In this document: piece by piece, positions 1 to 64,000 of the stretch
Numbering within the stretch: the stretch's first letter is position 1
How the letters are laid out: each line of letters starts with the position of its first letter
Source of the DNA: Mycolicibacter virginiensis
GTDB taxonomy: Bacteria > Actinomycetota > Actinomycetes > Mycobacteriales > Mycobacteriaceae
NCBI RefSeq assembly: GCF_022374935.2
Contig: NZ_CP092430.2
Location: 1,240,001 to 1,304,000 of the forward strand
Length of the DNA: 64,000 nt
Reading direction: 5' to 3'
The notes under the pieces: model-generated
The model's input: only the letters and a program-made list of their open reading frames with translations
What the model was told of the DNA's origin: nothing
Database searches by the model: none
Made by a program: the position numbers and the translations under genes

Positions 1-1000
1 CGCTCAGGCTGGCGGCGATGATGCCGGTCTCGTCGCCCTCGCCGGAGTCGGCTGGGTCGACGCCTACGACGACCTTGACGGGTCCACGCGGTGCAGCCGG
101 TAGCCGCCAGTCGTCAAGCCATTGTCGCCTGATCAGCCCGCCTTCCGGCTCGGAGGGCACGCCGAGATACAGTGCGGCCCAGGCCCGGCCGCCGACGGCG
201 CGCTTGATCTCGGCGAACTGCTCGGCGGTGCGTCCGATGGCCGAGGTCATCGCCACGCCCGGCGGGCGGCCCAGGGCATCGGGCACGCCCGCTGCGCTGA
301 TGGCAGGGACGTTGACGTGCCGCCAGCGGCTACCCGGTTCGGCCAGCAGTTCGCCGGCCAGGTCGAACTCGCTCCACCTGGTCATCACGATCACCGCCGA
401 CCCACCGGGCATTAACCGGGTCATCAGGCTGGAGCGGAACTCGGCCAGCAGCCGCCGCCGGTAGGCGGGCGAGTCGGCCTCAGCCGCGCCCTTGACGGGA
501 TCGTCCACGCACAGCACACCGGCCCCGAAACCGGTTGTTGCGCTCAGGATTCCGCCTGCCAACATGCCACCACGGTGACCGGACACCCGCCAGCGGCCCA
601 CCGCCTGCTTGTCCTCGGCCAGCTCGATGCCCAGCTGGTCGCGGTGCTCGGCGATCAGCCGCCGCGCCTCCCGTGAATGCTCCTCGGCCAGGGCGTCGGC
701 GTAGCTCTTGACGATGATCTCGGTGTCGGGGTTGCGCGACAGCAGCCAGACCGGGAACACCTGACTGACCAGCAGGCTCTTGCCGGTACGCGGTGGACAG
801 CACAGGATGAGCCGCGAGTCCGGCGTCTGTACGGCGCGCACCAGCTCGTCGCTGATCAGCCGGATGGTCGGGGTCACGTGATAGCCGGGGATCAACCGGC
901 GGGCCAGCTCGGCCGGTGAATCGGGGCGCTGTCGCCCCCGTGCGGCCTGGAGGGCGCGGGCGGCGGCCAACGCGGCTACCGGGTTGGCAGCGGTGGTCAC
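1..1000 (-). CDS. Phage terminase large subunit (partial, runs off the left edge)
   Basis: Packaging motor ATPase-nuclease, 333 residues visible. A Walker A motif CCPPRTGKS sits at residues 67-75, a Walker B stretch VLCVDD at 162-167, and the first acidic motif of the RNase H-like nuclease domain (VVVGVDPADSG) at about 311-320, so the nuclease domain continues beyond position 1. The start is a GTG at 1000 whose next base completes the TGA stop of the upstream gene (GTGA overlap), indicating coupled translation. It is the last visible gene of the leftward operon. Family assignment rests on motif order and spacing. Confidence 0.88.
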   Translation of the reverse strand, partial: MTTAANPVAALAAARALQAARGRQRPDSPAELARRLIPGYHVTPTIRLISDELVRAVQTPDSRLILCCPPRTGKSLLVSQVFPVWLLSRNPDTEIIVKSYADALAEEHSREARRLIAEHRDQLGIELAEDKQAVGRWRVSGHRGGMLAGGILSATTGFGAGVLCVDDPVKGAAEADSPAYRRRLLAEFRSSLMTRLMPGGSAVIVMTRWSEFDLAGELLAEPGSRWRHVNVPAISAAGVPDALGRPPGVAMTSAIGRTAEQFAEIKRAVGGRAWAALYLGVPSEPEGGLIRRQWLDDWRLPAAPRGPVKVVVGVDPADSGEGDETGIIAASLS

Positions 1001-1272
1001 GCGACGCTTCGCCGTGCGCTGGAGTCGAAACCGGCGCTCGCGGCGTCCCAGAGGTCCGACCGCCGCCACTGATGGCCGCATCGGTCACAGCAGTATTCGC
1101 AGATCAGCCGCTTACCGCCGTTCCAAATCACGGCGTCCGGCTCGGTCATTGCGGCCAGGCGGGTGCAACGGTCGGCCTGGTCTCCTGGCGGGCAGCACGC
1201 CGGGCAGTAGTCGCCCATCCACGTGTCGTAGAACGGATCGACGTTCGGTGTGGTGCTGGTCGTGCCGCTCAT
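997..1272 (-). CDS. Small cysteine-rich zinc-ribbon protein of the element
   Basis: 91 residues. Two Cys clusters are visible, CPACC near the N-terminus and CEYCCDRCGHQW near the middle, which look like zinc-ribbon knuckles; no catalytic motif is seen. I chose the ATG at 1272 because a GAGGGAG-type ribosome binding site precedes it, while the longer frame upstream reads as low-complexity. Its stop overlaps the terminase start by 4 nt. HNH endonucleases often precede terminases in phages and contain Cys pairs, but no HNH histidine pattern is present here. Function unknown. Confidence 0.65.
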   Translation of the reverse strand: MSGTTSTTPNVDPFYDTWMGDYCPACCPPGDQADRCTRLAAMTEPDAVIWNGGKRLICEYCCDRCGHQWRRSDLWDAASAGFDSSARRSVA

Positions 1273-1364
1273 GGTGTTCTCCCTCGGTGGTTTTCGTTGG
1301 GGCTGGTGTCGTTGGCCGGTACACCGCGCCCCCGAGGCCAAGGGGCGCAGTGAAACCGGCTGCA

Positions 1365-1946
1365 TCAGGCGGGCGCGGCCTGCTTGGCGGTGTCGTGGGC
1401 CAGCGGCGGCACCGAGCGCAGACCGGCGCGCAGGTTGGCCAGCTGTGTGCTGGTGCTCCCACCGCCGTCATCGACCCCCAGCGCCGCCAGAACGTCGGCC
1501 TCGAACACCTCGCCGTCCCGGTGGAGTTGCTGGGCGGTGCGGATGACTGCGTGCCAGCACCGCTCAAGCAAGGGCGTAATCCCGGTGCCCAGATGCGTTC
1601 CACCGGAGGCGATCAGCACCTGGTCGTCCTTGTAGCCGCCACGCGACAGGACGGCATACGTCTCGGCCTGCGTCGGGCGGCGACCGGCACGCCAACGGGC
1701 CACTGCCCACGGCCCGGCGTAAGCGATCTCGGGGTCGCGGCCGTGGGGGCGGTCAGCGAACGTGGTCGTCCCTTGCTGGCCCCACACACGGCTGTCTGAG
1801 GCCACCGCGCTGCGCAGCTGCGCACCGAGCACCACTCCGGCGACGGCATGGGCTGATTCGTGAACACACAGCTCCAAGTGCCCACGCTCGCGGGCGGTCA
1901 GGTCGGCCAGGGTAAGCCGCCGCCGGGGTTGTCCGGTTCCGGTCAT
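1365..1946 (-). CDS. M41-like HExxH metallopeptidase of the element
   Basis: 193 residues. HESAH occurs near residue 29, matching the HExxH zinc site, followed by an AYAGPWAVARW segment and a later GYKDDQ acidic motif that could supply the third zinc ligand as in FtsH-type M41 peptidases. No AAA domain or membrane segment is attached. It overlaps the upstream gene by 4 nt (ATGA) in the same leftward operon that ends in the large terminase. A virion or host-protein processing role is possible; head maturation proteases of tailed phages are normally serine-type, so this is unusual. Confidence 0.6.
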   Translation of the reverse strand: MTGTGQPRRRLTLADLTARERGHLELCVHESAHAVAGVVLGAQLRSAVASDSRVWGQQGTTTFADRPHGRDPEIAYAGPWAVARWRAGRRPTQAETYAVLSRGGYKDDQVLIASGGTHLGTGITPLLERCWHAVIRTAQQLHRDGEVFEADVLAALGVDDGGGSTSTQLANLRAGLRSVPPLAHDTAKQAAPA

Positions 1947-2299
1947 CGGGTGTTCCTCTCGGGGGTTAGTTGGTCGATGGGCTGCGGAGTTGGGTCAGCG
2001 CCGGGAGGGTGCGGCACATAGCTGCGGACCACCCTCCCGGCGTCGGCCTTCGCAATGACAGAAGACTGAATATCGTTGCTGGACAATAGATTCCGTCTAA
2101 TACGTTCCCTGGCCTTGTCCGATCTGGCCTCCCAGCGCGCCTGGCCGGCATCGACGTAGCGGGCAAGGCAGCCGCGGCACCGCCACCCATGGACGCTGCC
2201 CGCGTACTGGAGCACCGGCCCACCGCACTCCCAGCAGCTCGGACCTGCGTAAGTGGCCTCGCAACCGGTCTCGGTCATCATCGTCATCACGGTTGTCAC
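1943..2299 (-). CDS. Small zinc-ribbon protein of the element
   Basis: 118 residues starting at a GTG that overlaps the preceding stop (GTGA). CWECGGP and CRGCL motifs form a plausible four-Cys zinc ribbon in the first third; the rest is charged and Pro-rich towards the C-terminus. It overlaps the metallopeptidase gene downstream by 4 nt. No further family recognised; a nucleic-acid-binding accessory role is an inference from the zinc ribbon and the packaging operon context. Confidence 0.6.
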   Translation of the reverse strand: MTTVMTMMTETGCEATYAGPSCWECGGPVLQYAGSVHGWRCRGCLARYVDAGQARWEARSDKARERIRRNLLSSNDIQSSVIAKADAGRVVRSYVPHPPGADPTPQPIDQLTPERNTR

Positions 2300-3117
2300 G
2301 GCGCAGGCTCCGGCGTGGTGATGGTGACGGCGGCGATTGCCGCCTCGTAGCCGATGACGACGGTGCGTTCGGCAATGGCCACGAACAGGTTGTCCCCGGT
2401 GGCCATCGTGGTTCTGACCTGCGGCTCATCGCGCCAGCCGTAGGGCTGGCTGGTGGCCACGATCATGTTCTCCAGGCCCTCGACGTAGCCGCCGCCGAAT
2501 ATCCACACGTGGCCCAGCGGTGAGGTCCAGCGGGTGCCGGACTTGAGCACCAGGCCGAACTCCTGGCTGGCCCACTGCGCCCCGGCGTGGAAGAACGTCA
2601 GCGTGTTGGTCAGCGCCGCCGCGGCCTCCAGATACCCCACCGCCTGCTTGAAGCTCGCCGCGGTCTGGGGCGTACCCAGGTCGGCGGCATCGAGCTTCAG
2701 GCGTTCGGCGAACTCCCGCTCGGCCATGACCTGCTCCTCCAGGCGGAGGATTTGGGCCGCGTTGGCGATGACCTCGGCCCGCGACGGTGCGGTCAGATCA
2801 CACTCGTCAGCAGCCCACAACACCATCGGCTCAAAGGCGTCCAGGATGTCGGGCCGGTGGCCTTGCTTGAGCTGGCCGGGTGCGGGGTCACCGCACCATG
2901 GCGCATTCCAGACCCCGGCGCTCTGGCCGTTGGGGTAGCTGTTGCCGCGGACTTCCACGCCGTGCAAGTGCCGCGACGGCTGGTCCGCGCCGATCTCGGT
3001 CCAGGCGGTGGAGGTGTACAGCCCGAAGGCGGTTGGATTGACCGGCGGCGCTTCAAAGTGCAGCGGCAACGGGTGGTCGTAGGTCTGGACAGGGAAGTCA
3101 GGCAGGCCGGTGGTCAT
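2296..3117 (-). CDS. Putative virion structural protein of the element
   Basis: 273 residues, no signal peptide or membrane segment. The central part (about residues 85-140) is an acidic helical region containing FEPMVLWAADECD followed by a Glu-rich helix, and the C-terminal part contains a GGGY turn, a run of beta-type residues and the closing IAERTVVIGYEAA strand. This pattern resembles actinophage head-associated proteins as I remember them, but I cannot assign it as a major capsid protein with certainty. It sits between two overlapping genes (ATGA at 3114-3117, GTGA at 2296-2299). Confidence 0.5.
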   Translation of the reverse strand: MTTGLPDFPVQTYDHPLPLHFEAPPVNPTAFGLYTSTAWTEIGADQPSRHLHGVEVRGNSYPNGQSAGVWNAPWCGDPAPGQLKQGHRPDILDAFEPMVLWAADECDLTAPSRAEVIANAAQILRLEEQVMAEREFAERLKLDAADLGTPQTAASFKQAVGYLEAAAALTNTLTFFHAGAQWASQEFGLVLKSGTRWTSPLGHVWIFGGGYVEGLENMIVATSQPYGWRDEPQVRTTMATGDNLFVAIAERTVVIGYEAAIAAVTITTPEPAP

Positions 3118-3824
3118 GGGGTTACTCCCATCTCCGCGAGCACTGCTCGCGGGTCGGTCGGGGTGGTGCTGGTGGTGGGCTCGGGGTGGTCCTGGGCGGT
3201 GTCCAGGCGGCGCTCCAGCTCCAGCGCGGCACGGTCAAGTGTCTGGGCCAGCAGTCGTGCCAGCCGTTCTGATCGGCTGGTCTGGCCGCGCAGTTCGTTG
3301 GCGTTGGGCGGGTACGCCCGGCCCAGCAACGCCGACAGCGGCCCATCGATGTCGTCGGCCAGTGCGGTCAGCACCGCCGCCCAGCTGCCCGCGTCCAGGG
3401 ATTCGCGGCTGATCTCGGGCAGGGCCGGTCGCGGCGCGAGGTCGATCAGCGTTGTCATCGCGTACTTGCGCTTGCCGGGCTCGTTGGCCAGGTGCGCGGT
3501 CTTGGCGTGGGCGTCGGCCTCAGCGATCCACCCCACGATGACGCCGACCAGCTCGTGGGTCGCTTCAGCCAGCCAAGCCACCGGCAACCGGAACCGGGCT
3601 GAACTCGGCGCGGCGGCAACCCGTTCGGCCAGTGGCCGAACCACGTCGGCGATCTCGCGGGCAAGGCTCCAGTCCCCGGCGTAGTGGCCGACGGTCAGTC
3701 CGGTGCGCCGCCGCTCGCGCAGCTCGGTCTGGGAGTACCGCCGCGGTGGACGCTTGGGCGCACCGGGCAGGCTGGCCAGGTGGGCGGGCGTCCCGAACCG
3801 GCGCACGGCGCGCTGCGCGATCAT
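3114..3824 (-). CDS. Conserved-looking element protein, function unknown
   Basis: 236 residues from the ATG at 3824, which overlaps the stop of the upstream 88-aa gene by 4 nt; a longer in-frame extension upstream exists but is Arg/Gly-rich noise. The protein is alpha-helical with a basic N-terminus (PKRPPRRYSQTELRERRRTG), a hydrophobic VGVIVGWIAEA-like helix near residue 95 and a Thr/Pro-rich tail. It is not recognised. Position directly upstream of the putative structural gene suggests a virion or scaffold role, which is inference only. Confidence 0.55.
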   Translation of the reverse strand: MIAQRAVRRFGTPAHLASLPGAPKRPPRRYSQTELRERRRTGLTVGHYAGDWSLAREIADVVRPLAERVAAAPSSARFRLPVAWLAEATHELVGVIVGWIAEADAHAKTAHLANEPGKRKYAMTTLIDLAPRPALPEISRESLDAGSWAAVLTALADDIDGPLSALLGRAYPPNANELRGQTSRSERLARLLAQTLDRAALELERRLDTAQDHPEPTTSTTPTDPRAVLAEMGVTP

Positions 3825-4087
3825 CGGGCCACCGCCTGGTCGTCGGTGGCGGCATCGGCGGCGTACCGGTCGATGAGGTCCAGCAGTTCGTCGGCCTGCT
3901 CGGGGCTGCTGCCCTCGCGGATCAGAAACGCCCTCGTGCGCCACCAGCTCAGCGCCGTCCGCGCCTCCTCCACGCGAGGGCCGTCGGTCTCGCCGCGGCT
4001 GGCCAGCACGCCCAGCCGGGCGCGCCAGGACTCCATGCTGCGGGTGCGGGGGTGGGCGTCGGTGGTGCTGCTGGCAGAGGTGGTCAC
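3821..4087 (-). CDS. Small element protein, first gene of the packaging operon
   Basis: 88 residues starting at a GTG at 4087. It is polar and mostly helical, ending in a Glu/Asp-rich segment (EQADELLDLIDRY). Nothing matches a known family. It opens the leftward run of seven overlapping genes ending in the large terminase, and a 12-base sequence shared with the resolvase upstream region (TACGAAATATGT on the plus strand) lies about 40 bp upstream. Confidence 0.55.
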   Translation of the reverse strand: MTTSASSTTDAHPRTRSMESWRARLGVLASRGETDGPRVEEARTALSWWRTRAFLIREGSSPEQADELLDLIDRYAADAATDDQAVAR

Positions 4088-4122
4088 GACGGCCAGTGTG
4101 CCACTAAGCCATGCAAGTTACA

Positions 4123-4134
4123 TACGAAATATGT
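4123..4134 (-). promoter_or_regulatory. Shared upstream motif, copy 1
   Basis: TACGAAATATGT is found here, upstream of the packaging operon, and again at 5968-5979 upstream of the resolvase operon, in the same orientation relative to the genes. A common promoter element or operator is inferred. Confidence 0.4.
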
Positions 4135-4212
4135 TGCGGCACAATACCTCCCATGTCGGGTAAGTGATTGCGCCGGGCCTACAACGTGGGAATTTGGCGC
4201 GGCAGACGACAA

Positions 4213-4238
4213 ACCCCGGCCCGTAATTGGGCCGGGGT
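4213..4238 (-). terminator. Intrinsic-type hairpin downstream of the nuclease cassette
   Basis: A perfect 10-bp stem (ACCCCGGCCC / GGGCCGGGGT) with a 6-nt loop lies 21 bp past the stop of the GIY-YIG gene. On the minus strand it is followed by TTTGT. It would separate the cassette transcript from the packaging operon. Confidence 0.75.
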
Positions 4239-4258
4239 CAGTCGGTGTGTCGGGCGTG

Positions 4259-4729
4259 TCAGTCAGCGTTGTTGGCGAACGGGCGGACACCGTGCTGGGC
4301 GCGGAACGCCGCAATCATCGCCCTCTCGGCGTTGCGCGCGTCGGCATCTGCGGTGACCCGCCACCCAACGATGAGGTTGCCGTGGTCTGCTAGGTGCCAG
4401 ATGCGCCGCCCGCCAGAATGTCTCGCGCTGCCACCGGCTCCATAGCGGCGGAACTGACGCACGCGGCGGTGCAGACCGTCCTGTTTGGACCCGAGGCTGG
4501 CCATGCCGATATAGACCAGGCGCTCGTGCGGTACCCAAGCGTCCTCCAGCACCGCGACCGGGACGGGCGCATCACCGCGATAGGGAGCGTCTTTGTGGAA
4601 CTCGGGAGGGGCATCGGTGGGCCTCACGACGACATAGACGCCCGCCTCCTTCGGCACATCGGCGCTGGCGAGGCCCTGGAACGTGAACCATCCGGTGAAG
4701 GCTGTCAGGTCGAGGGGATCGGTCATCAT
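4259..4729 (-). CDS. GIY-YIG family nuclease
   Basis: 156 residues. The motif set of the family is present in order: GVY near residue 30 (GIY), YIG near 73, Arg in the RRVRQF helix, Glu in NAERAMIAAF, and Asn in the terminal PFANNAD. Thus the active site appears intact. The protein is a stand-alone domain with no added DNA-binding region, unlike most homing endonucleases. It begins with ATGATG overlapping the stop of the PD-(D/E)XK gene by 4 nt and is followed by a hairpin terminator. Likely cleaves DNA; target unknown. Confidence 0.8.
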   Translation of the reverse strand: MMTDPLDLTAFTGWFTFQGLASADVPKEAGVYVVVRPTDAPPEFHKDAPYRGDAPVPVAVLEDAWVPHERLVYIGMASLGSKQDGLHRRVRQFRRYGAGGSARHSGGRRIWHLADHGNLIVGWRVTADADARNAERAMIAAFRAQHGVRPFANNAD

Positions 4730-5187
4730 GGCAGCTCTCTCGGCTGGCCGCCGAGCAGTCTAGTGATGACGGGTTCCAGCCGGTAGTAATCCATCTCGAC
4801 TTCGCGAAGGGCTTTTACGGGCGCCTCATCTACGTACCAATACAGCTGAGGCGGAGTCTGTTTCGCGTACTTGATTGCTTCTTCGATTGTGAACAGCCAC
4901 ACCGCATCACGCGACATATCGACGCAGGCAAGCCACTGCGCTTTGCAGTCAATCGGAAAGCGCCAGCCCAACGACGGCTTGCCGGTTCCGCCTGCCGGTA
5001 CCGGCTTGAGTTTCGTCTTGACCTGAATCGTGGCGGCCGACTGCTGGCCCGGCACGTACATCACCAGGTCGATGCCTGAGTCGGTGGTGAGTCGGGCGCT
5101 GTCGATGCCCAGCTTGAGCAGTTGGTACTGGACGAGCAGCTCACCGGCTGCGCCGATTGCCTGCGTGCCCAGCTTGATCTCGGTCAT
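4726..5187 (-). CDS. PD-(D/E)XK-type nuclease domain protein
   Basis: 153 residues. The N-terminal half shows the fold's signature: Glu in GAAGELLVQYQL, then SGIDLVMY, then IQVKTK, giving the E...D...QxK catalytic set of Holliday-resolvase-like or restriction-type nucleases. The C-terminal half is aromatic-rich with no recognised domain. It overlaps by 4 nt with both the resolvase upstream and the GIY-YIG gene downstream, so the three are almost certainly co-translated. No methyltransferase partner is adjacent. Confidence 0.75.
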   Translation of the reverse strand: MTEIKLGTQAIGAAGELLVQYQLLKLGIDSARLTTDSGIDLVMYVPGQQSAATIQVKTKLKPVPAGGTGKPSLGWRFPIDCKAQWLACVDMSRDAVWLFTIEEAIKYAKQTPPQLYWYVDEAPVKALREVEMDYYRLEPVITRLLGGQPRELP

Positions 5188-5927
5188 GCCACGGCGTCCT
5201 TTGCAGCTGCGCGGTCGTGGTCAAGTTGTTCGGTCACGGCCACTCCGGCTTTACTGTCGAGCACGCGGCGAACCTGGGCGGGATGCCAAGTCCGGGAGCC
5301 GCTGCCGGTGTGGATGCCGTCGGTCATGAGGTCGGCGGCGATAGCACGGAGCGAGGCACCGTCGTATGCCTCGCGGCAGATGCGCTCGACTACCTCGGCG
5401 GGCAGCTGTGAGGGCTTGCCCAGCTGCACGCCCTGTGCTTTGCGCTCGGCCAGGGCGTCCCTGGTGCGCTGGGCGATCATGTCGCGCTCGAATTGCGCGA
5501 ACACCAACAGCATGTTCATCGCCGCGCGGCCTGCCGGGGTGGCGGTGTCCATCATCATGTCGGCGGTGGTGACCACCCAGCCCTCACGGGTGGCGAGGTG
5601 GTCCAGGTCCAGGGCGTCCTTGATGGACCGGCTGATGCGGTCCAACTTGGCGGCCAACAGGATTGACGCCCGGCGGCCGGCCAGCGCGGCCAGGGCCTCG
5701 CTCATGGCTGGGCGTTTGGACGGCAACGTGGTGCCGCTGACCCCGGCGTCGGTGAACCACTCCACGACGGTGATGCCGCGGGAGGCGGCGTGCTCCTCGA
5801 TGGTGCGCCGCTGGGCATCCAGGCCCAGGCCACTGTCGGCCTGCTCGTTGGTGGACACGCGCAGGTAAGCAACGGCGGTGCCGGTCGGGGCTACAGGGCG
5901 GGTGCGGGTGACACGCTTGGTGGCCAT
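5184..5927 (-). CDS. Serine recombinase of resolvase/invertase type
   Basis: 247 residues with a resolvase catalytic domain: YLRVS with the nucleophile Ser25, a conserved LDRISRS segment around residue 100, and the FAQFERDMIAQRTRDAL helix leading to a short helix-turn-helix-like C-terminus. It lacks the long recombinase/zinc-ribbon regions of the integrase at 11041-12537, so it is probably a resolvase or inversion enzyme. It heads the nuclease cassette with 4-nt overlap. The upstream 55 bp carry an inverted TTCGTAA/TTACGAA pair that may be its binding site. Confidence 0.85.
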   Translation of the reverse strand: MATKRVTRTRPVAPTGTAVAYLRVSTNEQADSGLGLDAQRRTIEEHAASRGITVVEWFTDAGVSGTTLPSKRPAMSEALAALAGRRASILLAAKLDRISRSIKDALDLDHLATREGWVVTTADMMMDTATPAGRAAMNMLLVFAQFERDMIAQRTRDALAERKAQGVQLGKPSQLPAEVVERICREAYDGASLRAIAADLMTDGIHTGSGSRTWHPAQVRRVLDSKAGVAVTEQLDHDRAAAKDAVA

Positions 5928-5942
5928 GCCTACACCTTAACT

Positions 5943-5979
5943 TCGTAATAGTGACGGGCGTCAGTGTTACGAAATATGT
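5943..5979. promoter_or_regulatory. Inverted repeat and shared motif upstream of the resolvase cassette
   Basis: TTCGTAA and TTACGAA face each other about 19 bp apart, and the right arm is part of the 12-mer TACGAAATATGT repeated at 4123-4134. It may be a resolvase site or an operator for the cassette; this is inferred from symmetry and position. Confidence 0.45.
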
Positions 5980-5982
5980 GGG

Positions 5983-6147
5983 CTAGATCTGCCGCAGTGC
6001 GCCGATGAGTGCGGCAAGGCGCGCGTGTTCGGCTGGCGTGGCCTCGATTTCGTCGCGCTCCACGCCGTCGAGCAGCCGGGCCAGGATGTCGGCGGCGTCA
6101 TCGAGCTTGGCCAGCCGGTCCCGGTCGGATTGCTTCACCCCGGCCAT
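5983..6147 (-). CDS. Small element protein (54 aa)
   Basis: A short frame starting MAGVKQSDRDRLAKLDD and ending ALIGALRQI. It is polar, helical and of protein-like composition, and starts 15 nt after the stop of the 164-aa gene, consistent with one operon. A GGAG sits immediately before the ATG, so the GTG three codons later is an alternative start. No family recognised. Confidence 0.5.
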   Translation of the reverse strand: MAGVKQSDRDRLAKLDDAADILARLLDGVERDEIEATPAEHARLAALIGALRQI

Positions 6148-6162
6148 TCTCCAGGTTGCAGG

Positions 6163-6657
6163 TCAGAGCCGCTGAAGACCGCCGCTCGGCGACCAGCCGC
6201 GCAATGGGTCGTACTCGTCACGCCGTCCTGGAGGGATGGGAGTCGGCTCCGGCACGGGCTGAGGCTCCGGCTCGGCATCGGCCATGCCGGCGGCCATGGG
6301 CTCGGTGGCGTCAGCCACCACGGTATCGCTGGCGGCGCTGTGTGCCTCGCTGGCGGCCGAAACGGCGTCCGGTGAGGCATTGGCCGGGCTGACCGGTTCC
6401 CCGGCACGCTGGCGCGCGACGGCCAGCCATTCGGCCAGGGCGTCGGCGGGCACGCCATCGAGAGCGAGCACCTGGCGCGCGATGTCTACCTGGAGCGGCC
6501 ACAGCGGATCGTCCGGCCCGGCCACGGTGCCGAACAGCGCCCGGCACTCAGCCGCGGCGGCGGCCTCCAGGTCGGCCGGGGCCAGCTTGCCGTCGGCCAC
6601 GTCGCGGGCGACCGAGGCGGCAGCCTTGATCGCGTCCTCGGGGGTCATGGTGGTCAT
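6163..6657 (-). CDS. Element protein with acidic Pro-rich tail, unknown function
   Basis: 164 residues. The first 95 are helical (EDAIKAAASVARDV..., then a WPLQVDIARQVLAL helix); the remainder is Ala/Ser/Glu/Pro-rich and probably disordered. It overlaps the HTH gene upstream by 4 nt (ATGA). Not recognised; a scaffold-like or terminase accessory role cannot be told from sequence. Confidence 0.5.
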   Translation of the reverse strand: MTTMTPEDAIKAAASVARDVADGKLAPADLEAAAAAECRALFGTVAGPDDPLWPLQVDIARQVLALDGVPADALAEWLAVARQRAGEPVSPANASPDAVSAASEAHSAASDTVVADATEPMAAGMADAEPEPQPVPEPTPIPPGRRDEYDPLRGWSPSGGLQRL

Positions 6658-7157
6658 CGGGTGATCTCCTCAATCTCGGCGTCGATGATGTTCCCGCCGT
6701 CCAGGGCGGGCGGTGGTTCGCGGTGGGCGACCAGCGCCAGCAGCTCGGTCTCCAGCCGGTCGATGATGGCCGCCGGGTCGGCGGACACCTTCACGTCCAC
6801 CTGCTGGGCCGTCTGGACGTGCAGCCCGTTGAGCCGGGCGTCCTTCTCGATCATGTCGGCTATGGCCTTGGCGGTAGCGACCAGCGCCTGGGAGTCACCG
6901 CGCTGCTTGGCGGCGGCCAGCTCGGCGAACAGAACCGACTTGGTGATCCGCAGCCCCTCGCTGGCTGAGCGGCGCGCGGCCTCCGGCGACTCCGGCGCGG
7001 TGCGCTCCAGGTGTCGGCGCACGGCCACCTGCGCCGAGCCGCGGTTTCGGTATCCGAGGGTCTCGCTGATCTCGGCCCACGTGCGTCCTACCGCACGTAG
7101 CCGGAACGCCTCCTCGGCGCGGGCGCGGGAGTCCTGGCGGTTCATCGTCGGTGCCAT
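6654..7157 (-). CDS. HTH DNA-binding protein, possible small terminase subunit
   Basis: 167 residues from the ATG at 7157 (the frame is open to 7262, but the extra N-terminal residues look untranslated; MNRQDS at 7145 is another option). The N-terminus reads RARAEEAFRLRAVGRTWAEISETLGY, a helix-turn-helix of the type in phage small terminases and satellite regulators, followed by a helical oligomerisation-like region and an acidic tail. TGGCGACA is directly repeated just upstream of the chosen ATG, a possible operator. It sits next to the putative origin, so binding at origin or pac site is plausible. Confidence 0.55.
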   Translation of the reverse strand: MAPTMNRQDSRARAEEAFRLRAVGRTWAEISETLGYRNRGSAQVAVRRHLERTAPESPEAARRSASEGLRITKSVLFAELAAAKQRGDSQALVATAKAIADMIEKDARLNGLHVQTAQQVDVKVSADPAAIIDRLETELLALVAHREPPPALDGGNIIDAEIEEITR

Positions 7158-7277
7158 GTCGCCATTGTGTCGCCACTGCGTGCAGCCGCCGCTACGCCAG
7201 CGCGGGGTCTGTCGCGCAGCCCGTCCCGCAGCCTCGCTCGGCGCGCTCGTTGTCGTTGTCACTGCCCCTTCGGCTCG

Positions 7278-7520
7278 TATTGGCCCCCCTCCTATAGGGA
7301 GGGGCCGATACTCAATAAGGGAAGGCCCCTAATCAGCCCCTCGGACGGGGCCGATAGAAAGCGCTGGTCAGAGGCGGTTTTCTGCACCTATTGGCCCCTA
7401 TCGGCCCCAGTGCGGGGGCCGATACAGAATTGGCTATCAGCCCCTCGAAAAGGGGCCGATAGAAACCGCTGGTCAGAGGCGGTTTTGGGGGTTATCGGCG
7501 TATCGGCCCGCATCGGCCCT
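7278..7520. repeat. Iteron array, candidate replication origin of the element
   Basis: The decamer GGGGCCGATA occurs at 7301, 7347, 7415 and 7452 on the plus strand and in reverse, exactly or with one mismatch, at 7278, 7389, 7399 and 7501. Two long direct repeats (about 50 nt, 7332-7381 and 7436-7486) contain it together with a CGCTGGTCAGAGGCGG block, and several copies form GC-rich hairpins. It lies between the replication protein gene and the HTH gene, the usual place of a Rep-recognised origin in self-replicating satellites. The array is seen directly; the origin role is inference. Confidence 0.7.
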
Positions 7521-9952
7521 CAAACGCGGGGCGCACACGGGCCGATGTCCGCCGCGATGGTGCCGCCGGGGTCGGAGTCATCGCCCGTGTAGTGCGGATC
7601 GCGCGCCTTGGGGTCCAGCCGGTAGAGCTTGGCCCTGCCCTGGTGCCGCCGCGTGACCAGCCCGCGCTTTTCAGCCAGCGCCAGCGCCTCGTCGGTGGTC
7701 TCCTTCTTGCCGCCGACCGCTGCCTTGATCGCGGTGACGTTCATCTCGTCGCGGCCCTCGGTGGCGTTGTCGGCCAGCACGTCGAGCACGGCGGTCAGAC
7801 GCTTCTCGACATTCTCGCTCTGGTGCGTCGTGGCGCGGTTGCCGCCCACGTAGGTCAACCGCCCGGTGGCCTTGTCGAACGACAGCAGCCCTTCGCGCAC
7901 CGGCTCGTCCGCATCGCGCACCTTGTCGGTGGAGAAGTAGCGCGGCTGGAGGGGGTGGTCGTCGTCGCGCACGATCTTCCAGTTGGCGTCGGACCACCCC
8001 AGCAGCGTGGAATCGCCCCTGGCGCGCTCGTTGGCGTGGCCCATGTGGTGATGCACCAGCACGTCGTCCACACCCGCCGTCGTGAGCATCTCGGTCAGCG
8101 GGTACAGCAGCTTGCCCATCTCCCGGTTCTCGTCCAGGCCCATCGCCTCCAGGACCGGCTTGAGGCAGTCAAACACCACGAAGTCGCAGCCGAGGTCGGC
8201 CAGCCGCCGCGCCCACATTTCGCGCAGCCGGTCGTTGCCCAGGTCGAACAGCCCGGCCTGCCCGCGCAGGTTCACCACGTCCACGACCGCCGAGGTGTTG
8301 GTTACGCCCTGGCGGCGCAGCCACCGCTTGAGCATCCCTTGGGTCATCTCGTTGTCGATGATCACGATGCGCGACGCGCGCTGCGTGACCTCGAACGCGC
8401 CCAGGAACGCCTCGCCGTCGGCCAGCGAGCGCACCAGATTGCCGCTCAGGGTGGTCTTGCCGCCGCCCGCCGGAGCCGCGCACAGCACCTTCGCGCCGCC
8501 CGACGGCCACACGCCCTCGATGCGGAACCGCACCGGGTCGTCGTCGGTGTCCAGCAGGTCGGCCAGGCTGGTGACCGGCGGCAGCTCGATCTCGGCGATG
8601 TCGTTGGCTGCGAGGCGTTTCCGCGCCTCGCGGTCGATCCACAGCTGGGACGCGCGGTCGAGGATCTTGCGCTCCGTTGCCTCGTCAGCGGCGGCGGTGC
8701 CCTCCGTGTCGTCTGTCCCGCCGCCCGGCGCGGCATCGGCCTTGCCGAAATCGGCCGGCAATTCGTCGGTCACGGCCAGGGCGTCGCTGTCGGTCAGCTC
8801 GATGCCGAGCGCGTCCATGGCGGCCTCCAGGTTGTTGTCGTAGTGCAGTAGCGCCACCGCCTGGAGCTTGCTGAATGCGTGCTTGCCGGTCGCGGCGATG
8901 CGGCCCGCCCATGGCTCGCCGGGGTTGTCGGTCCAGACGTAGAACGGCGGGTCCGGTGAGTCGGTCCACTTCGCGCAGCCCGGCTCATGCGCGGTGGCCG
9001 ATTTCGGGTTGCCGTGGACGCCGGGCGCGGTCCACGTCGGGCACCCACAGCCGTCGGCCTTGCCGACTGGCATCCACTCGGCAGGCTCCAGGATCGCCGC
9101 CCAGCCCACGCCAGCGCCCCACCGCGCCACCGGGTCGTCGGCGGTGTCGGCGCGGGCCTGGCCGAGTTGCGCCGCATTGGCGTAGGACCGACCGCGCGCG
9201 GTGATCGCCTCGGCCAGCCACCCCGGCAGCGCGTAGACCGGCGCGCCGGTCGCGGTGTAGGTGCCCTCCGGTCGCACGCTGGGCGGCGTCAGCACGTAGT
9301 TGCCCGCGCCCCAGATCACCGAGTAGCCGTCATCGCCGCCGACCTTCATCGACCCCGGTGGTCCCGGCGGCAGCTCGACGCCCTCGGGCACCGCGAAGTA
9401 GAAGTGCCCGCCGTCGCGGTGGACCAGCGTCACGCCGTCCGGCCCCAGCTGGCCCGGCGTGCGCACCGTCGGCACGGTCGCGGGGTCGGCCTGGGCGTCG
9501 GCCAGGAACGCAACGAGCTGCGCGTCGGTGTCGCAATCGACCACGACCAGGCGGCTGCGGCCCAGCGACACCGCGACGTTGACCTCCACCTCGCCGCCGA
9601 ACACCCCGACGTAGCGGTCCAGGTAGGTGTCCAGTACGGCGGTCTCGGTGGTGGCCAGGTGAACTCCGGCGGGCGACTTGAGCGTCTGCGGCCTGGGATG
9701 GCCCGCAGCCCGCGCCGCCTCGCGGAAAGCACGGTCGTCGGCGGTGCGCTTCTGCGGAGTGCGCACGTCGGCGGGCCTCTTGCTGGCCGGGTAGACCAGC
9801 AGCGGCGCGCAGTCCAGGCCCGCAAGCGCGTGCAGAAAGGCCCGCACGTCGTCATGGTCGTCGGCCTTGGGCGCATCGGCCAGCAGTGCGGTCAGGAGGC
9901 GGGCACGGTCGGCCTCAGCGGCGTTGCCGCCCTTGGGGCTACTCTGGGTCAC
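7520..9952 (-). CDS. Primase-polymerase / RecA-fold helicase replication protein
   Basis: 810 residues from the GTG at 9952, preceded by AAAGGAT. The N-terminal part is a bifunctional primase-polymerase domain: the catalytic DCD motif near residues 139-141, GGHFYF near 181-186 and the WGAGNYVLTPPS block near 214-225. A Cys-rich insert (GCGCPTW ... HEPGC) follows at about 301-326. The C-terminal part is an AAA/RepA-type ATPase with Walker A AAPAGGGKTT at about 492-501 and a VIIDNE Walker B-like strand. This fusion is typical of mycobacterial phiRv1-type elements and plasmid/satellite Rep proteins. It ends inside the iteron array. Confidence 0.88.
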   Translation of the reverse strand: MTQSSPKGGNAAEADRARLLTALLADAPKADDHDDVRAFLHALAGLDCAPLLVYPASKRPADVRTPQKRTADDRAFREAARAAGHPRPQTLKSPAGVHLATTETAVLDTYLDRYVGVFGGEVEVNVAVSLGRSRLVVVDCDTDAQLVAFLADAQADPATVPTVRTPGQLGPDGVTLVHRDGGHFYFAVPEGVELPPGPPGSMKVGGDDGYSVIWGAGNYVLTPPSVRPEGTYTATGAPVYALPGWLAEAITARGRSYANAAQLGQARADTADDPVARWGAGVGWAAILEPAEWMPVGKADGCGCPTWTAPGVHGNPKSATAHEPGCAKWTDSPDPPFYVWTDNPGEPWAGRIAATGKHAFSKLQAVALLHYDNNLEAAMDALGIELTDSDALAVTDELPADFGKADAAPGGGTDDTEGTAAADEATERKILDRASQLWIDREARKRLAANDIAEIELPPVTSLADLLDTDDDPVRFRIEGVWPSGGAKVLCAAPAGGGKTTLSGNLVRSLADGEAFLGAFEVTQRASRIVIIDNEMTQGMLKRWLRRQGVTNTSAVVDVVNLRGQAGLFDLGNDRLREMWARRLADLGCDFVVFDCLKPVLEAMGLDENREMGKLLYPLTEMLTTAGVDDVLVHHHMGHANERARGDSTLLGWSDANWKIVRDDDHPLQPRYFSTDKVRDADEPVREGLLSFDKATGRLTYVGGNRATTHQSENVEKRLTAVLDVLADNATEGRDEMNVTAIKAAVGGKKETTDEALALAEKRGLVTRRHQGRAKLYRLDPKARDPHYTGDDSDPGGTIAADIGPCAPRV

Positions 9953-10086
9953 GTTGATCCTTTCATCGGGGTCGGCACGCCGGATCCTTCGTTGGGGTCT
10001 ACACGGTTGGTTGGCAGAGGTGCCGTCCGGCACACGCGAGTCGAGGCCAAAACGCTCGCGCCGGGCGGCATCGCTGTTTTCGGGTG

Positions 10087-10299
10087 TCAGTCACGGTGCG
10101 GCACAACGGGCACCAGCAGCGCGTCGACATCGCTGACCTTGACCCGCAGCGCGGAGTTCGGCCCGGTGCGGTAGGCGGGCAGTACGCCGTCGCGGACCCG
10201 GCCACGAATGGCCCAGTACGACAAGCCCACCCGCTCACCTGCTGCGCGCAGGCTGATGAACCGGTTCCCCTCGGTGGGGGCGGTGGCGGCATCGGTCAC
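10087..10299 (-). CDS. Excisionase-like winged HTH protein
   Basis: 70 residues. Reads as a MerR/Xis-type winged helix: FISLRAAGERVGLSYWAIRGRVRDG followed by a short wing. The GTG start has an AGGAGG ribosome binding site (GAGAGGAGGTCAACC GTG). In phiRv1-like elements a small DNA-binding directionality factor is encoded between int and the replication gene, which fits its place, but it could equally be a regulator. Confidence 0.6.
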   Translation of the reverse strand: MTDAATAPTEGNRFISLRAAGERVGLSYWAIRGRVRDGVLPAYRTGPNSALRVKVSDVDALLVPVVPHRD

Positions 10300-10421
10300 G
10301 GTTGACCTCCTCTCGATATGTGCAAGCGTGGCAAACGGGGGTGCAGACGCCCGGCCAGCGCGGATGAGTTACCCGACATTGATAGGCGTTGTGCGCCATC
10401 CGATTACGCGGTCAGGAACGC

Positions 10422-10730
10422 TCACGCGGCGCCGCCGGTCAGGATGGTGCGGATGCGGGCGGCCTGCTCGTCGGTCAGCTCGGGGGCGGCGTCGACCAGG
10501 GCGCGGATGACGGCGCGGTGATCGTCACGCGGGGCCTGCTCGTTGCGGTTGCGAATCCAGGCGTCGACCTCGGTGGGGTCGAAGTACAGACGCCGGTTGA
10601 CGCGGTGGGCCGGTAGACCTTCGGCATGGACGAACTTGCGGATCGTCTGATCGGACAGGCCGCCCAGGCGCGTACCGACTTCGGCGGTTGTGAGGTAGCC
10701 GCCAGCGGCGGCGATGGTGGGTGCAGTCAT
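10422..10730 (-). CDS. Excisionase-family HTH_17 DNA-binding protein
   Basis: 102 residues with the classic helix-turn-helix pattern YLTTAEVGTRLGGLSDQTIRKFV and the recognition strand RRLYFDPTEVDAWI, typical of excisionase/AlpA-like domains. A helical acidic C-terminus (APELTDEQAARIRTIL) follows. It is the first confident gene left of the integrase and may be the recombination directionality factor or a regulator of the replication operon. Confidence 0.7.
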   Translation of the reverse strand: MTAPTIAAAGGYLTTAEVGTRLGGLSDQTIRKFVHAEGLPAHRVNRRLYFDPTEVDAWIRNRNEQAPRDDHRAVIRALVDAAPELTDEQAARIRTILTGGAA

Positions 10731-10912
10731 CGTGCGGAACTCCGAATACTCGGCTGGTTCCGCACGTATCCCTGAGCCGGGACGCCCTGCGCATCCCTCT
10801 GGTTAACGTGCGTGGACACCGCTTCCGGTGCCCGCGTTGCTGTTGCTACCTCCCCGCTAGGCGCATCGGGCACCGGCGGTTTCGGTGCCCCCGACTCATC
10901 AGGGCCAATCAA
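10727..10912 (-). CDS. Doubtful small ORF upstream of the excisionase gene
   Basis: 61 residues from a TTG, Pro/Ala-rich, no domain. It is listed because its stop overlaps the HTH gene start by 4 nt (ATGA) and a TATATT hexamer (minus strand, about 10932-10938) precedes it, suggesting the operon's promoter lies here. Composition is not convincingly protein-like, so this may be leader RNA instead. Confidence 0.3.
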   Translation of the reverse strand: MIGPDESGAPKPPVPDAPSGEVATATRAPEAVSTHVNQRDAQGVPAQGYVRNQPSIRSSAR

Positions 10913-11040
10913 TGCCGGGGGTCATCGCCAAATATAGCTTGTTAGCGCCCGCGATGGCTAGCGAGGTACACCGGAACCTGTTGTACGACAGACAAACCCG
11001 TCAAAGTCGGGTAACTCATGCGCCCCCGCCGGGGACGGGC
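10913..11040 (-). promoter_or_regulatory. Intergenic region with possible leftward promoter
   Basis: Between the integrase stop and the small ORF. On the minus strand AAGCTATATTTGG contains a TATATT hexamer that could be a -10 box for the excisionase-replication operon; no convincing -35 is seen. Confidence 0.35.
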
Positions 11041-12537
11041 TCAGCGACGCCAGTCGATGCGGATCGTGTTGGGGTCAAACGTCTTCGATCCGCGCGTGCC
11101 GCGCCGGAGTCGTACCTCGCACAGTGCGTCAATCACGCTGCGGCGGGCCATCAACGATGCCGCCATGAATGCCTCGGAGGGGTGGGGCGCGGCGAGCACG
11201 TCATCGAGCGCACCGCCGCCGGGCTGCACCGCCTTGATCTTGCGGTCGACCTCGGCCAGCTGCGCGCCGATCTTCTCCTTCTTGGTGCGCCACCGCCTGG
11301 CGTCGATCAGGTCGTCGTCGTAGTCGGCATCAACCTTGGCCAGGCGCGCCCGTAGAGCGTCCTGCTCAGCCCGCAGGGGCGCGGTGTTGGCCTTCGGTGG
11401 TGCCAGCCGCTTGCGGGCGTCAGGGCGGCGCAGGCGCTCGGCTACTACCGCCGTAACGAACTCGTCCACACCGCGCGCCCGCGGGGCGTCCTGGTCGTCG
11501 TCGGCGGTGATGATCTGCCGGATGCGGTCGTAGTCGACCGGCCCGTGCGCACGGTTGACGCACGCCGCCTTGCACCGGTACCGGCCACCGCTGAAACTGA
11601 CCACCGGCTGGTCGCAGGTGGCGCACAAGAACAGGCCGCTGCCCAGGTGTTTGCGTTCGGTGCCTTGCCGGTTGGTGATCCGCCGGGGGTCAGTGAGGAT
11701 GGCCTGCACAGCGTCGAACACGTCCTCGGACACCAGGGCCTCCCAGGTGCCACGGGTGACCGTCAGCGCCTCGGTCACCTCACCGTTCCGGCGGGCCTTG
11801 CGGGCGTCGGTCTCGGTGGCAAGGCGGTTGTAGATCGACCGGCCGCAATAGCGCGGGTTCGCCAGGATGCCGTAGACGCTCGTCGGGTTCCAGGGCTTGC
11901 CGCTGCGGGCGCTGGTGCCTTCGTTGGTCAGGGTGCGGGCGATGCCGCGCAGCGACTCCCCGGCATGGAACAGCTTGAAGATGCGCCGCACCAACTCGGC
12001 CTCGTCGGGCACGACCTCGCCCCTGGACGTGTAGCCGGTGAGCCGTGTGCCCAGCGGTGGGCGGCCGAGGTTGGCACGCTGCACCGCCGCCGCCTTCTGT
12101 CGTGCGCTCTTGCGTTCGACCTCGCCGCGCGCGAACGCCATGCGCACCCGCACGAAGGTTCGGCCCGCGTCGGTGGTCAGGTCGGCCTCGCCGTTGGCGG
12201 TCACCAGCGCCAGGCCGTTCTTCTCGGCGGCGTCCAGCCAGTCCTCCATCTGCCGGGGCTGGCGGGTGAGGCGGTCCATGTCGTAACAGACCAGGGCGTC
12301 GAATGACCCGGCGTCATACGCCGCCACCAGCGCGTCGTAGCCGGGCCGGTTCTTGCGGGCGTCACTCGCGCTGATGCTGTTGTCCACGAACTCATCGACA
12401 ACCGTCCAGCCGCGCAGGCTCACGATCTGCTGGCACAGCTCGCGTTGACGCTCGACGGCCAGTCCTTCGCCGGTCAGATCACGGGAAATGCGCAGGTAGA
12501 GGGCGGCGCGGCGGGTGGGAGCGGTGGTGGCGTCCAT
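11041..12537 (-). CDS. int: Large serine integrase
   Basis: 498 residues. The N-terminal catalytic domain has YLRIS with nucleophile Ser18 and the VCYDMDRLTRQPRQ segment near 83-96; a recombinase domain follows at about 160-280; a zinc ribbon is formed by Cys305, Cys308, Cys322 and Cys326; and the coiled-coil region around 385-440 is Leu/Arg/Asp-rich. This is the architecture of the phiRv1/Bxb1-type integrases, which insert unidirectionally and need a directionality factor to excise. It is the rightmost gene of the element, reading inward, as expected with the attachment site just upstream of its start. Confidence 0.92.
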   Translation of the reverse strand: MDATTAPTRRAALYLRISRDLTGEGLAVERQRELCQQIVSLRGWTVVDEFVDNSISASDARKNRPGYDALVAAYDAGSFDALVCYDMDRLTRQPRQMEDWLDAAEKNGLALVTANGEADLTTDAGRTFVRVRMAFARGEVERKSARQKAAAVQRANLGRPPLGTRLTGYTSRGEVVPDEAELVRRIFKLFHAGESLRGIARTLTNEGTSARSGKPWNPTSVYGILANPRYCGRSIYNRLATETDARKARRNGEVTEALTVTRGTWEALVSEDVFDAVQAILTDPRRITNRQGTERKHLGSGLFLCATCDQPVVSFSGGRYRCKAACVNRAHGPVDYDRIRQIITADDDQDAPRARGVDEFVTAVVAERLRRPDARKRLAPPKANTAPLRAEQDALRARLAKVDADYDDDLIDARRWRTKKEKIGAQLAEVDRKIKAVQPGGGALDDVLAAPHPSEAFMAASLMARRSVIDALCEVRLRRGTRGSKTFDPNTIRIDWRR

Positions 12538-12706
12538 GTGTCCACCATAACGTTTATTGACACTGTGATGTGGTCGAGTTTCGGTTCAACGTGTGACGTC
12601 TGGTTCACGCTGACGGTTTAACGAAGATGCCGGCCGGTAGGGCGCCACGGCAAAGAAATCCTCATCCAGCGGCCCGGAGTTCCGTCATCACGCCAGAACT
12701 CTGTAC
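12538..12706. other. Element/chromosome junction region
   Basis: 169 bp between integrase and antitoxin starts. It must contain the attachment site half and promoters of both divergent genes. No obvious long repeat or intact gene is seen; a frame on the minus strand (PLDEDFFAVAPYRPAS) without a start could be a remnant of an interrupted gene. Confidence 0.45.
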
Positions 12707-12988
12707 ATGACAACGCTGCCCTTGGCTGAGGTGCGGGCAAATCTGTCCAAGCTGGTCGACGAGGCCGTCCGCACGCATCAGCGCGTCGAAGTCACCCGGC
12801 AGGGACGTCGAGCGGCAGTCCTGCTCAGCGCTGACGATTACGACTCGATCATGGAGACGCTGGACATCCTCAGCGACGCAGCCGCCATGGCCGCGGTGCG
12901 GGAGGCGGAGGCCGACATCGCCGCTGGGCGCCTCTACTCCGCCGACGAGGTTGAGGCAGAACTCCGCGCGAAGGGCATCGTGAAATAG
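12707..12988 (+). CDS. RelB-like antitoxin (Phd/YefM fold)
   Basis: 93 residues. The N-terminus TTLPLAEVRANLSKLVDEA and the VTRQGRRAAVLLSADDY segment match the DNA-binding Phd/YefM fold of mycobacterial RelB antitoxins, and the C-terminal ADIAAGRLYSADEVEAEL is the usual toxin-wrapping tail. Such antitoxins repress their own operon and neutralise a RelE mRNA interferase. Here the partner downstream is broken, so it may be an orphan with residual regulatory role. Confidence 0.85.
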   Translation: MTTLPLAEVRANLSKLVDEAVRTHQRVEVTRQGRRAAVLLSADDYDSIMETLDILSDAAAMAAVREAEADIAAGRLYSADEVEAELRAKGIVK

Positions 12989-13246
12989 CGGCATATCGGA
13001 TCGAGCTGACCCGACGCGCTCGCAGAGGCCTGTCTGAGGAACTGCCTGAAGAGGTCGCGGCTGCGTGTTGGGAGTTCATCGTGAATGTGCTTGCGCACAA
13101 CCCGTTACGGGATGGCGCTGCACGGTGAACTCGCAGGCAGGCTCTCCGCCAGGCGCGGGGATTTCAGGGTGATCTACGAAGTTTTCGACGATAAAGTGCT
13201 CGTTCGGGTTATCGACGTGCGTCACAGGCGAGACGTCTATCGATGA
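12985..13246 (+). pseudogene. Frameshifted RelE-like toxin
   Basis: Two frames together spell a RelE/ParE-type toxin. The first (from about 12991) gives YRIELTRRARRGLSEELPEE and ends at a TGA at 13126; the second (from 13112) gives LSARRGDFRVIYEVFDDK and ends at 13244-13246. The break is around 13110. In addition, no ATG, GTG or TTG start is available in the first frame next to the antitoxin, where ATA stands at 12985. The active-site-bearing half (RRGDFRVIY ... RHRRDVY) is retained but out of frame. Decay by a small indel is the simplest reading; a sequencing error cannot be excluded. Confidence 0.75.
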
Positions 13247-13310
13247 CACCCAGGCGCGGCTCTGTGTGTCAGGTGGACCGACGCAGGAGATTGGGCGTCG
13301 GTGCCGGTCG

Positions 13311-13769
13311 TCAGCCCTGCGTCAGCGCCCACGCGTCAATGTGAGCGGGCAGCTTGGACTGATGCTTCGCCAGTACCCGCTGCAGGACTCGCGATAGAAC
13401 GGTGTCAAGCATTCGGCCGAGCGATCCGCCTAGTGCGGGCTTGCCAGTGATTCGGCAGGTGTAGCGGGTTCCGCCGGGCACTTCCTCCAGCGTGTCGGTC
13501 GTGGTTGAGGGAAATCTCGATTCGGTGATCCGAAATTCCATCACCCGTGGGGCCTCTACTCGGACAAAGACACCTGTCCACTTGTCGGTAATGCCCAGCG
13601 ATCGGCTCACGCCATGCCACAGATCGCCGGGGGCATACGGCGGCTCCTTGCCTGCATCGACGGAGACGATTCCTGGCAAGACGTTGCCGATGTTGTCCGG
13701 GTGGATGATGTAGTCCCAGACCACTTGTGGCGGGTGGGTGAGGACAACCGATGCCGTTATGTTGGGCAT
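13311..13769 (-). CDS. SRPBCC-family (polyketide cyclase/START-like) protein
   Basis: 152 residues, near the full length of the family. It starts PNITASVVLTHPPQVVWDYI and shows the beta-grip pattern WTGVFVRVEAPRVMEFRI and a long C-terminal helix (LGRMLDTVLSRVLQRVLAKHQ). Such domains bind hydrophobic ligands; no catalytic residues can be named and the substrate is unknown. Not in an obvious operon. Confidence 0.8.
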   Translation of the reverse strand: MPNITASVVLTHPPQVVWDYIIHPDNIGNVLPGIVSVDAGKEPPYAPGDLWHGVSRSLGITDKWTGVFVRVEAPRVMEFRITESRFPSTTTDTLEEVPGGTRYTCRITGKPALGGSLGRMLDTVLSRVLQRVLAKHQSKLPAHIDAWALTQG

Positions 13770-13856
13770 AGCTCAAAATACGCTCATCGCAGCCACTACG
13801 GCGTGGGTTGGACTGGCGACTTCCGCCGGCTGGCGCCACAGGGCTACGGTTGCTTA

Positions 13857-14222
13857 ATGGTCGGTGTCGAGGGTGCCGGCGCTCGGCGAAACGTCGACCG
13901 GCGCACCGATGATCTGGACGAACGTGAGCACGCTGTAGCCCGCCGTGAATCCGAGCAGTCCCGGCGCGAGTTGATCGCCGACGAACGAGACCGGGTCGCC
14001 GACGAACGGGACCGTATCGCCGACGAGCGTGAGCAGGCGGCCGATGAGCGCGAGCAGCGAGCGGACGAGCGTGAAGGCGCCACGGAGCAGCGCGAGCGTG
14101 AGCGACTGGAGCGCCTCGACGAACGCAACAGTCGCCAGGAGGCGGCCGCGAAGCGGGACAACGCCGAGATCAGGCGTGCCGTGGCAGAAACCCGCCGGGC
14201 GATCCAGGAACCTCCGCTGTAG
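13857..14222 (+). CDS. Charged heptad-repeat coiled-coil protein
   Basis: 121 residues from the ATG at 13857. Residues about 40-85 are consecutive seven-residue units of the form DERDRVA / DERDRIA / DEREQAA / DEREQRA, then further Glu/Arg-rich helix. This predicts a long, highly charged single alpha-helix or coiled coil. There is no signal peptide, membrane segment or recognised domain. Similar Asp-Glu-Arg repeats precede ANTAR or GAF domains in some mycobacterial proteins, but none follows here. Confidence 0.65.
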   Translation: MVGVEGAGARRNVDRRTDDLDEREHAVARRESEQSRRELIADERDRVADERDRIADEREQAADEREQRADEREGATEQRERERLERLDERNSRQEAAAKRDNAEIRRAVAETRRAIQEPPL

Positions 14223-14249
14223 CGACACTGTCGTCGCAGAGCGGTGCGC

Positions 14250-14660
14250 TCAGTTGATGATCTCGTCGAGCCCTTCTGCGCGCAGTGCAGCCAATCGGTC
14301 GTGCCACTCCTGAAGTGCTTCGGGCGTCAGCCGCGGCCAGTCGTGGATCTCTTCAACGACCCGCAGCGGTTCGCTGCTGCGGTAGGACCGGGTTGGATTG
14401 CCGGGGAACTTCTTGTCGGTGACGTTCGGATCGTTCTCGTATGCACCGGTCGGTTCGATCCGATACACCCGCGGCGTCCCGTCGCCGGCCGCGAGTTCGG
14501 CGGCCAGCCCGGCTCCGTCGCGCAGGGCGGTGAAATAGATGTGGTTCATGACGATTTCGGGCCGGTAGTTGGAACGGAAGCCCGCGAGCAGTAGGTCCCC
14601 AACCGCTAGTGCTGCTTTGGTGCCGTGGAAGAACGGGCCTTCGTCATCGATCGCGTCCAT
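14250..14660 (-). CDS. arr: Rifamycin ADP-ribosyltransferase Arr
   Basis: 136 residues, the normal Arr length. The family's hallmark pieces are present: FFHGTKAALAVGDLL at the N-terminus, NHIYFTA in the middle, YRIEPTGAYENDPN, and the nearly invariant KKFPGNPTRSYRS block. Arr transfers ADP-ribose from NAD to the C23 hydroxyl of rifamycins and inactivates them, giving intrinsic rifampicin tolerance in several non-tuberculous mycobacteria. It is a single gene, convergent with the heptad-repeat gene, and lies next to another candidate drug-modifying ORF at 15139-16350. Confidence 0.95.
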   Translation of the reverse strand: MDAIDDEGPFFHGTKAALAVGDLLLAGFRSNYRPEIVMNHIYFTALRDGAGLAAELAAGDGTPRVYRIEPTGAYENDPNVTDKKFPGNPTRSYRSSEPLRVVEEIHDWPRLTPEALQEWHDRLAALRAEGLDEIIN

Positions 14661-14735
14661 CGGTTAAAGGGTAGCGAAGCCCGGGGGACTGCCGTTTTCC
14701 CCGTGACGGCGCGGCGCGCGGAATACGCTCGCACG

Positions 14736-15128
14736 ATGATCTATCGCTGGTTGGTACGCAGGCAGGCTGCGGCTGGGTGGCAACGACTGTCCGAGCAGCG
14801 GTTCGACGAAACTCCACTCGCCGATGACATGCACTTTGTCTTCCTCGGCGACCATGAATTGGCCGCCGACCTTCGCGGGGCCGAGACGGTACGCAATTGG
14901 CTGCGCGATCAGCTGCTGGCCCGGCTGCCGAACCTGCGGTTCGTAGTCGACGAGACCGTGGTTGAAGGCGGGCCCTGGTCGACCCGGGTGGCGACCCGCT
15001 ACCACACCGAGCAAGACGGCCGGCTCATCTATCGCGGCGTCTACTTCGGGCGGGTGGTGTGGGGCAAAGTCGTTGAAGAGATCATTCTTCCTGACACCAA
15101 AGCGCTTTCGGCCGCCCTTGCCCGGTAG
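14736..15128 (+). CDS. SnoaL/NTF2-like small protein
   Basis: 130 residues from the ATG at 14736 (MIYRWLVRRQAAAGW). The sequence has one long N-terminal helix, FVFLGDHELAAD and a C-terminal beta-rich part (RVATRYHTEQDGRLIYRGVYFGRVVWGKV), which suits the NTF2-like cone fold. Substrate unknown. It is 10 nt upstream of the GNAT-nucleotidyltransferase ORF and probably co-transcribed. Confidence 0.65.
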   Translation: MIYRWLVRRQAAAGWQRLSEQRFDETPLADDMHFVFLGDHELAADLRGAETVRNWLRDQLLARLPNLRFVVDETVVEGGPWSTRVATRYHTEQDGRLIYRGVYFGRVVWGKVVEEIILPDTKALSAALAR

Positions 15129-15138
15129 CCTTGCGTCG

Positions 15139-16350
15139 GTGCGAATTCGAGACTGCGTCGGCCCGGCCGAATATCCCCGGCTGGTGGCGATCTGGCGCAG
15201 CGCCGTCGATGCGACGCACGACTTTCTGACAGAACCCGACCGCGTGGCCATCGAGAGTCAACTGGCCGATGCCTACTTCCCGAGTGTTCGCCTGACTGTC
15301 GCTGAGATCGACGGTGACCCTGTGGGTTTCGCCGGCACGGCGGGGGAGCGCCTGGAGATGCTGTTTGTCCATGCTGATGCCCGCGGCCGCGGGGTCGGTA
15401 GCGCACTTCTGGAACACGCGACCGCCGAGCACGGAATCCGCTTGGTCGACGTTAACAAACAGAACGAGCAGGCTGTCGACTTCTACGTTCGACGTGGTTT
15501 CGTCGTCACGGGCCGCAGCGAGCTTGACGACGCGGGCCGGCCATATCCGTTGCTGCACATGGAGGCACTGCTCACACCGGTCCTGAGCTACCTGGACGAT
15601 CACCGGCCGGGAGACCTCGCCGGGGCCTATCTCTACGGTTCGGCAGCAACCGCCGGACTGCGGCCGGACAGCGACATCGATCTATTGGTCCTCACGCGTA
15701 CGTCGCTGACGGAGCCCGAGCGATCGTCGCTGGCTTCGATGCTGCTGAGTGTGTCCGGGTGGCGCGGGCACGCAGCCCAATTCCCCGAGGTCGCCGACCG
15801 TCGGCCGTTGGAGCTGACCAGCCTCGTCGTGGCCGACGTTGATCCGTTGCCGCAGACACCCCGCCGCGACTTCCAATTCGGCGAATGGCTGCGGGCCGAG
15901 CTGCTGGACGGCCACGTCCCACCTGCCGTTTCCGATCCCGACGTGGTGGTGCTGCTGGCCACCGCCCAGACAGCTCACCGAGTGTTGCGCGGCGAGTCGC
16001 TCGAAGCGCTCGTCGCTCCGGTGCAGCCCGAGCTTCTGCGGCAGGCCCTGCTCGCGTTGCTGCCCGAGCTCCTGAACGACCCGGCAGGCGAGGAACGGTT
16101 CTTCTTGCTGACCTTGGCCCGCATGCTGATCACGATCGAGACCGGGCAGATCGTCGCCAAGGACGTTGCCGCTCAACGGGTCGCACCGAGATTGACCGGA
16201 CCCGATCGTGCGCTGCTGGAGCTCGCCGGGCAGGACTATCTCGGGCTTGTCCATGTCGATTGGCGCGACCACTACGACCACGTTGTGGCGCTGGTACCGA
16301 TGCTGGTGGGCCTGATCCGACAGGCCGCCGGCGTCGCGTCTGGCGGCTGA
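15139..16350 (+). CDS. GNAT acetyltransferase fused to ANT(3'')-like aminoglycoside nucleotidyltransferase
   Basis: 403 residues from a GTG. Residues 1-140 are a complete YjaB-type GNAT domain with the acetyl-CoA loop ARGRGVGSALLEHA (81-94) and the QAVDFYVRRGF strand-helix. Residues 141-403 are a complete AadA-type nucleotidyltransferase: AYLYGSAATAGLRPDSDIDLLVLT holds the Gly-Ser pair at 167-168 and the metal-binding Asp179 and Asp181, and the helical C-terminal domain follows. The junction falls exactly at an internal ATG (15559), as if two adjacent genes lost the separating stop. Both halves look catalytically intact. Resistance to streptomycin/spectinomycin-type drugs is possible but unproven. 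Confidence 0.85.
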   Translation: MRIRDCVGPAEYPRLVAIWRSAVDATHDFLTEPDRVAIESQLADAYFPSVRLTVAEIDGDPVGFAGTAGERLEMLFVHADARGRGVGSALLEHATAEHGIRLVDVNKQNEQAVDFYVRRGFVVTGRSELDDAGRPYPLLHMEALLTPVLSYLDDHRPGDLAGAYLYGSAATAGLRPDSDIDLLVLTRTSLTEPERSSLASMLLSVSGWRGHAAQFPEVADRRPLELTSLVVADVDPLPQTPRRDFQFGEWLRAELLDGHVPPAVSDPDVVVLLATAQTAHRVLRGESLEALVAPVQPELLRQALLALLPELLNDPAGEERFFLLTLARMLITIETGQIVAKDVAAQRVAPRLTGPDRALLELAGQDYLGLVHVDWRDHYDHVVALVPMLVGLIRQAAGVASGG

Positions 16351-16400
16351 AACCGGACAGCCCGATCACGCTGATCGAAACCAGCGCGACGACGTGACGG

Positions 16401-16754
16401 CTACCAGATGACGGCGAGCCCGGCGGCCGTCAGGGCCAGGGCGCCTGCGGCGTAGAACAGCGGGCGAGGGGCTTCCCCGCCAGATTTGCGCTGCCGGGCC
16501 CGGCCGATGCCCAGCACGGCACCGAGGGCGATCAGGATCACCAGCTTGATCTCGATCTTGGGGTAGTTGAGCACCACACCGGCGGGCCAGGGCGCGGCCA
16601 GCGCCAGTCCGGTCAGCAGCGACAGCACTACGCCGTAGTCCATCACCGGGGTGAGCTGGAAGCGTCGTGCCGCGGCTTCGGCGATCAAAGCCCCGAACGT
16701 CACCGCGAATCCGACGATGTGCAGCAGAACTATTACGTGCCGTAGTACCTCCAC
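16401..16754 (-). CDS. Small integral membrane protein
   Basis: 117 residues from a GTG at 16754. Four hydrophobic segments can be seen: HVIVLLHIVGFAVTFGALIAE, a YGVVLSLLTGLALAAPW stretch, KLVILIALGAVLGIG and the C-terminal YAAGALALTAAGLAVIW. Length and pattern resemble conserved mycobacterial membrane proteins of unknown role. It is divergent from the OsmC gene with about 100 bp between them. Confidence 0.65.
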   Translation of the reverse strand: MEVLRHVIVLLHIVGFAVTFGALIAEAAARRFQLTPVMDYGVVLSLLTGLALAAPWPAGVVLNYPKIEIKLVILIALGAVLGIGRARQRKSGGEAPRPLFYAAGALALTAAGLAVIW

Positions 16755-16856
16755 GTCGCTCAGGCTAGCCCCTGGCGGCGGCAAATGGTATTCCTTCCGA
16801 CGACCGAGTGTCGCGTCGTTCGCGGCCCGGTCGCCGGGGTCTCTACCCTTACCGGC

Positions 16857-17369
16857 ATGACTTCTTCGACAACTCGCCTGGCAGCCGTCGTCGCCGCCAC
16901 CAGTGATCCGGCTGCCGCCGACCCCGCCGGCTCCCAGGTCGTCTTCCGTGCTTCGGCCGTCGCGCACGACGCGGTTGCCAGCACCATCACCATGGGCCGC
17001 TACAGCGTCGAAGTCGATGAACCGCCGGCGCTCGGCGGTGAGAACACCGCCCCCAACCCTGTCGAGTACTACTTGGGATCACTGCTGTCCTGTCAGGTGG
17101 TCACCTGGCGGTACTGGGCCGAGAAGCTGGGTATCGCGGTCGACGAGATCACCGGCCGCGCCGAAGGAGACCTCGACGTGCGCGGGTTCTTCGGCCTGGA
17201 CGACTCGGTGCGCCCCGGTTTCAAAGAGGTGCGGGTGGTCGTCACCGTGACCGGCCCGGAAACCGAGGAGCGGTACCGGGAACTGCACGAAGTGGTCGAA
17301 AAACACTGCCCGGTACTGGATTTGACCACTAACGTCACTCCGGTGCGCAGCACGCTGGAAATCGGGTAG
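16857..17369 (+). CDS. OsmC/Ohr-family peroxide-reducing protein
   Basis: 170 residues from the ATG at 16857. The two redox cysteines of the family are recognisable, one in LLSCQVVTW and one in EKHCPVLD, and the central helix and strand order fit OsmC. Such proteins reduce organic hydroperoxides using thiols. The next gene (5 nt downstream) encodes an ABM-domain protein, so the two are probably one operon. Confidence 0.85.
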   Translation: MTSSTTRLAAVVAATSDPAAADPAGSQVVFRASAVAHDAVASTITMGRYSVEVDEPPALGGENTAPNPVEYYLGSLLSCQVVTWRYWAEKLGIAVDEITGRAEGDLDVRGFFGLDDSVRPGFKEVRVVVTVTGPETEERYRELHEVVEKHCPVLDLTTNVTPVRSTLEIG

Positions 17370-17374
17370 CGGCC

Positions 17375-17695
17375 ATGATCTTCATCGTCGTCAAGTTCGG
17401 GGTCAAGCCGGAGTGGGCCGAGCGCTGGCCGCAGCTGGTAGCCGGCTTCACCGAGGCCACCCGTGCCGAGCCGGGCAACCTGTGGTTCGACTGGTCGCGC
17501 AGCCTGGAGGACCCGAACGAGTACGTGCTCGTCGAGGCCTTCCGTGACGGCGACGCGGGCGGCGCGCACGTCAACAGCGACCACTTCAAGCAGGCCATGG
17601 CCGACATGCCGCAGGCGTTGGTGTCGACACCGAAGATCATCAGCCAGCAGATCGACGCCACGGACTGGTCGGCGATGGGCGAGCTGACGGTCTAG
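17375..17695 (+). CDS. Antibiotic-biosynthesis-monooxygenase (ABM) domain protein
   Basis: 106 residues, a single ferredoxin-like ABM domain: FIVVKFGVKPEWAERWPQLV, then PGNLWFDWSRS and EYVLVEAFRDGDAGGAHVNSDHFKQAM. Members include quinol monooxygenases and heme-degrading enzymes; here no heme-binding motif can be named. Co-directional with OsmC, which suggests oxidative or quinone stress. Confidence 0.8.
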   Translation: MIFIVVKFGVKPEWAERWPQLVAGFTEATRAEPGNLWFDWSRSLEDPNEYVLVEAFRDGDAGGAHVNSDHFKQAMADMPQALVSTPKIISQQIDATDWSAMGELTV

Positions 17696-17747
17696 CGATT
17701 TCGGCGCGCTAACTCCCGCTGAGCGGGAGAAACCGCGCCGAAATCGC
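17695..17747. terminator. Large inverted repeat between convergent genes
   Basis: Perfect 14-bp arms (GCGATTTCGGCGCG / CGCGCCGAAATCGC) enclose a second palindrome CTCCCGC...GCGGGAG. It sits exactly between the convergent stops, so a bidirectional terminator is likely. Confidence 0.7.
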
Positions 17748-17749
17748 AG

Positions 17750-18454
17750 TTAGCGCACCACGACGATCTCCCGGCCCAACTGATAACCGGGGCTCAACGG
17801 CAAGATGTCACCGCTCCAGAACGACCCGGGGTCGAACCAGTTCGAATTCTTGTCGGTCGACAGCAGCCCCATCTCCTCGTAGGTGATGGCCACCGTCTCG
17901 GCGCAGTAGGCGGTCTGCAACGCGACCTTGCTGTTGCGGGCCTTACGCCGCTGGCTGATCTCGTGGACCTTGCGGTCCAGGAACGGGATGCCGCGGGTCC
18001 AGTCGCTGGCCGTGGGCAGCCGCCCCCGCAGCCACCGGCCCGTCAGCCGCGCGGTGGTGGGAAACGCGGTGCCGTCCATCCGCGCGATCGCCTGCAGCAG
18101 GTGGTTCTCCTGCTTGCGGGTGATGGTCCCGCTGAGCTGGCGAAACCAGCAGCGTTGCTCGTAGCGGCCCATCCACTGCTCGACGGCGGCCCGAGCGTCG
18201 TTGAGCTGCACGCCGCGATGATTGGTGCCGGTCCAGAAGTCGTGCAGCTTGTCACCGAGCTCGGCATGCCAGATCAGCGGCGGCAGGTCATCGAGGGCCA
18301 CCGTCATCCCGACGTGGTTCACCGGAGAGTTGGACAGCGTTTGGATGGCGCGGTCCGGGCCGGAACGGCCCCGGAACAGCCAGATGTCGCCGGTGCGCGT
18401 CTCCGCCAGCGCCCGCTCCAAAGTCACGGTGTGTTCGTCCACGCTCAGCACCAT
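17750..18454 (-). CDS. YiiX/NlpC-P60-like papain-fold protein
   Basis: 234 residues from the ATG at 18454. GDIWLFRGRSGPDRAIQTLSNSPVNHVGM near residue 20 carries the pattern of permuted NlpC/P60 (YiiX-like) proteins, and an AYCAETVAITYEEMGLL segment late in the protein carries the Cys. No signal peptide is evident. The family includes amidase-like enzymes acting on lipids or peptides; substrate unknown. Its ATG is only 5 bp from the start of a divergent 55-aa gene. Confidence 0.6.
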   Translation of the reverse strand: MVLSVDEHTVTLERALAETRTGDIWLFRGRSGPDRAIQTLSNSPVNHVGMTVALDDLPPLIWHAELGDKLHDFWTGTNHRGVQLNDARAAVEQWMGRYEQRCWFRQLSGTITRKQENHLLQAIARMDGTAFPTTARLTGRWLRGRLPTASDWTRGIPFLDRKVHEISQRRKARNSKVALQTAYCAETVAITYEEMGLLSTDKNSNWFDPGSFWSGDILPLSPGYQLGREIVVVR

Positions 18455-18459
18455 AAAGT

Positions 18460-18627
18460 GTGAGCGTGCGCAGCATCTGGAAATGGATCGGCCTGGCGGG
18501 CGTGGTCGGGGTTGCCGCCGGAGGAGTGCTGGTGGTGCGGGACCAGCGGCGGCGACGGGCCTACACCCCCGAGGAGATCCGCGCGCGGCTGCATGAGCGG
18601 CTGGCCGAGGCCGGCGGTGAGGAATAA
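18460..18627 (+). CDS. 55-aa single-pass membrane microprotein
   Basis: GTG at 18460 to TAA at 18625-18627. It reads MSVRSIWKWIGLAGVVGVAAG at its N-terminus: a hydrophobic segment then QRRRRAYTPEEIRARLHERLAEAGGEE-like charged tail (short stretches seen directly). Composition and the terminal position before the convergent cyclase gene suggest a real conserved small membrane protein. Function unknown. It diverges from the YiiX-like gene with five bases between the start codons, so each gene's translation signals overlap the other. Confidence 0.65.
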   Translation: MSVRSIWKWIGLAGVVGVAAGGVLVVRDQRRRRAYTPEEIRARLHERLAEAGGEE

Positions 18628-18633
18628 CGCGGA

Positions 18634-19461
18634 CTACTCCGTGGTGACGTCGACGGCATAGAGGCGGTGCGTGCCGGCGAAGCCCTTCAGCTCGGCGTCG
18701 CGGCCGGCGCCGACAGCGATGTCGTCGCATTCCTTGACGGCGTCGCGCACCGGTCCGCTGATCAGGATCTGGCCGCCCTCGGCGGCCGCGGCCACCCGAG
18801 CGGCCATCGCCACGTTGCGCCCGAACAGGTCATCGCCGCGGCGCACCGAGCGGCCCATGTGCACCCCGATCCGAACCCGGATCGGGTGCTGCGGTTTGCG
18901 CCCACGCCGCGACGCCAACGCGTGCTGGATGGCGATGGCGCAGCGCACCGCCTGCTCGGGTTGCGCGAACGCGATCATGAAGCCGTCGCCTTGGCTCTTG
19001 ACCACATGCCCGGCGTGCTGCGTCACCAGCCGCTGCACCATCTCGTCGTGCCGGGCGATCAGCTTCACCCACGCGCGATCGCCGATCCGCTCGTTGAGCG
19101 CGGTGGATTCCTCGATGTCGGTGAACAGCACCACCACATGCCCGTTCGGCGTCAGGCGGGCCAGATCGGGTCGTTCCACCTCCGCCCAGTCCGCGAGGTC
19201 TTCGATCGAACTGCGCACGGCCGCACCAAACCCGTGTTTGCGCACCAGGTTCGCGGTCTGCCACACGGTCTTGACGGCCTCACGTCCGCCGGCCAGCAAC
19301 AGGTTGCGGGTGTCGACCTGACCGCGCAGCGCGTCGACCTCGGCTTGGGCCGACCGCAGCTGTCGGGTCAACACCGCCAGGGCGACGGCCTCGACGACCG
19401 CCACCGCTGCCAGCACGCCGGCCGCCAGCAGCGTCGGTGTCAGCCATCCGATCCCGAACAT
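18634..19461 (-). CDS. Membrane-anchored class III nucleotide cyclase-like protein
   Basis: 275 residues. An N-terminal membrane helix (about 8-32) leads to a linker and a class III cyclase domain. FTDIEES gives metal Asp115, VKSQGDGF gives Lys155 and Asp159. However, the place of the transition-state Asn (usual N-x3-R) reads VAMAARV, so Ala replaces Asn while Arg222 remains; activity is therefore uncertain. From memory, the M. tuberculosis counterpart Rv1120c is a shorter remnant. It overlaps nothing but directly follows the alpha/beta hydrolase gene (adjacent stop/start), suggesting co-transcription. Confidence 0.8.
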
Positions 19462-20313
19462 TCAGCCGGACACGAACTCGACGACGGCCGCGCTGAAGGC
19501 GTCGTTGTCGTCACCGGCCGCGGTGTGCCCGGCGTCGGACAACTCAACCAGTCGCGCGCCGGGGACCTTGGATAAGAAGTCCGCGACACCTTCGGCGCTG
19601 ACCACGTCGGACAGCTTGCCGCGGATCAGCAGGATCGGGATCTGCAGCCCCATGGCGGCGGCCTCGATCTTCTCGGTGCGCAGCGCCGGATCGTCGCCGG
19701 GTTTGGTCATCAGCGCCGGATCCCAGTGCCAGTACCAGCGGCCGTCGCGGAACCGCAGATTCTTCTTCAGCCCCTCGGGGCTACGGGGCTTGGCCCGGTG
19801 CGGCAGGTAGGCGGCCACCGCGTCGGCGGCTTGCTCCAGAGAATCGAAGCCATCGATGTGGCTGAACATGAAGTCGCGGATCCGCGCGCTGCCGTCCTTC
19901 TCGTAGCGCGGCACCACGTCGACCAACACCAGCTTGGTCACCCGCTGCGGCCCGGCCTCATCGGCCACCAGAATGCCGGTGAGTCCGCCCATGCTGGCCC
20001 CGATCAGGGCCACCGGCCGGCCGATCGCGCCGATCACCGCGACGGCATCGGCCGTGAGCGTCTCGATGGCGTAGTCGGCGTTCGGTGCGCGGTCACTGTC
20101 GCCGTGACCGCGGGTGTCGAGCGCGACGACGTGATAGCCGCGGTCGGCCAGGATCTGGCCGGTCTTGTGCCAGGAGTGTCGATTCTGTCCGCCGCCGTGC
20201 AGCATCACGATCGTCGGATGTTCGGCGGCTTCGGTGGCGCCCCGGTTCCACTCGTCGGCGACCAGCGTTACTCCGCCGACGCCGTCGTACTCGACGGTCT
20301 GGGCTGTGCGCAT
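19462..20313 (-). CDS. Alpha/beta hydrolase (BpoB-like)
   Basis: 283 residues. The oxyanion motif HGGGQNRHSW, nucleophile elbow GASMGG (Ser near residue 114) and terminal GHTAAGDDNDAF with the catalytic His are all present. This is the fold of the non-heme peroxidases/esterases; the place and divergence from an EphC-like gene match M. tuberculosis bpoB (Rv1123c) as I recall. Substrate unknown. Confidence 0.8.
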   Translation of the reverse strand: MRTAQTVEYDGVGGVTLVADEWNRGATEAAEHPTIVMLHGGGQNRHSWHKTGQILADRGYHVVALDTRGHGDSDRAPNADYAIETLTADAVAVIGAIGRPVALIGASMGGLTGILVADEAGPQRVTKLVLVDVVPRYEKDGSARIRDFMFSHIDGFDSLEQAADAVAAYLPHRAKPRSPEGLKKNLRFRDGRWYWHWDPALMTKPGDDPALRTEKIEAAAMGLQIPILLIRGKLSDVVSAEGVADFLSKVPGARLVELSDAGHTAAGDDNDAFSAAVVEFVSG

Positions 20314-20381
20314 CTCAAGATGGTAGATAGTTTGGACGACAGGGCGGACTAAAACGCCTGCTTGGCCCGGTCTGGGGGTAT

Positions 20382-21278
20382 GTGATGAGTGAACCGCGGT
20401 GGATCGACGTGTCTACGCCCGGGGTCGCGCTCAAGGCACTGAGTTGGGGGACACCGGGTGACCCGGTGGCGTTGTGCCTGCACGGGTTTCCCGACACCGC
20501 CTACGGATGGCGCCGGTTGGCACCGCGCCTGGTCGCGGCCGGTTGGCATGTGGTGGCGCCGTTCATGCGGGGCTACGCGCCGTCGTCGATTCCCTCTGAC
20601 GGCAGCTACCACATCGGCGCTCTGATGGACGACGCACTGCGCGTGCACGCCGCCGTTGGCGCGACCGGTCGCGACGTGGTGATCGGTCATGACTGGGGCG
20701 CGATGGCCGCCACGGGCCTGGCTGCGTTGCCGGACAGCCCGTTCACCAAGGCAGTGATCATGTCGGTGCCGCCGCCGGCGTCGCTGCGTGCGGTCCGCGG
20801 GAAAGACCGGCTCACCCTGGCCAGCTACCTGCCGGCACAACTGCTGCGCAGCTGGTACATCAGCTACTTCCAACTGCCGTGGCTGCCCGACCGATCCGCC
20901 TCGTGGGTGCTGCCGCTGTTGTGGCGGCGCTGGTCGCCCGGGTATGCCGCCGAGGAAGATCTGCGGCACGTCGACGCGGCCATCGGAACCCCGGAGGGCT
21001 GGCGTGCCGCGCTCGGGCCCTACCGGGCGCTGCGCAGCCTGCGGGCCCCCGATCCCTACGCCGAGCTGCACCAGCACTGGCTGCAGCTCCCACGCCTGCA
21101 GACCCTGTACCTGCATGGGCGCACCGATGGCTGCATGTCGCCGGGGTTCACGCAGTGGGTGCAGCCGGCGTTGCCTGCGGGCAGTGCGGTGGCCGTCGTC
21201 GAGAACGCCGGCCACTTCCTGCAACTCGAGCAGCCCGACGAGGTCGCCGATCGGGTGCTGTCCTTTCTGTCCCGATGA
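20382..21278 (+). CDS. ephC: Epoxide hydrolase-like alpha/beta hydrolase (EphC-like)
   Basis: 298 residues; the ATG at 20385 is an equally good start behind GGGGGT. HGFPDTAYGWRR is the oxyanion loop, GHDWGA supplies an Asp nucleophile instead of Ser (residue about 103), and NAGHFLQLEQP holds the catalytic His; LHGRTDG may hold the acid. An Asp nucleophile indicates epoxide hydrolase or dehalogenase chemistry, and a Tyr-rich lid (SWYISYFQLPW) supports the former. Gene order suggests Rv1124 (ephC); symbol by synteny, so moderate confidence. Confidence 0.75.
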   Translation: MMSEPRWIDVSTPGVALKALSWGTPGDPVALCLHGFPDTAYGWRRLAPRLVAAGWHVVAPFMRGYAPSSIPSDGSYHIGALMDDALRVHAAVGATGRDVVIGHDWGAMAATGLAALPDSPFTKAVIMSVPPPASLRAVRGKDRLTLASYLPAQLLRSWYISYFQLPWLPDRSASWVLPLLWRRWSPGYAAEEDLRHVDAAIGTPEGWRAALGPYRALRSLRAPDPYAELHQHWLQLPRLQTLYLHGRTDGCMSPGFTQWVQPALPAGSAVAVVENAGHFLQLEQPDEVADRVLSFLSR

Positions 21279-21292
21279 GCAGGGTCTGACCT

Positions 21293-22534
21293 ATGCGTGG
21301 ACGCCCGATGACGGCGATCGACGCGCAGTTCTACTGGATGTCCGCGAAGATCCCCAGCGACCAGTTCCTGCTGTACGCGTTTGCCGGGGTGCCGGCCGAT
21401 CTCGATGACGCCATTGCAACCGTGCTCGACCGAGCCCGAATGATCCCGGACCTGACCATCCGGGTCGCCGATGCCGGTGCGCTGCGTTACCCGCGGTGGG
21501 TGCCGCTCACCGTGCCCAGCGAGGACGTAGCCGTGATCCAGGAAGCCGGTGACAGCTGGTCCGGTTGCCTGGATGCCGTCTCGCGCCTGACCGACGACCA
21601 ACTCGACGTCCGGGTGGCGCCTTGGCGGTTGCACGTGTTCGCGCCGGTTCACGACATTCCCGGGCACCGCGGCTCGGGCACGGTGGTGGTGCTGCAAGTG
21701 GCGCATGCTCTCGCCGACGGTGGGCGGGCTTCCGCGTTGGCTGCTTGGCTGTTCGGTCGGTCCGCACCGGTGCCCGGGGTGCCGACGCCGGGCCGGGGTT
21801 TCCTGCCGTGGCGCGCGGTTGTCGCGGCGCGGGCCCACCGCAGCCGCGTCGAGGACACTGCGGCGGGTCTCTTGCCGCCCCCAGTCAGCGACCGTCCGGT
21901 GTTGGCCACCAATAACCGGCCGGCCGGCGGCCGGACAGTACGCACCCTGGTGCGGCAGCGCGCGGAACTGAGCGCACCGACCGTCACCGTGGCCGTGCTG
22001 TCGGCGGTGTCGACGGCATTGTCGGAGTATCTCGATGAACCCTGCGAGGATCTGGGTGCCGAAGTGCCGATGGCCAAAGCCGGTGAGCGCCAGGCCCACA
22101 ACCACTTCGGCAATATTCCGGTCGGGCTGTACCCGCACCTGGGCCGTGATGCCCGCTGCGAGCGGATCGCCGCCGACGTCGCCGGGGGCCGGCGACGCGG
22201 CCAACACCCGGCTTCGGCGGCGGCCGATCGGGCCTTCGCTGCGACGCCCGCGGCGCTGCTGCGCTGGGGCATAGCCAATTTCGATCCCGACGTCCGGCCG
22301 GAGCGGGTCACCGGCAACACGGTGGTCTCCAGCGTGCACCGCGGCGCCGCGGACCTGCGTTTCGGCGCGGTGCCGGTAATGCTGACCGCAGGGTTCCCGG
22401 CGCTGTCCCCGGCGATGGGACTGACCCATGGTGTGCACGGCATCGGCGACACGGTGGTCGTGAGCGTGCATTCCGCCGAGTCGGCGGTCAGGGATATCGA
22501 GGTATATCTGCGACTGCTGGACGCCGCGTTGTAG
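21293..22534 (+). CDS. Short WS/DGAT-like acyltransferase
   Basis: 413 residues (start could be the ATG at 21308 giving MTAIDAQFYW). The acyltransferase motif is AHALADGG, which retains the second catalytic His and the Asp-Gly of HHxxxDG but has Ala in place of the first His. A late HNHFGNIPVGLYP segment matches the C-terminal family motif. The protein is about 50 residues shorter than typical wax ester synthase/diacylglycerol acyltransferases. Similar to M. tuberculosis Rv1125 by position. Probable lipid acyl transfer; substrate not known. Confidence 0.7.
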   Translation: MRGRPMTAIDAQFYWMSAKIPSDQFLLYAFAGVPADLDDAIATVLDRARMIPDLTIRVADAGALRYPRWVPLTVPSEDVAVIQEAGDSWSGCLDAVSRLTDDQLDVRVAPWRLHVFAPVHDIPGHRGSGTVVVLQVAHALADGGRASALAAWLFGRSAPVPGVPTPGRGFLPWRAVVAARAHRSRVEDTAAGLLPPPVSDRPVLATNNRPAGGRTVRTLVRQRAELSAPTVTVAVLSAVSTALSEYLDEPCEDLGAEVPMAKAGERQAHNHFGNIPVGLYPHLGRDARCERIAADVAGGRRRGQHPASAAADRAFAATPAALLRWGIANFDPDVRPERVTGNTVVSSVHRGAADLRFGAVPVMLTAGFPALSPAMGLTHGVHGIGDTVVVSVHSAESAVRDIEVYLRLLDAAL

Positions 22535-22543
22535 TTTGGGCAG

Positions 22544-23062
22544 ATGGTCACTGCTGCTGATGTCGCATTGCTGCTCTTGCGCCTGGTTCTCGGTCTGACC
22601 ATGGCGGCGCATGGGTTCAACAAGTTCTTCGGTGGAGGACGAATCCCCGGTACGGCGGGTTGGTTCGAAAGCATCGGCATGAAGTACGGCAAGTTCCAGG
22701 CGGTGACGGCGGCAACCGCCGAGATCGCTGCCGGACTGGGGCTGGCGGTGGGGCTGCTGACCCCGATCGCCGCCGCCGGATTCGTCGCCCTGATGGCGGT
22801 GGCGGTGTGGACCGTGCACCGCACGAACGGCTTCTTCGTGCTGACCAACGGCTGGGAGTACAACTTGGTGCTGGCCACCGGCGCCGTCGTGGTGGCGATG
22901 CTCGGACCGGGTTATCTCAGCGCCGACCACCAGATCTTCTGCCACTGCTGGAAGAACGGCTGGCCGGGCCTGTGGATCTCGGTCGGCCTCGGCCTGGCGG
23001 GCGCCATCGGCCAGCTGGCACTGTTCTACCGCCCGGGCGGAGCCGACACGACCGGCGAGTAA
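22544..23062 (+). CDS. DoxX-family membrane protein
   Basis: 172 residues with four hydrophobic helices: LLLLRLVLGLTMAAHGFNKFF is the family's typical first segment with HGFNK, followed by GLGLAVGLLTPIAAAGF, LVLATGAVVVAML and LGLAGAIGQLALF. DoxX proteins associate with redox/thiol systems. Its 3' end overlaps the convergent prpR gene by 37 bp. Confidence 0.85.
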   Translation: MVTAADVALLLLRLVLGLTMAAHGFNKFFGGGRIPGTAGWFESIGMKYGKFQAVTAATAEIAAGLGLAVGLLTPIAAAGFVALMAVAVWTVHRTNGFFVLTNGWEYNLVLATGAVVVAMLGPGYLSADHQIFCHCWKNGWPGLWISVGLGLAGAIGQLALFYRPGGADTTGE

Positions 23063-24468
23063 GGCAGCCCGCTGCCGGCGTTCTCGTCGACGACCACCCG
23101 CCGGCCCAGAAACGGGAACGCCCGCTGCGGGCACGCTTCGCGTTCGCAGATCTTGCAACCCGCACCGATCGGTACCACGGTGGCCGCGTCGCCCAGGGCG
23201 ACGCCGGTGGAGTACACCAGCTTGTCGGCATGCGCCAGATCGCAACCCAACCCGACGGCGAAAGTCTTGTGCTGGCCCAGATAGCCGCGCCCCTCGGGCG
23301 GCGTGGTGGTGGCGATCCAGAAGTACTTGCGGCCGTCGGGCATCTGCGCCACCTGAGTGACGATCCGGCCAGGTTGGCTGAACGCGTCGTGCACCACCCA
23401 CAGCGGACAGCTTCCACCCACCCGGCTGAAGTGAAACGCGGTGGCTGACTGGCGCTTCGAGATGTTGCCCGCCTTATCGGTGCGCACGAAGATGAACGGC
23501 ACTCCGCGACGTCCGGGCTGCTGCAGGGTCGACAGGCGATGGCACACCGTCTCGAAGCCGACCTCGAAGCGGCGTCCCAGCAGATCGATGTCGTAGCGTA
23601 GATCGGTGGCGGAACGCTGGAATTGCCGATACGGCAACAGGAACGCTCCGGCGAAGTAGTTGGCCAACCCGATCTTGGCCACCCCGCGGGACTCCGGGCT
23701 CAACGACTGGTCTTGCGCCACGATCTCCGACATCAACTCCTGTTGAGTCAGCAGTGCCAGCTGAGTGGCGATCTGGAAGGCCCGCTGACCGGCCAGCAAC
23801 CAATGCGCGATGCGCAGCACCCGAGTCGCCGGGTCGAAGACCCGCTTGGTCCCCGCGGGCAGGTCATCGACGATCGCCACGGTGATGTCGAATCGTTCGG
23901 CCATCAGCACCGACAGCTGAATATCCAAGCCGCCGAATCGCATACCTGTCTCGATGAACAGCCTCTCGGCGGCGTTGTCGAGTTCACCGATGTAGTTGTT
24001 GCGATCGTAGAAGAAGTCGCGGACCTCCTCGAACGGCATCGGCCGCGACACAGTCTGCGCCGAATCGCCCGAGATCTGTGACCGGTAGGACTCCAATTCC
24101 TCGGTGGCCCCGCGTAGTTGGCGATGCATGGTCAGCAGACTGTTGCCGATGTCGGGCATCCGCGCGACGAGTTCCTCGATCTGACTGTCACTGGCGGCGT
24201 GTTCGCCGGCCGTTGCGGTGAACATGTCGCGCAGATCGGCCACCAGCCGGGCATCGGCGTCCCCGGAGAAGTACTGCGCGGGCAGGCTGAACCGGTCGGT
24301 GAGCGCCAGCAGCACCGGTACGGTGATCGGCCGCTGGTCGTTCTCGAGCTGGTTGACGTAGCTGGTCGACAGGTTCAGGGCGCGTGCCAGGGCCACTTGG
24401 GTCAGGCCGCGCTCCTCACGCAGGCGTCGCAGCCGGGCCCCGGCGAAGGTCCGGGTGGTGGGTGCCAT
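23026..24468 (-). CDS. prpR: PrpR, XRE-family regulator of the methylcitrate cycle
   Basis: 480 residues from the ATG at 24468. An XRE HTH (GARLRRLREERGLTQVALARALNLSTSYVNQLE) is followed by an IrrE/ImmA-like middle part and a long C-terminal sensor region with four Cys (CPLWVVHD ... CKICEREACPQ) that may bind a metal cluster. It is divergent from prpD. In mycobacteria PrpR activates prp genes in response to propionyl-CoA. Two TTCGCAA repeats between the genes are likely sites. Confidence 0.92.
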   Translation of the reverse strand: MAPTTRTFAGARLRRLREERGLTQVALARALNLSTSYVNQLENDQRPITVPVLLALTDRFSLPAQYFSGDADARLVADLRDMFTATAGEHAASDSQIEELVARMPDIGNSLLTMHRQLRGATEELESYRSQISGDSAQTVSRPMPFEEVRDFFYDRNNYIGELDNAAERLFIETGMRFGGLDIQLSVLMAERFDITVAIVDDLPAGTKRVFDPATRVLRIAHWLLAGQRAFQIATQLALLTQQELMSEIVAQDQSLSPESRGVAKIGLANYFAGAFLLPYRQFQRSATDLRYDIDLLGRRFEVGFETVCHRLSTLQQPGRRGVPFIFVRTDKAGNISKRQSATAFHFSRVGGSCPLWVVHDAFSQPGRIVTQVAQMPDGRKYFWIATTTPPEGRGYLGQHKTFAVGLGCDLAHADKLVYSTGVALGDAATVVPIGAGCKICEREACPQRAFPFLGRRVVVDENAGSGLPYSPVVSAPPGR

Positions 24469-24494
24469 GTCACGCAGCGTAACCCGCCAAGACA

Positions 24495-24510
24495 TTCGCA
24501 AGGTTCGCAA
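24495..24510. promoter_or_regulatory. Candidate PrpR operator
   Basis: TTCGCAA occurs at 24495-24501 and again at 24504-24510, a 9-bp direct repeat in the 120-bp prpR/prpD divergent region. Mycobacterial PrpR is known to recognise TTTGCAAA-type sequence, which these resemble. Confidence 0.55.
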
Positions 24511-24588
24511 TTCTGGCCAACTTAGGACGCATTAATACGCATTTCCCATGCATACCGGGGTTTACCTGCCGTGCGTAGGGTGTGGAAT

Positions 24589-26094
24589 ATGCAGCTACAC
24601 GACGTGAAAACCCGCCGCAGTGCCGATGACTTCCCCCGCTCCGAGCACCTCGCCTGGAAGATCGCGCAAGTGGCCGCAGACCCGGTGGCCGTTCCCGACG
24701 ACACCGCGGCGATGGTGATCAACCGGATCATCGACAACGCCGCCGTCAGCGCTGCCTCGGTGCTGCGCCGGCCGGTGACGGTGGCTCGCCGGCAGGCTCA
24801 GGCGCACCCGTCGAAGCCAGGCGCTGCGGTCTTCGGTATCGAGGGCACCTACTCCGCGGAGTGGGCCGCCTGGGCCAACGGCACCGCGGTGCGTGAACTG
24901 GACTTCCACGACACCTTCCTGGCCGCGGAGTACTCGCACCCCGGCGACAACATTCCCCCGCTGGTGGCAGTAGCCCAGCAGCTCGGCCTGTCCGGCGCCG
25001 ACCTGATCCGCGGCCTGGCCACCGCCTACGAAATTCAGGTGGACTTGGTCAAGGGAATCTGCCTGCACGAGCACAAGATCGATCACGTCGCGCACCTCGG
25101 CCCGTCGGTGGCCGCCGGAATCGGCGCCATGCTGCGGCTGGACCCCGAGGTGATCTACCAGGCGGTCGGCCAGGCGCTGCACCTGACCACCGCCACCCGC
25201 CAGTCCCGCAAGGGCCTGATCTCGAGCTGGAAGGCCTACGCGCCGGCCTGGGCCGGCAAGGTCGGCATTGAGGCCGTGGACCGGGCGATGCGCGGTGAAG
25301 GCGCACCGGCCCCGATCTGGGAAGGCGAAGACGGCGTCATCGCGTGGATGCTGTCGGGCAAAGACCACACCTACCAGGTGCCGCTGCCCGGCCCCGGCGA
25401 GGCCAAGCGCGCAATCCTGGACACCTACACCAAGGAGTACTCCGCGGAGTACCAGAGCCAGGCGCTGATCGACCTGGCCAAGCGGCTGCGGGAGCGGATC
25501 GGCGACTTGAGTCAGGTGGCCACCATCAGGCTGCACACCAGCCACCACACCCACTACGTGATCGGCACCGGCTCGGGCGACCCGCAGAAGTTCGACCCGG
25601 ACGCCTCGCGGGAGACCCTGGACCACTCGGTGATGTACATCTTCGCCGTCGCGTTGGAGGACGGCAGCTGGCACCACGTGCGGTCGTACTCCCCGGAGCG
25701 TGCCCACCGTCCCGACACCATTGCGTTGTGGCGCAAGATCTCCACCGTCGAGGACCCGGAGTGGACCCGGCGCTACCACTCGAGCGACCCGAATGAGAAG
25801 GCCTTCGGTGCCCGTGCCGAGGTGACGCTGGCGAGTGGGGAAGTGATCTCCGACGAGCTCGCGATCGCCGACGCGCATCCGCTGGGGGCCCGGCCGTTCG
25901 AGCGTAAGCAGTACATCGGCAAGTTCACCGAACTCGCCGAGGGCATCGTGACCACCGCCGAGCAGGAGCGGTTCCTCGCCGCCGCAGAGGGTCTAGCGGG
26001 GCTTTCCGGTGCTCAGCTCGGCGAACTCAACATCGTCGTCGAGCCCGCGGTGCTGGAGCAGGCGCCGGCGACGCCCGACGGGATCTTCCGGTGA
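24589..26094 (+). CDS. prpD: 2-Methylcitrate dehydratase PrpD
   Basis: 501 residues from the ATG at 24589 (an in-frame GTG lies 18 nt upstream). It is an MmgE/PrpD-family protein: early [21 protein letters not shown], the central [34 protein letters not shown], and [18 protein letters not shown], all consistent with the family. Converts 2-methylcitrate to 2-methyl-cis-aconitate in propionate catabolism. Overlaps prpB by 4 nt. Confidence 0.94.
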
Positions 26095-27008
26095 GTGGGC
26101 TGCTCGGCGCCGCCGCGGCCCCGTCGGACAAGCGGGCGGCATTTCGGTCCGGCCTGTATTCTGGTCAGCTGCAACGGTTCCCGGGCGCGTTCTCGCCGCT
26201 GGTCGCCAAGCTGGTGGCCGAGATCGGATTCGAGGGCGTCTACGTCTCCGGCGCGGCGCTCTCGGCCGATTTGGGGCTGCCGGACATCGGGCTGACCACG
26301 CTGACCGAGGTGACCGGGCGCGGCGCCCAGATCGCGGCCGCCACCGACCTACCGACCTTCATCGATGCCGACACCGGCTTCGGCGAGCCGATGAATGCCG
26401 CCCGCACCATCACGGTGCTCGAAGACGCCGGGCTGGCCGGGTGCCACCTCGAAGACCAGGTCAACCCCAAGCGGTGCGGCCACCTCGACGGCAAGGCCGT
26501 GGTGCCCGCAAGCGAGATGGTCAAACGGCTGCGGGCCGCGGTCACCGCGCGCCGGGACCCGAACTTCGTCATCTGTGCCCGCACCGATGCCGCCGGCATC
26601 GAAGGGCTTCCCGCCGCGATCGATCGCGCGAAGGCCTACGCAGACGCCGGAGCCGACCTGATCTTCACCGAAGCACTACAGGGGCCGGCTGACTTCGAAA
26701 AGTTCCGCGCCGCAGTCGATGTGCCGCTGCTGGCCAATATGACCGAGTTCGGCAAGTCGGAGCTGCTCACCGCCGCGCAACTGTCCGACCTCGGCTACAA
26801 CGCAGTGATCTACCCGGTCACCACGCTGCGGCTGGCGATGTTCGCCGTCGAAGTAGGACTGCGCGAGATCGACGCGGCTGGAACGCAATCCGGGCTGCTG
26901 GACCAGATGCAGCACCGCAGTCGGCTCTACGAGCTGCTGCGCTACGCCGAGTACAACCAGTTCGACTCGGAGATCTTCAATTTCACGATTCAAGGAGGCA
27001 GACGGTGA
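26091..27008 (+). CDS. prpB: 2-Methylisocitrate lyase PrpB
   Basis: 305 residues. An ICL/PEP-mutase-fold protein with the lyase signature KRCGHLDGK (catalytic Cys) near residue 125, DADTGFGEP metal-binding region near 86-94, and ICARTDA. Cleaves methylisocitrate to pyruvate and succinate. Start and stop overlap both neighbours (prpD and prpC) by 4 nt. From memory M. tuberculosis lacks a dedicated prpB and uses Icl1, so this organism has the complete pathway. Confidence 0.94.
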
Positions 27009-28123
27009 CCACCGCGGACATCCACAAGGGACTCGCCGGCGTCGTCGTCGACACCACCGCCATCTCCAAAGTGGTGCCGGAGACCAACTCGCTGACCTAC
27101 CGCGGCTACCCGGTACAGGACCTGGCCGCCAACTGCAGCTTTGAGCAGGTCGCCTACCTGCTCTGGCACGGTGAGCTGCCGACCGACGCCGAACTGGCAC
27201 TGTTCTGCCAGCGTGAGCGGGCGGCCCGGCGGGCGGACCGGTCGCTGCTGTCGCTGGTGGAAAAGCTCCCGGAGAACTGCCACCCGATGGACGTGGTGCG
27301 CACCGCGATCAGCTACCTGGGTGCCGAGGACGCGGAAGAGGACGACCCCTCCGAGTCCGCGAACTTCGCCAAGGCGCTGCGGATGTTCGCGGTGCTGCCG
27401 ACGATCGTCGCCGCGGACATGCGCCGCCGGCGCGGCCTGGACCCGATCGCGCCGCACAGCCATCTCGGCTACTCGGAGAACTTCCTGCGGATGTGCTTCG
27501 GTGAGGTGCCCGAACCGGTGATCGTGCAGGCCTTCGAGCAGTCCATGATCCTCTACGCCGAGCACAGCTTCAACGCGTCCACCTTCGCCGCGCGGGTGGT
27601 CACCTCCACCCAGTCCGACATCTACAGTGCTGTCACCGCGGCCATCGGCGCGCTGAAGGGTTCGCTGCACGGCGGGGCCAACGAGGCGGTCATGCACGAC
27701 ATGATCGAGATCGGTGAACCGGAGAGGGCCGCAGAGTGGCTGCACGGCAAGCTGTCTCGCAAGGACAAGGTGATGGGCTTCGGTCACCGGGTGTACAAGC
27801 ACGGGGACTCCCGGGTGCCGACCATGAAGGCGGCACTGGAGCAAGTCGCCGCCAAGCGTGACGGCCAGCGCTGGTTGGACATCTACCAGATCCTGGAGGC
27901 CGAGATGTTCGCCGCCACCGCGATCTTGCCCAACCTGGACTTCCCGACCGGGCCGGCCTACTACCTGATGGGCTTCGACATCCCGATGTTCACCCCGCTG
28001 TTCGTGATGAGCCGCATCACCGGATGGACCGCGCACATCATCGAGCAGACCGCGTCCAACGCGCTGATCCGCCCGCTGAGCGCCTATTCGGGAAGTCCGC
28101 AGCGCGTCGTCGGCGCGGTCTGA
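27005..28123 (+). CDS. prpC: 2-Methylcitrate synthase PrpC
   Basis: 372 residues of the citrate synthase fold. Catalytic residues are recognisable: SLHGGANEAVM (His), GFGHRVYKHGDSRVP (His and Arg) and NLDFPTGPAYYL (Asp). Condenses propionyl-CoA with oxaloacetate. Last gene of the prpDBC operon; starts GTG overlapping prpB by 4 nt. Confidence 0.94.
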   Translation: MTTADIHKGLAGVVVDTTAISKVVPETNSLTYRGYPVQDLAANCSFEQVAYLLWHGELPTDAELALFCQRERAARRADRSLLSLVEKLPENCHPMDVVRTAISYLGAEDAEEDDPSESANFAKALRMFAVLPTIVAADMRRRRGLDPIAPHSHLGYSENFLRMCFGEVPEPVIVQAFEQSMILYAEHSFNASTFAARVVTSTQSDIYSAVTAAIGALKGSLHGGANEAVMHDMIEIGEPERAAEWLHGKLSRKDKVMGFGHRVYKHGDSRVPTMKAALEQVAAKRDGQRWLDIYQILEAEMFAATAILPNLDFPTGPAYYLMGFDIPMFTPLFVMSRITGWTAHIIEQTASNALIRPLSAYSGSPQRVVGAV

Positions 28124-28153
28124 GGTTCGCCCCCGGGGGGCTACGATCCGGGA

Positions 28154-29314
28154 ATGTCGCAACTGTTCCCCGATTACCGCCCGCTCTGGGAGACCGACCA
28201 GCACCGCGAACTGCGCAAGCACGCCGCGGAGTTCCTGCGCAAGGAAGCCACCCCGCATCAGGAGCGCTGGGTCGCCCAACACGGGGTGGACCGCGAATTC
28301 TGGAACAAGGCCGGTGACGCCGGGCTGCTGGGACTGGATCTGCCCGAGGAGTTCGGCGGAGCCGGCGGCGACTACGCCATGCACTCGGTGGTCCAGGAAG
28401 AACTGGTCTACGCCCACGACCAGTGCTTCGGCTTCTCAGTGCATTCACCGATCGTGGCGCACTACCTCTACGCCTACGGCAACGACGAGCAACGCAAACG
28501 CTGGCTGCCCAAGGTCATCAGCGGCGAGGCGGTGCTGGCGATCGCGATGACCGAGCCGGGCACCGGGTCGGATCTGCAGTCAGTGCGCACCACCGCGGTG
28601 CGCGACGGCGACCACTACGTCATCAACGGCTCGAAGACGTTCATCTCCAACGGGACCCACTGCGATCTGCTGGTGATCGTCGCCAAGACCGACCCGTCCC
28701 AGGGGGCGGCCGGGGTGTCGCTGATCGTCGCCGAGACCAACGGATTGGCCGGGTTCGAACGTGGCCGGGTGCTTCAGAAGATCGGCCAGCACGGCCAGGA
28801 CACCCGGGAGCTGTTCTTCACCGACATGCGGGTGCCGGTCGCCAACCTGCTCGGGGAGAAGGAGGGCCTGGGCTTCTACCAGCTGATGGACCAGCTGGCC
28901 CGGGAGCGGCTGATCATCGGGACGCTGTGCGCGGCGCTGGCCGAGGCGGCCGTACTGGAGGCCATCCGCTACTCCAAGGAACGCGAGGCGTTCGGCCGAC
29001 CCATCGGCAACTTTCAGCACACCAAATTCGTGCTGGCCGAATGCAAGACGGAGACGCTGGCGATCAAGACCCTGGTCGACTACGCGATCAGCCAGTACGT
29101 CGGCGGCAAGAACGACCCGATGACCGCGTCGATGGCCAAGCTGTTCGCCGCCGAGAAATCCGACCAGGTGGTCGACAAGTGTCTGCAGATCTTCGGCGGT
29201 TACGGCTACATGGCCGAGTACCCGATCGCCAACATGTACACCGGTTCGCGGGTGAACCGGATCTACGGCGGCACCAGTGAGATCATGAAGGAGATCATCA
29301 GCCGATCGCTGTGA
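28154..29314 (+). CDS. Acyl-CoA dehydrogenase (FadE family)
   Basis: 386 residues, full-length. FAD/acyl-CoA signatures: IAMTEPGTGSDLQSV, the QIFGGYGYMAEYPI block and the C-terminal YGGTSEIMKEI. The usual MCAD-type catalytic Glu in the last motif is Gly here, but an ARERL segment near residue 250 offers the alternative Glu used by isovaleryl/long-chain enzymes. It lies 30 bp after prpC, so propionate or branched-chain/odd-chain fatty acid metabolism is likely. Its stop overlaps the convergent P450 gene by 17 bp. Confidence 0.9.
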   Translation: MSQLFPDYRPLWETDQHRELRKHAAEFLRKEATPHQERWVAQHGVDREFWNKAGDAGLLGLDLPEEFGGAGGDYAMHSVVQEELVYAHDQCFGFSVHSPIVAHYLYAYGNDEQRKRWLPKVISGEAVLAIAMTEPGTGSDLQSVRTTAVRDGDHYVINGSKTFISNGTHCDLLVIVAKTDPSQGAAGVSLIVAETNGLAGFERGRVLQKIGQHGQDTRELFFTDMRVPVANLLGEKEGLGFYQLMDQLARERLIIGTLCAALAEAAVLEAIRYSKEREAFGRPIGNFQHTKFVLAECKTETLAIKTLVDYAISQYVGGKNDPMTASMAKLFAAEKSDQVVDKCLQIFGGYGYMAEYPIANMYTGSRVNRIYGGTSEIMKEIISRSL

Positions 29315-30518
29315 GCTCCAGGTGCTCGAGGCGTCGCACCAGCAGGCTGTGCAGCCATCTGCCGGCCCCGGCGAGGCTGATATGCGAGGTGCGTGCCAGC
29401 AGTTCGCCGATCACGATCTTGGCCTCCAGCCGTGCCAGGGCGGCGCCGACGCAGAAGTGCGCGCCTTTTCCGAAGGCCAGGTGACTTTGCGGCGGGCGGT
29501 CTACGCGAAATTCGTTCGGCTCGGCGTAGCGCGACGGGTCCCGGTTGGCCGCGCCCCACAGCAACAGCAGGCGGGAACCGGCCGGCAGGTCCACCTCGCC
29601 GAGGCTGGTGTCGCGGCGGACGTGCCGGTAGTGACCGCGGAACGGTGACTCGCACCGCAACACCTCTTCGAGGAACGGGCCCAACAGCTCCGGTGACTCG
29701 CGAACCCGACGCTGAACCTCCGGGCGCGTCGCCAACGTCCACGCGGCCGACCCGATCAGCGATGCCGTCGATTCACCGCCGGCGCTGAACAAGGTGATCA
29801 TCATGACCTGGGCGGTGAGGGTGTCGAGTGCCCCGGTGGCGCAGGCGGTGGCCAGATCGCCGAGCAGGTTGTCTTGCGGGTCCGCGGCCGCCCGTCCGAA
29901 GTGATCGGTGATGTAGCCCGCGAGCTCCATGACGGCGATACCCGCGCTGGCGAGTTGCTCGGCGTCGACCAGCCCCTCCACCACTTGGGTTCCGGCGTAG
30001 CCCCATGCCGCCAGCCGATCCACGTCCTCGTCGGGCACACCGATCAGCCGCGCCACGATCATCATCGGCAGCCGGTTGGCGACGGCGCTCATCCACTCGA
30101 TGCGTCCATCGCGGACGCCGTCGTGCCATAGCTGGTCCATCGTCTCGGAGATGAACGGCTCCACGGCGCGAATCCGCTTGGCCGCCAGCTGTGGCACCAG
30201 CATCTTGCGGTGCGCGGCGTGCGCCGGGTCATCGGCGGTGGCCAGCACATGGGTGGGGTCGCCGAGTCCGGGCATCGGGAACGTGGCCACTGTGCCGTCG
30301 GGTTGATAGAGCATCGTCCCGGTCAGGTTTGAGGAGAAGTCCTCCGGCCGCCCGACGGCTGCGGTGACCGCATCCCATCCGCACACCGCATAGAACCCCG
30401 AGTCGCCGACCGGATGGACCGGCGCTTGCGCGAGCATCCGCCCATACAACGGGTACGGGTCTTGAATACACGCGTCGTCGAACAGGCGCAGGCCCATCTG
30501 ATCTGTCTCTACTGACAT
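29298..30518 (-). CDS. Cytochrome P450
   Basis: 406 residues from the ATG at 30518. The I-helix SAGGESTAS, ExxR (EEVLR), and heme-binding loop FGKGAHFCVGAALARLE with the axial Cys are all present. The subfamily cannot be assigned from sequence alone. The gene is divergent from a TetR regulator 180 bp away, which probably controls it. Confidence 0.92.
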   Translation of the reverse strand: MSVETDQMGLRLFDDACIQDPYPLYGRMLAQAPVHPVGDSGFYAVCGWDAVTAAVGRPEDFSSNLTGTMLYQPDGTVATFPMPGLGDPTHVLATADDPAHAAHRKMLVPQLAAKRIRAVEPFISETMDQLWHDGVRDGRIEWMSAVANRLPMMIVARLIGVPDEDVDRLAAWGYAGTQVVEGLVDAEQLASAGIAVMELAGYITDHFGRAAADPQDNLLGDLATACATGALDTLTAQVMMITLFSAGGESTASLIGSAAWTLATRPEVQRRVRESPELLGPFLEEVLRCESPFRGHYRHVRRDTSLGEVDLPAGSRLLLLWGAANRDPSRYAEPNEFRVDRPPQSHLAFGKGAHFCVGAALARLEAKIVIGELLARTSHISLAGAGRWLHSLLVRRLEHLELTAIG

Positions 30519-30635
30519 GGCTCTAGGCTGCTCAGGGCGTGCTACCTGCGTCAATGCGCTGCGCGAAGTTGAAAGCCGCCGTTGGAGCCGACTGCCGGGG
30601 AACGTCTCAGAGCGCCCCGCGGACCTGCAGACACG

Positions 30636-30670
30636 GTGAGAATTCAGTCCGTTTTTGTCTCACGCTGAGA
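30636..30670. promoter_or_regulatory. Candidate TetR operator between P450 and tetR
   Basis: GTGAGA (30636-30641) and its inverse TCTCAC (30658-30663), followed by a third TGAGA with palindrome TCTCACGCTGAGA, lie 30-60 bp before the regulator start. Spacing and symmetry fit a TetR-type dimer site. Confidence 0.5.
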
Positions 30671-30698
30671 TAAAGTTTGCAGGCGAAGGGAGCACGCG

Positions 30699-31256
30699 AT
30701 GACCGGGCATGACTGGCTGGTGGGAGAGGACCGCCGTGCCGCCGGAGCCGAACGCATCTACGCCGCCGCGATGGATCTGGTGATTCGCGACGGGATCGAT
30801 GCCCTCGACATCGACGTCTTGGCCGCCCGGGTGCATTGCTCGCGCGCCACCATCTATCGGCACGCCGGCGGCAAGGCCGAGATTCGCGATGCCGTCCTGG
30901 CCCGGGCGGCCGCACGCATTGTGGACACCGTGCGGCAGGCGGTCGCCGGGCGCAGCGGGGCCGATCGGGTGGTGGCCGCGATGGCGGCGGCACTGCAGCG
31001 GATCCGCTCGGACCCGCTAGTCCAACCGATGGTCGGCTCGGTGCGCGGCGCGCAGGAGATGACCCGACTGGCCGCATCGCCCATGGTCGCCGGTTTCGCC
31101 CGCGATCTCAGTGGTCTGAGCGAGGACGATCGACAGGCTGCGCAGTGGGTCGTGCGGGTGGTGCTGTCGCTGTTGTGTTGGCCCATCGAGGACGCCGCGG
31201 CCGAGCAGCAGATTCTGGAGCGCTTCGTGGCCCCGGCCTTCGACACGAAAAGTTGA
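30699..31256 (+). CDS. TetR-family regulator
   Basis: 185 residues. N-terminal HTH: GIDALDIDVLAARVHCSRATIYRHAGGKAEIRDA, the canonical TetR pattern; the ligand domain is helical and unremarkable. Divergent from the P450 and 41 bp upstream of the DUF3556-type gene, so it may control either side. Confidence 0.88.
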   Translation: MTGHDWLVGEDRRAAGAERIYAAAMDLVIRDGIDALDIDVLAARVHCSRATIYRHAGGKAEIRDAVLARAAARIVDTVRQAVAGRSGADRVVAAMAAALQRIRSDPLVQPMVGSVRGAQEMTRLAASPMVAGFARDLSGLSEDDRQAAQWVVRVVLSLLCWPIEDAAAEQQILERFVAPAFDTKS

Positions 31257-31272
31257 TCGAGACCCGAACTTC

Positions 31273-31286
31273 TAGAACGCGTTCTA
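31273..31286. promoter_or_regulatory. KstR-type palindrome upstream of the DUF3556-like gene
   Basis: TAGAACGCGTTCTA is a perfect 14-bp palindrome ending 11 bp before the ATG. It fits TNNAACNNGTTNNA, the consensus remembered for KstR, the mycobacterial sterol/cholesterol repressor. The adjacent TetR protein is an alternative binder. Confidence 0.65.
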
Positions 31287-31297
31287 ATCTGACCGTC

Positions 31298-33034
31298 ATG
31301 GGATTTCTCAAGCAGGACACCCCGCAGATCGACTTTGCGGAATGGAGCAAGGGCACCCGCGCCGAGAAGATCATGCCGATGGCACGGCACTGGGCCGAGG
31401 TGGGTTTCGGTACTCCGGTTCTGCTGCACCTGTTCTACGTCGTCAAGATCGCGGTCTACGTCCTGGCGGCCTGGTTGTTGGTGCTGACCACCACGGGAAT
31501 CGATGGCTTCACCAATGTCGCGCACTGGTATGCCGAGCCCATCGTGTTCGAGAAGGTCGTGTTGTACACGATGTTATTCGAGGTCGTCGGCCTGGGCTGC
31601 GGCTTCGGACCGTTGAACAACCGGTTCTTCCCGCCGATGGGCTCGATCCTGTACTGGCTGCGACCCGGCACTATTCGGCTGCCACCGTGGCCGAACCGCA
31701 TTCCATTGACGAAGGGTGATAGCCGAACGCCGTTCGATGCGCTGCTCTACGGCGCCCTACTGGTGCTGCTCGTCATCGCGATCTTTTCCGATGGAACCGG
31801 CCCGGTGCCCGCGCTGGGAACGACGGTAGGGGTGCTGCCGGCGTGGCAGATCTGGGCCGTGTTGATTGTGCTGGCGGTGCTGGGTCTGCGGGATAAGGTT
31901 GTGTTCTTGGCTGCCCGCGGCGAGGTGTACGCCTCGTTCACCGTCGCGTTCCTGTTCGCCGGCTATGGCGTCGATCTGATCCTGGGCGCCAAGCTCGTCT
32001 GTCTGGTCATTTGGTTGGGCGCGGCGACGTCCAAGCTCAACAAACACTTCCCGTTCGTCATCTCGACGATGATGAGCAACAACCCGCTGTTTCGACCGCG
32101 GTTCATCAAACGCAAGTTCTTCGAACACTTTCCGGACGATCTCCGTCCGGGTTGGCGCTCGCGCTGGCTCGCGCATTTCAGCACGGCCGTCGAGGGACTG
32201 GTCCCGCTGGTGTTGTTCTTCAGTCACGGCGGCTGGACCACGGCGATCGCCGCGTTCGTCATGCTGTGCTTCCACTTCGGCATTCTGTCCGCGATTCCGA
32301 TGGGCGTGCCGCTGGAATGGAACGTCTTCATGATGTTCTCGGTGCTGGCGCTGTTCGTCGGCCATCCGGGTGTGGGGCTGACGGACATGACGACACCCCT
32401 GCCAATACTGCTGTTCGTCGTCGTCGCGGGAACTGTCGTGCTGGGGAATCTGTTCCCGCGCAAGGTGTCCTTCCTGCCCGGCATGCGCTACTACGCGGGC
32501 AACTGGGATACCACGCTGTGGTGTATCAAGCCGTCAGCCGACGCGAAGATAGCCGAGGGAATCGTGTCGATCGCCAGCATGCCCGCCGCCCAGTTGGAGA
32601 GGTTCTACGGCAGCAAGGAAGCAGCACAGATCCCGATGTACATGGGGTACGCCTTCCGCGCCTTCAACACCCACGGTCGCGCACTGTTTGCCTTGGCCCA
32701 CCGCGCCATGGCCGATCAGAACGAAGACGACTATGTCCTCACCGACGGCGAGCGAATCTGCAGCACCGCTCTCGGATGGAATTTCGGTGATGGGCATTTC
32801 AGCAACGAGCAGCTGGTCGCCGCGCTCCAGAAGCGCTGCGGGTTCGAGCCCGGTGAGGTGCGCATCGTGATGCTGGACGCGCAGCCGATTCAGCGACAAA
32901 CCCAGCAGTATCGGTTGGTCGACGCCGCCACCGGTGAGTTCGAACGTGGCCACGTGAAAGTGGCGGACATGGTGGTGCGTCAGCCCTGGCAGGACGACCT
33001 GCCGATCTACGTCGACGAGGACGAAAAGGTGTGA
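31298..33034 (+). CDS. Large polytopic membrane protein (DUF3556-like)
   Basis: 578 residues from the ATG at 31298. About ten hydrophobic helices occupy residues 40-400 (for example VVKIAVYVLAAWLLVL, ALLYGALLVLLVIAIF, IWAVLIVLAVLGL, VPLVLFFSH, ILLFVVVAGTVVLGNL), followed by a soluble C-terminal domain. From memory this matches Rv1132 of M. tuberculosis, a conserved mycobacterial membrane protein next to prpC. The KstR-like box suggests lipid or sterol regulation. Transport versus enzymatic role cannot be read. Confidence 0.7.
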   Translation: MGFLKQDTPQIDFAEWSKGTRAEKIMPMARHWAEVGFGTPVLLHLFYVVKIAVYVLAAWLLVLTTTGIDGFTNVAHWYAEPIVFEKVVLYTMLFEVVGLGCGFGPLNNRFFPPMGSILYWLRPGTIRLPPWPNRIPLTKGDSRTPFDALLYGALLVLLVIAIFSDGTGPVPALGTTVGVLPAWQIWAVLIVLAVLGLRDKVVFLAARGEVYASFTVAFLFAGYGVDLILGAKLVCLVIWLGAATSKLNKHFPFVISTMMSNNPLFRPRFIKRKFFEHFPDDLRPGWRSRWLAHFSTAVEGLVPLVLFFSHGGWTTAIAAFVMLCFHFGILSAIPMGVPLEWNVFMMFSVLALFVGHPGVGLTDMTTPLPILLFVVVAGTVVLGNLFPRKVSFLPGMRYYAGNWDTTLWCIKPSADAKIAEGIVSIASMPAAQLERFYGSKEAAQIPMYMGYAFRAFNTHGRALFALAHRAMADQNEDDYVLTDGERICSTALGWNFGDGHFSNEQLVAALQKRCGFEPGEVRIVMLDAQPIQRQTQQYRLVDAATGEFERGHVKVADMVVRQPWQDDLPIYVDEDEKV

Positions 33035-33041
33035 CCCAGAT

Positions 33042-33058
33042 AACTGGTACAACCAGTT
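33042..33058. promoter_or_regulatory. GntR/FadR-type operator
   Basis: AACTGGT-ACA-ACCAGTT is a 7-bp inverted repeat with 3-bp centre, including the TGGTnnnACCA core typical of FadR-subfamily GntR repressors. It lies 35 bp before the GntR start codon, suggesting autoregulation. Confidence 0.7.
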
Positions 33059-33092
33059 GACCAGTGTGGCGGGGTGCCTGACCATGTAGACC

Positions 33093-33809
33093 ATGGACCT
33101 GGCGCCCATCTCCCGCACCGCACTCTCCGACACGATCTTCGTGCGGCTCGTCGAAGAGATCCTGACCGGTCGTCTGCCCGCCGGCGAGCCGCTTCCGTCG
33201 GAACGTGAATTGGCGCTGACCCTGCAGGTCAACCGGCATGCCGTCCGCGAAGCGCTCAAGCGGTTGCAGCAGGCGGGGCTGGTCCGGATCAGCCACGGGG
33301 GAAAGACGCGGGTGCTGGACTGGCGGGAAAGTGCCGGCCTGGACGCGTTGACCGGATTGGCTGTCGCCGGGGCGATTCCGGCACGCCAGATCATCGGCGA
33401 CGTGGCGGTGATGCGCCGCTCGATCGCCGCGGACGCCGCACGACTCTGCGCCCGGAACGCCTCGGAGGACCAGCGCGCCGCGATCATCGCGGCCGCCGCG
33501 GAATACCCGACCGCCGGGGATCTCACGGAGGTCAGCGACGCCGACCTGGCGTTCTGGATCGCCGTAATTGACGCCTCCGGCAATATCGCTTATCGGCTGG
33601 CGCTCAACACGCTGGTCGCCGCCTACGACGAGATCGGCCGCGACGCCATCTACGCGCTGGGGGCCGCCGAGTTCGCCGACCGCAGCGCGCACATCGACCT
33701 GGCCGCTGCGATCGCCGCCGCCGACGAGGACGCCGCGTACCGCCTCGCCGACGAGCTGCTGACCCGATTCGTCGCGGCCTGCCAGGCCGGCGCCGAGGGA
33801 GAGGAATAG
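33093..33809 (+). CDS. FadR-type GntR regulator
   Basis: 238 residues. Winged HTH: ALSDTIFVRLVEEILTGRLPAGEPLPSERELALTLQVNRHAVREALKRLQQAGLVRI, the textbook GntR pattern, and an all-helical FCD-like C-terminal domain with Asp/His positions. Four bp before a sterol-desaturase-like gene, so these form an operon controlled through the palindrome upstream. Confidence 0.88.
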   Translation: MDLAPISRTALSDTIFVRLVEEILTGRLPAGEPLPSERELALTLQVNRHAVREALKRLQQAGLVRISHGGKTRVLDWRESAGLDALTGLAVAGAIPARQIIGDVAVMRRSIAADAARLCARNASEDQRAAIIAAAAEYPTAGDLTEVSDADLAFWIAVIDASGNIAYRLALNTLVAAYDEIGRDAIYALGAAEFADRSAHIDLAAAIAAADEDAAYRLADELLTRFVAACQAGAEGEE

Positions 33810-33813
33810 CGGC

Positions 33814-34641
33814 ATGTTCGACCTCATCGCGCACGCCATTCCGGTCTTCGTGCTCTGCCTACTGCTGGAAGCCGTGTCGTTCGCCGTGCGGCCCGACGAC
33901 GACGAGCGCGGCTACGAACTACGCGATACCGGCACCAGCCTTTCGATGGGCATCGGCAACGTGATCATCAACATCGGCTGGAAGCTGGTGGTGCTGGCGA
34001 TCTTCAGCGGGGTCTACCTGCTGGCCCCGGTTCACCTGCCGGCCAGCAATCCGCTGACCTGGATCGCGCTGTTCGTCGCCGACGACGTCGCCTACTACTG
34101 GTATCACCGCACCCACCACACCATCCGGGTGTTCTGGGCCAGCCATGTGGTGCACCACTCCAGCCAGCACTACAACCTGTCCACCGCACTGCGTCAGACC
34201 TGGACGCCGTTCACCGCGGTGCCGTTCTGGATCCTGTTGGCGTTCGCCGGATTCGCCCCGTGGATGATCCTGCTGCAACAGTCGGTCAGCCTGCTCTACC
34301 AGTTCTTCATCCACACCGAGCGGGTCGGCAAGCTCTGGCGGCCAATCGAATTCATCTTCAACACCCCGTCGCATCATCGCGTGCACCACGGGGCGAACGT
34401 CCAATACCTCGACAAGAATTACGGGGGAATCCTCATTGTCTGGGACCGGCTGTTCGGCACCTTCCAGCCTGAGGACGAGCGCGTCGTCTACGGCTTGACC
34501 AAGAACATCGACACGTTCAACCCGGTGCGGGTGGCCACCCACGAGTACGTCGCGATCTGGCGCGACATCCGCGCGGCCCGCAGTTGGCGTGCGGTGTGGG
34601 GCCACCTGTTTCGCGGCCCGGGCTGGCAGCCCTCGGGCTAG
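33814..34641 (+). CDS. Sterol desaturase / fatty-acid hydroxylase family membrane enzyme
   Basis: 275 residues. The iron-binding histidine clusters are present: HRTHHT near residue 103, HVVHHSSQHY near 117 and HHRVHHG near 188. Hydrophobic segments flank them. Non-heme di-iron oxygenase is therefore likely, acting on a lipid. Its 3' end overlaps the convergent enoyl-CoA hydratase by 4 bp. Confidence 0.85.
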   Translation: MFDLIAHAIPVFVLCLLLEAVSFAVRPDDDERGYELRDTGTSLSMGIGNVIINIGWKLVVLAIFSGVYLLAPVHLPASNPLTWIALFVADDVAYYWYHRTHHTIRVFWASHVVHHSSQHYNLSTALRQTWTPFTAVPFWILLAFAGFAPWMILLQQSVSLLYQFFIHTERVGKLWRPIEFIFNTPSHHRVHHGANVQYLDKNYGGILIVWDRLFGTFQPEDERVVYGLTKNIDTFNPVRVATHEYVAIWRDIRAARSWRAVWGHLFRGPGWQPSG

Positions 34642-35522
34642 GGGCGGGGCTTGACCCACTCGTCGTAGAACGGCGGCATCGCCGACGCCCGGGAGGTGAA
34701 CTGCGCGTCGCGTTTCTCCAGGAAGGCGCGCACGCCGTCGGCGCCGTCGCCGATGCTGGTGTAGAACATCGCCAGCGAGTCCACCCGGTGCGCCTCGACC
34801 GGGTCGGGCTGCGCGGAGTTGCGGTAGAGCATCTGCCGGATCAACGCGAACGAGACCGGCGAACGTCCCTTGGTCCAGGCGTCGGCCACCGCCCGCGCCT
34901 CGGCCAACAGAGTCTCCGGTTCGTGAATGGACTGGGCGATTCCGCAGGCGTGCGCGTGCTCGGCGTCGAGGATGTCAGCGCGGTAGAGCAGATCCAACGC
35001 CGTTGGCACGCCCACGATACGGGGCAGGAACCATGTCGAACACGCTTCCGGGGTGATGCCCAACTTCCCGAACACCAGACCGAAACGCGCCTTGGTCGAG
35101 AACAGCCGGGCGTCCATCGCCAGCATCATGGTGGCGCCGATCCCGACCGCGGCACCGTTGACCGCGGCGATCACCGGTTTGCGACAGCCATAGATCGCCA
35201 GCGTGACCCGCCCGCCGGTGTCGCGCACCCGGGCCAGCTCCGGATCGTCGAGGTCGGCCATCGCGGCCAGTGACGGCGACTTGGACTCGTCGAGCCCGAA
35301 CACGTTGCCCGAGCTGGACAGGTCCATCCCCGCGCAGAACGCGCGTCCGGAGCCGGTGACGATCACCGCGCGGACGGCGTCGTCGTCGTTGACCTCGACG
35401 AAGGTGCGCTCCAGCTCCTCGGCCATTTCGACGGTGAACGCGTTGAGATTGTCCGGTCGGTCCAGGTACACGGTGAGAATGCCGTCTTCGACCTCGTGGC
35501 GCAGCGTGTTGAACTCCATCAA
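34638..35522 (-). CDS. Enoyl-CoA hydratase/isomerase family protein
   Basis: 294 residues of the crotonase fold: YLDRPDNLNAFT, the oxyanion region AFCAGMDLSSSG, KPVIAAVNGAAVGIGATMML and GITPEACSTW, which retains the second catalytic Glu (PEACS); the first-Glu position (GATMML) appears substituted. Overlapping antisense 3' end with the desaturase. Confidence 0.85.
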   Translation of the reverse strand: MMEFNTLRHEVEDGILTVYLDRPDNLNAFTVEMAEELERTFVEVNDDDAVRAVIVTGSGRAFCAGMDLSSSGNVFGLDESKSPSLAAMADLDDPELARVRDTGGRVTLAIYGCRKPVIAAVNGAAVGIGATMMLAMDARLFSTKARFGLVFGKLGITPEACSTWFLPRIVGVPTALDLLYRADILDAEHAHACGIAQSIHEPETLLAEARAVADAWTKGRSPVSFALIRQMLYRNSAQPDPVEAHRVDSLAMFYTSIGDGADGVRAFLEKRDAQFTSRASAMPPFYDEWVKPRP

Positions 35523-35545
35523 CCGAGGCTAGTTGCACCGATCTG

Positions 35546-35576
35546 TTGACTCTGCCCCCGGGGGAGATTCGACACT
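35546..35576 (+). promoter_or_regulatory. MerR-type promoter with 19-bp spacer
   Basis: TTGACT and GACACT are separated by 19 bp, and the spacer contains the palindrome CCCCCGGGGG. This over-long spacer is the hallmark of MerR-activated promoters. Transcription would begin at or near the ATG (35584), possibly leaderless. Confidence 0.6.
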
Positions 35577-35583
35577 GGAGCGC

Positions 35584-36390
35584 ATGCCGACACTGTTGCC
35601 CATCGGGGACTTCTCCCGGATGACTTACCTGACCGTCAAGGCGTTGCGGCTCTACCACGAGCGCGGCCTGTTGGCTCCCGTGCAGGTCGACCCCTCATCG
35701 GGATACCGCTACTACAGCCCGGACCAGCTGCCGATCGCCCAAGTCATCCGCCGACTGCGCGATCTGGGCATGCCGCTCGACGAGCTGACCGAAGTGGTCC
35801 GCGCCGAGCAGGTCACCGACCGCAACCGGGCCATCGTGGCTCACCTGCAACGGCTCCAGGACCGACTGGCGCAAACGCAGGCCAGCGTGGAATCGCTGCG
35901 GGCGCTGCTGGAAGACGCCGGCGACACCTGTGACGTCACCTACCGGTCGGTGCCGGCGACGCTGGCGGCCGCGGTCGTCGACCAGGTCGCGATGGCAGAC
36001 ATCGACGACTGGTGGACGCAGGCGTTCACCGAGCTCGACGCCGCGGTGGCCGATGACGTTCCCGGGGTTCGCGGTGCGTTGTACTCGGCGGAGTTCTTCG
36101 AAGCCGGCAGGGGAGAGGTGATCGCGTTCCGGCCGGTGAGCACCGCCATGGCCCGGGGCAGGGTGCGAACGCTGGAGATTCCCGCGGCGGAACTGGCGGT
36201 CGCGGTGCACCGCGGGGCGTTCGGCGAGCTGGACCGCACCTACGCCGCGCTGGGCACCCATGTTGCCGAACGCGAACTGGGTGTCGACGGACCGATCCGC
36301 GAGCACTACCTGGTGTCCGGCTACGACACCGACGACGAAACAGCGCATCGCACCGAGGTGTGCTGGCCCATCTTTCGCACCAAATCCTGA
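35584..36390 (+). CDS. MerR-family regulator with effector-binding domain
   Basis: 268 residues. MerR HTH (MTYLTVKALRLYHERGLLAPVQVDPSSGYRYY) and coiled-coil dimer helix, then a GyrI-like effector domain (about 110-265) ending HRTEVCWPIF. BmrR/TipA-type proteins of this architecture respond to small hydrophobic drugs. It starts an operon with a VOC protein and a DUF1579-like protein. Confidence 0.85.
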   Translation: MPTLLPIGDFSRMTYLTVKALRLYHERGLLAPVQVDPSSGYRYYSPDQLPIAQVIRRLRDLGMPLDELTEVVRAEQVTDRNRAIVAHLQRLQDRLAQTQASVESLRALLEDAGDTCDVTYRSVPATLAAAVVDQVAMADIDDWWTQAFTELDAAVADDVPGVRGALYSAEFFEAGRGEVIAFRPVSTAMARGRVRTLEIPAAELAVAVHRGAFGELDRTYAALGTHVAERELGVDGPIREHYLVSGYDTDDETAHRTEVCWPIFRTKS

Positions 36391-36411
36391 CCCACGACAA
36401 GGAGTTCACCC

Positions 36412-36762
36412 ATGGAGATCACGCTGCACACTGTCACCTTCGACTGCGCCGACGCCGGCAAGCTGGCGCGGTTCTGGTCGCAGCTGCTGGCCCGACCGGT
36501 CGACGAGGGAGCCAGTGCCGAGATCGCCTCGATCGGCATCTCAGCGCAGACGCCGCCACGCCTGGCGTTCGTGCAGGTGCCAGAAGCCAAGCAGGTCAAG
36601 AACCGGGTGCACCTCGACCTCGTCGCGGCGGATCTGGCTGCCGCGGTCGAGCGGGCCCTGGAACTGGGCGCCGCCCGGTTGGCCGACCATGCCGAGGGCG
36701 GCTACCGGTGGACCACACTGGCCGACCCCGAGGGCAACGAGTTCGACCTCGTGACGGCCTGA
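36412..36762 (+). CDS. VOC-family (glyoxalase/bleomycin-resistance-like) protein
   Basis: 116 residues, one complete VOC domain: ITLHTVTFDCADAGKLARFWSQLL at the start, and YRWTTLADPEGNEFDLV at the end, the usual metal-side motif. AAGGAG precedes the ATG. Possible drug or metabolite binding; no specific ligand is evident. Confidence 0.8.
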   Translation: MEITLHTVTFDCADAGKLARFWSQLLARPVDEGASAEIASIGISAQTPPRLAFVQVPEAKQVKNRVHLDLVAADLAAAVERALELGAARLADHAEGGYRWTTLADPEGNEFDLVTA

Positions 36763-36763
36763 C

Positions 36764-37243
36764 ATGTCTTTGCTGACAAACGCATTGGTCGCCACCGGAC
36801 CGACCGCCGAGCATCGCGACGCGATGGCCCTCTACGGGTGGTTGGTCGGTGGCCGCTGGGATCTTGACATCACCTGGTTCGGCGACGAGGGCACCCGCCA
36901 CGTCTCGGGCTGGATGATCGCGGACTGGGTGCTCGACGGGCGAGCCGTCCAGGACGTCTGGCACGCCGAAACTCTCTTTCACGGGACCACACTGCGCGTC
37001 TATGACCCCGCCGTCGACGCCTGGCACATCCAGTGGACCGAACCGCAACTGGGACTTCGGCTGCACCAACTGGGCCGGGCCGACGCGGACGGAATCGTGC
37101 AGGACGGCGCGCTGCCGGACGGTTCCGCCATCCGATGGAGCTTCCGCGACATCGGCCCGGACTCGTTTCGCTGGCGCGACGAACGCAGCGACGACGGGCG
37201 CACCTGGGTGCTCCAGCAGGAGTATCTCGCCCGCCGCCGCTGA
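36764..37243 (+). CDS. DUF1579-like small protein
   Basis: 159 residues, one base after the VOC stop. The GGRWDLDITWFGDEG and YDPAVDAWHIQWTEPQ segments resemble the beta-barrel-like proteins of unknown function found beside polyketide-cyclase or VOC genes. No catalytic residues recognised. Confidence 0.6.
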   Translation: MSLLTNALVATGPTAEHRDAMALYGWLVGGRWDLDITWFGDEGTRHVSGWMIADWVLDGRAVQDVWHAETLFHGTTLRVYDPAVDAWHIQWTEPQLGLRLHQLGRADADGIVQDGALPDGSAIRWSFRDIGPDSFRWRDERSDDGRTWVLQQEYLARRR

Positions 37244-37251
37244 ATCCGGTG

Positions 37252-40200
37252 TCAGGCGGTGACAGCGTCTTTCGTCTCGGCACGCGCGAGGAAGCGGGGC
37301 GCGATGCCCGCCGCGGTGGTCGCGATCGCCGCCGATCCCAGTGCCTGAGCCCAGCCGATCGGACCCAGCGGGGTGCAGCCCATGAACTGGCTGATCCCCG
37401 GGATACTGATCAATAGCGCCATGGCCGCGAACGAGCCGGCCGCGGTGGCCACCAGCACCGGCGAGCGCGACTCCAGCAGGGTCTGTCCCAGCTGGGTGGT
37501 CACCAGCGCGACCAGCGCCACCGTGGAGGCGCGTCGCGGAAAGCCGGTGGCTCGCGCCATGAACCAGGCGGCCAGGGTGGCACTGGCCGTGGTCGTGCCA
37601 CGCAGCGCCACCGCCCGCAGTAACGCCTTCTCGTCGGGCCCGCGCCCCCCGAAGGGCATCGGGCGCCGGGGCTGGCTGATCGCCAGCGCGGTGGCCGGGA
37701 AAGCATCGGTCACGATGTTGACCAGCAGCAGCTGGCGGGTGTTCAACGGTGCCTGACCGGTCAGGGCGCTGCCGATGATCGCGAACACCGCGCCGCTGGC
37801 GTTGCCGCCCAACAGCACCGCCACCGCAGCCTGCACCCGCTGCCACAGTTGGCTGCCCTCGTTGAGCGCGTCCAGCAGGGTCTCGATCTTGCCGTCGAGC
37901 AGCACCACGTCGGCCGCGGTGTGGGCGGCGTCGCTGCCCTGGGCGACGATGCCGATCCCGACGGTGGCGGCTCGGATGGCGGCGGCGTCGTTGGCGCCGT
38001 CGCCGACCATCGCCGACACCTTGCCGCTGCGTTCCAGTGCCTGCACCACCTGCACCTTGTTCGCCGGTGACATCCGGGCGAACACCACTCGCTCGGCCAC
38101 CGCGCGCTCCTGCTCCTTGCCCGACAGCGTCTCCCATTCCGAGCCGGTGATGACCTGCTCGGCGGTGAGCTGCAAGCCCATCTTGCGGGCGATCGCGCGA
38201 CCGGTGGTCGGGTGATCACCGGTGATCATCCGAATGGGCACCTGCCGGCGGTGTAGCTCGGCCAGCAGGCCGGCCGACCCGGCGCGCGGGGTGTCGGAGA
38301 TGCCGACGAATCCGACCAAGGTCAAACCGCCGGCGCACTGCTGAGCCATGGCCGCAAGCTGGGCTTCGGGGTCGTCGGGATCAGCCGAAAGCGATTGCAG
38401 TTGAGCGGGGCTGAGCTCGCGTCGTGCCACCGCAAGGACCCGCAGACCCTCGTCGGCCAGCTGCTCCACCACGTCGTCGATGTCGGCCGCGACGTTCTCG
38501 CAGGCCGCGAGCACCACCTCGGGCGCACCCTTGATCGTCAGTTCGGTCCCGAACACCGATGCCGCGAACGGGCGCCCGGAGCGGAACGGCAGATGGGCGG
38601 CGGGTGCCCCAGATGCGATGGCGCCGGGCACCGACGCAGCCGCCGCCACGATCGCGGCGTCGGTGGCGTCGACGTGGCTTTGCCCCTTCGCCGACGGCGT
38701 AGCACGTACCGCGCACCGCAGCACCTCGCCACGGGAGTGATCGGCTGCCGTGCGCACCTCGGTGACCCGCAACCGGTTCTCGCTCAGTGTGCCGGTCTTG
38801 TCGAAGCACACCACGTCTACGCGGCCCAGGGCCTCCACGGAGCGTGGCACCCGCACCAGCACACCGGACTTGGTGAGTCGCTGCGCCGAGGCGTGCTGAG
38901 CCAGCGTCGCCACCACCGGCATGCCCTCAGGGACGGCGGCGACGGCCACCGAAACACCTTGGGCCACCGCCTGCTGCAGCCGGGTACCGCGCAGCACCCC
39001 CAGCGCGCTGACCAATCCGCCGGTCATCAGGCTCAGCGGCCAGGTCCGGTTGGTGATCTGGCCGAGCTGGTGGCCCAGCCCGATGTCGCCGTGTCGACTG
39101 GTGACGAGGTCGGCGGCGCGCCGCACCTCGGTGTCGGATCCCACCGCGGTCACCAACGCCAGACCCGTCCCGGCCGCCACGGTGGTGCCGGCGAAGAGCA
39201 TGCAGCGACGTTCGGCCAGTTCCGCACCCGGGGTGGCGTCGAGCTGTTTGGTCACCGGCAGCGATTCACCGGTCAGCGACGCCTCGTCGACCTCCAGCTT
39301 CTCCAGCTCGATGACGCGGGCGTCGGCCGGCACCACGTCGTCGGGTCCCACCTCGATCAGATCCCCACGCTGCAACTGCTCGGGGAGCACCTGGACGCGT
39401 TCGCGTGTGCCGTCGGGCCGGATCGTCACCTTCCAGGCGGGTGGAATCTGGTCGGCGAGCAGCCGATTCAGCCGCAGCTCGGCGCTGAGCCGTTGACCGG
39501 CGGCCAGCACGGCGTTACTGGCCAGCACCGTGCCGACCAACAATGCGTCGATGGGGGAGCCCAGTATCGCGGTGGCCGTGGCGCCCAATCCCAGCACCGG
39601 GGTCAGCGGGTCGGACAGTTCGTCGCGCACCGCGTCCAGGAATTGCCAGAACACCGGGCGTTCGATGTCCGCGGCAGCGCTCGGGGCAGAGGTGGGCTCC
39701 GCCGATCCGGCCAACGCGGCACGCACCTGCTCCACCGACATGGCATGCCACTCGTCGACCGGAACCGGCCGGGGCAGCGGGGCGTTGACCACCTTGCGTG
39801 CCGACCAGTAGCCGGACGCCACACCCGCCGCCGCTCCCAACACCACCGCTTCGGGCCCGCGGCCCCGGACGGTCGGAATCAGCAGCAGCGAACCCATCGC
39901 CGAAGCGCCGACGGACAGTTCGACACCGCGGCGACTGGCCGCCTTGGCCGCGGGCAGGGCATGCAGAATTCGCCACACCCCGGCCAGGTCATCGACGATC
40001 AGGTCCGCTTCCAACGGTTGCGGCTGGCTGTCGTCGGGAAGGATGCCCACGCCGAGATCGGCCGCCGACAGTGCCTGGGTGGCCGCCGAGGAGATCACTG
40101 CGACGGTGTGGCCTTCCTGTTGGTAGTCGTGCACCGCATCGAAGAGGGCGTCGTCGATCGAATCGCCTGTCATCGGCGCGAATTCGTCGAACGCGGGCCG

Positions 40201-41283
40201 TAGCGCACCGAGGCCGACGGAGTCATCGACGGTGATGGTCTGTACGTCGGCTCGCTGTGTCTCGGCGAGCGTAGCGGCCGCCAGTGGATGCGGCGCCGGG
40301 GCGAAGAGCGCCTCGGTGACGGGACGCCCCTTGCTACGGCGCGTGCCGGGCACCGGGTGCCAGCCAGGCTGCAGGTCGCCGGCCGCCGGCATCGCCTGGG
40401 CGCGCTCCCAGACTGTCAGGTCCTTCTCGTCGCCACCGCGTAGTCGCACCAAGCGCAACGACTCGCTGCGCAGCACTCGCGGATCGAGAATCACCACATC
40501 GATCCGATCCAATCGGCGCAGGCTGTCCGGGTCGATCTGCAGCGCCTCGTCGTTGTTGGCCAGTCCGCGACCCAGTGTCGCCGCGAACGATTCCTGCGTG
40601 GAGCGGGCGGCTTTCGGCACGGCGACCAACGCGGCATTGCCGGCCAGGTTCGGGTCGCGGCTGGCCGCACCGACCGCCGCCGCGCCGATGGCCTGGACCC
40701 AGGTGCCGCGCTGCAGGTGTTGTTCGATTGGGCCGACCGGGGCAGGTACCGGACGTGCGGCTGACTGCGTCTCGGATCCGGTGGTGGGGCGGGCCAGTTC
40801 GCGCCGGGACCATGCCCGGGCGTCGGCGCGCGTTTCGGCTGCCTTGAAGGTGTTGATCGCCAGGTCGATCGCCAGAATCGACGGGGCGACGGCGAGCGCG
40901 TTGGCCGCGGTGGAGGCCAGCCCCATGGCAGTGTCCGTTGCGCGTTTACCGATGCGTTCCTCGAGGAGTCGGCGCAGCCGCGGCTGGTGGTCCAGGGCGA
41001 CCACGGCGCCTTGGACACTGGCCGGCAGGCGCGGAAAGCGCAGGACACGTCCGGCCAGTGCGATGCCCAAGCCGACGGCGCTGATACCTGCCATCGCCGC
41101 GGTGGAGACCGCCAACAATCCGTCGCCCGGTGCGGGGGCGCCGCGGGGCGCGCGACCGTCGGCGACATTGTCGAGTTCGTTGTCGAGTTCGTCGTCGATC
41201 AGCGGGACGGCGGTGATGGTATCGAGAGGCTCGTCGGTTGCCGGTTCGACATCGTCGATTAGGGCAGGTATCGAGGGGGGCAT
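37252..41283 (-). CDS. Very large P-type cation ATPase (CtpH/CtpI-like)
   Basis: 1343 residues from an ATG with AAGGAG before it. The P-type core is complete: actuator TGES near residue 670, phosphorylation motif DKTGT with Asp828, ITGDH, and the hinge GDGANDAA. The first ~600 residues are an extra region with several hydrophobic stretches and no metal-binding HMA repeats, as in mycobacterial CtpH and CtpI (both I recall as ~1540-1630 residues); this one is shorter. The transported ion cannot be deduced from sequence alone. The C-terminal helices include NIVTDAFPATAL. Confidence 0.88.
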   Translation of the reverse strand: MPPSIPALIDDVEPATDEPLDTITAVPLIDDELDNELDNVADGRAPRGAPAPGDGLLAVSTAAMAGISAVGLGIALAGRVLRFPRLPASVQGAVVALDHQPRLRRLLEERIGKRATDTAMGLASTAANALAVAPSILAIDLAINTFKAAETRADARAWSRRELARPTTGSETQSAARPVPAPVGPIEQHLQRGTWVQAIGAAAVGAASRDPNLAGNAALVAVPKAARSTQESFAATLGRGLANNDEALQIDPDSLRRLDRIDVVILDPRVLRSESLRLVRLRGGDEKDLTVWERAQAMPAAGDLQPGWHPVPGTRRSKGRPVTEALFAPAPHPLAAATLAETQRADVQTITVDDSVGLGALRPAFDEFAPMTGDSIDDALFDAVHDYQQEGHTVAVISSAATQALSAADLGVGILPDDSQPQPLEADLIVDDLAGVWRILHALPAAKAASRRGVELSVGASAMGSLLLIPTVRGRGPEAVVLGAAAGVASGYWSARKVVNAPLPRPVPVDEWHAMSVEQVRAALAGSAEPTSAPSAAADIERPVFWQFLDAVRDELSDPLTPVLGLGATATAILGSPIDALLVGTVLASNAVLAAGQRLSAELRLNRLLADQIPPAWKVTIRPDGTRERVQVLPEQLQRGDLIEVGPDDVVPADARVIELEKLEVDEASLTGESLPVTKQLDATPGAELAERRCMLFAGTTVAAGTGLALVTAVGSDTEVRRAADLVTSRHGDIGLGHQLGQITNRTWPLSLMTGGLVSALGVLRGTRLQQAVAQGVSVAVAAVPEGMPVVATLAQHASAQRLTKSGVLVRVPRSVEALGRVDVVCFDKTGTLSENRLRVTEVRTAADHSRGEVLRCAVRATPSAKGQSHVDATDAAIVAAAASVPGAIASGAPAAHLPFRSGRPFAASVFGTELTIKGAPEVVLAACENVAADIDDVVEQLADEGLRVLAVARRELSPAQLQSLSADPDDPEAQLAAMAQQCAGGLTLVGFVGISDTPRAGSAGLLAELHRRQVPIRMITGDHPTTGRAIARKMGLQLTAEQVITGSEWETLSGKEQERAVAERVVFARMSPANKVQVVQALERSGKVSAMVGDGANDAAAIRAATVGIGIVAQGSDAAHTAADVVLLDGKIETLLDALNEGSQLWQRVQAAVAVLLGGNASGAVFAIIGSALTGQAPLNTRQLLLVNIVTDAFPATALAISQPRRPMPFGGRGPDEKALLRAVALRGTTTASATLAAWFMARATGFPRRASTVALVALVTTQLGQTLLESRSPVLVATAAGSFAAMALLISIPGISQFMGCTPLGPIGWAQALGSAAIATTAAGIAPRFLARAETKDAVTA

Positions 41284-41594
41284 CGGTCTCCTTCGCTCGG
41301 CGACCGAATCTGCAAGGAAAGCCCGCGGAGCCTTCGGTCGACATGGTCAATCGTCCGAAGGTCTCGCTCGCGAAAGTCCTGGGTCCGCTGAATGACCGGG
41401 CGGGTGGAACCCGCCGTATTGACGACCATTCACATCCGCCACAGGTGTGGCGGGTAGGAACTACTCCCCTTCACGCTCGAAGGTAGGTCCGGTAGGCGGC
41501 GACCAGCTGAACGCCGACGAGACCCCACTTGAAATGCCGGTGAATTACTGCCATTTCCAACAGATCTGGCGGCGCCGGCACGGCTGTTGCCGGT
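41284..41594 (-). other. 311-bp leader/intergenic region upstream of the P-type ATPase
   Basis: No gene is seen. Two hairpins are visible (GGCGGGT/ACCCGCC at 41399-41415; CCTTCGG/CCGAAGG at 41331-41361) and a partial DosR-like half-site AGGACTTTCGC (minus strand, about 41370-41380). The region could hold a structured 5' leader of the ATPase; no known riboswitch class is matched. Confidence 0.4.
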
Positions 41595-42485
41595 TTACGC
41601 GTGCGGCGACCAGTAGGCGAGCATCTCGGCGAAGGTGTCGAATGCCGGTCTCGAAATGCCGTAGGGAGCCTCGAAGTGCAGGCTCAACGGGTAGCCCAAC
41701 TCGGCCACGCCGTCGATGACCCGCTTGTACAGATCGAGCAGCTGCCGGCGTTTGGCGTCGGGTTCGCCTGCGGCCAGAGTCCGGACGAAGGCCTGTTCGG
41801 CGGCGACGGCCTCGTTGCCCGGATCCTGAATCAACCAATCGACCAGCCCGACCTTGCTCTCCATCTTTGGCACGAAGCCGAACGACAACAGGACCTCGGG
41901 CCGGTGATCACTGACGTTCTTGAAGTCGCGAAGGAATCCGACAATCGCGTCCGAGTAGAGCAGCTGCGTCATCCCGAAGGTGGCACCCCGGTCACATTTG
42001 AAGTCGAAGCGTTCGCGCTCGCCGTCCCGGGTCGGGATGAGGATGACGCCCCGGTTGTCGACGAGATCGTCGAACTTCGACAGCGCGTCGGTGGGTGCGA
42101 CGCCGCCGCCCTCACCGTCGTTCAGCGTGCGGGGGACACCGACGAAGATGATTCCGTCGAACCCGGCCTGGCGCAGGCCTACCAGTCGCGTCCGCAGCGC
42201 CGCCTCGTCGAGGAATGCGGTCACCTGCGTGCACAGTCCACGTACGCCGGGCAGTTCGGGACGGATTGTCGACCAGAATTCCGGGACATCGAGTTTGGGT
42301 TTCATCTCGATCGGCCGATCGTCGTCCTCGGGGATCAGCCCGGGGATCATGACGTGACCGATCCGGCCCGCGATACCCGCTTGGTCCGAGAGCTGCAGGA
42401 CCTTGTAGGCCTCTTCGCGGGCGTGCTCACACCCACGATCGGTGTTGGGCGGCACCAATTCCAGTGCGATGGTGTTCAACGGCAC
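41595..42485 (-). CDS. Methylenetetrahydrofolate reductase-like protein
   Basis: 296 residues from a GTG behind GGAG. It has MTHFR/TIM-barrel features: ALELVPPNTDRG at the N-terminus in place of the usual SFEFFPP, GVRGLCTQVTAF, DGIIFVGVPRT, and FKCDRGATFGMTQLLYSD, where the QLLY region corresponds to the family's active site helix. The canonical flavin-binding motifs are weak. This is the type of the mycobacterial flavin-independent MTHFR relatives (Rv2172c, as I recall). Immediately downstream of metE, it would supply 5-methyl-THF. Confidence 0.75.
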   Translation of the reverse strand: MPLNTIALELVPPNTDRGCEHAREEAYKVLQLSDQAGIAGRIGHVMIPGLIPEDDDRPIEMKPKLDVPEFWSTIRPELPGVRGLCTQVTAFLDEAALRTRLVGLRQAGFDGIIFVGVPRTLNDGEGGGVAPTDALSKFDDLVDNRGVILIPTRDGERERFDFKCDRGATFGMTQLLYSDAIVGFLRDFKNVSDHRPEVLLSFGFVPKMESKVGLVDWLIQDPGNEAVAAEQAFVRTLAAGEPDAKRRQLLDLYKRVIDGVAELGYPLSLHFEAPYGISRPAFDTFAEMLAYWSPHA

Positions 42486-42510
42486 CAGGGGACTCCGTTC
42501 TCATGGAAAG

Positions 42511-42552
42511 GACATGTTGCGCCCCAGAAATGGCTCTGGGGCGCAACATGTC
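42511..42552 (-). terminator. Perfect 18-bp hairpin downstream of metE
   Basis: GACATGTTGCGCCCCAGA pairs perfectly with its inverse around a 6-nt AATGGC loop. It lies 6 bp beyond the metE stop and about 26 bp before the MTHFR-like start. There is no T-run, as in many mycobacterial I-type terminators. Confidence 0.8.
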
Positions 42553-42558
42553 AGACGG

Positions 42559-44838
42559 TCACAGGCCGGTGCGGGCTTCCTTGGCCGCGGCAACCATATG
42601 GGCCAGCGATGCCGTCACCTCGTCGGGCTTGCGCGTCTTGAGACCGCAGTCGGGGTTCACCCAGAGGCGTTGCGCCGGAACAGCATCCAGCGCCTCGCGC
42701 AGCGAAGCAGCCATCTCGTCGGCGCTCGGCACGCGTGGCGAGTGGATGTCGTAGACACCCGGTCCCACCCCGTTGGAGAAGCCGATCGCGTTCAGGTCGT
42801 CGAGCACCTCCATGTGCGAGCGCGCCGCCTCGATCGAGGTGACGTCGGCATCCAGGTCGGCGATCGCACCGATCACCTCGCCGAACTCCGAGTAGCACAG
42901 GTGGGTGTGGATCTGCGTCGCGTCGGAGATGCCCGAGGTGGACATCCGGAACGAACCGACCGCCCAATCCAGGTAGGCCGCCTTGTCGGCGTCGCGCACC
43001 GGCAACAGCTCGCGCAGGGCGGGCTCGTCGACCTGGATCACCGCGATGCCGGCGGACTCCAGATCCACCGTCTCCTCACGGATCGCCAGCGCCACTTGGT
43101 AGGCGGTGTGGGCCAGCGGCTGGTCGTCACGGACGAACGACCAGGCCAGGATGGTCACCGGACCGGTGAGCATGCCCTTGACCGGCTTGTCGGTCAGCGA
43201 CTGGGCGTAGGTGGCCCAATCAACTGTCATCGGCTTGGGCCGCGTCACGTCGCCGAACAGCACCGGCGGGCGCACGCAGCGACTGCCGTAGGACTGCACC
43301 CAGCCGTTGCTGGTGGCGAAGAAGCCCTCGAGCTGCTCGGCGAAGTACTGCACCATGTCGTTGCGTTCCGGTTCGCCGTGCACCAGCACGTCGAGCCCGA
43401 GGTCCTCCTGCAACTTGATGACGGCGGCGACCTCCGCCTTCATCCGGTCGGTGTACTCCGCTTCGTTGATCTCCCCGGCCACCAGGGCCGCGCGGGCCTT
43501 GCGGATCTCCACGGTCTGCGGGAACGAACCGATGGTGGTGGTCGGCAGCGGCGGCAGGTGCAGCCGCTCGTCCTGGGCGGCGCGGCGTGCCTCGGCCGAA
43601 CCGCGCTGGATACCGGCCGCCCGGATCTCGGCGATCTGGGCGCGCAGCGCCGCGTTGTTCAGTCGCGGGTCGGACTTGCGGGAGGCGACCGCGGCGTTGG
43701 ACGCGGCGATCTCCGCGGCGACCGCGTCCCGGCCCTCACGCAGGGCGCGGGCCAGGGTGGCCACCTCGGTCACCTTCTCGGCGCCGAACGCCAGCCAGCT
43801 GCGCAGTGCGTCGTCCAGGCCGGTCTCGGGCTCCAGCGAGTAGGGCACGTGCAGCGTCGAGCACGACGTAGAGACAGCCACCGCCCCGGCGGGGCCCAGC
43901 AGTGACGCCAACTTGGCCAGCGCGGCCTGCAGGTCGGTGCGCCAGATGTTGCGGCCGTCGACGATCCCGGCGACCAGAATCTTGGAGGCCAGTTGGGGGA
44001 CCGATGCGATAGCGGTGTTGGGCCCGTAGACCAGGTCCACACCGATCGCCTCGACCGGGGTGTTGGCCAGCGCGGGCAGCCCGGCGCCGGGGTCACCGAA
44101 GTAGGTGGCCACGAAGATCGCCGGCCGGTTGCTCAGCCCGCCGAGGCGGCTGTACACCTGCTCGGCCAGGGCCGGGGCGTCCGCGGAGATATCGGTCACC
44201 AGCACCGGCTCGTCGATCTGCACCCATTCCGCGCCGGCGTCGGCCAGTTTGGCCAGCAGCTCGGCGTACACGTCGGTCAGCTCTTCGAGACGCGAGATCG
44301 GCGCCGGCGCACCGCCGACGGCCTTACTGAGCAACAGGAACGTGACCGGGCCGATGATCACCGGTCGGGCCACGTTTCCGCCGAAGCCCTGCTCCTTGGC
44401 CTCGGCGAGCTCGGAGAGCACCTTGGCGGGGTTGAGGGAGAACGTCGTGTCCGGGCCGATCTCCGGAACGATGTAGTGGTAGTTGGTGTCGAACCACTTC
44501 GTCATCTCCAGCGGAGCGATCTCGGCGTTGCCGCGGGCGGCGGCGAAGTAGCGGTCGAGCTCGTCGGCGACGCCGGCCACCCGGGCCGGGAGTGCCCCCA
44601 GCAGTACCGCGGTGTCGAGCATCTGGTCGTAGTAGGAGAACGTGTTCACCGGTACCGAGTCGAGCCCCGCGGCGGCCAGTTGAGCCCAGGTGTCCCGGCG
44701 CAGGCCAGCGGCCACCTTCTTCAGCTCGTCCTGGCCGATCCTTCCGGCCCAGTAGCTTTCGGTGGCGCGCTTGAGTTCGCGGCGCGGTCCGATTCGCGGT
44801 GAGCCGAGAACGGTGGCGGTAAAAGGTTGAACGGTCAC
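42559..44838 (-). CDS. metE: Cobalamin-independent methionine synthase MetE
   Basis: 759 residues from a GTG at 44838 with AAGGAT. Both halves of the duplicated barrel are visible: [17 protein letters not shown] at the N-terminus, and [16 protein letters not shown] starting the C-terminal half. Zinc ligands are in HTHLCYSEF and [10 protein letters not shown], with a Glu between. Transfers the methyl group of 5-methyl-THF polyglutamate to homocysteine. The upstream cobalamin riboswitch should switch it off when B12 allows MetH to work. Confidence 0.97.
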
Positions 44839-44930
44839 GATTTGATCCTTCAATCGACGAGGGTGGGTCAACGCCAGCAGCCGCCCAGCTGATCCGGTCC
44901 CGTGCCTATATATAAAGCACTATAACCCTC

Positions 44931-44958
44931 AAAACCAGACGCCTATTCCGCGAGGCGT
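44931..44958 (-). terminator. Riboswitch expression-platform terminator
   Basis: ACGCCT/AGGCGT hairpin followed on the minus strand by CTGGTTTT, located just after the cobalamin riboswitch. It looks like the regulated terminator controlling metE. Confidence 0.6.
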
Positions 44959-44974
44959 TGATCCGCCGGGCGCG

Positions 44975-45165
44975 GCGCGCCCAGCACAACGGGCAGGTAT
45001 TCGGACTCGCAGGCGCGCACCGAGGTGCACCTAATGGCCGTCGCTTCCCAGTCGGTGGGCTAACCCGTGACCAGTGCTTATGACGGCGGTCGTTCCTGCA
45101 TACCGCTGCGGGACAGTCCCGGATTCTCACCGGGTTCCCTCTTGCGCTCCACGGAAAACTGCGTA
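44975..45165 (-). ncRNA. Cobalamin (B12) riboswitch upstream of metE
   Basis: The minus strand contains the hallmark segments in order: a GGGAACCCGGTGAGAATCC stretch (45140-45121), GACTGTCCCGCAGCGG, the CACTGG...TGGGAAG pair, and the B12 box GAGTCCGAATACCTGCC (about 45008-44992). Limits are approximate. M. tuberculosis metE is likewise B12-regulated, so the arrangement is expected. Confidence 0.92.
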
Positions 45166-45232
45166 AACTGCGGTGCGCTCGATGCCGAGGCCGCCTGGCG
45201 GCGACAACGGCAAACCAGTTGCGTGATCGAGA

Positions 45233-45892
45233 TTACTCGGCTCGACCGGCCGCGAGTGCCTCCGGGATCGGGGTCTGGCCGTCGTTGAACTCGACGGTGC
45301 GGCCGATAGTCGACTTGTCGGCCAGGCAGGCCGCGATCGTCAACGCGACGTTGCCGCGAGAGACCTGGCCTTTAGCCGTGTCGGGACCGACGGCGATTTT
45401 GCCGGTAGCCGGGTCGAGAGACAGCCGGCTGGGGCCCAGCACCGTCCAGTCCAGGTCGCTGGCGCGTAGGTGGGCGTCGGCGGCGGCCTTGGCCTGCGCG
45501 TACGGATAAAACGGATCGGCTTCGGGAACGCCGTGATCGGGGCCCGCGCCGAAGTAGGACACCATCACGAAGCGCCGCACACCGGCTTTCGCGGCGGCGT
45601 CGATGCTGCGAATGGCGGCGTCACGGTCGACGGCGTAGGTGCGTGCCGGGTTTCCGCCGCCGGCGCCGGCGGAGAACACCACCGCGTCGTGGTCTGCCAT
45701 GAGTCGGGCGAGACCGTCGGTGTCGAGCTGCTCGATGTCGGCCACCACCGGGACCGCACCGGTGACCGCGACCTCTTCGGCGTGGTCGGGGTTGCGGAAC
45801 ACCGAACTGACTTGATCGCCGCGGGCGGCGAGGATGGGGGCCAGCAGCAGGGCAATCTTGCCGTGGCCGCCGATGATCACGATGCGTGCCAT
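45233..45892 (-). CDS. NAD(P)-binding atypical SDR / NmrA-like protein
   Basis: 219 residues from the ATG at 45892. Rossmann motif IVIIGGHGKIALLL (GGxGxIA), then the SAGAGGGNPARTYAVDRDAAIRS region and FVMVSYFGAGPD, matching NAD(P)-dependent epimerase-like proteins of the atypical SDR class; the catalytic Tyr-x3-Lys is YPYAQAK-like. Substrate unknown. Confidence 0.75.
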   Translation of the reverse strand: MARIVIIGGHGKIALLLAPILAARGDQVSSVFRNPDHAEEVAVTGAVPVVADIEQLDTDGLARLMADHDAVVFSAGAGGGNPARTYAVDRDAAIRSIDAAAKAGVRRFVMVSYFGAGPDHGVPEADPFYPYAQAKAAADAHLRASDLDWTVLGPSRLSLDPATGKIAVGPDTAKGQVSRGNVALTIAACLADKSTIGRTVEFNDGQTPIPEALAAGRAE

Positions 45893-45999
45893 GGATCCGA
45901 CGGTACGCGGGAGCCCCCGGAGTGACCCCCGCTGACGCCGGCCGAGCGCGCCCGTCGACAATCGAGGCAACAAGACCCCGAATTGATAAAGGAGCACCC

Positions 46000-47145
46000 A
46001 TGGCTGAAGCCGTCATCGTCGAAGCGGTGCGCGCGCCGATCGGCAAGCGCAACGGCGGACTGTCCGGGGTACACCCGGCCGAGCTGTCCGCCCAGGTGCT
46101 CAACGGGCTGGTCAACCGGGCAGGCGTGGACCCGGCGCTGGTCGACGACGTGATCTGGGGCTGTGTCATGCAGGCCGGTGAGCAGGCCCTGGACATCGGC
46201 CGCACGGCGGTGCTGAGCGCGGGCTGGCCGGAGACGGTGCCGGCGGTGACCGTGGACCGCCAGTGTGGCTCCAGCCAGCAGTCGGTGCACTTTGCCGCCG
46301 CCGGTGTGGTCGCCGGACACTACGACGTCGTGGTCGCCGGCGGCGTCGAGTCGATGTCGCGTACCCCGATGGGCTCCTCGCTGGCCAACGGTGGCCGTCC
46401 GTACGGGGACTCCTTCAAGGCGCGCTACAGCCAGACCCCCAACCAGGGCATCGGTGCGGAGATGATGGCCACCAAGTGGGGCCTGAGCCGTACCGCGCTC
46501 GACGAGTTCGCGCTGGCATCGCACGAAAAGGCCGGTGCCGCACAGGACGCCGGCGCGTTCAAGGACGAGATCGTCTCGATCACGGACCCCGAGGGCAACG
46601 TCATCAGCGAGGATGAGGGCATCCGCCGCGGTACTACCCTGGAGAAGATGGCCCAGCTCAAGCCCGCTTTCAAGGAGGACGGCGTGATCCACGCCGGTAA
46701 CTCCAGCCAGATCTCCGACGGCTCGGCGGCGCTGCTGTTCATGTCGGCGGCCAAGGCGCGCGAACTGGGCCTGACCCCGCTGGCCCGGGTGCACACCGCG
46801 ACGCTGGCCGGTGCCGACCCGGTGATGATGCTGTCCGCGCCGATCCCGGCGACCCAGAAGGCGCTGCAGCGCTCCGGCCTGAGCATCGACGACATCGGGG
46901 TGTTCGAGGTCAACGAGGCCTTCGCCCCGGTGCCCATGGCTTGGCTCGCCGAACTCGGTGCCGACCCGAAGAAGCTCAACCCCAACGGCGGTGCGATCGC
47001 GCTGGGTCACCCGCTCGGCGGCTCCGGTGCCCGGATCATGACCACCATGCTTTACCACATGCGCGCCAACGGAATTCGCTACGGACTGCAGACCATGTGC
47101 GAAGGCGGCGGCCAGGCCAACGCGACCATCCTGGAGCTGCTGTGA
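46000..47145 (+). CDS. Acetyl-CoA acetyltransferase / thiolase
   Basis: 381 residues from ATG behind AAAGGAG. Active-site Cys in DRQCGSSQQ (residue ~89), NEAFAPVP, GGAIALGHPLGGSGAR with the catalytic His, and CEGGGQAN with the second Cys. Overlaps the following crotonase gene by GTGA. Corresponds in order to Rv1135A of M. tuberculosis as I recall. Confidence 0.93.
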   Translation: MAEAVIVEAVRAPIGKRNGGLSGVHPAELSAQVLNGLVNRAGVDPALVDDVIWGCVMQAGEQALDIGRTAVLSAGWPETVPAVTVDRQCGSSQQSVHFAAAGVVAGHYDVVVAGGVESMSRTPMGSSLANGGRPYGDSFKARYSQTPNQGIGAEMMATKWGLSRTALDEFALASHEKAGAAQDAGAFKDEIVSITDPEGNVISEDEGIRRGTTLEKMAQLKPAFKEDGVIHAGNSSQISDGSAALLFMSAAKARELGLTPLARVHTATLAGADPVMMLSAPIPATQKALQRSGLSIDDIGVFEVNEAFAPVPMAWLAELGADPKKLNPNGGAIALGHPLGGSGARIMTTMLYHMRANGIRYGLQTMCEGGGQANATILELL

Positions 47146-47948
47146 GTACTGGTGCTGCTGTGAGTGACGCGGCCGTTCTGGTAGAGCGGCGCGGGAACGT
47201 CCTGCTGATCACGATCAACCGGCCCGACGCCCGTAATGCGATCAACGGCGCCGTCAGTGCCGGCATCGGCGACGCCTTGGCGCAGGCTCAAGACGACGAT
47301 GAGGTGCGCGCGGTAGTGCTCACCGGAGCCGGCGACAAGTCGTTCAGTGCCGGAGCCGACCTCAAGGCGATCGCCAACCGGGAGAACATCTACCACCCCG
47401 AACACCCGGAGTGGGGTTTCGCCGGCTTCGTGCAGCACTTCATCGACAAGCCCGTCATCGCGGCGGTCAACGGCACCGCGCTGGGCGGCGGCACCGAGAT
47501 CGCGCTGGCCAGCGACCTGGTGATCGCCGAGCAGCGCGCCCAATTCGGGCTGCCCGAGGTCAAGCGCGGTCTGATCGCCGGTGCCGGCGGGGTGTTCCGC
47601 ATCATCGATCAGCTGCCCCGCAAAGTTGCCCTGGAGCTGCTCTACACCGGGGAGCCCATCTCGGCGGCCGACGCGGCCCGCTGGGGACTGGTCAACCGGG
47701 TGGTCGAGGACGGCGGAGCGCTGGAGGCAGCACTTGAGTTGGCCGAACGGATCACCGTCAACGCGCCGTTGTCGGTGCGGGCCAGCAAGCGGATCGCCTA
47801 CGGCGTCGACGACGGCGCCATCCCCGGCGAAGTGGACGGTTGGGCTCGCACCGGCCGGGAGTTCTCCGCTGTGCTGCGGTCCGAGGACGCCAAGGAGGGC
47901 CCCCGGGCGTTCGCCGAGAAGCGCGCACCAGTGTGGAAGGCGCGTTGA
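47142..47948 (+). CDS. Enoyl-CoA hydratase family protein
   Basis: 268 residues; the start is GTG overlapping the thiolase stop, with another GTG 18 nt later. Crotonase fold: NRPDARNAINGAV, FSAGADLKAIA, GTALGGGTEIALASD and GLPEVKRGLIAGAGG, containing the two catalytic Glu positions. Same operon as the thiolase. Order matches Rv1136. Confidence 0.88.
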   Translation: MSTGAAVSDAAVLVERRGNVLLITINRPDARNAINGAVSAGIGDALAQAQDDDEVRAVVLTGAGDKSFSAGADLKAIANRENIYHPEHPEWGFAGFVQHFIDKPVIAAVNGTALGGGTEIALASDLVIAEQRAQFGLPEVKRGLIAGAGGVFRIIDQLPRKVALELLYTGEPISAADAARWGLVNRVVEDGGALEAALELAERITVNAPLSVRASKRIAYGVDDGAIPGEVDGWARTGREFSAVLRSEDAKEGPRAFAEKRAPVWKAR

Positions 47949-48472
47949 GCGGCGTGCCCGAGCCGCTTCTCATCTCCATCCGCGGGCGCGCCCCGCAGCT
48001 ACACCCGGAGTCCTGGGTGGCGCCCAACGCCAGCCTGATCGGCCAGGTCAGCCTGGCCGCTCGGGCCAGCGTCTGGTACTCGGCGACACTGCGCGCCGAG
48101 GTCGAGCCGATCGAGATCGGGATCGACACCAACATCCAGGACGGCGTGACCGTCCACGTCGACAAGGAGTTCCCCTGCCGAGTGGGGGCGCACGTCAGCG
48201 TCGGGCACAACGCGGTGCTGCACGGTTGCACCATTGAGGACGACTGCCTGATCGGCATGGGAGCGATCGTCCTCAATGGCGCCGTGGTGGGGGCGGGCTC
48301 GCTGGTCGCGGCCGGTGCCGTCATCCCGCAGGGGATGGTGGTGCCGCCGCGGTCACTGGTGTCGGGGGTGCCGGGACGGGTGCGGCGCGACCTGAGCGAG
48401 GCCGAGGTCCGTAACAATCGGCACAATGCCGCGGCATACCGGCGCTTGATCGAAGTCCATCGAGCGAACTAA
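47945..48472 (+). CDS. Gamma-carbonic-anhydrase-like left-handed beta-helix protein
   Basis: 175 residues from a TTG at 47945 (GTG at 47954 is an alternative). A left-handed beta-helix with hexapeptide repeats and the metal-type histidines HVDKEFPCRVGAHVSVGHNAVLHGC, as in YrdA-like gamma-carbonic anhydrases. Third gene of the operon; enzymatic activity is not certain. Confidence 0.75.
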   Translation: MSGVPEPLLISIRGRAPQLHPESWVAPNASLIGQVSLAARASVWYSATLRAEVEPIEIGIDTNIQDGVTVHVDKEFPCRVGAHVSVGHNAVLHGCTIEDDCLIGMGAIVLNGAVVGAGSLVAAGAVIPQGMVVPPRSLVSGVPGRVRRDLSEAEVRNNRHNAAAYRRLIEVHRAN

Positions 48473-48551
48473 CGCATTCGGGCCACCGGCCGCCGTTTCG
48501 CCGCTACGTTTTAGGGACGTTGCACAACCCGCCGCTGAGGGGACGTCCTGC

Positions 48552-49271
48552 ATGACCCAGATCAGTCCAACCCGCCCCGGCCTGCTGCGTGAGATCACCG
48601 ACATCATGACCAAGGTCGCCCTGCCCTATCACGAGCCACGGGCAGTGGTGCAGCGGCGGCGTGCCGTCGTCGGAGTGGTCGTGGTGATCGGCGCCGCGGT
48701 ACTGGCCGCCATGCACAGCAAACTTCCAGGCGATGCGGCGTTCTACTGGCTGTCGCTGGTGTTGGCGGTGGTCTGGACGGTGGGGGCGGTGGTGGCCGGC
48801 CCGCTGCACCTGGGCGTGTTGCGGTTCCGCGGACGCAACGAGCGGCCGGTGTTCACCGGTACCGGTGTGGGCCTGGTGCTCGGCGGGGTGTTCCTGCTGG
48901 GCGGGCTTGCGGTACAAGACATTCCGCCGATGGCCGATCAGGTGGTCGCGATCTTGGCCTACACCACCGAAGTCTCCTGGCGGCTGGTGGTGCTGATCGC
49001 CCTGGTCAACGCGATCGCCGAGGAGTTGTTCTTCCGCGGCGCACTGTTCAGTGCGTTCGGTCGCCGGTCCCCGCTGGTGTTTTCCACCCTGCTCTACGTC
49101 GCGGCGATGATGGCCGCGGGCAACCTCATGGTGGGGGTGGCCGCGCTGGTGCTCGGTACCGTCTGCGCCCTCGAGCGCCGCGCTACCGGTGGAGTGCTGG
49201 CTCCGGTGCTGACCCACCTGGTGTGGGGGCTGGTGATGGTGCTGGCGCTACCCCCGATCTTCGGGATGTAG
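48552..49271 (+). CDS. CPBP-family intramembrane metalloprotease
   Basis: 239 residues, six or so membrane helices. The protease motif EExxxR is AIAEELFFRGALF (residues ~155-167), with a following His (LVWG region contains a late THLVW). Members process prenylated or small membrane peptides; bacterial targets are mostly unknown. Confidence 0.8.
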   Translation: MTQISPTRPGLLREITDIMTKVALPYHEPRAVVQRRRAVVGVVVVIGAAVLAAMHSKLPGDAAFYWLSLVLAVVWTVGAVVAGPLHLGVLRFRGRNERPVFTGTGVGLVLGGVFLLGGLAVQDIPPMADQVVAILAYTTEVSWRLVVLIALVNAIAEELFFRGALFSAFGRRSPLVFSTLLYVAAMMAAGNLMVGVAALVLGTVCALERRATGGVLAPVLTHLVWGLVMVLALPPIFGM

Positions 49272-49280
49272 GCACCGATC

Positions 49281-50090
49281 TCAGGAGTCGGTGAAATTGG
49301 GGGAGCGCCGCTCCTGAAAGGCGCGGGCGCCCTCACGGAAGTCGTGGGCGTTCAACAGGATTGACTGCCCGACGTATTCGCGGTCCAGGGTGGCATCCAG
49401 CTCGGTCAGGGTCGCAGTGTTGATGGCGTGCTTGGTCTTGGCGAACGCCGCGGCGGGGCCGGCCAGCAAGTCGGCCAGCAGCTTGTCCACCTCGGCGTCG
49501 AACTGCTCGGCCTGGTACACCGCGCTGATCAGGCCCCATTCCAGGGCGTCGGCGGCCGACAGTCGTTCGGCCAGCAGCGCCAACCGCATGGCGCGGGTCC
49601 GGCCCACGGCCGCGGCAACCAGTGCGGAGGCGCCACCGTCGGGCATCAGCCCAATCTTGGTGAATGCCAACAGGAAAAAGGCCTTGTCCGAGGCCACGAT
49701 CAGGTCGCAGGCCAGCGCCAGCGACACACCGATACCGGCCGCCGGGCCCTGCACGACGGCCACCACCGGCCGCGGCAACGCGACGATCGCCCGGATCGCA
49801 CGATTGGCCTCGACGATGATCTCGGTTGCCAGTTCATCGGTTGCATCTTCGGCACTGATCCCGGCGCCGGAGCAGAAGCCGCGCCCCGCCCCGCCGAACC
49901 GCACCGCGCGCACCCGCGGGTCGCGCCCGGCGGCTTCCATGGCGTCGGCGATACCGGCCAGCACTGACGTGGTTACCGAGTTGAGGCTCTCGGGGCGGTC
50001 GATGGTCACCGAGAGCACCCCGTCGGTCAAGGTGACGGACACGCCCGCCACCGGGGCCAGGGTGTCGATGCCGGAGTCGATTGCAGTCAT
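49281..50090 (-). CDS. Enoyl-CoA hydratase/isomerase family protein (EchA11-like)
   Basis: 269 residues from the ATG at 50090. [45 protein letters not shown] and [14 protein letters not shown] fit the crotonase fold; the first catalytic Glu position appears replaced (GVSLAL) and the second reads DGG, so true hydratase activity is doubtful. Divergent from mcr with 51 bp between. Order suggests echA11 (Rv1141c). Confidence 0.82.
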
Positions 50091-50141
50091 GGCCCTCACC
50101 CTAGGATGCACATCACACAGGCACACGACGAGGAGGCAGAT

Positions 50142-51227
50142 ATGGCGGGACCACTGGCGGGGCTGCGGGTCATCGAACTGGCCGGGATCGGACCGGGACC
50201 GCACGCAGCGATGATCCTCGGCGACCTGGGCGCTGACGTGGTCCGCGTGGAGCGACCGCCGAAATTCGGTGGCGGGGCCAGCAAGGACACCATGCTGCGC
50301 AACCGGCGCTCGGTGACCGCCGACCTGAAGTCGCCGGAGGGCCGCGACCTGGTGCTGCAGCTGGTCGCCAAGGCCGATGTGCTGATCGAGGGTTTCCGGC
50401 CGGGCGTCACCGAGCGACTCGGTCTGGGCCCGGAGGACTGCGCCAAGGTCAACGAGCGGCTGATCTACGGCCGGATGACCGGCTGGGGACAGACCGGCCC
50501 GCGCGCCCAACAGGCCGGCCACGACATCAACTACATCTCGCTGAACGGCACCTTGCACTCCGTCGGCCGCAAGGGGGAGCGCCCCGTGCCGCCGCTGAAC
50601 CTGACCGGTGACTTCGGCGGTGGGTCGATGTTCCTGCTGGTCGGCATCCTGTCCGCGCTGTGGGAGCTGCAGCGTTCCGGCAAGGGCCAGGTGATCGATG
50701 CGGCGATGGTCGACGGGGCCAGCGTGCTCTCGGCGATGATGTGGAGCTTCCGCTCGCAGGGGCTGTGGAGCGACGAGCGTGGTGTCAACATGCTCGACAC
50801 CGGTGCGCCCTACTACGACACCTACGAATGTGCCGACGGCAAGTACGTGTCCGTCGGCTCGATCGAGCCGCAGTTCTACGCCGAACTGCTGGCCAAGCTG
50901 GAGCTGGACCCCGCCGAGTTGCCGGCGCAGAACGACGTCAGTGGTTGGCCGGTGCTGCGGGAGAAGCTGACCGCGGCGTTCGCCGCCCACGACCGGGACC
51001 ACTGGGCCAAGGTGTTCGCCACCTCCGATGCCTGCGTGGCGCCGGTGTTGGCCTTCAACGAGGTGCAGGCAGATTCGCACATCACCGAGCGCGACACGTT
51101 CTACGACGTCGACGGTTACTTGCAGCCGATGCCGGCGCCGCGGTTCTCCCGCAGCGTTCCCGACGTCCCGACGCCGCCTGCCGTTCTGGGAGCCGACAAC
51201 GAGTCCATCCTGAGCGACTGGGTATAG
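50142..51227 (+). CDS. mcr: Alpha-methylacyl-CoA racemase (CaiB/BaiF class III)
   Basis: 361 residues from an ATG behind AGGAGG. N-terminus [41 protein letters not shown] segment. Catalytic His in [11 protein letters not shown], Asp in LTGDFGGGS and Glu in YDTYECADG match the known Mcr active site. Racemises methyl-branched acyl-CoA esters in fatty acid and sterol side chain oxidation. Confidence 0.93.
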
Positions 51228-51269
51228 TCCCGACCAACCAGACGGTTGGGATTGAGAGGGGCCAAGAGA

Positions 51270-53061
<1,792 letters not shown>

Positions 53062-53095
53062 TCGTGTTTAGGCCGTCGGCCTGACGCTTTACCTG

Positions 53096-53157
53096 CGCCG
53101 AACGTGCATCTGGTGCGAAGATCCCGCAGATTTTCCGCACTGGTTGCACGTTCGGCG
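53096..53157. terminator. Long inverted repeat, probable bidirectional terminator
   Basis: CGCCGAACGTGCA pairs with TGCACGTTCGGCG around a 36-nt interior that itself carries a GTGCG/CGCAC pair. It sits between the nitronate monooxygenase and the convergent FAH gene. This type of palindrome is frequent in mycobacterial intergenic regions, as I recall. Confidence 0.65.
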
Positions 53158-53195
53158 TTGTCGTTCAACGACACTGGGGGTCGCAGCCCTTTGCG

Positions 53196-54152
53196 TTATC
53201 GGCCGGCTGCCGCGGCGGCGTAGCGCACGGTGTTGCGTTGGGTGCCCAAGTCGATCGCACCGTCATCGGTTGCCACGCCGGCCTCGACGATGTCGCCGTC
53301 GCGCAGGTAGCGGGGATTGCCGGCCTGCCGCTTGAAGAAGGCCTTCCACTTCAGTGCCGGCGGCAGCAAGGAGCCCAGGATCTCGATCGGCTTGGGTGGG
53401 GCGCTGAGCGCGGTGCCGGCCGGGGTGCCGGTCAGGATCAGATCTCCGGGCGTGAGATTCTGAAACCGAGTCAGGCTCTGCAGGGCTTGCAGGGGCCGAT
53501 ACAGCATGTCGCCGTCCACAGTGCTGTCCTGCCGAATCTCGCCGTTGACCGCCAGGCGAAGGCGCAACTGCCCGAAACGTGCCCAGTCTGCGGCGCCGAG
53601 CAGCACCAGCGCCGGGCCGACCGGGGTGAATCCGGGGTAGGACTTGGCCTCGTAGAACTGGGTCTGCGGCAGTTGGACGTCGCGGGCCGACACGTCGTTG
53701 GTGACCACCAGGCCGGCGATCAGCTGCGGCAGGTCGGCCTCGGAAATCGTTGCACCGACCGGGATGTCACGAGCTATGACCAGGCCGATCTCGACCTCGT
53801 AGTCGAGCAGGCGGACATGGCTGGGCTTGACCACGTCGTCGAACGGGCCGGTGATCGACGCGGAGGACTTGCGGAAGAAGGTCAGCGGCACCGACGCCGG
53901 GTTCATGCCGGCGTCTTTGATATGCGAGACGAAGTTGGTCATCTGGGCGATCACCCGGCACGGCGCTGTCACCGGGGAAAGCAGGGCAAGGCCCTCGACC
54001 GGGACGACGTCGTGACTGCTCGCAGCGGCTTCGATGGCGGCCCGATCGGCCAACAGCGCCCCGGTGGTGGTGGCGCGTGTGTCGATCCGGGCGGCTCCGG
54101 CCGGGGTGCGCACCCACCAGCCCTCGGCGGTGCGAAGTACGGAAACGGTCAT
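53196..54152 (-). CDS. Fumarylacetoacetate hydrolase (FAH) family protein
   Basis: 318 residues. The metal-binding Glu/Glu/Asp set appears in LDYEVEIGLVIARD and VTNDVSARDVQ; the fold continues to GTPAGTALSAPP. Hydrolyses or decarboxylates ring-cleavage products in aromatic pathways. First gene downstream of the extradiol dioxygenase (overlap 4 nt), so the three genes FAH, dioxygenase and TetR form one leftward operon. Confidence 0.88.
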   Translation of the reverse strand: MTVSVLRTAEGWWVRTPAGAARIDTRATTTGALLADRAAIEAAASSHDVVPVEGLALLSPVTAPCRVIAQMTNFVSHIKDAGMNPASVPLTFFRKSSASITGPFDDVVKPSHVRLLDYEVEIGLVIARDIPVGATISEADLPQLIAGLVVTNDVSARDVQLPQTQFYEAKSYPGFTPVGPALVLLGAADWARFGQLRLRLAVNGEIRQDSTVDGDMLYRPLQALQSLTRFQNLTPGDLILTGTPAGTALSAPPKPIEILGSLLPPALKWKAFFKRQAGNPRYLRDGDIVEAGVATDDGAIDLGTQRNTVRYAAAAAGR

Positions 54153-55255
54153 GAGGAGGCAACTTTCAGTAGGCCGGCCAGACGGCGGACGTCGAACTCG
54201 TTGTCGCCGCGCAATGCGGCCAGGATCGCGCTCGCCTCATGGGGCGCCGTGCGCACCTCGGTGCCGAGGAAGTTCTTGCTGGCTGGCGGTCCCCACTGAG
54301 CCAGCCCGGACGCGGTGAAGGGCGCCCAGCCTGGTTCCACGGTGTTGTCGAACATGTCACCGTCGGTGAAGTGTTCCACCAGAAAACCTTCGGGGTCACG
54401 CCAGTAGTCAAAGATCTGGCTGCCCTGGATATGTCGGCCGACTCCCCAAGACCGTTGATATCCCATGTCTTTGAGGTACTCGCCGCCGGCGGCCAGCGCG
54501 TCGAGGTCGCAGACCTGGTACGCCGAATGCATATAGCGGTCGGCTGGGCCCAGTGCGATCGCCAGGGTGTGGTGGTCGGCCGGGGTGCTGCCCCGGTCGC
54601 AACGGATGAAGCTCATGGTCGGTCCACGATCGCGCTGCCCGGGGAAGTACTGAAAGTCGCTGACGATCATCCCGAGGGTGTCCAGGTACCAGTTGAGCGT
54701 CTGAAGGTATCGGGTGCTTTGCAGTACCAGGTGTCCGAGGCGTTGCACGATCGCCGGTGAGCGCGGGGGGCGCTGGGGGGCGTTGACTCTCTGCAGATCG
54801 CGGCCGAAGTTCAAGCTCTGCGGGGTTTGCGCCGGTAGGGCGTCGAGCTGGTGGGTGGACGATACGACCCGAACGCTCAGGCCGTTGGGATCGAGCAGGT
54901 CGACGCTCGCCCCACCGAGTGATTCCGGCAGCGGGGTGATGCGGCCGTCGGTCGCGGATGCCAACCGAGTCAGATCCGCCGTGTCTTGTGCGCGAAACGC
55001 CATGCCGTGAAAACGGTTTCGGCTCCCGCGTCGGATGATCACGCACGGTTCGGCGGCGTCCGTGCCGCGTAGGTGCAGTTCCCGCTCGGTCTGCAGTGCG
55101 GTGGCGAACCCGAATGCGTGGGCAAACTCCTCGGCTCGCGCCAGGTCGGGCTTTTCGAACTCCAGCCACGCCAGGTCCGCGACTTTGATGATCGGCTGGG
55201 TTGACCTACCGACGTGTTCACCTCGGTGCGCCCCCTGGGTGCTGTGCAGAGTCAT
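54149..55255 (-). CDS. Type I extradiol ring-cleavage dioxygenase (VOC)
   Basis: 368 residues, two VOC modules. The metal triad is recognisable in the second: His in RLGHLVLQS, His in HHTLAIALG, Glu in FLVEHFTDGD. This is the 2,3-dihydroxybiphenyl-dioxygenase class cleaving catechol rings meta. It overlaps both neighbours by 4 nt. Confidence 0.85.
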   Translation of the reverse strand: MTLHSTQGAHRGEHVGRSTQPIIKVADLAWLEFEKPDLARAEEFAHAFGFATALQTERELHLRGTDAAEPCVIIRRGSRNRFHGMAFRAQDTADLTRLASATDGRITPLPESLGGASVDLLDPNGLSVRVVSSTHQLDALPAQTPQSLNFGRDLQRVNAPQRPPRSPAIVQRLGHLVLQSTRYLQTLNWYLDTLGMIVSDFQYFPGQRDRGPTMSFIRCDRGSTPADHHTLAIALGPADRYMHSAYQVCDLDALAAGGEYLKDMGYQRSWGVGRHIQGSQIFDYWRDPEGFLVEHFTDGDMFDNTVEPGWAPFTASGLAQWGPPASKNFLGTEVRTAPHEASAILAALRGDNEFDVRRLAGLLKVASS

Positions 55256-55884
55256 TGTCCGGCGTTCTCGGCGAGCAGGCGCAGCGCGGTGCTGTAGAGG
55301 GCATTGGCGTGCATATCGAACATCTCGATGAGGTCCACGGCGGCGTCGTCGACTTCGTTGGCGATGAACAGGCCGTCAGCGCCCGCGATCGCATAGGTGA
55401 CCAGCTGACGCATCTGGGTCTCGGTGAGCCCCGGGGTGAGTTCGCTCAGCGTCTGGGTCAGCGCAACGGCCGTCTGGGTGCGGGCCTGGATGAACATCGC
55501 CCGCGCTCGCGCCTCGATGGGCCGGCGTTCCAGTGCCAGCATCAGTCCGAGTCGGATGAAGTCCGGTGATTCCAGTAGGGCCTTGGCGATCTGCATCGCC
55601 AACCCCTGAACTCGCTCGTGTGCCGTGCCGTCGTCGGGGACCCGCCAGGCGTTGAGCCAGCTGGCGAAGCTGCGTTCGATGACGGCGGCGATCAGGTCGT
55701 CCTTGTTCTTGAAGTGCCAATAGATCGAGCTGGCGGGCAGCTCGCACTTAGCGCTGACCAGGGCGATGCTGGTGCCTTCGTAGCCGCGCTCGGCGGCGAT
55801 CTCGGAGGCGGCGTCGAGGATGCGCTCACGGGACAGCTCGCCGTCAACCCGTTTGCGCCGCTGCGGCTGGGATGTTGTCGCCAT
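55252..55884 (-). CDS. TetR-family regulator of the aromatic cluster
   Basis: 210 residues. HTH: ERGYEGTSIALVSAKCELPASSIYWHFKNKDDLIAAV. Helical ligand domain. Divergent from the FAD hydroxylase with a perfect palindromic operator between, so it most likely represses both operons and releases on an aromatic ligand. Confidence 0.9.
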   Translation of the reverse strand: MATTSQPQRRKRVDGELSRERILDAASEIAAERGYEGTSIALVSAKCELPASSIYWHFKNKDDLIAAVIERSFASWLNAWRVPDDGTAHERVQGLAMQIAKALLESPDFIRLGLMLALERRPIEARARAMFIQARTQTAVALTQTLSELTPGLTETQMRQLVTYAIAGADGLFIANEVDDAAVDLIEMFDMHANALYSTALRLLAENAGQ

Positions 55885-55909
55885 CGGGCCTCTCTTCGGG
55901 TCTTGACTC

Positions 55910-55945
55910 TGTAGTGATCGCTACATTACCGTAGCGATCACTACA
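55910..55945. promoter_or_regulatory. 15-bp perfect inverted repeat, TetR operator
   Basis: TGTAGTGATCGCTAC and GTAGCGATCACTACA flank a 6-bp ATTACC centre, in the middle of the 93-bp divergent region. Size and symmetry suit two TetR dimers. Confidence 0.85.
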
Positions 55946-55977
55946 GGACAAGTTTTTCGGAGTCGAGAGCGGGCATC

Positions 55978-57504
55978 GTGACGACAGACACCTATGACGT
56001 GGCGGTTATCGGCTACGGGCCAACCGGCGCCACCGCCGCGAACCTCTTGGGTCGACTCGGTCTCAAAGTGCTTGTCGTCGAACGTGATCCCGATATTTAC
56101 GGGCGTGCGCGGGCGATCTCCACCGACGACGAGGTCATGCGGATCTGGCAGTCCGTCGGCCTGGCGGAGCGGCTGCAGCAAGACATGCTGCCGGATCGGC
56201 CGCTGAACTTCGTCGACGCCAAGGGGGTGCCTTTCATCGATCTGAAAATCGAACCCCGCGGGGCCGGGCATCCGCCTCAACAGTTCCTCTACCAGCCCGC
56301 GGTCGATCGCGTGCTACGCGAGGGCGTGCAGCGGTTCGCCGACGTCGACATCCTCCTGGAACACGAATGCTTGCGGGTGCTGCCGAGAGACAACGAGGTC
56401 GAGCTCATGCTGGCCGACCTGCGCAGCGACACGATCAAGCGAGTGCGGGCGTCGTACGTGATTGCGGCCGACGGCGGGTCGTCGCCCACTCGTGGACAGT
56501 TGGGCGTCGGTTACGCCGGGCGGACATACAGCGAACGGTGGGTTGTCATCGACACCAAGGTGCTTAACACCTGGGACGGCTATGACCGGCTGCGGTTCCA
56601 CTGCAACCCGGCCCGCCCCACCGTCGACTGCCCCACACCACTGGGTCACCATCGCTGGGAGTACCCGGCGCGTGATTGCGAAGACGAGCGGACACTGCTC
56701 GACGAGACCGCGATCTGGAAGGTGCTGGAAGACCAGGGCATCACCCCCGAGCACGTCAAGATTCTGCGGGCGGTGATCTACAGCCACCACGTCCGGACCG
56801 CTGACCGCTGGCGGGTGGGACGGATATTCCTGGCCGGCGACGCCGCCCACGCCATGCCGCCCTGGATCGGCCAGGGCATGTCCGCCGGAGTGCGTGACGC
56901 GGCCAATCTGTGCTGGAAACTCGCGGCCGTCATCAACGGCCAGGCCCAGGAGTCGCTGCTCGACTCCTATCAAACCGAGCGCAAGCCGCACGTCACCGAA
57001 ACCACCCGCCGGGCATGCATGGTGGGACGAATCATCACCGAACGCAGCCCGGCCCTCGCCGCCGTTCGCAACCATGTCTTGCGCGCCCTGTCGCGGATAC
57101 CCGGGCTGAATACCAGGTCCCAGAAACTGATGTGGATTCCCGACGCCCGATACGCCGACGGGTTCTTCGCCGCCGGCGGGCGCCGCGCGATCGGATGGCA
57201 GATCCCCCAACCGTGGGTGACCGACGACCAGGGCGCGACCGTTCGACTCGATGACATCCTCGGCGGACGATGGGCGATCGTGCACACCGGTGCGCTGCCT
57301 GCGGGCACCACCGCGTGGACTGAGCTGGGCGTGCCGGCGATCCGTGTCGACGAACCGTCCTTGCTGCACTGGCTGCGAGCCAAGAAGGCGAGCGTCGTCG
57401 TCCTGCGCCCCGACGGATTCGTCTATGCCGCAGCCAAATCCGGAGAGTCCCTCCCGGCGCCGCCCGCAGGGCTCGCCCCAATCACGACTGGAGTCACCGC
57501 ATGA
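55978..57504 (+). CDS. FAD-dependent aromatic hydroxylase (MhpA/PHBH-like)
   Basis: 508 residues from a GTG. FAD Rossmann IGYGPTGATAANLLGRLG, the second FAD motif FLAGDAAHAMPPWIGQGMS, and DGG in AADGGSSPTR near 165. Family members hydroxylate phenols, for example 3-(3-hydroxyphenyl)propionate, to catechols. Starts the rightward operon with overlapping downstream genes. Confidence 0.9.
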   Translation: MTTDTYDVAVIGYGPTGATAANLLGRLGLKVLVVERDPDIYGRARAISTDDEVMRIWQSVGLAERLQQDMLPDRPLNFVDAKGVPFIDLKIEPRGAGHPPQQFLYQPAVDRVLREGVQRFADVDILLEHECLRVLPRDNEVELMLADLRSDTIKRVRASYVIAADGGSSPTRGQLGVGYAGRTYSERWVVIDTKVLNTWDGYDRLRFHCNPARPTVDCPTPLGHHRWEYPARDCEDERTLLDETAIWKVLEDQGITPEHVKILRAVIYSHHVRTADRWRVGRIFLAGDAAHAMPPWIGQGMSAGVRDAANLCWKLAAVINGQAQESLLDSYQTERKPHVTETTRRACMVGRIITERSPALAAVRNHVLRALSRIPGLNTRSQKLMWIPDARYADGFFAAGGRRAIGWQIPQPWVTDDQGATVRLDDILGGRWAIVHTGALPAGTTAWTELGVPAIRVDEPSLLHWLRAKKASVVVLRPDGFVYAAAKSGESLPAPPAGLAPITTGVTA

Positions 57505-58370
57505 CCACCGCATTGACCGAACACACTGTCACCGTCGCCGGAAAACCGATCTTCTTTGCCGAAGCGGGAGCCGGACCTGCGGTGGTGCTGCTGCACGGCG
57601 GGGGACCGGGCGCCTCCGGAGTGTCCAACTACGCCCGCAACATCGACGCACTGGCGCAGCACTTCCGGGTCATCGTCCCGGACATGCCCGGCTACGGCCG
57701 CTCGGTCAAGGAGGTGGATCAGCGCGACCCCTTCGGCTGCCTCGCCGACATGATCCGCGGCCTGCTCGACGAACTCGGGCTCGACACCGCACATCTGGTC
57801 GGTAACTCCTACGGCGGGGCGTGCGCGCTGCGGCTGGCCCTGGACACTCCGGCACGCGTCGGGAAGCTGGTGCTGATGGGCCCCGGCGGGATCGGGACCA
57901 CCCGCGGTGCACCGACCGCCGGGCTGAAAACCCTGTTGGCCTACTACGGCGGCGACGGCCCCAGCCGCGACAAACTCGCCAGCTTCATCCGCACCTACTT
58001 GGTCTACGACGGCGCCGCGGTCCCCGACGACCTGATCGACCTGCGCTACGCCGCCTCCATCGACCCGGAGGTGGTTGCTAACCCGCCGCTGCGCCGGCCG
58101 TCGGGACCGACGGCGCTGCGCACGCTGTGGCGGATGGACCTCACCCGCGACAGCCGGCTTGCAGACCTGCAAACACCGGCCCTGGTGCTCTGGGGCCGCG
58201 ACGACAAGGTCAACAAGCCTGCCGGGGGGCCGATGCTGCTCAACCTGATGCCCAACGCCGAGCTGGTGATGACGTCGCGTACTGGCCACTGGATGCAGTG
58301 GGAACGTGCCGAGCTGTTCAACCGCCTGGTCACCGAATTCCTCGGCAAGCCCTCGGTGTTCGAGCAATGA
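57501..58370 (+). CDS. C-C bond (meta-cleavage product) alpha/beta hydrolase
   Basis: 289 residues. HGGGPGASG oxyanion loop, GNSYGGACAL nucleophile Ser, DDKVNKP acid and GHWMQWERAE His, resembling MhpC/BphD/HsaD. Hydrolyses the ring-cleaved product of an extradiol dioxygenase. Overlaps both neighbours by 4 nt. Confidence 0.9.
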   Translation: MTTALTEHTVTVAGKPIFFAEAGAGPAVVLLHGGGPGASGVSNYARNIDALAQHFRVIVPDMPGYGRSVKEVDQRDPFGCLADMIRGLLDELGLDTAHLVGNSYGGACALRLALDTPARVGKLVLMGPGGIGTTRGAPTAGLKTLLAYYGGDGPSRDKLASFIRTYLVYDGAAVPDDLIDLRYAASIDPEVVANPPLRRPSGPTALRTLWRMDLTRDSRLADLQTPALVLWGRDDKVNKPAGGPMLLNLMPNAELVMTSRTGHWMQWERAELFNRLVTEFLGKPSVFEQ

Positions 58371-59365
58371 TCTTCGGCAAAGTTCACCTCGGCTATGTGG
58401 TCGTCGAGACCGCCAAGTTCGCCGACTGGCGGCGCTTCGGCTGCGACGCCGTCGGCATGCACGTGGACGAAACCCTGCCCGACGTCATGCGCTTCCGCCT
58501 CGACAACCACGACTGCCGGTTCCTGCTGCAGCGCGGCCCCGCCGAGGACGTCACCGCCCTGGGGTGGGAACTCGACGACCATGGCAGCTTCGAGGAGATC
58601 CTCTCTCGGGTCACCGGGCATGGCGTCCCGATCACCGAGGGGACCGCGGAGCAGGCCGCGCTGCGCGGCGTCGAACGACTGGTGCGGTTTCCCGGCCCCA
58701 ACGGGTTGACCCAGGAGATCTTCGTCCGGGCCTCGACCAGCCCCTCGCCGCTGAACATGCGGGTAGGCGGCGGATTCGTCACCGGAGGCGCCGGGATTGG
58801 GCACGTCGCGATCACGACGACAAAGCCGCATCGGGTACGCGGCTACTTCAACACCGTCTTCGACGCCCGCCTCAGCGATCTCATCGACGAAACGATCAGC
58901 GGCCTGAAGTTCAAGATCCGATTCCTGCGGGTCAACCAGCGGCATCACTCGGTGGCGATCGCCGCGGTGAATCGGCTGCCGATCAACCCGATCCGCACAC
59001 GTATCCAGCACCTCAACATTCAGGTCGCCGACCTCGACGACATGACCGCCTCCTACCAACGCGTCAAGGAACTTGGCTTCGACATGGCGCTGGGGGTCGG
59101 ACAGCACACGAATGACCGCGAACTGTCCTACTACGCGAGGACCCCGTCGGGTTTCGAGTGGGAAGTGGGCTGGAACCCCATCGTCGTCGACGAGAACACC
59201 TGGGAGCCGACGACCCATCAGGGCATCAGCATCTGGGGGCACACTCCAGAGGGGCAGACCATCATCGGCAAGCTCGCACAGTTCAAGGCCGCGGCAGCGT
59301 CGCTACGGCACCGCGAAGACACGGTCGTGGCCCTGTCCGGGGCCGGCATCCCCGACAGTCAATGA
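58367..59365 (+). CDS. Second VOC extradiol dioxygenase-like protein
   Basis: 332 residues from the ATG at 58367. Two VOC modules; GIGHVAITTT (His), RHHSVAIAA (His) and GFEWEVGWN (Glu) form the iron triad of type I extradiol enzymes. It is the second such protein in the cluster, in the other operon. Either it acts on a different ring or the two act in series. Confidence 0.85.
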   Translation: MIFGKVHLGYVVVETAKFADWRRFGCDAVGMHVDETLPDVMRFRLDNHDCRFLLQRGPAEDVTALGWELDDHGSFEEILSRVTGHGVPITEGTAEQAALRGVERLVRFPGPNGLTQEIFVRASTSPSPLNMRVGGGFVTGGAGIGHVAITTTKPHRVRGYFNTVFDARLSDLIDETISGLKFKIRFLRVNQRHHSVAIAAVNRLPINPIRTRIQHLNIQVADLDDMTASYQRVKELGFDMALGVGQHTNDRELSYYARTPSGFEWEVGWNPIVVDENTWEPTTHQGISIWGHTPEGQTIIGKLAQFKAAAASLRHREDTVVALSGAGIPDSQ

Positions 59366-59375
59366 GGAGGCGGAC

Positions 59376-60407
59376 ATGCTGCGCATCGACACCCACCACC
59401 ACCTGATCCCACCCGACTACCGCACAGCCCTGCGGAAAGCCGGGATCGACGAAGCCGGGGGACGGGCGCTGCCGGACTGGAGCCCCGAAGCGTCGTTGCA
59501 GACCATGGCCGACCTCGACATCGGCACCGCGATCCTGTCGGTGTCCACCCCCGGCACCACTTTTCTGCCCGCTGTCGCTGACGCCGCCGCGCTGGCGCGC
59601 GAGCTCAACGACTACACCGCGCAACTGGTCTTGGAACATCCCGGCCGGTTCGGCTTCTTCGCCACCATCCCGATGCCGCACCTGGATGCGTCCGTCGCGG
59701 AAACCGTCCGCGCGCTCGACGAGCTCAAGGCCGATGGCGTGGTGCTGTTGGCCAACAATGCCGGCGTATACCTGGGCCAAGAAGGGCAGGACGAGCTATT
59801 CAAGGCGCTGGATGAGCGCGCGGCCGTGGTGTTCATTCACCCGGCCGACCTGCCCGGACCGGTGATACCCGGTGTCGCCCCGTTCGCGGCCGACTTCCTG
59901 TTGGACACCACGCGGGCCGCTTACCTGTTGGTGCGCAACGGTATTCGTCGCCGATTCCCGAGAATTCGTTTCCTGTTGAGCCATGCCGGGGGTTTCGTTC
60001 CGTATGCGAGTCATCGGATGGCGGTCGCCATCACGGCCGACACCGGCCGAAGTCCGGCCGACGTCCTCGACGATTTCGCTGGCTTCTACTTTGATACTGC
60101 GCTGTCATCCAGCGCCGCTGCGCTGCCGAGTCTGCTGGCCTTCGCTCGGCCCGGGCATGTCACCTTCGGATCGGACTGGCCGTTCGCGCCGAGCGCCGCC
60201 GGGCGATTGTTCGCTGCTGGTCTGGAGACGTATGCCGGTCTGGATCGAGCCGGCCGCGATGCGATCGACCGGACAAATGCTGTGGGGCTGTTTCCTCGGT
60301 TTGGCGTGGGTGCCACGCAGATCCGCCAACCGGTAATTCAGAGGGTGCGGCACTCGGCCAGTCGTCACGTTGTGCGGTCCCTGTCGCGCATGATCAGCCG
60401 AACCTGA
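59376..60407 (+). CDS. ACMSD-like amidohydrolase
   Basis: 343 residues. HxH start (RIDTHHHLIP), FIHPADLPGP His, LSHAGGFVPY His, and FGSDWPF Asp, i.e. the metal-dependent amidohydrolase/decarboxylase set of the ACMSD class. Decarboxylates or hydrolyses a semialdehyde acid. Last gene of the rightward operon; AGGAGG lies before the ATG. Confidence 0.88.
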   Translation: MLRIDTHHHLIPPDYRTALRKAGIDEAGGRALPDWSPEASLQTMADLDIGTAILSVSTPGTTFLPAVADAAALARELNDYTAQLVLEHPGRFGFFATIPMPHLDASVAETVRALDELKADGVVLLANNAGVYLGQEGQDELFKALDERAAVVFIHPADLPGPVIPGVAPFAADFLLDTTRAAYLLVRNGIRRRFPRIRFLLSHAGGFVPYASHRMAVAITADTGRSPADVLDDFAGFYFDTALSSSAAALPSLLAFARPGHVTFGSDWPFAPSAAGRLFAAGLETYAGLDRAGRDAIDRTNAVGLFPRFGVGATQIRQPVIQRVRHSASRHVVRSLSRMISRT

Positions 60408-60456
60408 GACGTCGTCCGCAAGGCGGCGACCTGTGCGCAACCGCACCATATTGAAA
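60408..60456. other. Short intergenic stretch after the amidohydrolase
   Basis: 49 bp between the amidohydrolase stop and the hairpin of the small minus-strand gene. No independent signal seen. Confidence 0.5.
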
Positions 60457-60476
60457 GGCGCCGCTGTCGCGGCGCC
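60457..60476 (-). terminator. 8-bp hairpin terminator
   Basis: GGCGCCGC-TGTC-GCGGCGCC, followed on the minus strand by TTTCAAT. It lies 6 bp beyond the stop of the small minus-strand ORF, and may also serve the convergent amidohydrolase. Confidence 0.7.
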
Positions 60477-60482
60477 GATCAA

Positions 60483-60608
60483 TCAGCTGGCCAGCGAATG
60501 CAAGCCGTCGAACTGCTCCGAGGTGTCGCCCTCGACGAGGAAATCGCCGTGGTACAGGGCCTCGAAGTCAACCTTGATGACGTCGGCACTTGAGTCGTCG
60601 ATCCACAT
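60483..60608 (-). CDS. 41-residue acidic small protein
   Basis: A minus-strand frame, ATG to TGA, reading MWIDDSSADVIKVDFEALYH and so on. It has no low-complexity character and is rich in Asp/Glu with interspersed aromatics. A good terminator follows, and AT-rich sequence (TAATAGTGACC) precedes. I cannot match it to a family; it could be a truncated relic or a genuine small protein. Confidence 0.5.
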   Translation of the reverse strand: MWIDDSSADVIKVDFEALYHGDFLVEGDTSEQFDGLHSLAS

Positions 60609-60750
60609 GACCCTGAGCTTATTGGTCACTATTAAGGAATCATTGAGTCACGTTTCGGGAAATGGTGGCAATACTACTGACCGGTAGCCTTTGTAGGGCC
60701 TGTGCTCGGGACGTGCCTGCGACCCGCTGCGCCCCGCTAGGGTGGCTGCC

Positions 60751-61389
60751 ATGAGCGCACCGGACACCTTGGACAACCCGCTGTTCGCCCGGATCTGGAC
60801 CTTCATGTCCAGCCGCGAGACCGACTGGTTGCGGGACCGCCGCCGAGAGAACCTCGAGGGTTTGTCCGGGCGGGTGCTCGAGATCGGAGCCGGCACCGGC
60901 AGCAACTTCGGCTTCTACCCGGACACCGTGACTGAGGTGGTGGCCGCCGAACCCGAGTCACGGCTGCGGGATGCCGCCGTATCTGCTGCTGCGGCGGCGT
61001 CGGTGCCGATCACCGTGGTGGCGAGCACAGTGGAGGCCTTGGACGCCGGGGAGCCCTTCGATGCGATCGTGTGCTCGCTGGTCTTGTGTTCGGTCGATCG
61101 TCCCGAGGACGTGCTGCGCCAGCTGTTCGCACTGCTGAAGCCCGGCGGCGAGCTGCGCTACTTCGAGCATGTCGCCAGCGCCGGGATGCGCGGCGGACTG
61201 CAACGGCTGGCCGACGCCACCTTCTGGCCCCGCCTGTTCGGCAACTGCCACACCCACCGCGACACCGAGCAGATGATCACCGCCGCCGGCTTCGTCGTCG
61301 ACAGGGCGCGGCGTGGGCATCAATTCCCGGCGTGGGCGCCGGTGCCGGTGTCGGAGTTCGCGCTGGGCTCGGCCAGCCGCCCGGCCTGA
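60751..61389 (+). CDS. Class I SAM-dependent methyltransferase
   Basis: 212 residues from the ATG at 60751. Motif I VLEIGAGTGSNF, then DAIVCSLVLCSVDRPEDVL and the ELRYFEHV segment typical of the class. Order matches Rv1147 of M. tuberculosis. Substrate unknown. Confidence 0.85.
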   Translation: MSAPDTLDNPLFARIWTFMSSRETDWLRDRRRENLEGLSGRVLEIGAGTGSNFGFYPDTVTEVVAAEPESRLRDAAVSAAAAASVPITVVASTVEALDAGEPFDAIVCSLVLCSVDRPEDVLRQLFALLKPGGELRYFEHVASAGMRGGLQRLADATFWPRLFGNCHTHRDTEQMITAAGFVVDRARRGHQFPAWAPVPVSEFALGSASRPA

Positions 61390-61396
61390 ATCGGAG

Positions 61397-62110
61397 TCAG
61401 CCCAGCAGGAAAGGCAACCGCTGTGCCATTCCCGGCAGTGCCGCCGAGGCGGTGGTTTGCAGAAAGACCGTGGCCCGCTCCGACAGCGGCGTCGGCTCCG
61501 GGTTCACCTGGATGACGGTCTTGCCCAGCTCCAGCGCTCGTTCGGGCAGGCTGGCCGCCGGATAGACCACCCCGGACGTGCCGACCACGATCAGCGCATC
61601 GGCGGCGTCGACAGCCTCGACCGCTGCGTTCCACGGCTCGTCGGGAAGCTGTTCGCCGAACCACACCACGTCCGGGCGGATCAAGCCGCCGCACTCGCAC
61701 TGCGGGGGCATGATTTCGAGTACGGGCTCTGCCAGCTCCGGCAGCTGCGTGTCGTGCGGTTGCTCGCAGTCCGAGCAGCGGAAGGTGAACATCCGGCCGT
61801 GCAGATGGTGAACCGAGGAACTGCCGCCACGCTCGTGCAGATTGTCAACGTTCTGGGTGATGACCTGGACATCAGCGTGCTGCTCCCAGTCCGCGATCGC
61901 AGTGTGGCCCAGGTTCGGCTCATAGCGGCGGGCCAGCTGGCAGCGCCACACATACCAGCCCCACACCAGTTCCGGCTGCCGATTCCAGCCATCGATGCTG
62001 GAGACCTCGTAGGGGTCGTACTGCGACCAGAGCCCCTTCTCGTCATCGCGGAAGGTAGGTATCCCGCTCTCGGCTGAGATTCCTGCGCCACTGAACACCA
62101 CCACCCGCAC
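61397..62110 (-). CDS. NAD-dependent protein deacylase (sirtuin)
   Basis: 237 residues from a GTG at 62110. [17 protein letters not shown] and [15 protein letters not shown] are the NAD-binding signatures, with HLHG containing the catalytic His, and the zinc ligands are CSDC and CECGG. Same position and length as M. tuberculosis Rv1151c. Confidence 0.93.
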
Positions 62111-62138
62111 GCCACCAAGATAGCGGGATACTGGCCAA

Positions 62139-62522
62139 ATGGACTTCGCCGACCTGCTGAAAGCCGACGTGCATGCCGACGTGCCGCTGTTCGAGCAGAT
62201 CAGGGTTGCGCTGATCGAGGCGGTCCGGGCCGGATCCCTGCCCGCGGGAACCCGGCTACCGACGGTGCGCGAACTGGCGAAGCAACTGGGCCTGGCGGTC
62301 AACACCGTCGCACGCGCCTACCGCGAGCTGGAGGCCGGCGGCGTCGTCGAGACGCGGGGCCGATTCGGCACCTTCGTGGCCAGCAGCGACCCGGCCGAGG
62401 CGGCCATGACCCAGGCGGCAAGCGCTTTCGCGGCTACGGCCCGCGCGGTCGGTTTGAGCAAGACCGATGCGCTGCGCTACCTCGACGCGGCCTTCGACAG
62501 CGGCGGAAGCGGTGCTTCTTAG
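62139..62522 (+). CDS. YtrA-type GntR regulator
   Basis: 127 residues: GntR HTH ([57 protein letters not shown]) and a very short C-terminal helix, the YtrA subfamily. Divergent from the sirtuin by 28 bp; order matches Rv1152. Confidence 0.88.
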
Positions 62523-63340
62523 CCGAATTCGAGCAGGGTCAGGGACGGACGGACCGGATCCAGGACGCGCAGCCGATAGGCGCTCGAGAGCAGGGTGTTG
62601 AACAGCCACCCGCGCCCGGCCGGCAACGGCAGATCGCGAACGGCCCGGATGCCGGGCATGGTGTTCACCAGATCAGCAGCCTCGCTCACCGACAGGTTGA
62701 ACGGCATCGGCGGCGCCTTGTACCGCAGCGAGGTCCACACCCCGCGGCGAATCAGCATCGCCATCAACGGCGGCGGCACATCGAAGAGCAGCCGCCCGCC
62801 CGGGAAGCGGCGGGCACACTCGGCGATCAGGGCGAGCGACTGCTCAGGCTGCAGGTACATCAGCAGGCCCTCGGCGCTGATGAACACGCCCTTGTCCGGA
62901 TCGACCTGGTCCATCCAGCTGTAGTCCAGCGCGGATTGGGCGCACACCGAAACCTGCGGCGACGCCGGCAGCAGCCGGGTGCGGATGTCGACGATCGGTG
63001 GGAGATCGACGGTGAGCCAGCGGAACGCGGCGTCGGGAATGCTTGCGCTCACCCGCCAGAAGCTGGTCTGCAAACCCTCGGCCAGGGCCACCACCGTGCC
63101 CGACGGGTGCTGGTGCAGGAACTGCCGGGTCTGGTCGTCGAAGGCCAAGGCGCGCAGCGCGATGTCTTGACGTGTCGGCCCGAATTTCGCGAAATCGAAG
63201 TCGATCGACTCGGCCAGGCGGATCGCCATCGGGTCATCGATGATCCCGTCAGAGCGGCGGGCTTCTGTCGCCCGAGCGTTCAAGGTCAGCAACGCGGTTT
63301 CGGAGACCCCGGTCAGGGTGACTTTCTGTGCCTGGCTCAC
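62519..63340 (-). CDS. O-methyltransferase of the LCMT/PpmP type
   Basis: 273 residues. [21 protein letters not shown] is the typical start, [15 protein letters not shown] replaces the classical motif I, and [12 protein letters not shown] follows. Order matches Rv1153c (omt). Its stop overlaps the GntR stop by 4 bp. Target not known. Confidence 0.8.
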
Positions 63341-63365
63341 GTCTGCGACCTTACCGGTGCGCGCA

Positions 63366-63881
63366 TTAGCGCAGCATTTTGTTCAGAGTGCGCAGGTTGC
63401 GGGTGGTGGTGGTCGACTTGTACCGCTTGTTACCCATCGTCTTGCCCACCGTGCTGGTCAGGGTGTCGCCCTTGGGGATCTGCCAGTAGATCACCCGGTC
63501 CCCGAGGGTGATCTTCTCCTCGGCATCGGCTGCGAGCCCGGACAGTTCGGTCAGCGCCGCGTCGTCGGCGACGAACGTGACATAGGAGTGCACGTCGGGG
63601 ACCTCGGGTTCGAAGGGATAGGCAGCCACGATGTCGCGCACCGTCTCCACGTCGTAGACCAGCACCCAGGCCTCGTAGCCGAAGCGCTCCCGCAACGCCG
63701 CCTCGGCGGCGGTACGCACCTTCGCGGCAGTGGCGGGCGAGTCCAGCAGCACGTTGCCGCTGGCAAGGAGGGTGCGGACCTCGGAGAATCCGGCGGCGGT
63801 CAGCGTGGCGGCGACCTCGGCCATCTTGAGGTTGACGCCGCCGACATTCACGCCGCGCAGAAACAGGGCATACCGAGTCAT
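63366..63881 (-). CDS. DUF1697 family protein
   Basis: 171 residues with the family's start TRYALFLRGVNVGGVNLKMAE, LLASGNVLLDS and end KSTTTTRNLRTLNKML. The function of this family is not established. Confidence 0.9.
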   Translation of the reverse strand: MTRYALFLRGVNVGGVNLKMAEVAATLTAAGFSEVRTLLASGNVLLDSPATAAKVRTAAEAALRERFGYEAWVLVYDVETVRDIVAAYPFEPEVPDVHSYVTFVADDAALTELSGLAADAEEKITLGDRVIYWQIPKGDTLTSTVGKTMGNKRYKSTTTTRNLRTLNKMLR

Positions 63882-63944
63882 GAGGCGACCTCCAATCGGT
63901 GCAAGAACGATGGCAATAACCCGACGCGTCGGTAGGCTTCGATC

Positions 63945-64000
63945 ATGGGACGTCAGGTATTCGACGACAAGTTGCTTGCCTTGATCAGCGGGAACTCGCT
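63945..64000 (+). CDS. PNPOx-like FMN/F420-fold protein, 5' end only
   Basis: The first 18 codons, MGRQVFDDKLLALISGNS, are nearly identical to the start of Rv1155 as I recall (a split-barrel protein of the pyridoxamine-5'-phosphate-oxidase fold, F420 binding). It continues beyond the window. Confidence 0.75.
   Translation, partial: MGRQVFDDKLLALISGNS

Follow-up and report, generated by a model that had tools for sequence, protein, structure and literature searches.

The element at the start of the window (the whole 64-kb stretch of Mycolicibacter virginiensis DNA that we analysed) is a phage satellite in which a core resolvase gene is followed by a slot of swappable cargo. Between sister satellites the content of this slot varies, starting at about the resolvase stop codon, and the safest statement about the locus is this architectural one. 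In the window, the slot holds genes for two proteins of predicted nuclease folds, PD-(D/E)XK and GIY-YIG, and we consider it reasonably probable that the satellite uses this pair to cut the DNA of competitor or helper phages. The earlier note on this DNA had treated the resolvase and both nucleases as one system. The survey of sister elements and the comparison of resolvases with their cargo led us to reject such a functional unit of three genes as the main reading.

The host genome is a single contig of 4.98 Mb, and the genes of the satellite span about -517 to 12537 (Table 1). The element codes for an integrase, a primase-helicase, a terminase large subunit (TerL) and a relative of a capsid pentamer protein, as in PICI-like satellites, which bears out the satellite setting proposed earlier. 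No tail genes were found among the element proteins scanned against Pfam and PHROGs. As for PICI-like satellites, a helper phage is predicted to induce and package the element. The terminase homologue in one sister (L117) matches Terminase_6N (2.7e-8). As for the pentamer relative, it has 69.0% identity over 91% to the “major capsid pentamer protein” of phage Indlovu, the best of 501 matching phage records; this satellite-borne pentamer (2296-3117, minus strand) might steer capsid assembly of the helper. Further HTH proteins are coded within the element. No direct repeat marking the element ends was found, the longest shared words being 11-mers. A Phd/YefM-type antitoxin gene (12707-12988, plus strand) adjoins the integrase.

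Table 1. Features of the satellite and its surroundings in the window, in order of position.
Feature	Position	Strand	Remarks
Terminase large subunit, N-terminal part	1..1000	-	found with sister-built profile; gene continues past the window to about -517
Core gene g997	997..1365	-	from sister comparison
Core gene g1365	1365..1946	-	from sister comparison
Core gene g1943	1943..2299	-	from sister comparison
Major capsid pentamer protein relative	2296..3117	-	273 aa
Core gene g3114	3114..3824	-	from sister comparison
Core gene g3821	3821..4087	-	first gene past the slot
12-mer ACATATTTCGTA, copy 2	4123..4134	-	upstream of next operon
Terminator-like hairpin	4207..4244	-	3' of GIY-YIG gene; 16-nt arms, 88% complementary; short T run
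GIY-YIG-fold protein (predicted), cargo gene 2	4259..4729	-	156 aa
PD-(D/E)XK-fold protein (predicted), cargo gene 1	4726..5187	-	153 aa
Small serine recombinase (resolvase/invertase type)	5184..5927	-	247 aa; core gene of satellite family
32-bp palindrome, candidate binding/crossover site	5942..5973	-	15-nt arms, 87% complementary; 15-46 nt before recombinase
12-mer ACATATTTCGTA, copy 1	5968..5979	-	upstream of recombinase operon
ORF between g6163 and recombinase	5983..6147	-	54 aa; own gene calling; similar-sized ORFs in several sisters
Core gene g6163	6163..6657	-	164 aa; replication side; phrog_27872, 1.1e-33; sits before the slot in sisters
Core gene g6654	6654..7145	-	163 aa; DNA-binding protein relative, M. 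abscessus prophage relatives being so annotated
Primase-polymerase/helicase	7520..10033	-	AAA_25 and Prim-Pol
HTH_17 protein	10422..10730	-	putatively excisionase-like, by position
Large serine integrase	11041..12537	-	498 aa

A sibling satellite from IMG/VR, L051, is about 93% identical to the window element over 7.2 kb. Its integrase is of another kind, with a relative of tyrosine integrases and an HTH-like gene (c17) at 683-2646, where the window has the serine integrase (10422-12537). A second satellite layout was seen in L199, L203, L209, L211 and L226, with the terminase close after the replication genes and then an inverted resolvase. The g6654 family was found in 75 of 396 genomes of the window's genus (83 matches), not all of them satellite carriers, since full prophages have g6654 relatives too. 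Homologues of both nucleases that have organism names in the protein database come from Mycobacterium and its allies.

As had been noted before, the minus strand of 4259..5927 carries three open reading frames, for the serine recombinase, the PD-(D/E)XK protein and the GIY-YIG protein in this order, and the core gene order places them correctly between replication-side and packaging-side genes. Both junctions overlap by exactly 4 nt (ATGA). This overlap is common in the element: 7 of its 8 measured overlapping junctions are exactly 4 nt, so it is undistinctive, and we rejected it as a sign of special coupling. The block also has the terminator and the upstream motif ascribed to it, in the form of the hairpin and the 32-bp palindrome of Table 1. 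A similar hairpin, judged by eye, follows the recombinase in the empty slot of L117. Third-position G+C is 0.747 for the PD-(D/E)XK gene and 0.790 for the GIY-YIG gene; as a sign of recent arrival this is weak, with core genes g1943 (0.748) and g997 (0.797) equally low. Between positions 900 and 7200 the window element and L051 differ at 161 positions, with zero differences over 4057-6186 (2,128 bases, including all three genes).

The recombinase has the N-terminal catalytic resolvase domain, with serine motif, of small serine resolvases and invertases. It matches the Pfam families Resolvase (PF00239, 1e-36) and Recombinase (PF07508, 9e-7), its motifs YLRVST (at 21) and KLDRISRS (at 94) are intact, and TP901-1 integrase and gamma-delta resolvase are among its sequence relatives in the PDB. 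One annotated prophage of M. abscessus has its serine recombinase gene after those for a RepA-like initiator and a DNA-binding protein, without nuclease cargo; from this order the resolvase seems part of the replication section.

None of 60 shuffles of the 200 nt upstream of the recombinase equalled the 32-bp palindrome. When the upstream palindromes of 25 elements were treated likewise, only 8 were matched by three or fewer of 60 shuffles. Other resolvase types have palindromes of their own, at positions that recur, by eye, within the type; with only 8 of 25 significant singly, conservation judged by eye carries part of the argument. The palindrome has no second site within the 64-kb window. 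The 12-mer ACATATTTCGTA is found there in two exact copies only (0.01 matches expected at up to one mismatch) and may be a shared operator or site.

For the slot survey we mapped 64 loci, in 32 of which the stretch past g6163 reaches g3821 or g3114. Dropping duplicates (L051, L195) and rearranged or decayed loci (L209, L226, L210) from these gave 27 satellites; the remaining 32 mapped loci, which are prophages, contig ends or different gene orders, are outside the count. L005, with resolvase, PD-(D/E)XK protein, UDG (uracil-DNA-glycosylase)-family protein and GIY-YIG protein, is outside the 27 because its contig ends there. Forty fresh regions had been taken from the 83 g6654-family matches, mostly from the stronger half of that list. 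Genes were called with our own simple caller, and we sorted the cargo ourselves, placing unscanned members by BLAST likeness.

The resolvase is present at the slot start in 25 of the 27 satellites whatever the cargo, being absent from L140 and L229 (25 of 30 if L209, L226 and L210 are counted), which argues against a single three-gene system. The slot is occupied in 20 satellites, 13 of them with nuclease or DNA-methyltransferase genes, and the seven empty ones contain nothing above 100 aa (L117, L197, L214, L215, L220, L224, L230). Nucleases of the window type, one or both, occupy five slots of the 27 and are missing from 22. Besides the window, these are L003 (the pair with a GHKL-type ATPase), L140 (PD-(D/E)XK with a UDG-family protein), and L192 and L198 (GIY-YIG).

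The other occupied slots are diverse. C5-methyltransferase genes are accompanied by a GIY-YIG enzyme and a Vsr relative in L193, by Eco29kI in L201 and L221, and by EcoO109I and Vsr in L217, while L189 has EcoO109I. In L229 there is a PLD nuclease on the opposite strand, in L127 a PIN domain with metal efflux, and in L194 and L196 metal efflux with a protein of general methyltransferase fold; L180 and L219 hold proteins of unknown kind. L206 and L213 carry P450 and TetR. The cytochrome P450, TetR and SnoaL-like genes at these loci (L206 10373-11614, L213 6441-7433) are metabolic cargo in a phage satellite. Finally, L122 and L204 have an Eco57I-type methyltransferase followed by a 247-aa protein (8061-8804 and 6710-7453, respectively; copies 99% identical). 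The L122 copy has no Pfam match and the L204 copy no PADLOC match; this protein is perhaps the restriction enzyme of that methyltransferase.

Cargo and resolvase do not change together. Different cargo is found behind near-identical resolvases (L193 and L196, 96.5%; L003 and L127, 96.0%), and the Eco57I-type cargo of L122 and L204 is 94-99% identical behind resolvases that are 80% identical. Among 15 satellite pairs of our own choice, DNA similarity stops between -24 and +3 nt from the resolvase stop in 11, a border that coding constraint ending at the stop codon may partly explain, and resumes within 170 nt before g3821 in 8.

Both nuclease folds are predicted, in agreement with the earlier description of two folds with intact motifs. 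AlphaFold models of the PD-(D/E)XK and GIY-YIG proteins have mean pLDDT of 92.0 and 88.4. By structure comparison the former is closest to I-Ssp6803I and Hjc, and the latter to the UvrC GIY-YIG domain, with R.Eco29kI lower. Over 59 rows of the PD-(D/E)XK alignment (the window protein with 58 of the 631 homologues), E16, D36, D40, Q55 and K57 are invariant; the predicted fold and the acidic and lysine active-site residues are those of that superfamily. In the case of the GIY-YIG protein, Y32, Y73, G75, R89, H104, E135 and N153 are invariant in 56 rows (55 of 76 homologues plus the window); fold, conserved Arg and Glu, and the G-x-Y/Y-I-G motif, which reads GVYVV at 30-34, are those of its superfamily. 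The conserved residues are of catalytic type, and nuclease activity itself is predicted.

Sequence searches gave little for either protein. Pfam had no match above cut-off (best Mrr_cat_2, E 0.086), PADLOC none at E 0.1, and a PDB search with sequence profiles of both nothing at E 0.1, while PHROGs matches were to families of unknown function only (best 1.1e-5, PD-(D/E)XK protein). A viral fold library had no match to the GIY-YIG model below 0.001. Phage records at E 1e-5 contained no match to the PD-(D/E)XK protein and one to the GIY-YIG protein (33%). Sequence kinship of the latter with the Eco29kI-type enzymes of sister slots was considered and found unsupported. No methyltransferase was detected among the element proteins scanned with Pfam (the 54-aa ORF and a 112-aa gene beyond TerL being outside the scan), nor, among these proteins, the type II restriction-modification arrangement of a methyltransferase beside the endonuclease.

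The neighbourhood of the pair was compared in the 22 PD-(D/E)XK loci that were fetched, a set outside which lie 6 of 10 plasmid records and weak or partial genus-draw matches. A GIY-YIG gene is next in 8 of them, a resolvase stands directly before in 6 and a UDG-family gene adjoins in 3; the partner is a PLD-domain protein in L078 and a GHKL-type ATPase in L003. The earlier note had proposed to look for joint adjacency of the three genes. Recombinase, PD-(D/E)XK and GIY-YIG are found on one strand in 4 of the 22 (window, L051, L003 and L005, with a further gene among the three in L003 and L005), so these neighbours are conserved together in some genomes; L023 is a fifth co-occurrence locus, with a shortened recombinase.

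One plasmid each of M. arabiense and M. vanbaalenii also carries the pair, with the same 4-nt overlap. No serine recombinase matched within 3.5 kb of it on these two plasmids, which again speaks against one system of three genes. On the M. vanbaalenii plasmid, tyrosine recombinase genes lie on the opposite strand, about 2.4 kb upstream. Beside the M. arabiense pair are dcm and Eco57I-type methylase genes, and after it a gene for an “ATP-binding protein” weakly like the L003 ATPase (phmmer match at E up to 1e-3, none at 1e-5).

Among GIY-YIG loci in named genomes, 44 of 48 are without PD-(D/E)XK in the available DNA, some contigs ending nearby. Which nuclease is commoner depends on the sample drawn: a family-wide draw gave GIY-YIG in 22 and PD-(D/E)XK in 4 of 351 genomes, the genus draw PD-(D/E)XK in 23 of 396, and the protein database 631 relatives of PD-(D/E)XK versus 76 of GIY-YIG. 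In other actinobacterial elements (L029 9962-10453; L086, after c2), the GIY-YIG gene comes immediately after a tyrosine-integrase-like gene and overlaps it by 4 nt.

The company of the cargo and the two folds point to cleavage of other mobile DNA. Since sister slots often hold restriction-modification genes, the pair probably serves as a weapon against rival phages. Most likely it is a module that acts against phages or interferes with helpers, does not methylate its own DNA and is co-expressed with the recombinase; of the three functions offered in the earlier note, this one leads, as our inference, and the mobility cassette and DNA processing stand as rivals only. The pair would be transcribed from the resolvase promoter, its translation coupled through ATGA, and would cleave phage DNA, of competitors or of helpers, as restriction-modification cargo presumably does in the sisters. 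The resolvase would most likely resolve satellite multimers at the palindromes that precede its own gene, with no direct role in nuclease function. With no methyltransferase, the satellite's own DNA would be spared by recognition of modified DNA (type IV-like), by absence of targets, or by expression only after induction.

One attraction of modified-DNA recognition is that 7-deazaguanine DNA is known from a mycobacteriophage, Rosebush; another is that UDG-family partners recur. We take the phages with the pentamer relatives, and Rosebush, to belong to cluster B. Phages of the cluster B type would be a natural target, as their capsid pentamer protein has a relative in the element. Mycobacterium phage Rosebush is described as having dPreQ0 at about 28% of its Gs, and phage Orion none (PMC6884629). 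A more specific form of the preferred reading, which we hold only tentatively, is that the pair is a new methyltransferase-free module recognising modified helper DNA, with UDG-like, GHKL-ATPase and PLD proteins as alternative partners, swapped behind the resolvase.

A second reading, which we regard as unlikely, is that the two proteins are free-standing homing endonucleases that cut sister satellites or helpers without them, repair then copying the cassette with its flanks. The likeness of the PD-(D/E)XK model to the homing endonuclease I-Ssp6803I agrees with this, as does the association of phage GIY-YIG enzymes with homing described in PMC10448857. The difference-free tract shared by the window and L051 is what gene conversion would leave, and is compatible with homing without proving it, but any homologous recombination can yield such a transferred tract. 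The same slot, moreover, exchanges restriction-modification, metal-efflux and P450 cargo, and on plasmids the pair is located elsewhere.

Still less probable is a mobile cassette: the recombinase would mobilise or excise all three genes as one block, assisted by the nucleases. The recombinase lies directly upstream of PD-(D/E)XK in the 6 loci mentioned, the 12-mer ACATATTTCGTA flanks the block on both sides, and cargo borders begin near the recombinase stop. However, the recombinase remains where cargo differs or is absent (7 of 27 slots empty), the palindromes upstream of it track the recombinase type and not the nucleases, the 32-bp palindrome lacks a second place in the window, and the annotated M. 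abscessus prophage has its resolvase after the replication genes without nuclease cargo. Equally improbable is a part in DNA processing, with an Hjc-like junction resolvase and a UvrC-like nicking enzyme trimming replication or packaging intermediates, given that neither protein is in the slot of 22 of the 27 sister satellites and that both also occur on plasmids.

In terms of known systems, the Mycobacterium PICI-like candidates (phiRv1/phiRv2 group) are defined by an integrase and a major capsid protein (PMC10654092). Like the window element, they are integrated into mycobacterial genomes and code for an integrase and phage capsid proteins, and some of them also have replication genes. None of the words “resolvase”, “restriction” and “pentamer” appears in the main text of that paper, which therefore has no resolvase-linked restriction cargo under those words. 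I-Ssp6803I (PDB 2ost), a PD-(D/E)XK homing endonuclease, has 17-19% identity in Foldseek; the neighbours in the window are satellite genes. Hjc proteins are archaeal Holliday junction resolvases, but the window PD-(D/E)XK gene is not a conserved core gene of its element. R.Eco29kI is a GIY-YIG restriction enzyme paired with a C5-methyltransferase, with homologues in the corresponding slot of L201 and L221; the window protein, in contrast, has no detectable sequence relation to it and no methyltransferase partner among the Pfam-scanned proteins. CMoRE is described as a type IV, methyltransferase-free GIY-YIG nuclease against modified phage DNA; it is a one-component enzyme that has its sensing domain at the C-terminus and a GIYxY-YIG motif, which contains three tyrosines (PMC12923530). 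Unlike it, the window protein has 156 aa, reads GVYVV, is paired and lacks the three-tyrosine motif. The T5orf172 nucleases of the ICP1-PLE conflict are likewise of GIY-YIG class in a conflict of phage and satellite, but there Odn is described as the weapon of the phage against the satellite (PMC10448857), while the genes of the window sit in the satellite. In the literature searched, from which subscription journals were mostly absent and bioRxiv was left out, we found neither a resolvase-linked cargo slot in mycobacterial satellites nor the nuclease pair.

A lesson of this locus is that overlap-coupled genes may be mistaken for a single system if the first of them belongs to the backbone. 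The two-nuclease pair, uncharacterised, is singled out as directly testable. Mycobacterial phages are being tried as therapy. The 3' end of the resolvase marks precisely where satellites of mycobacteria take up and swap their cargo, of restriction-modification and other kinds, and the slot is a hunting ground for new defence genes.
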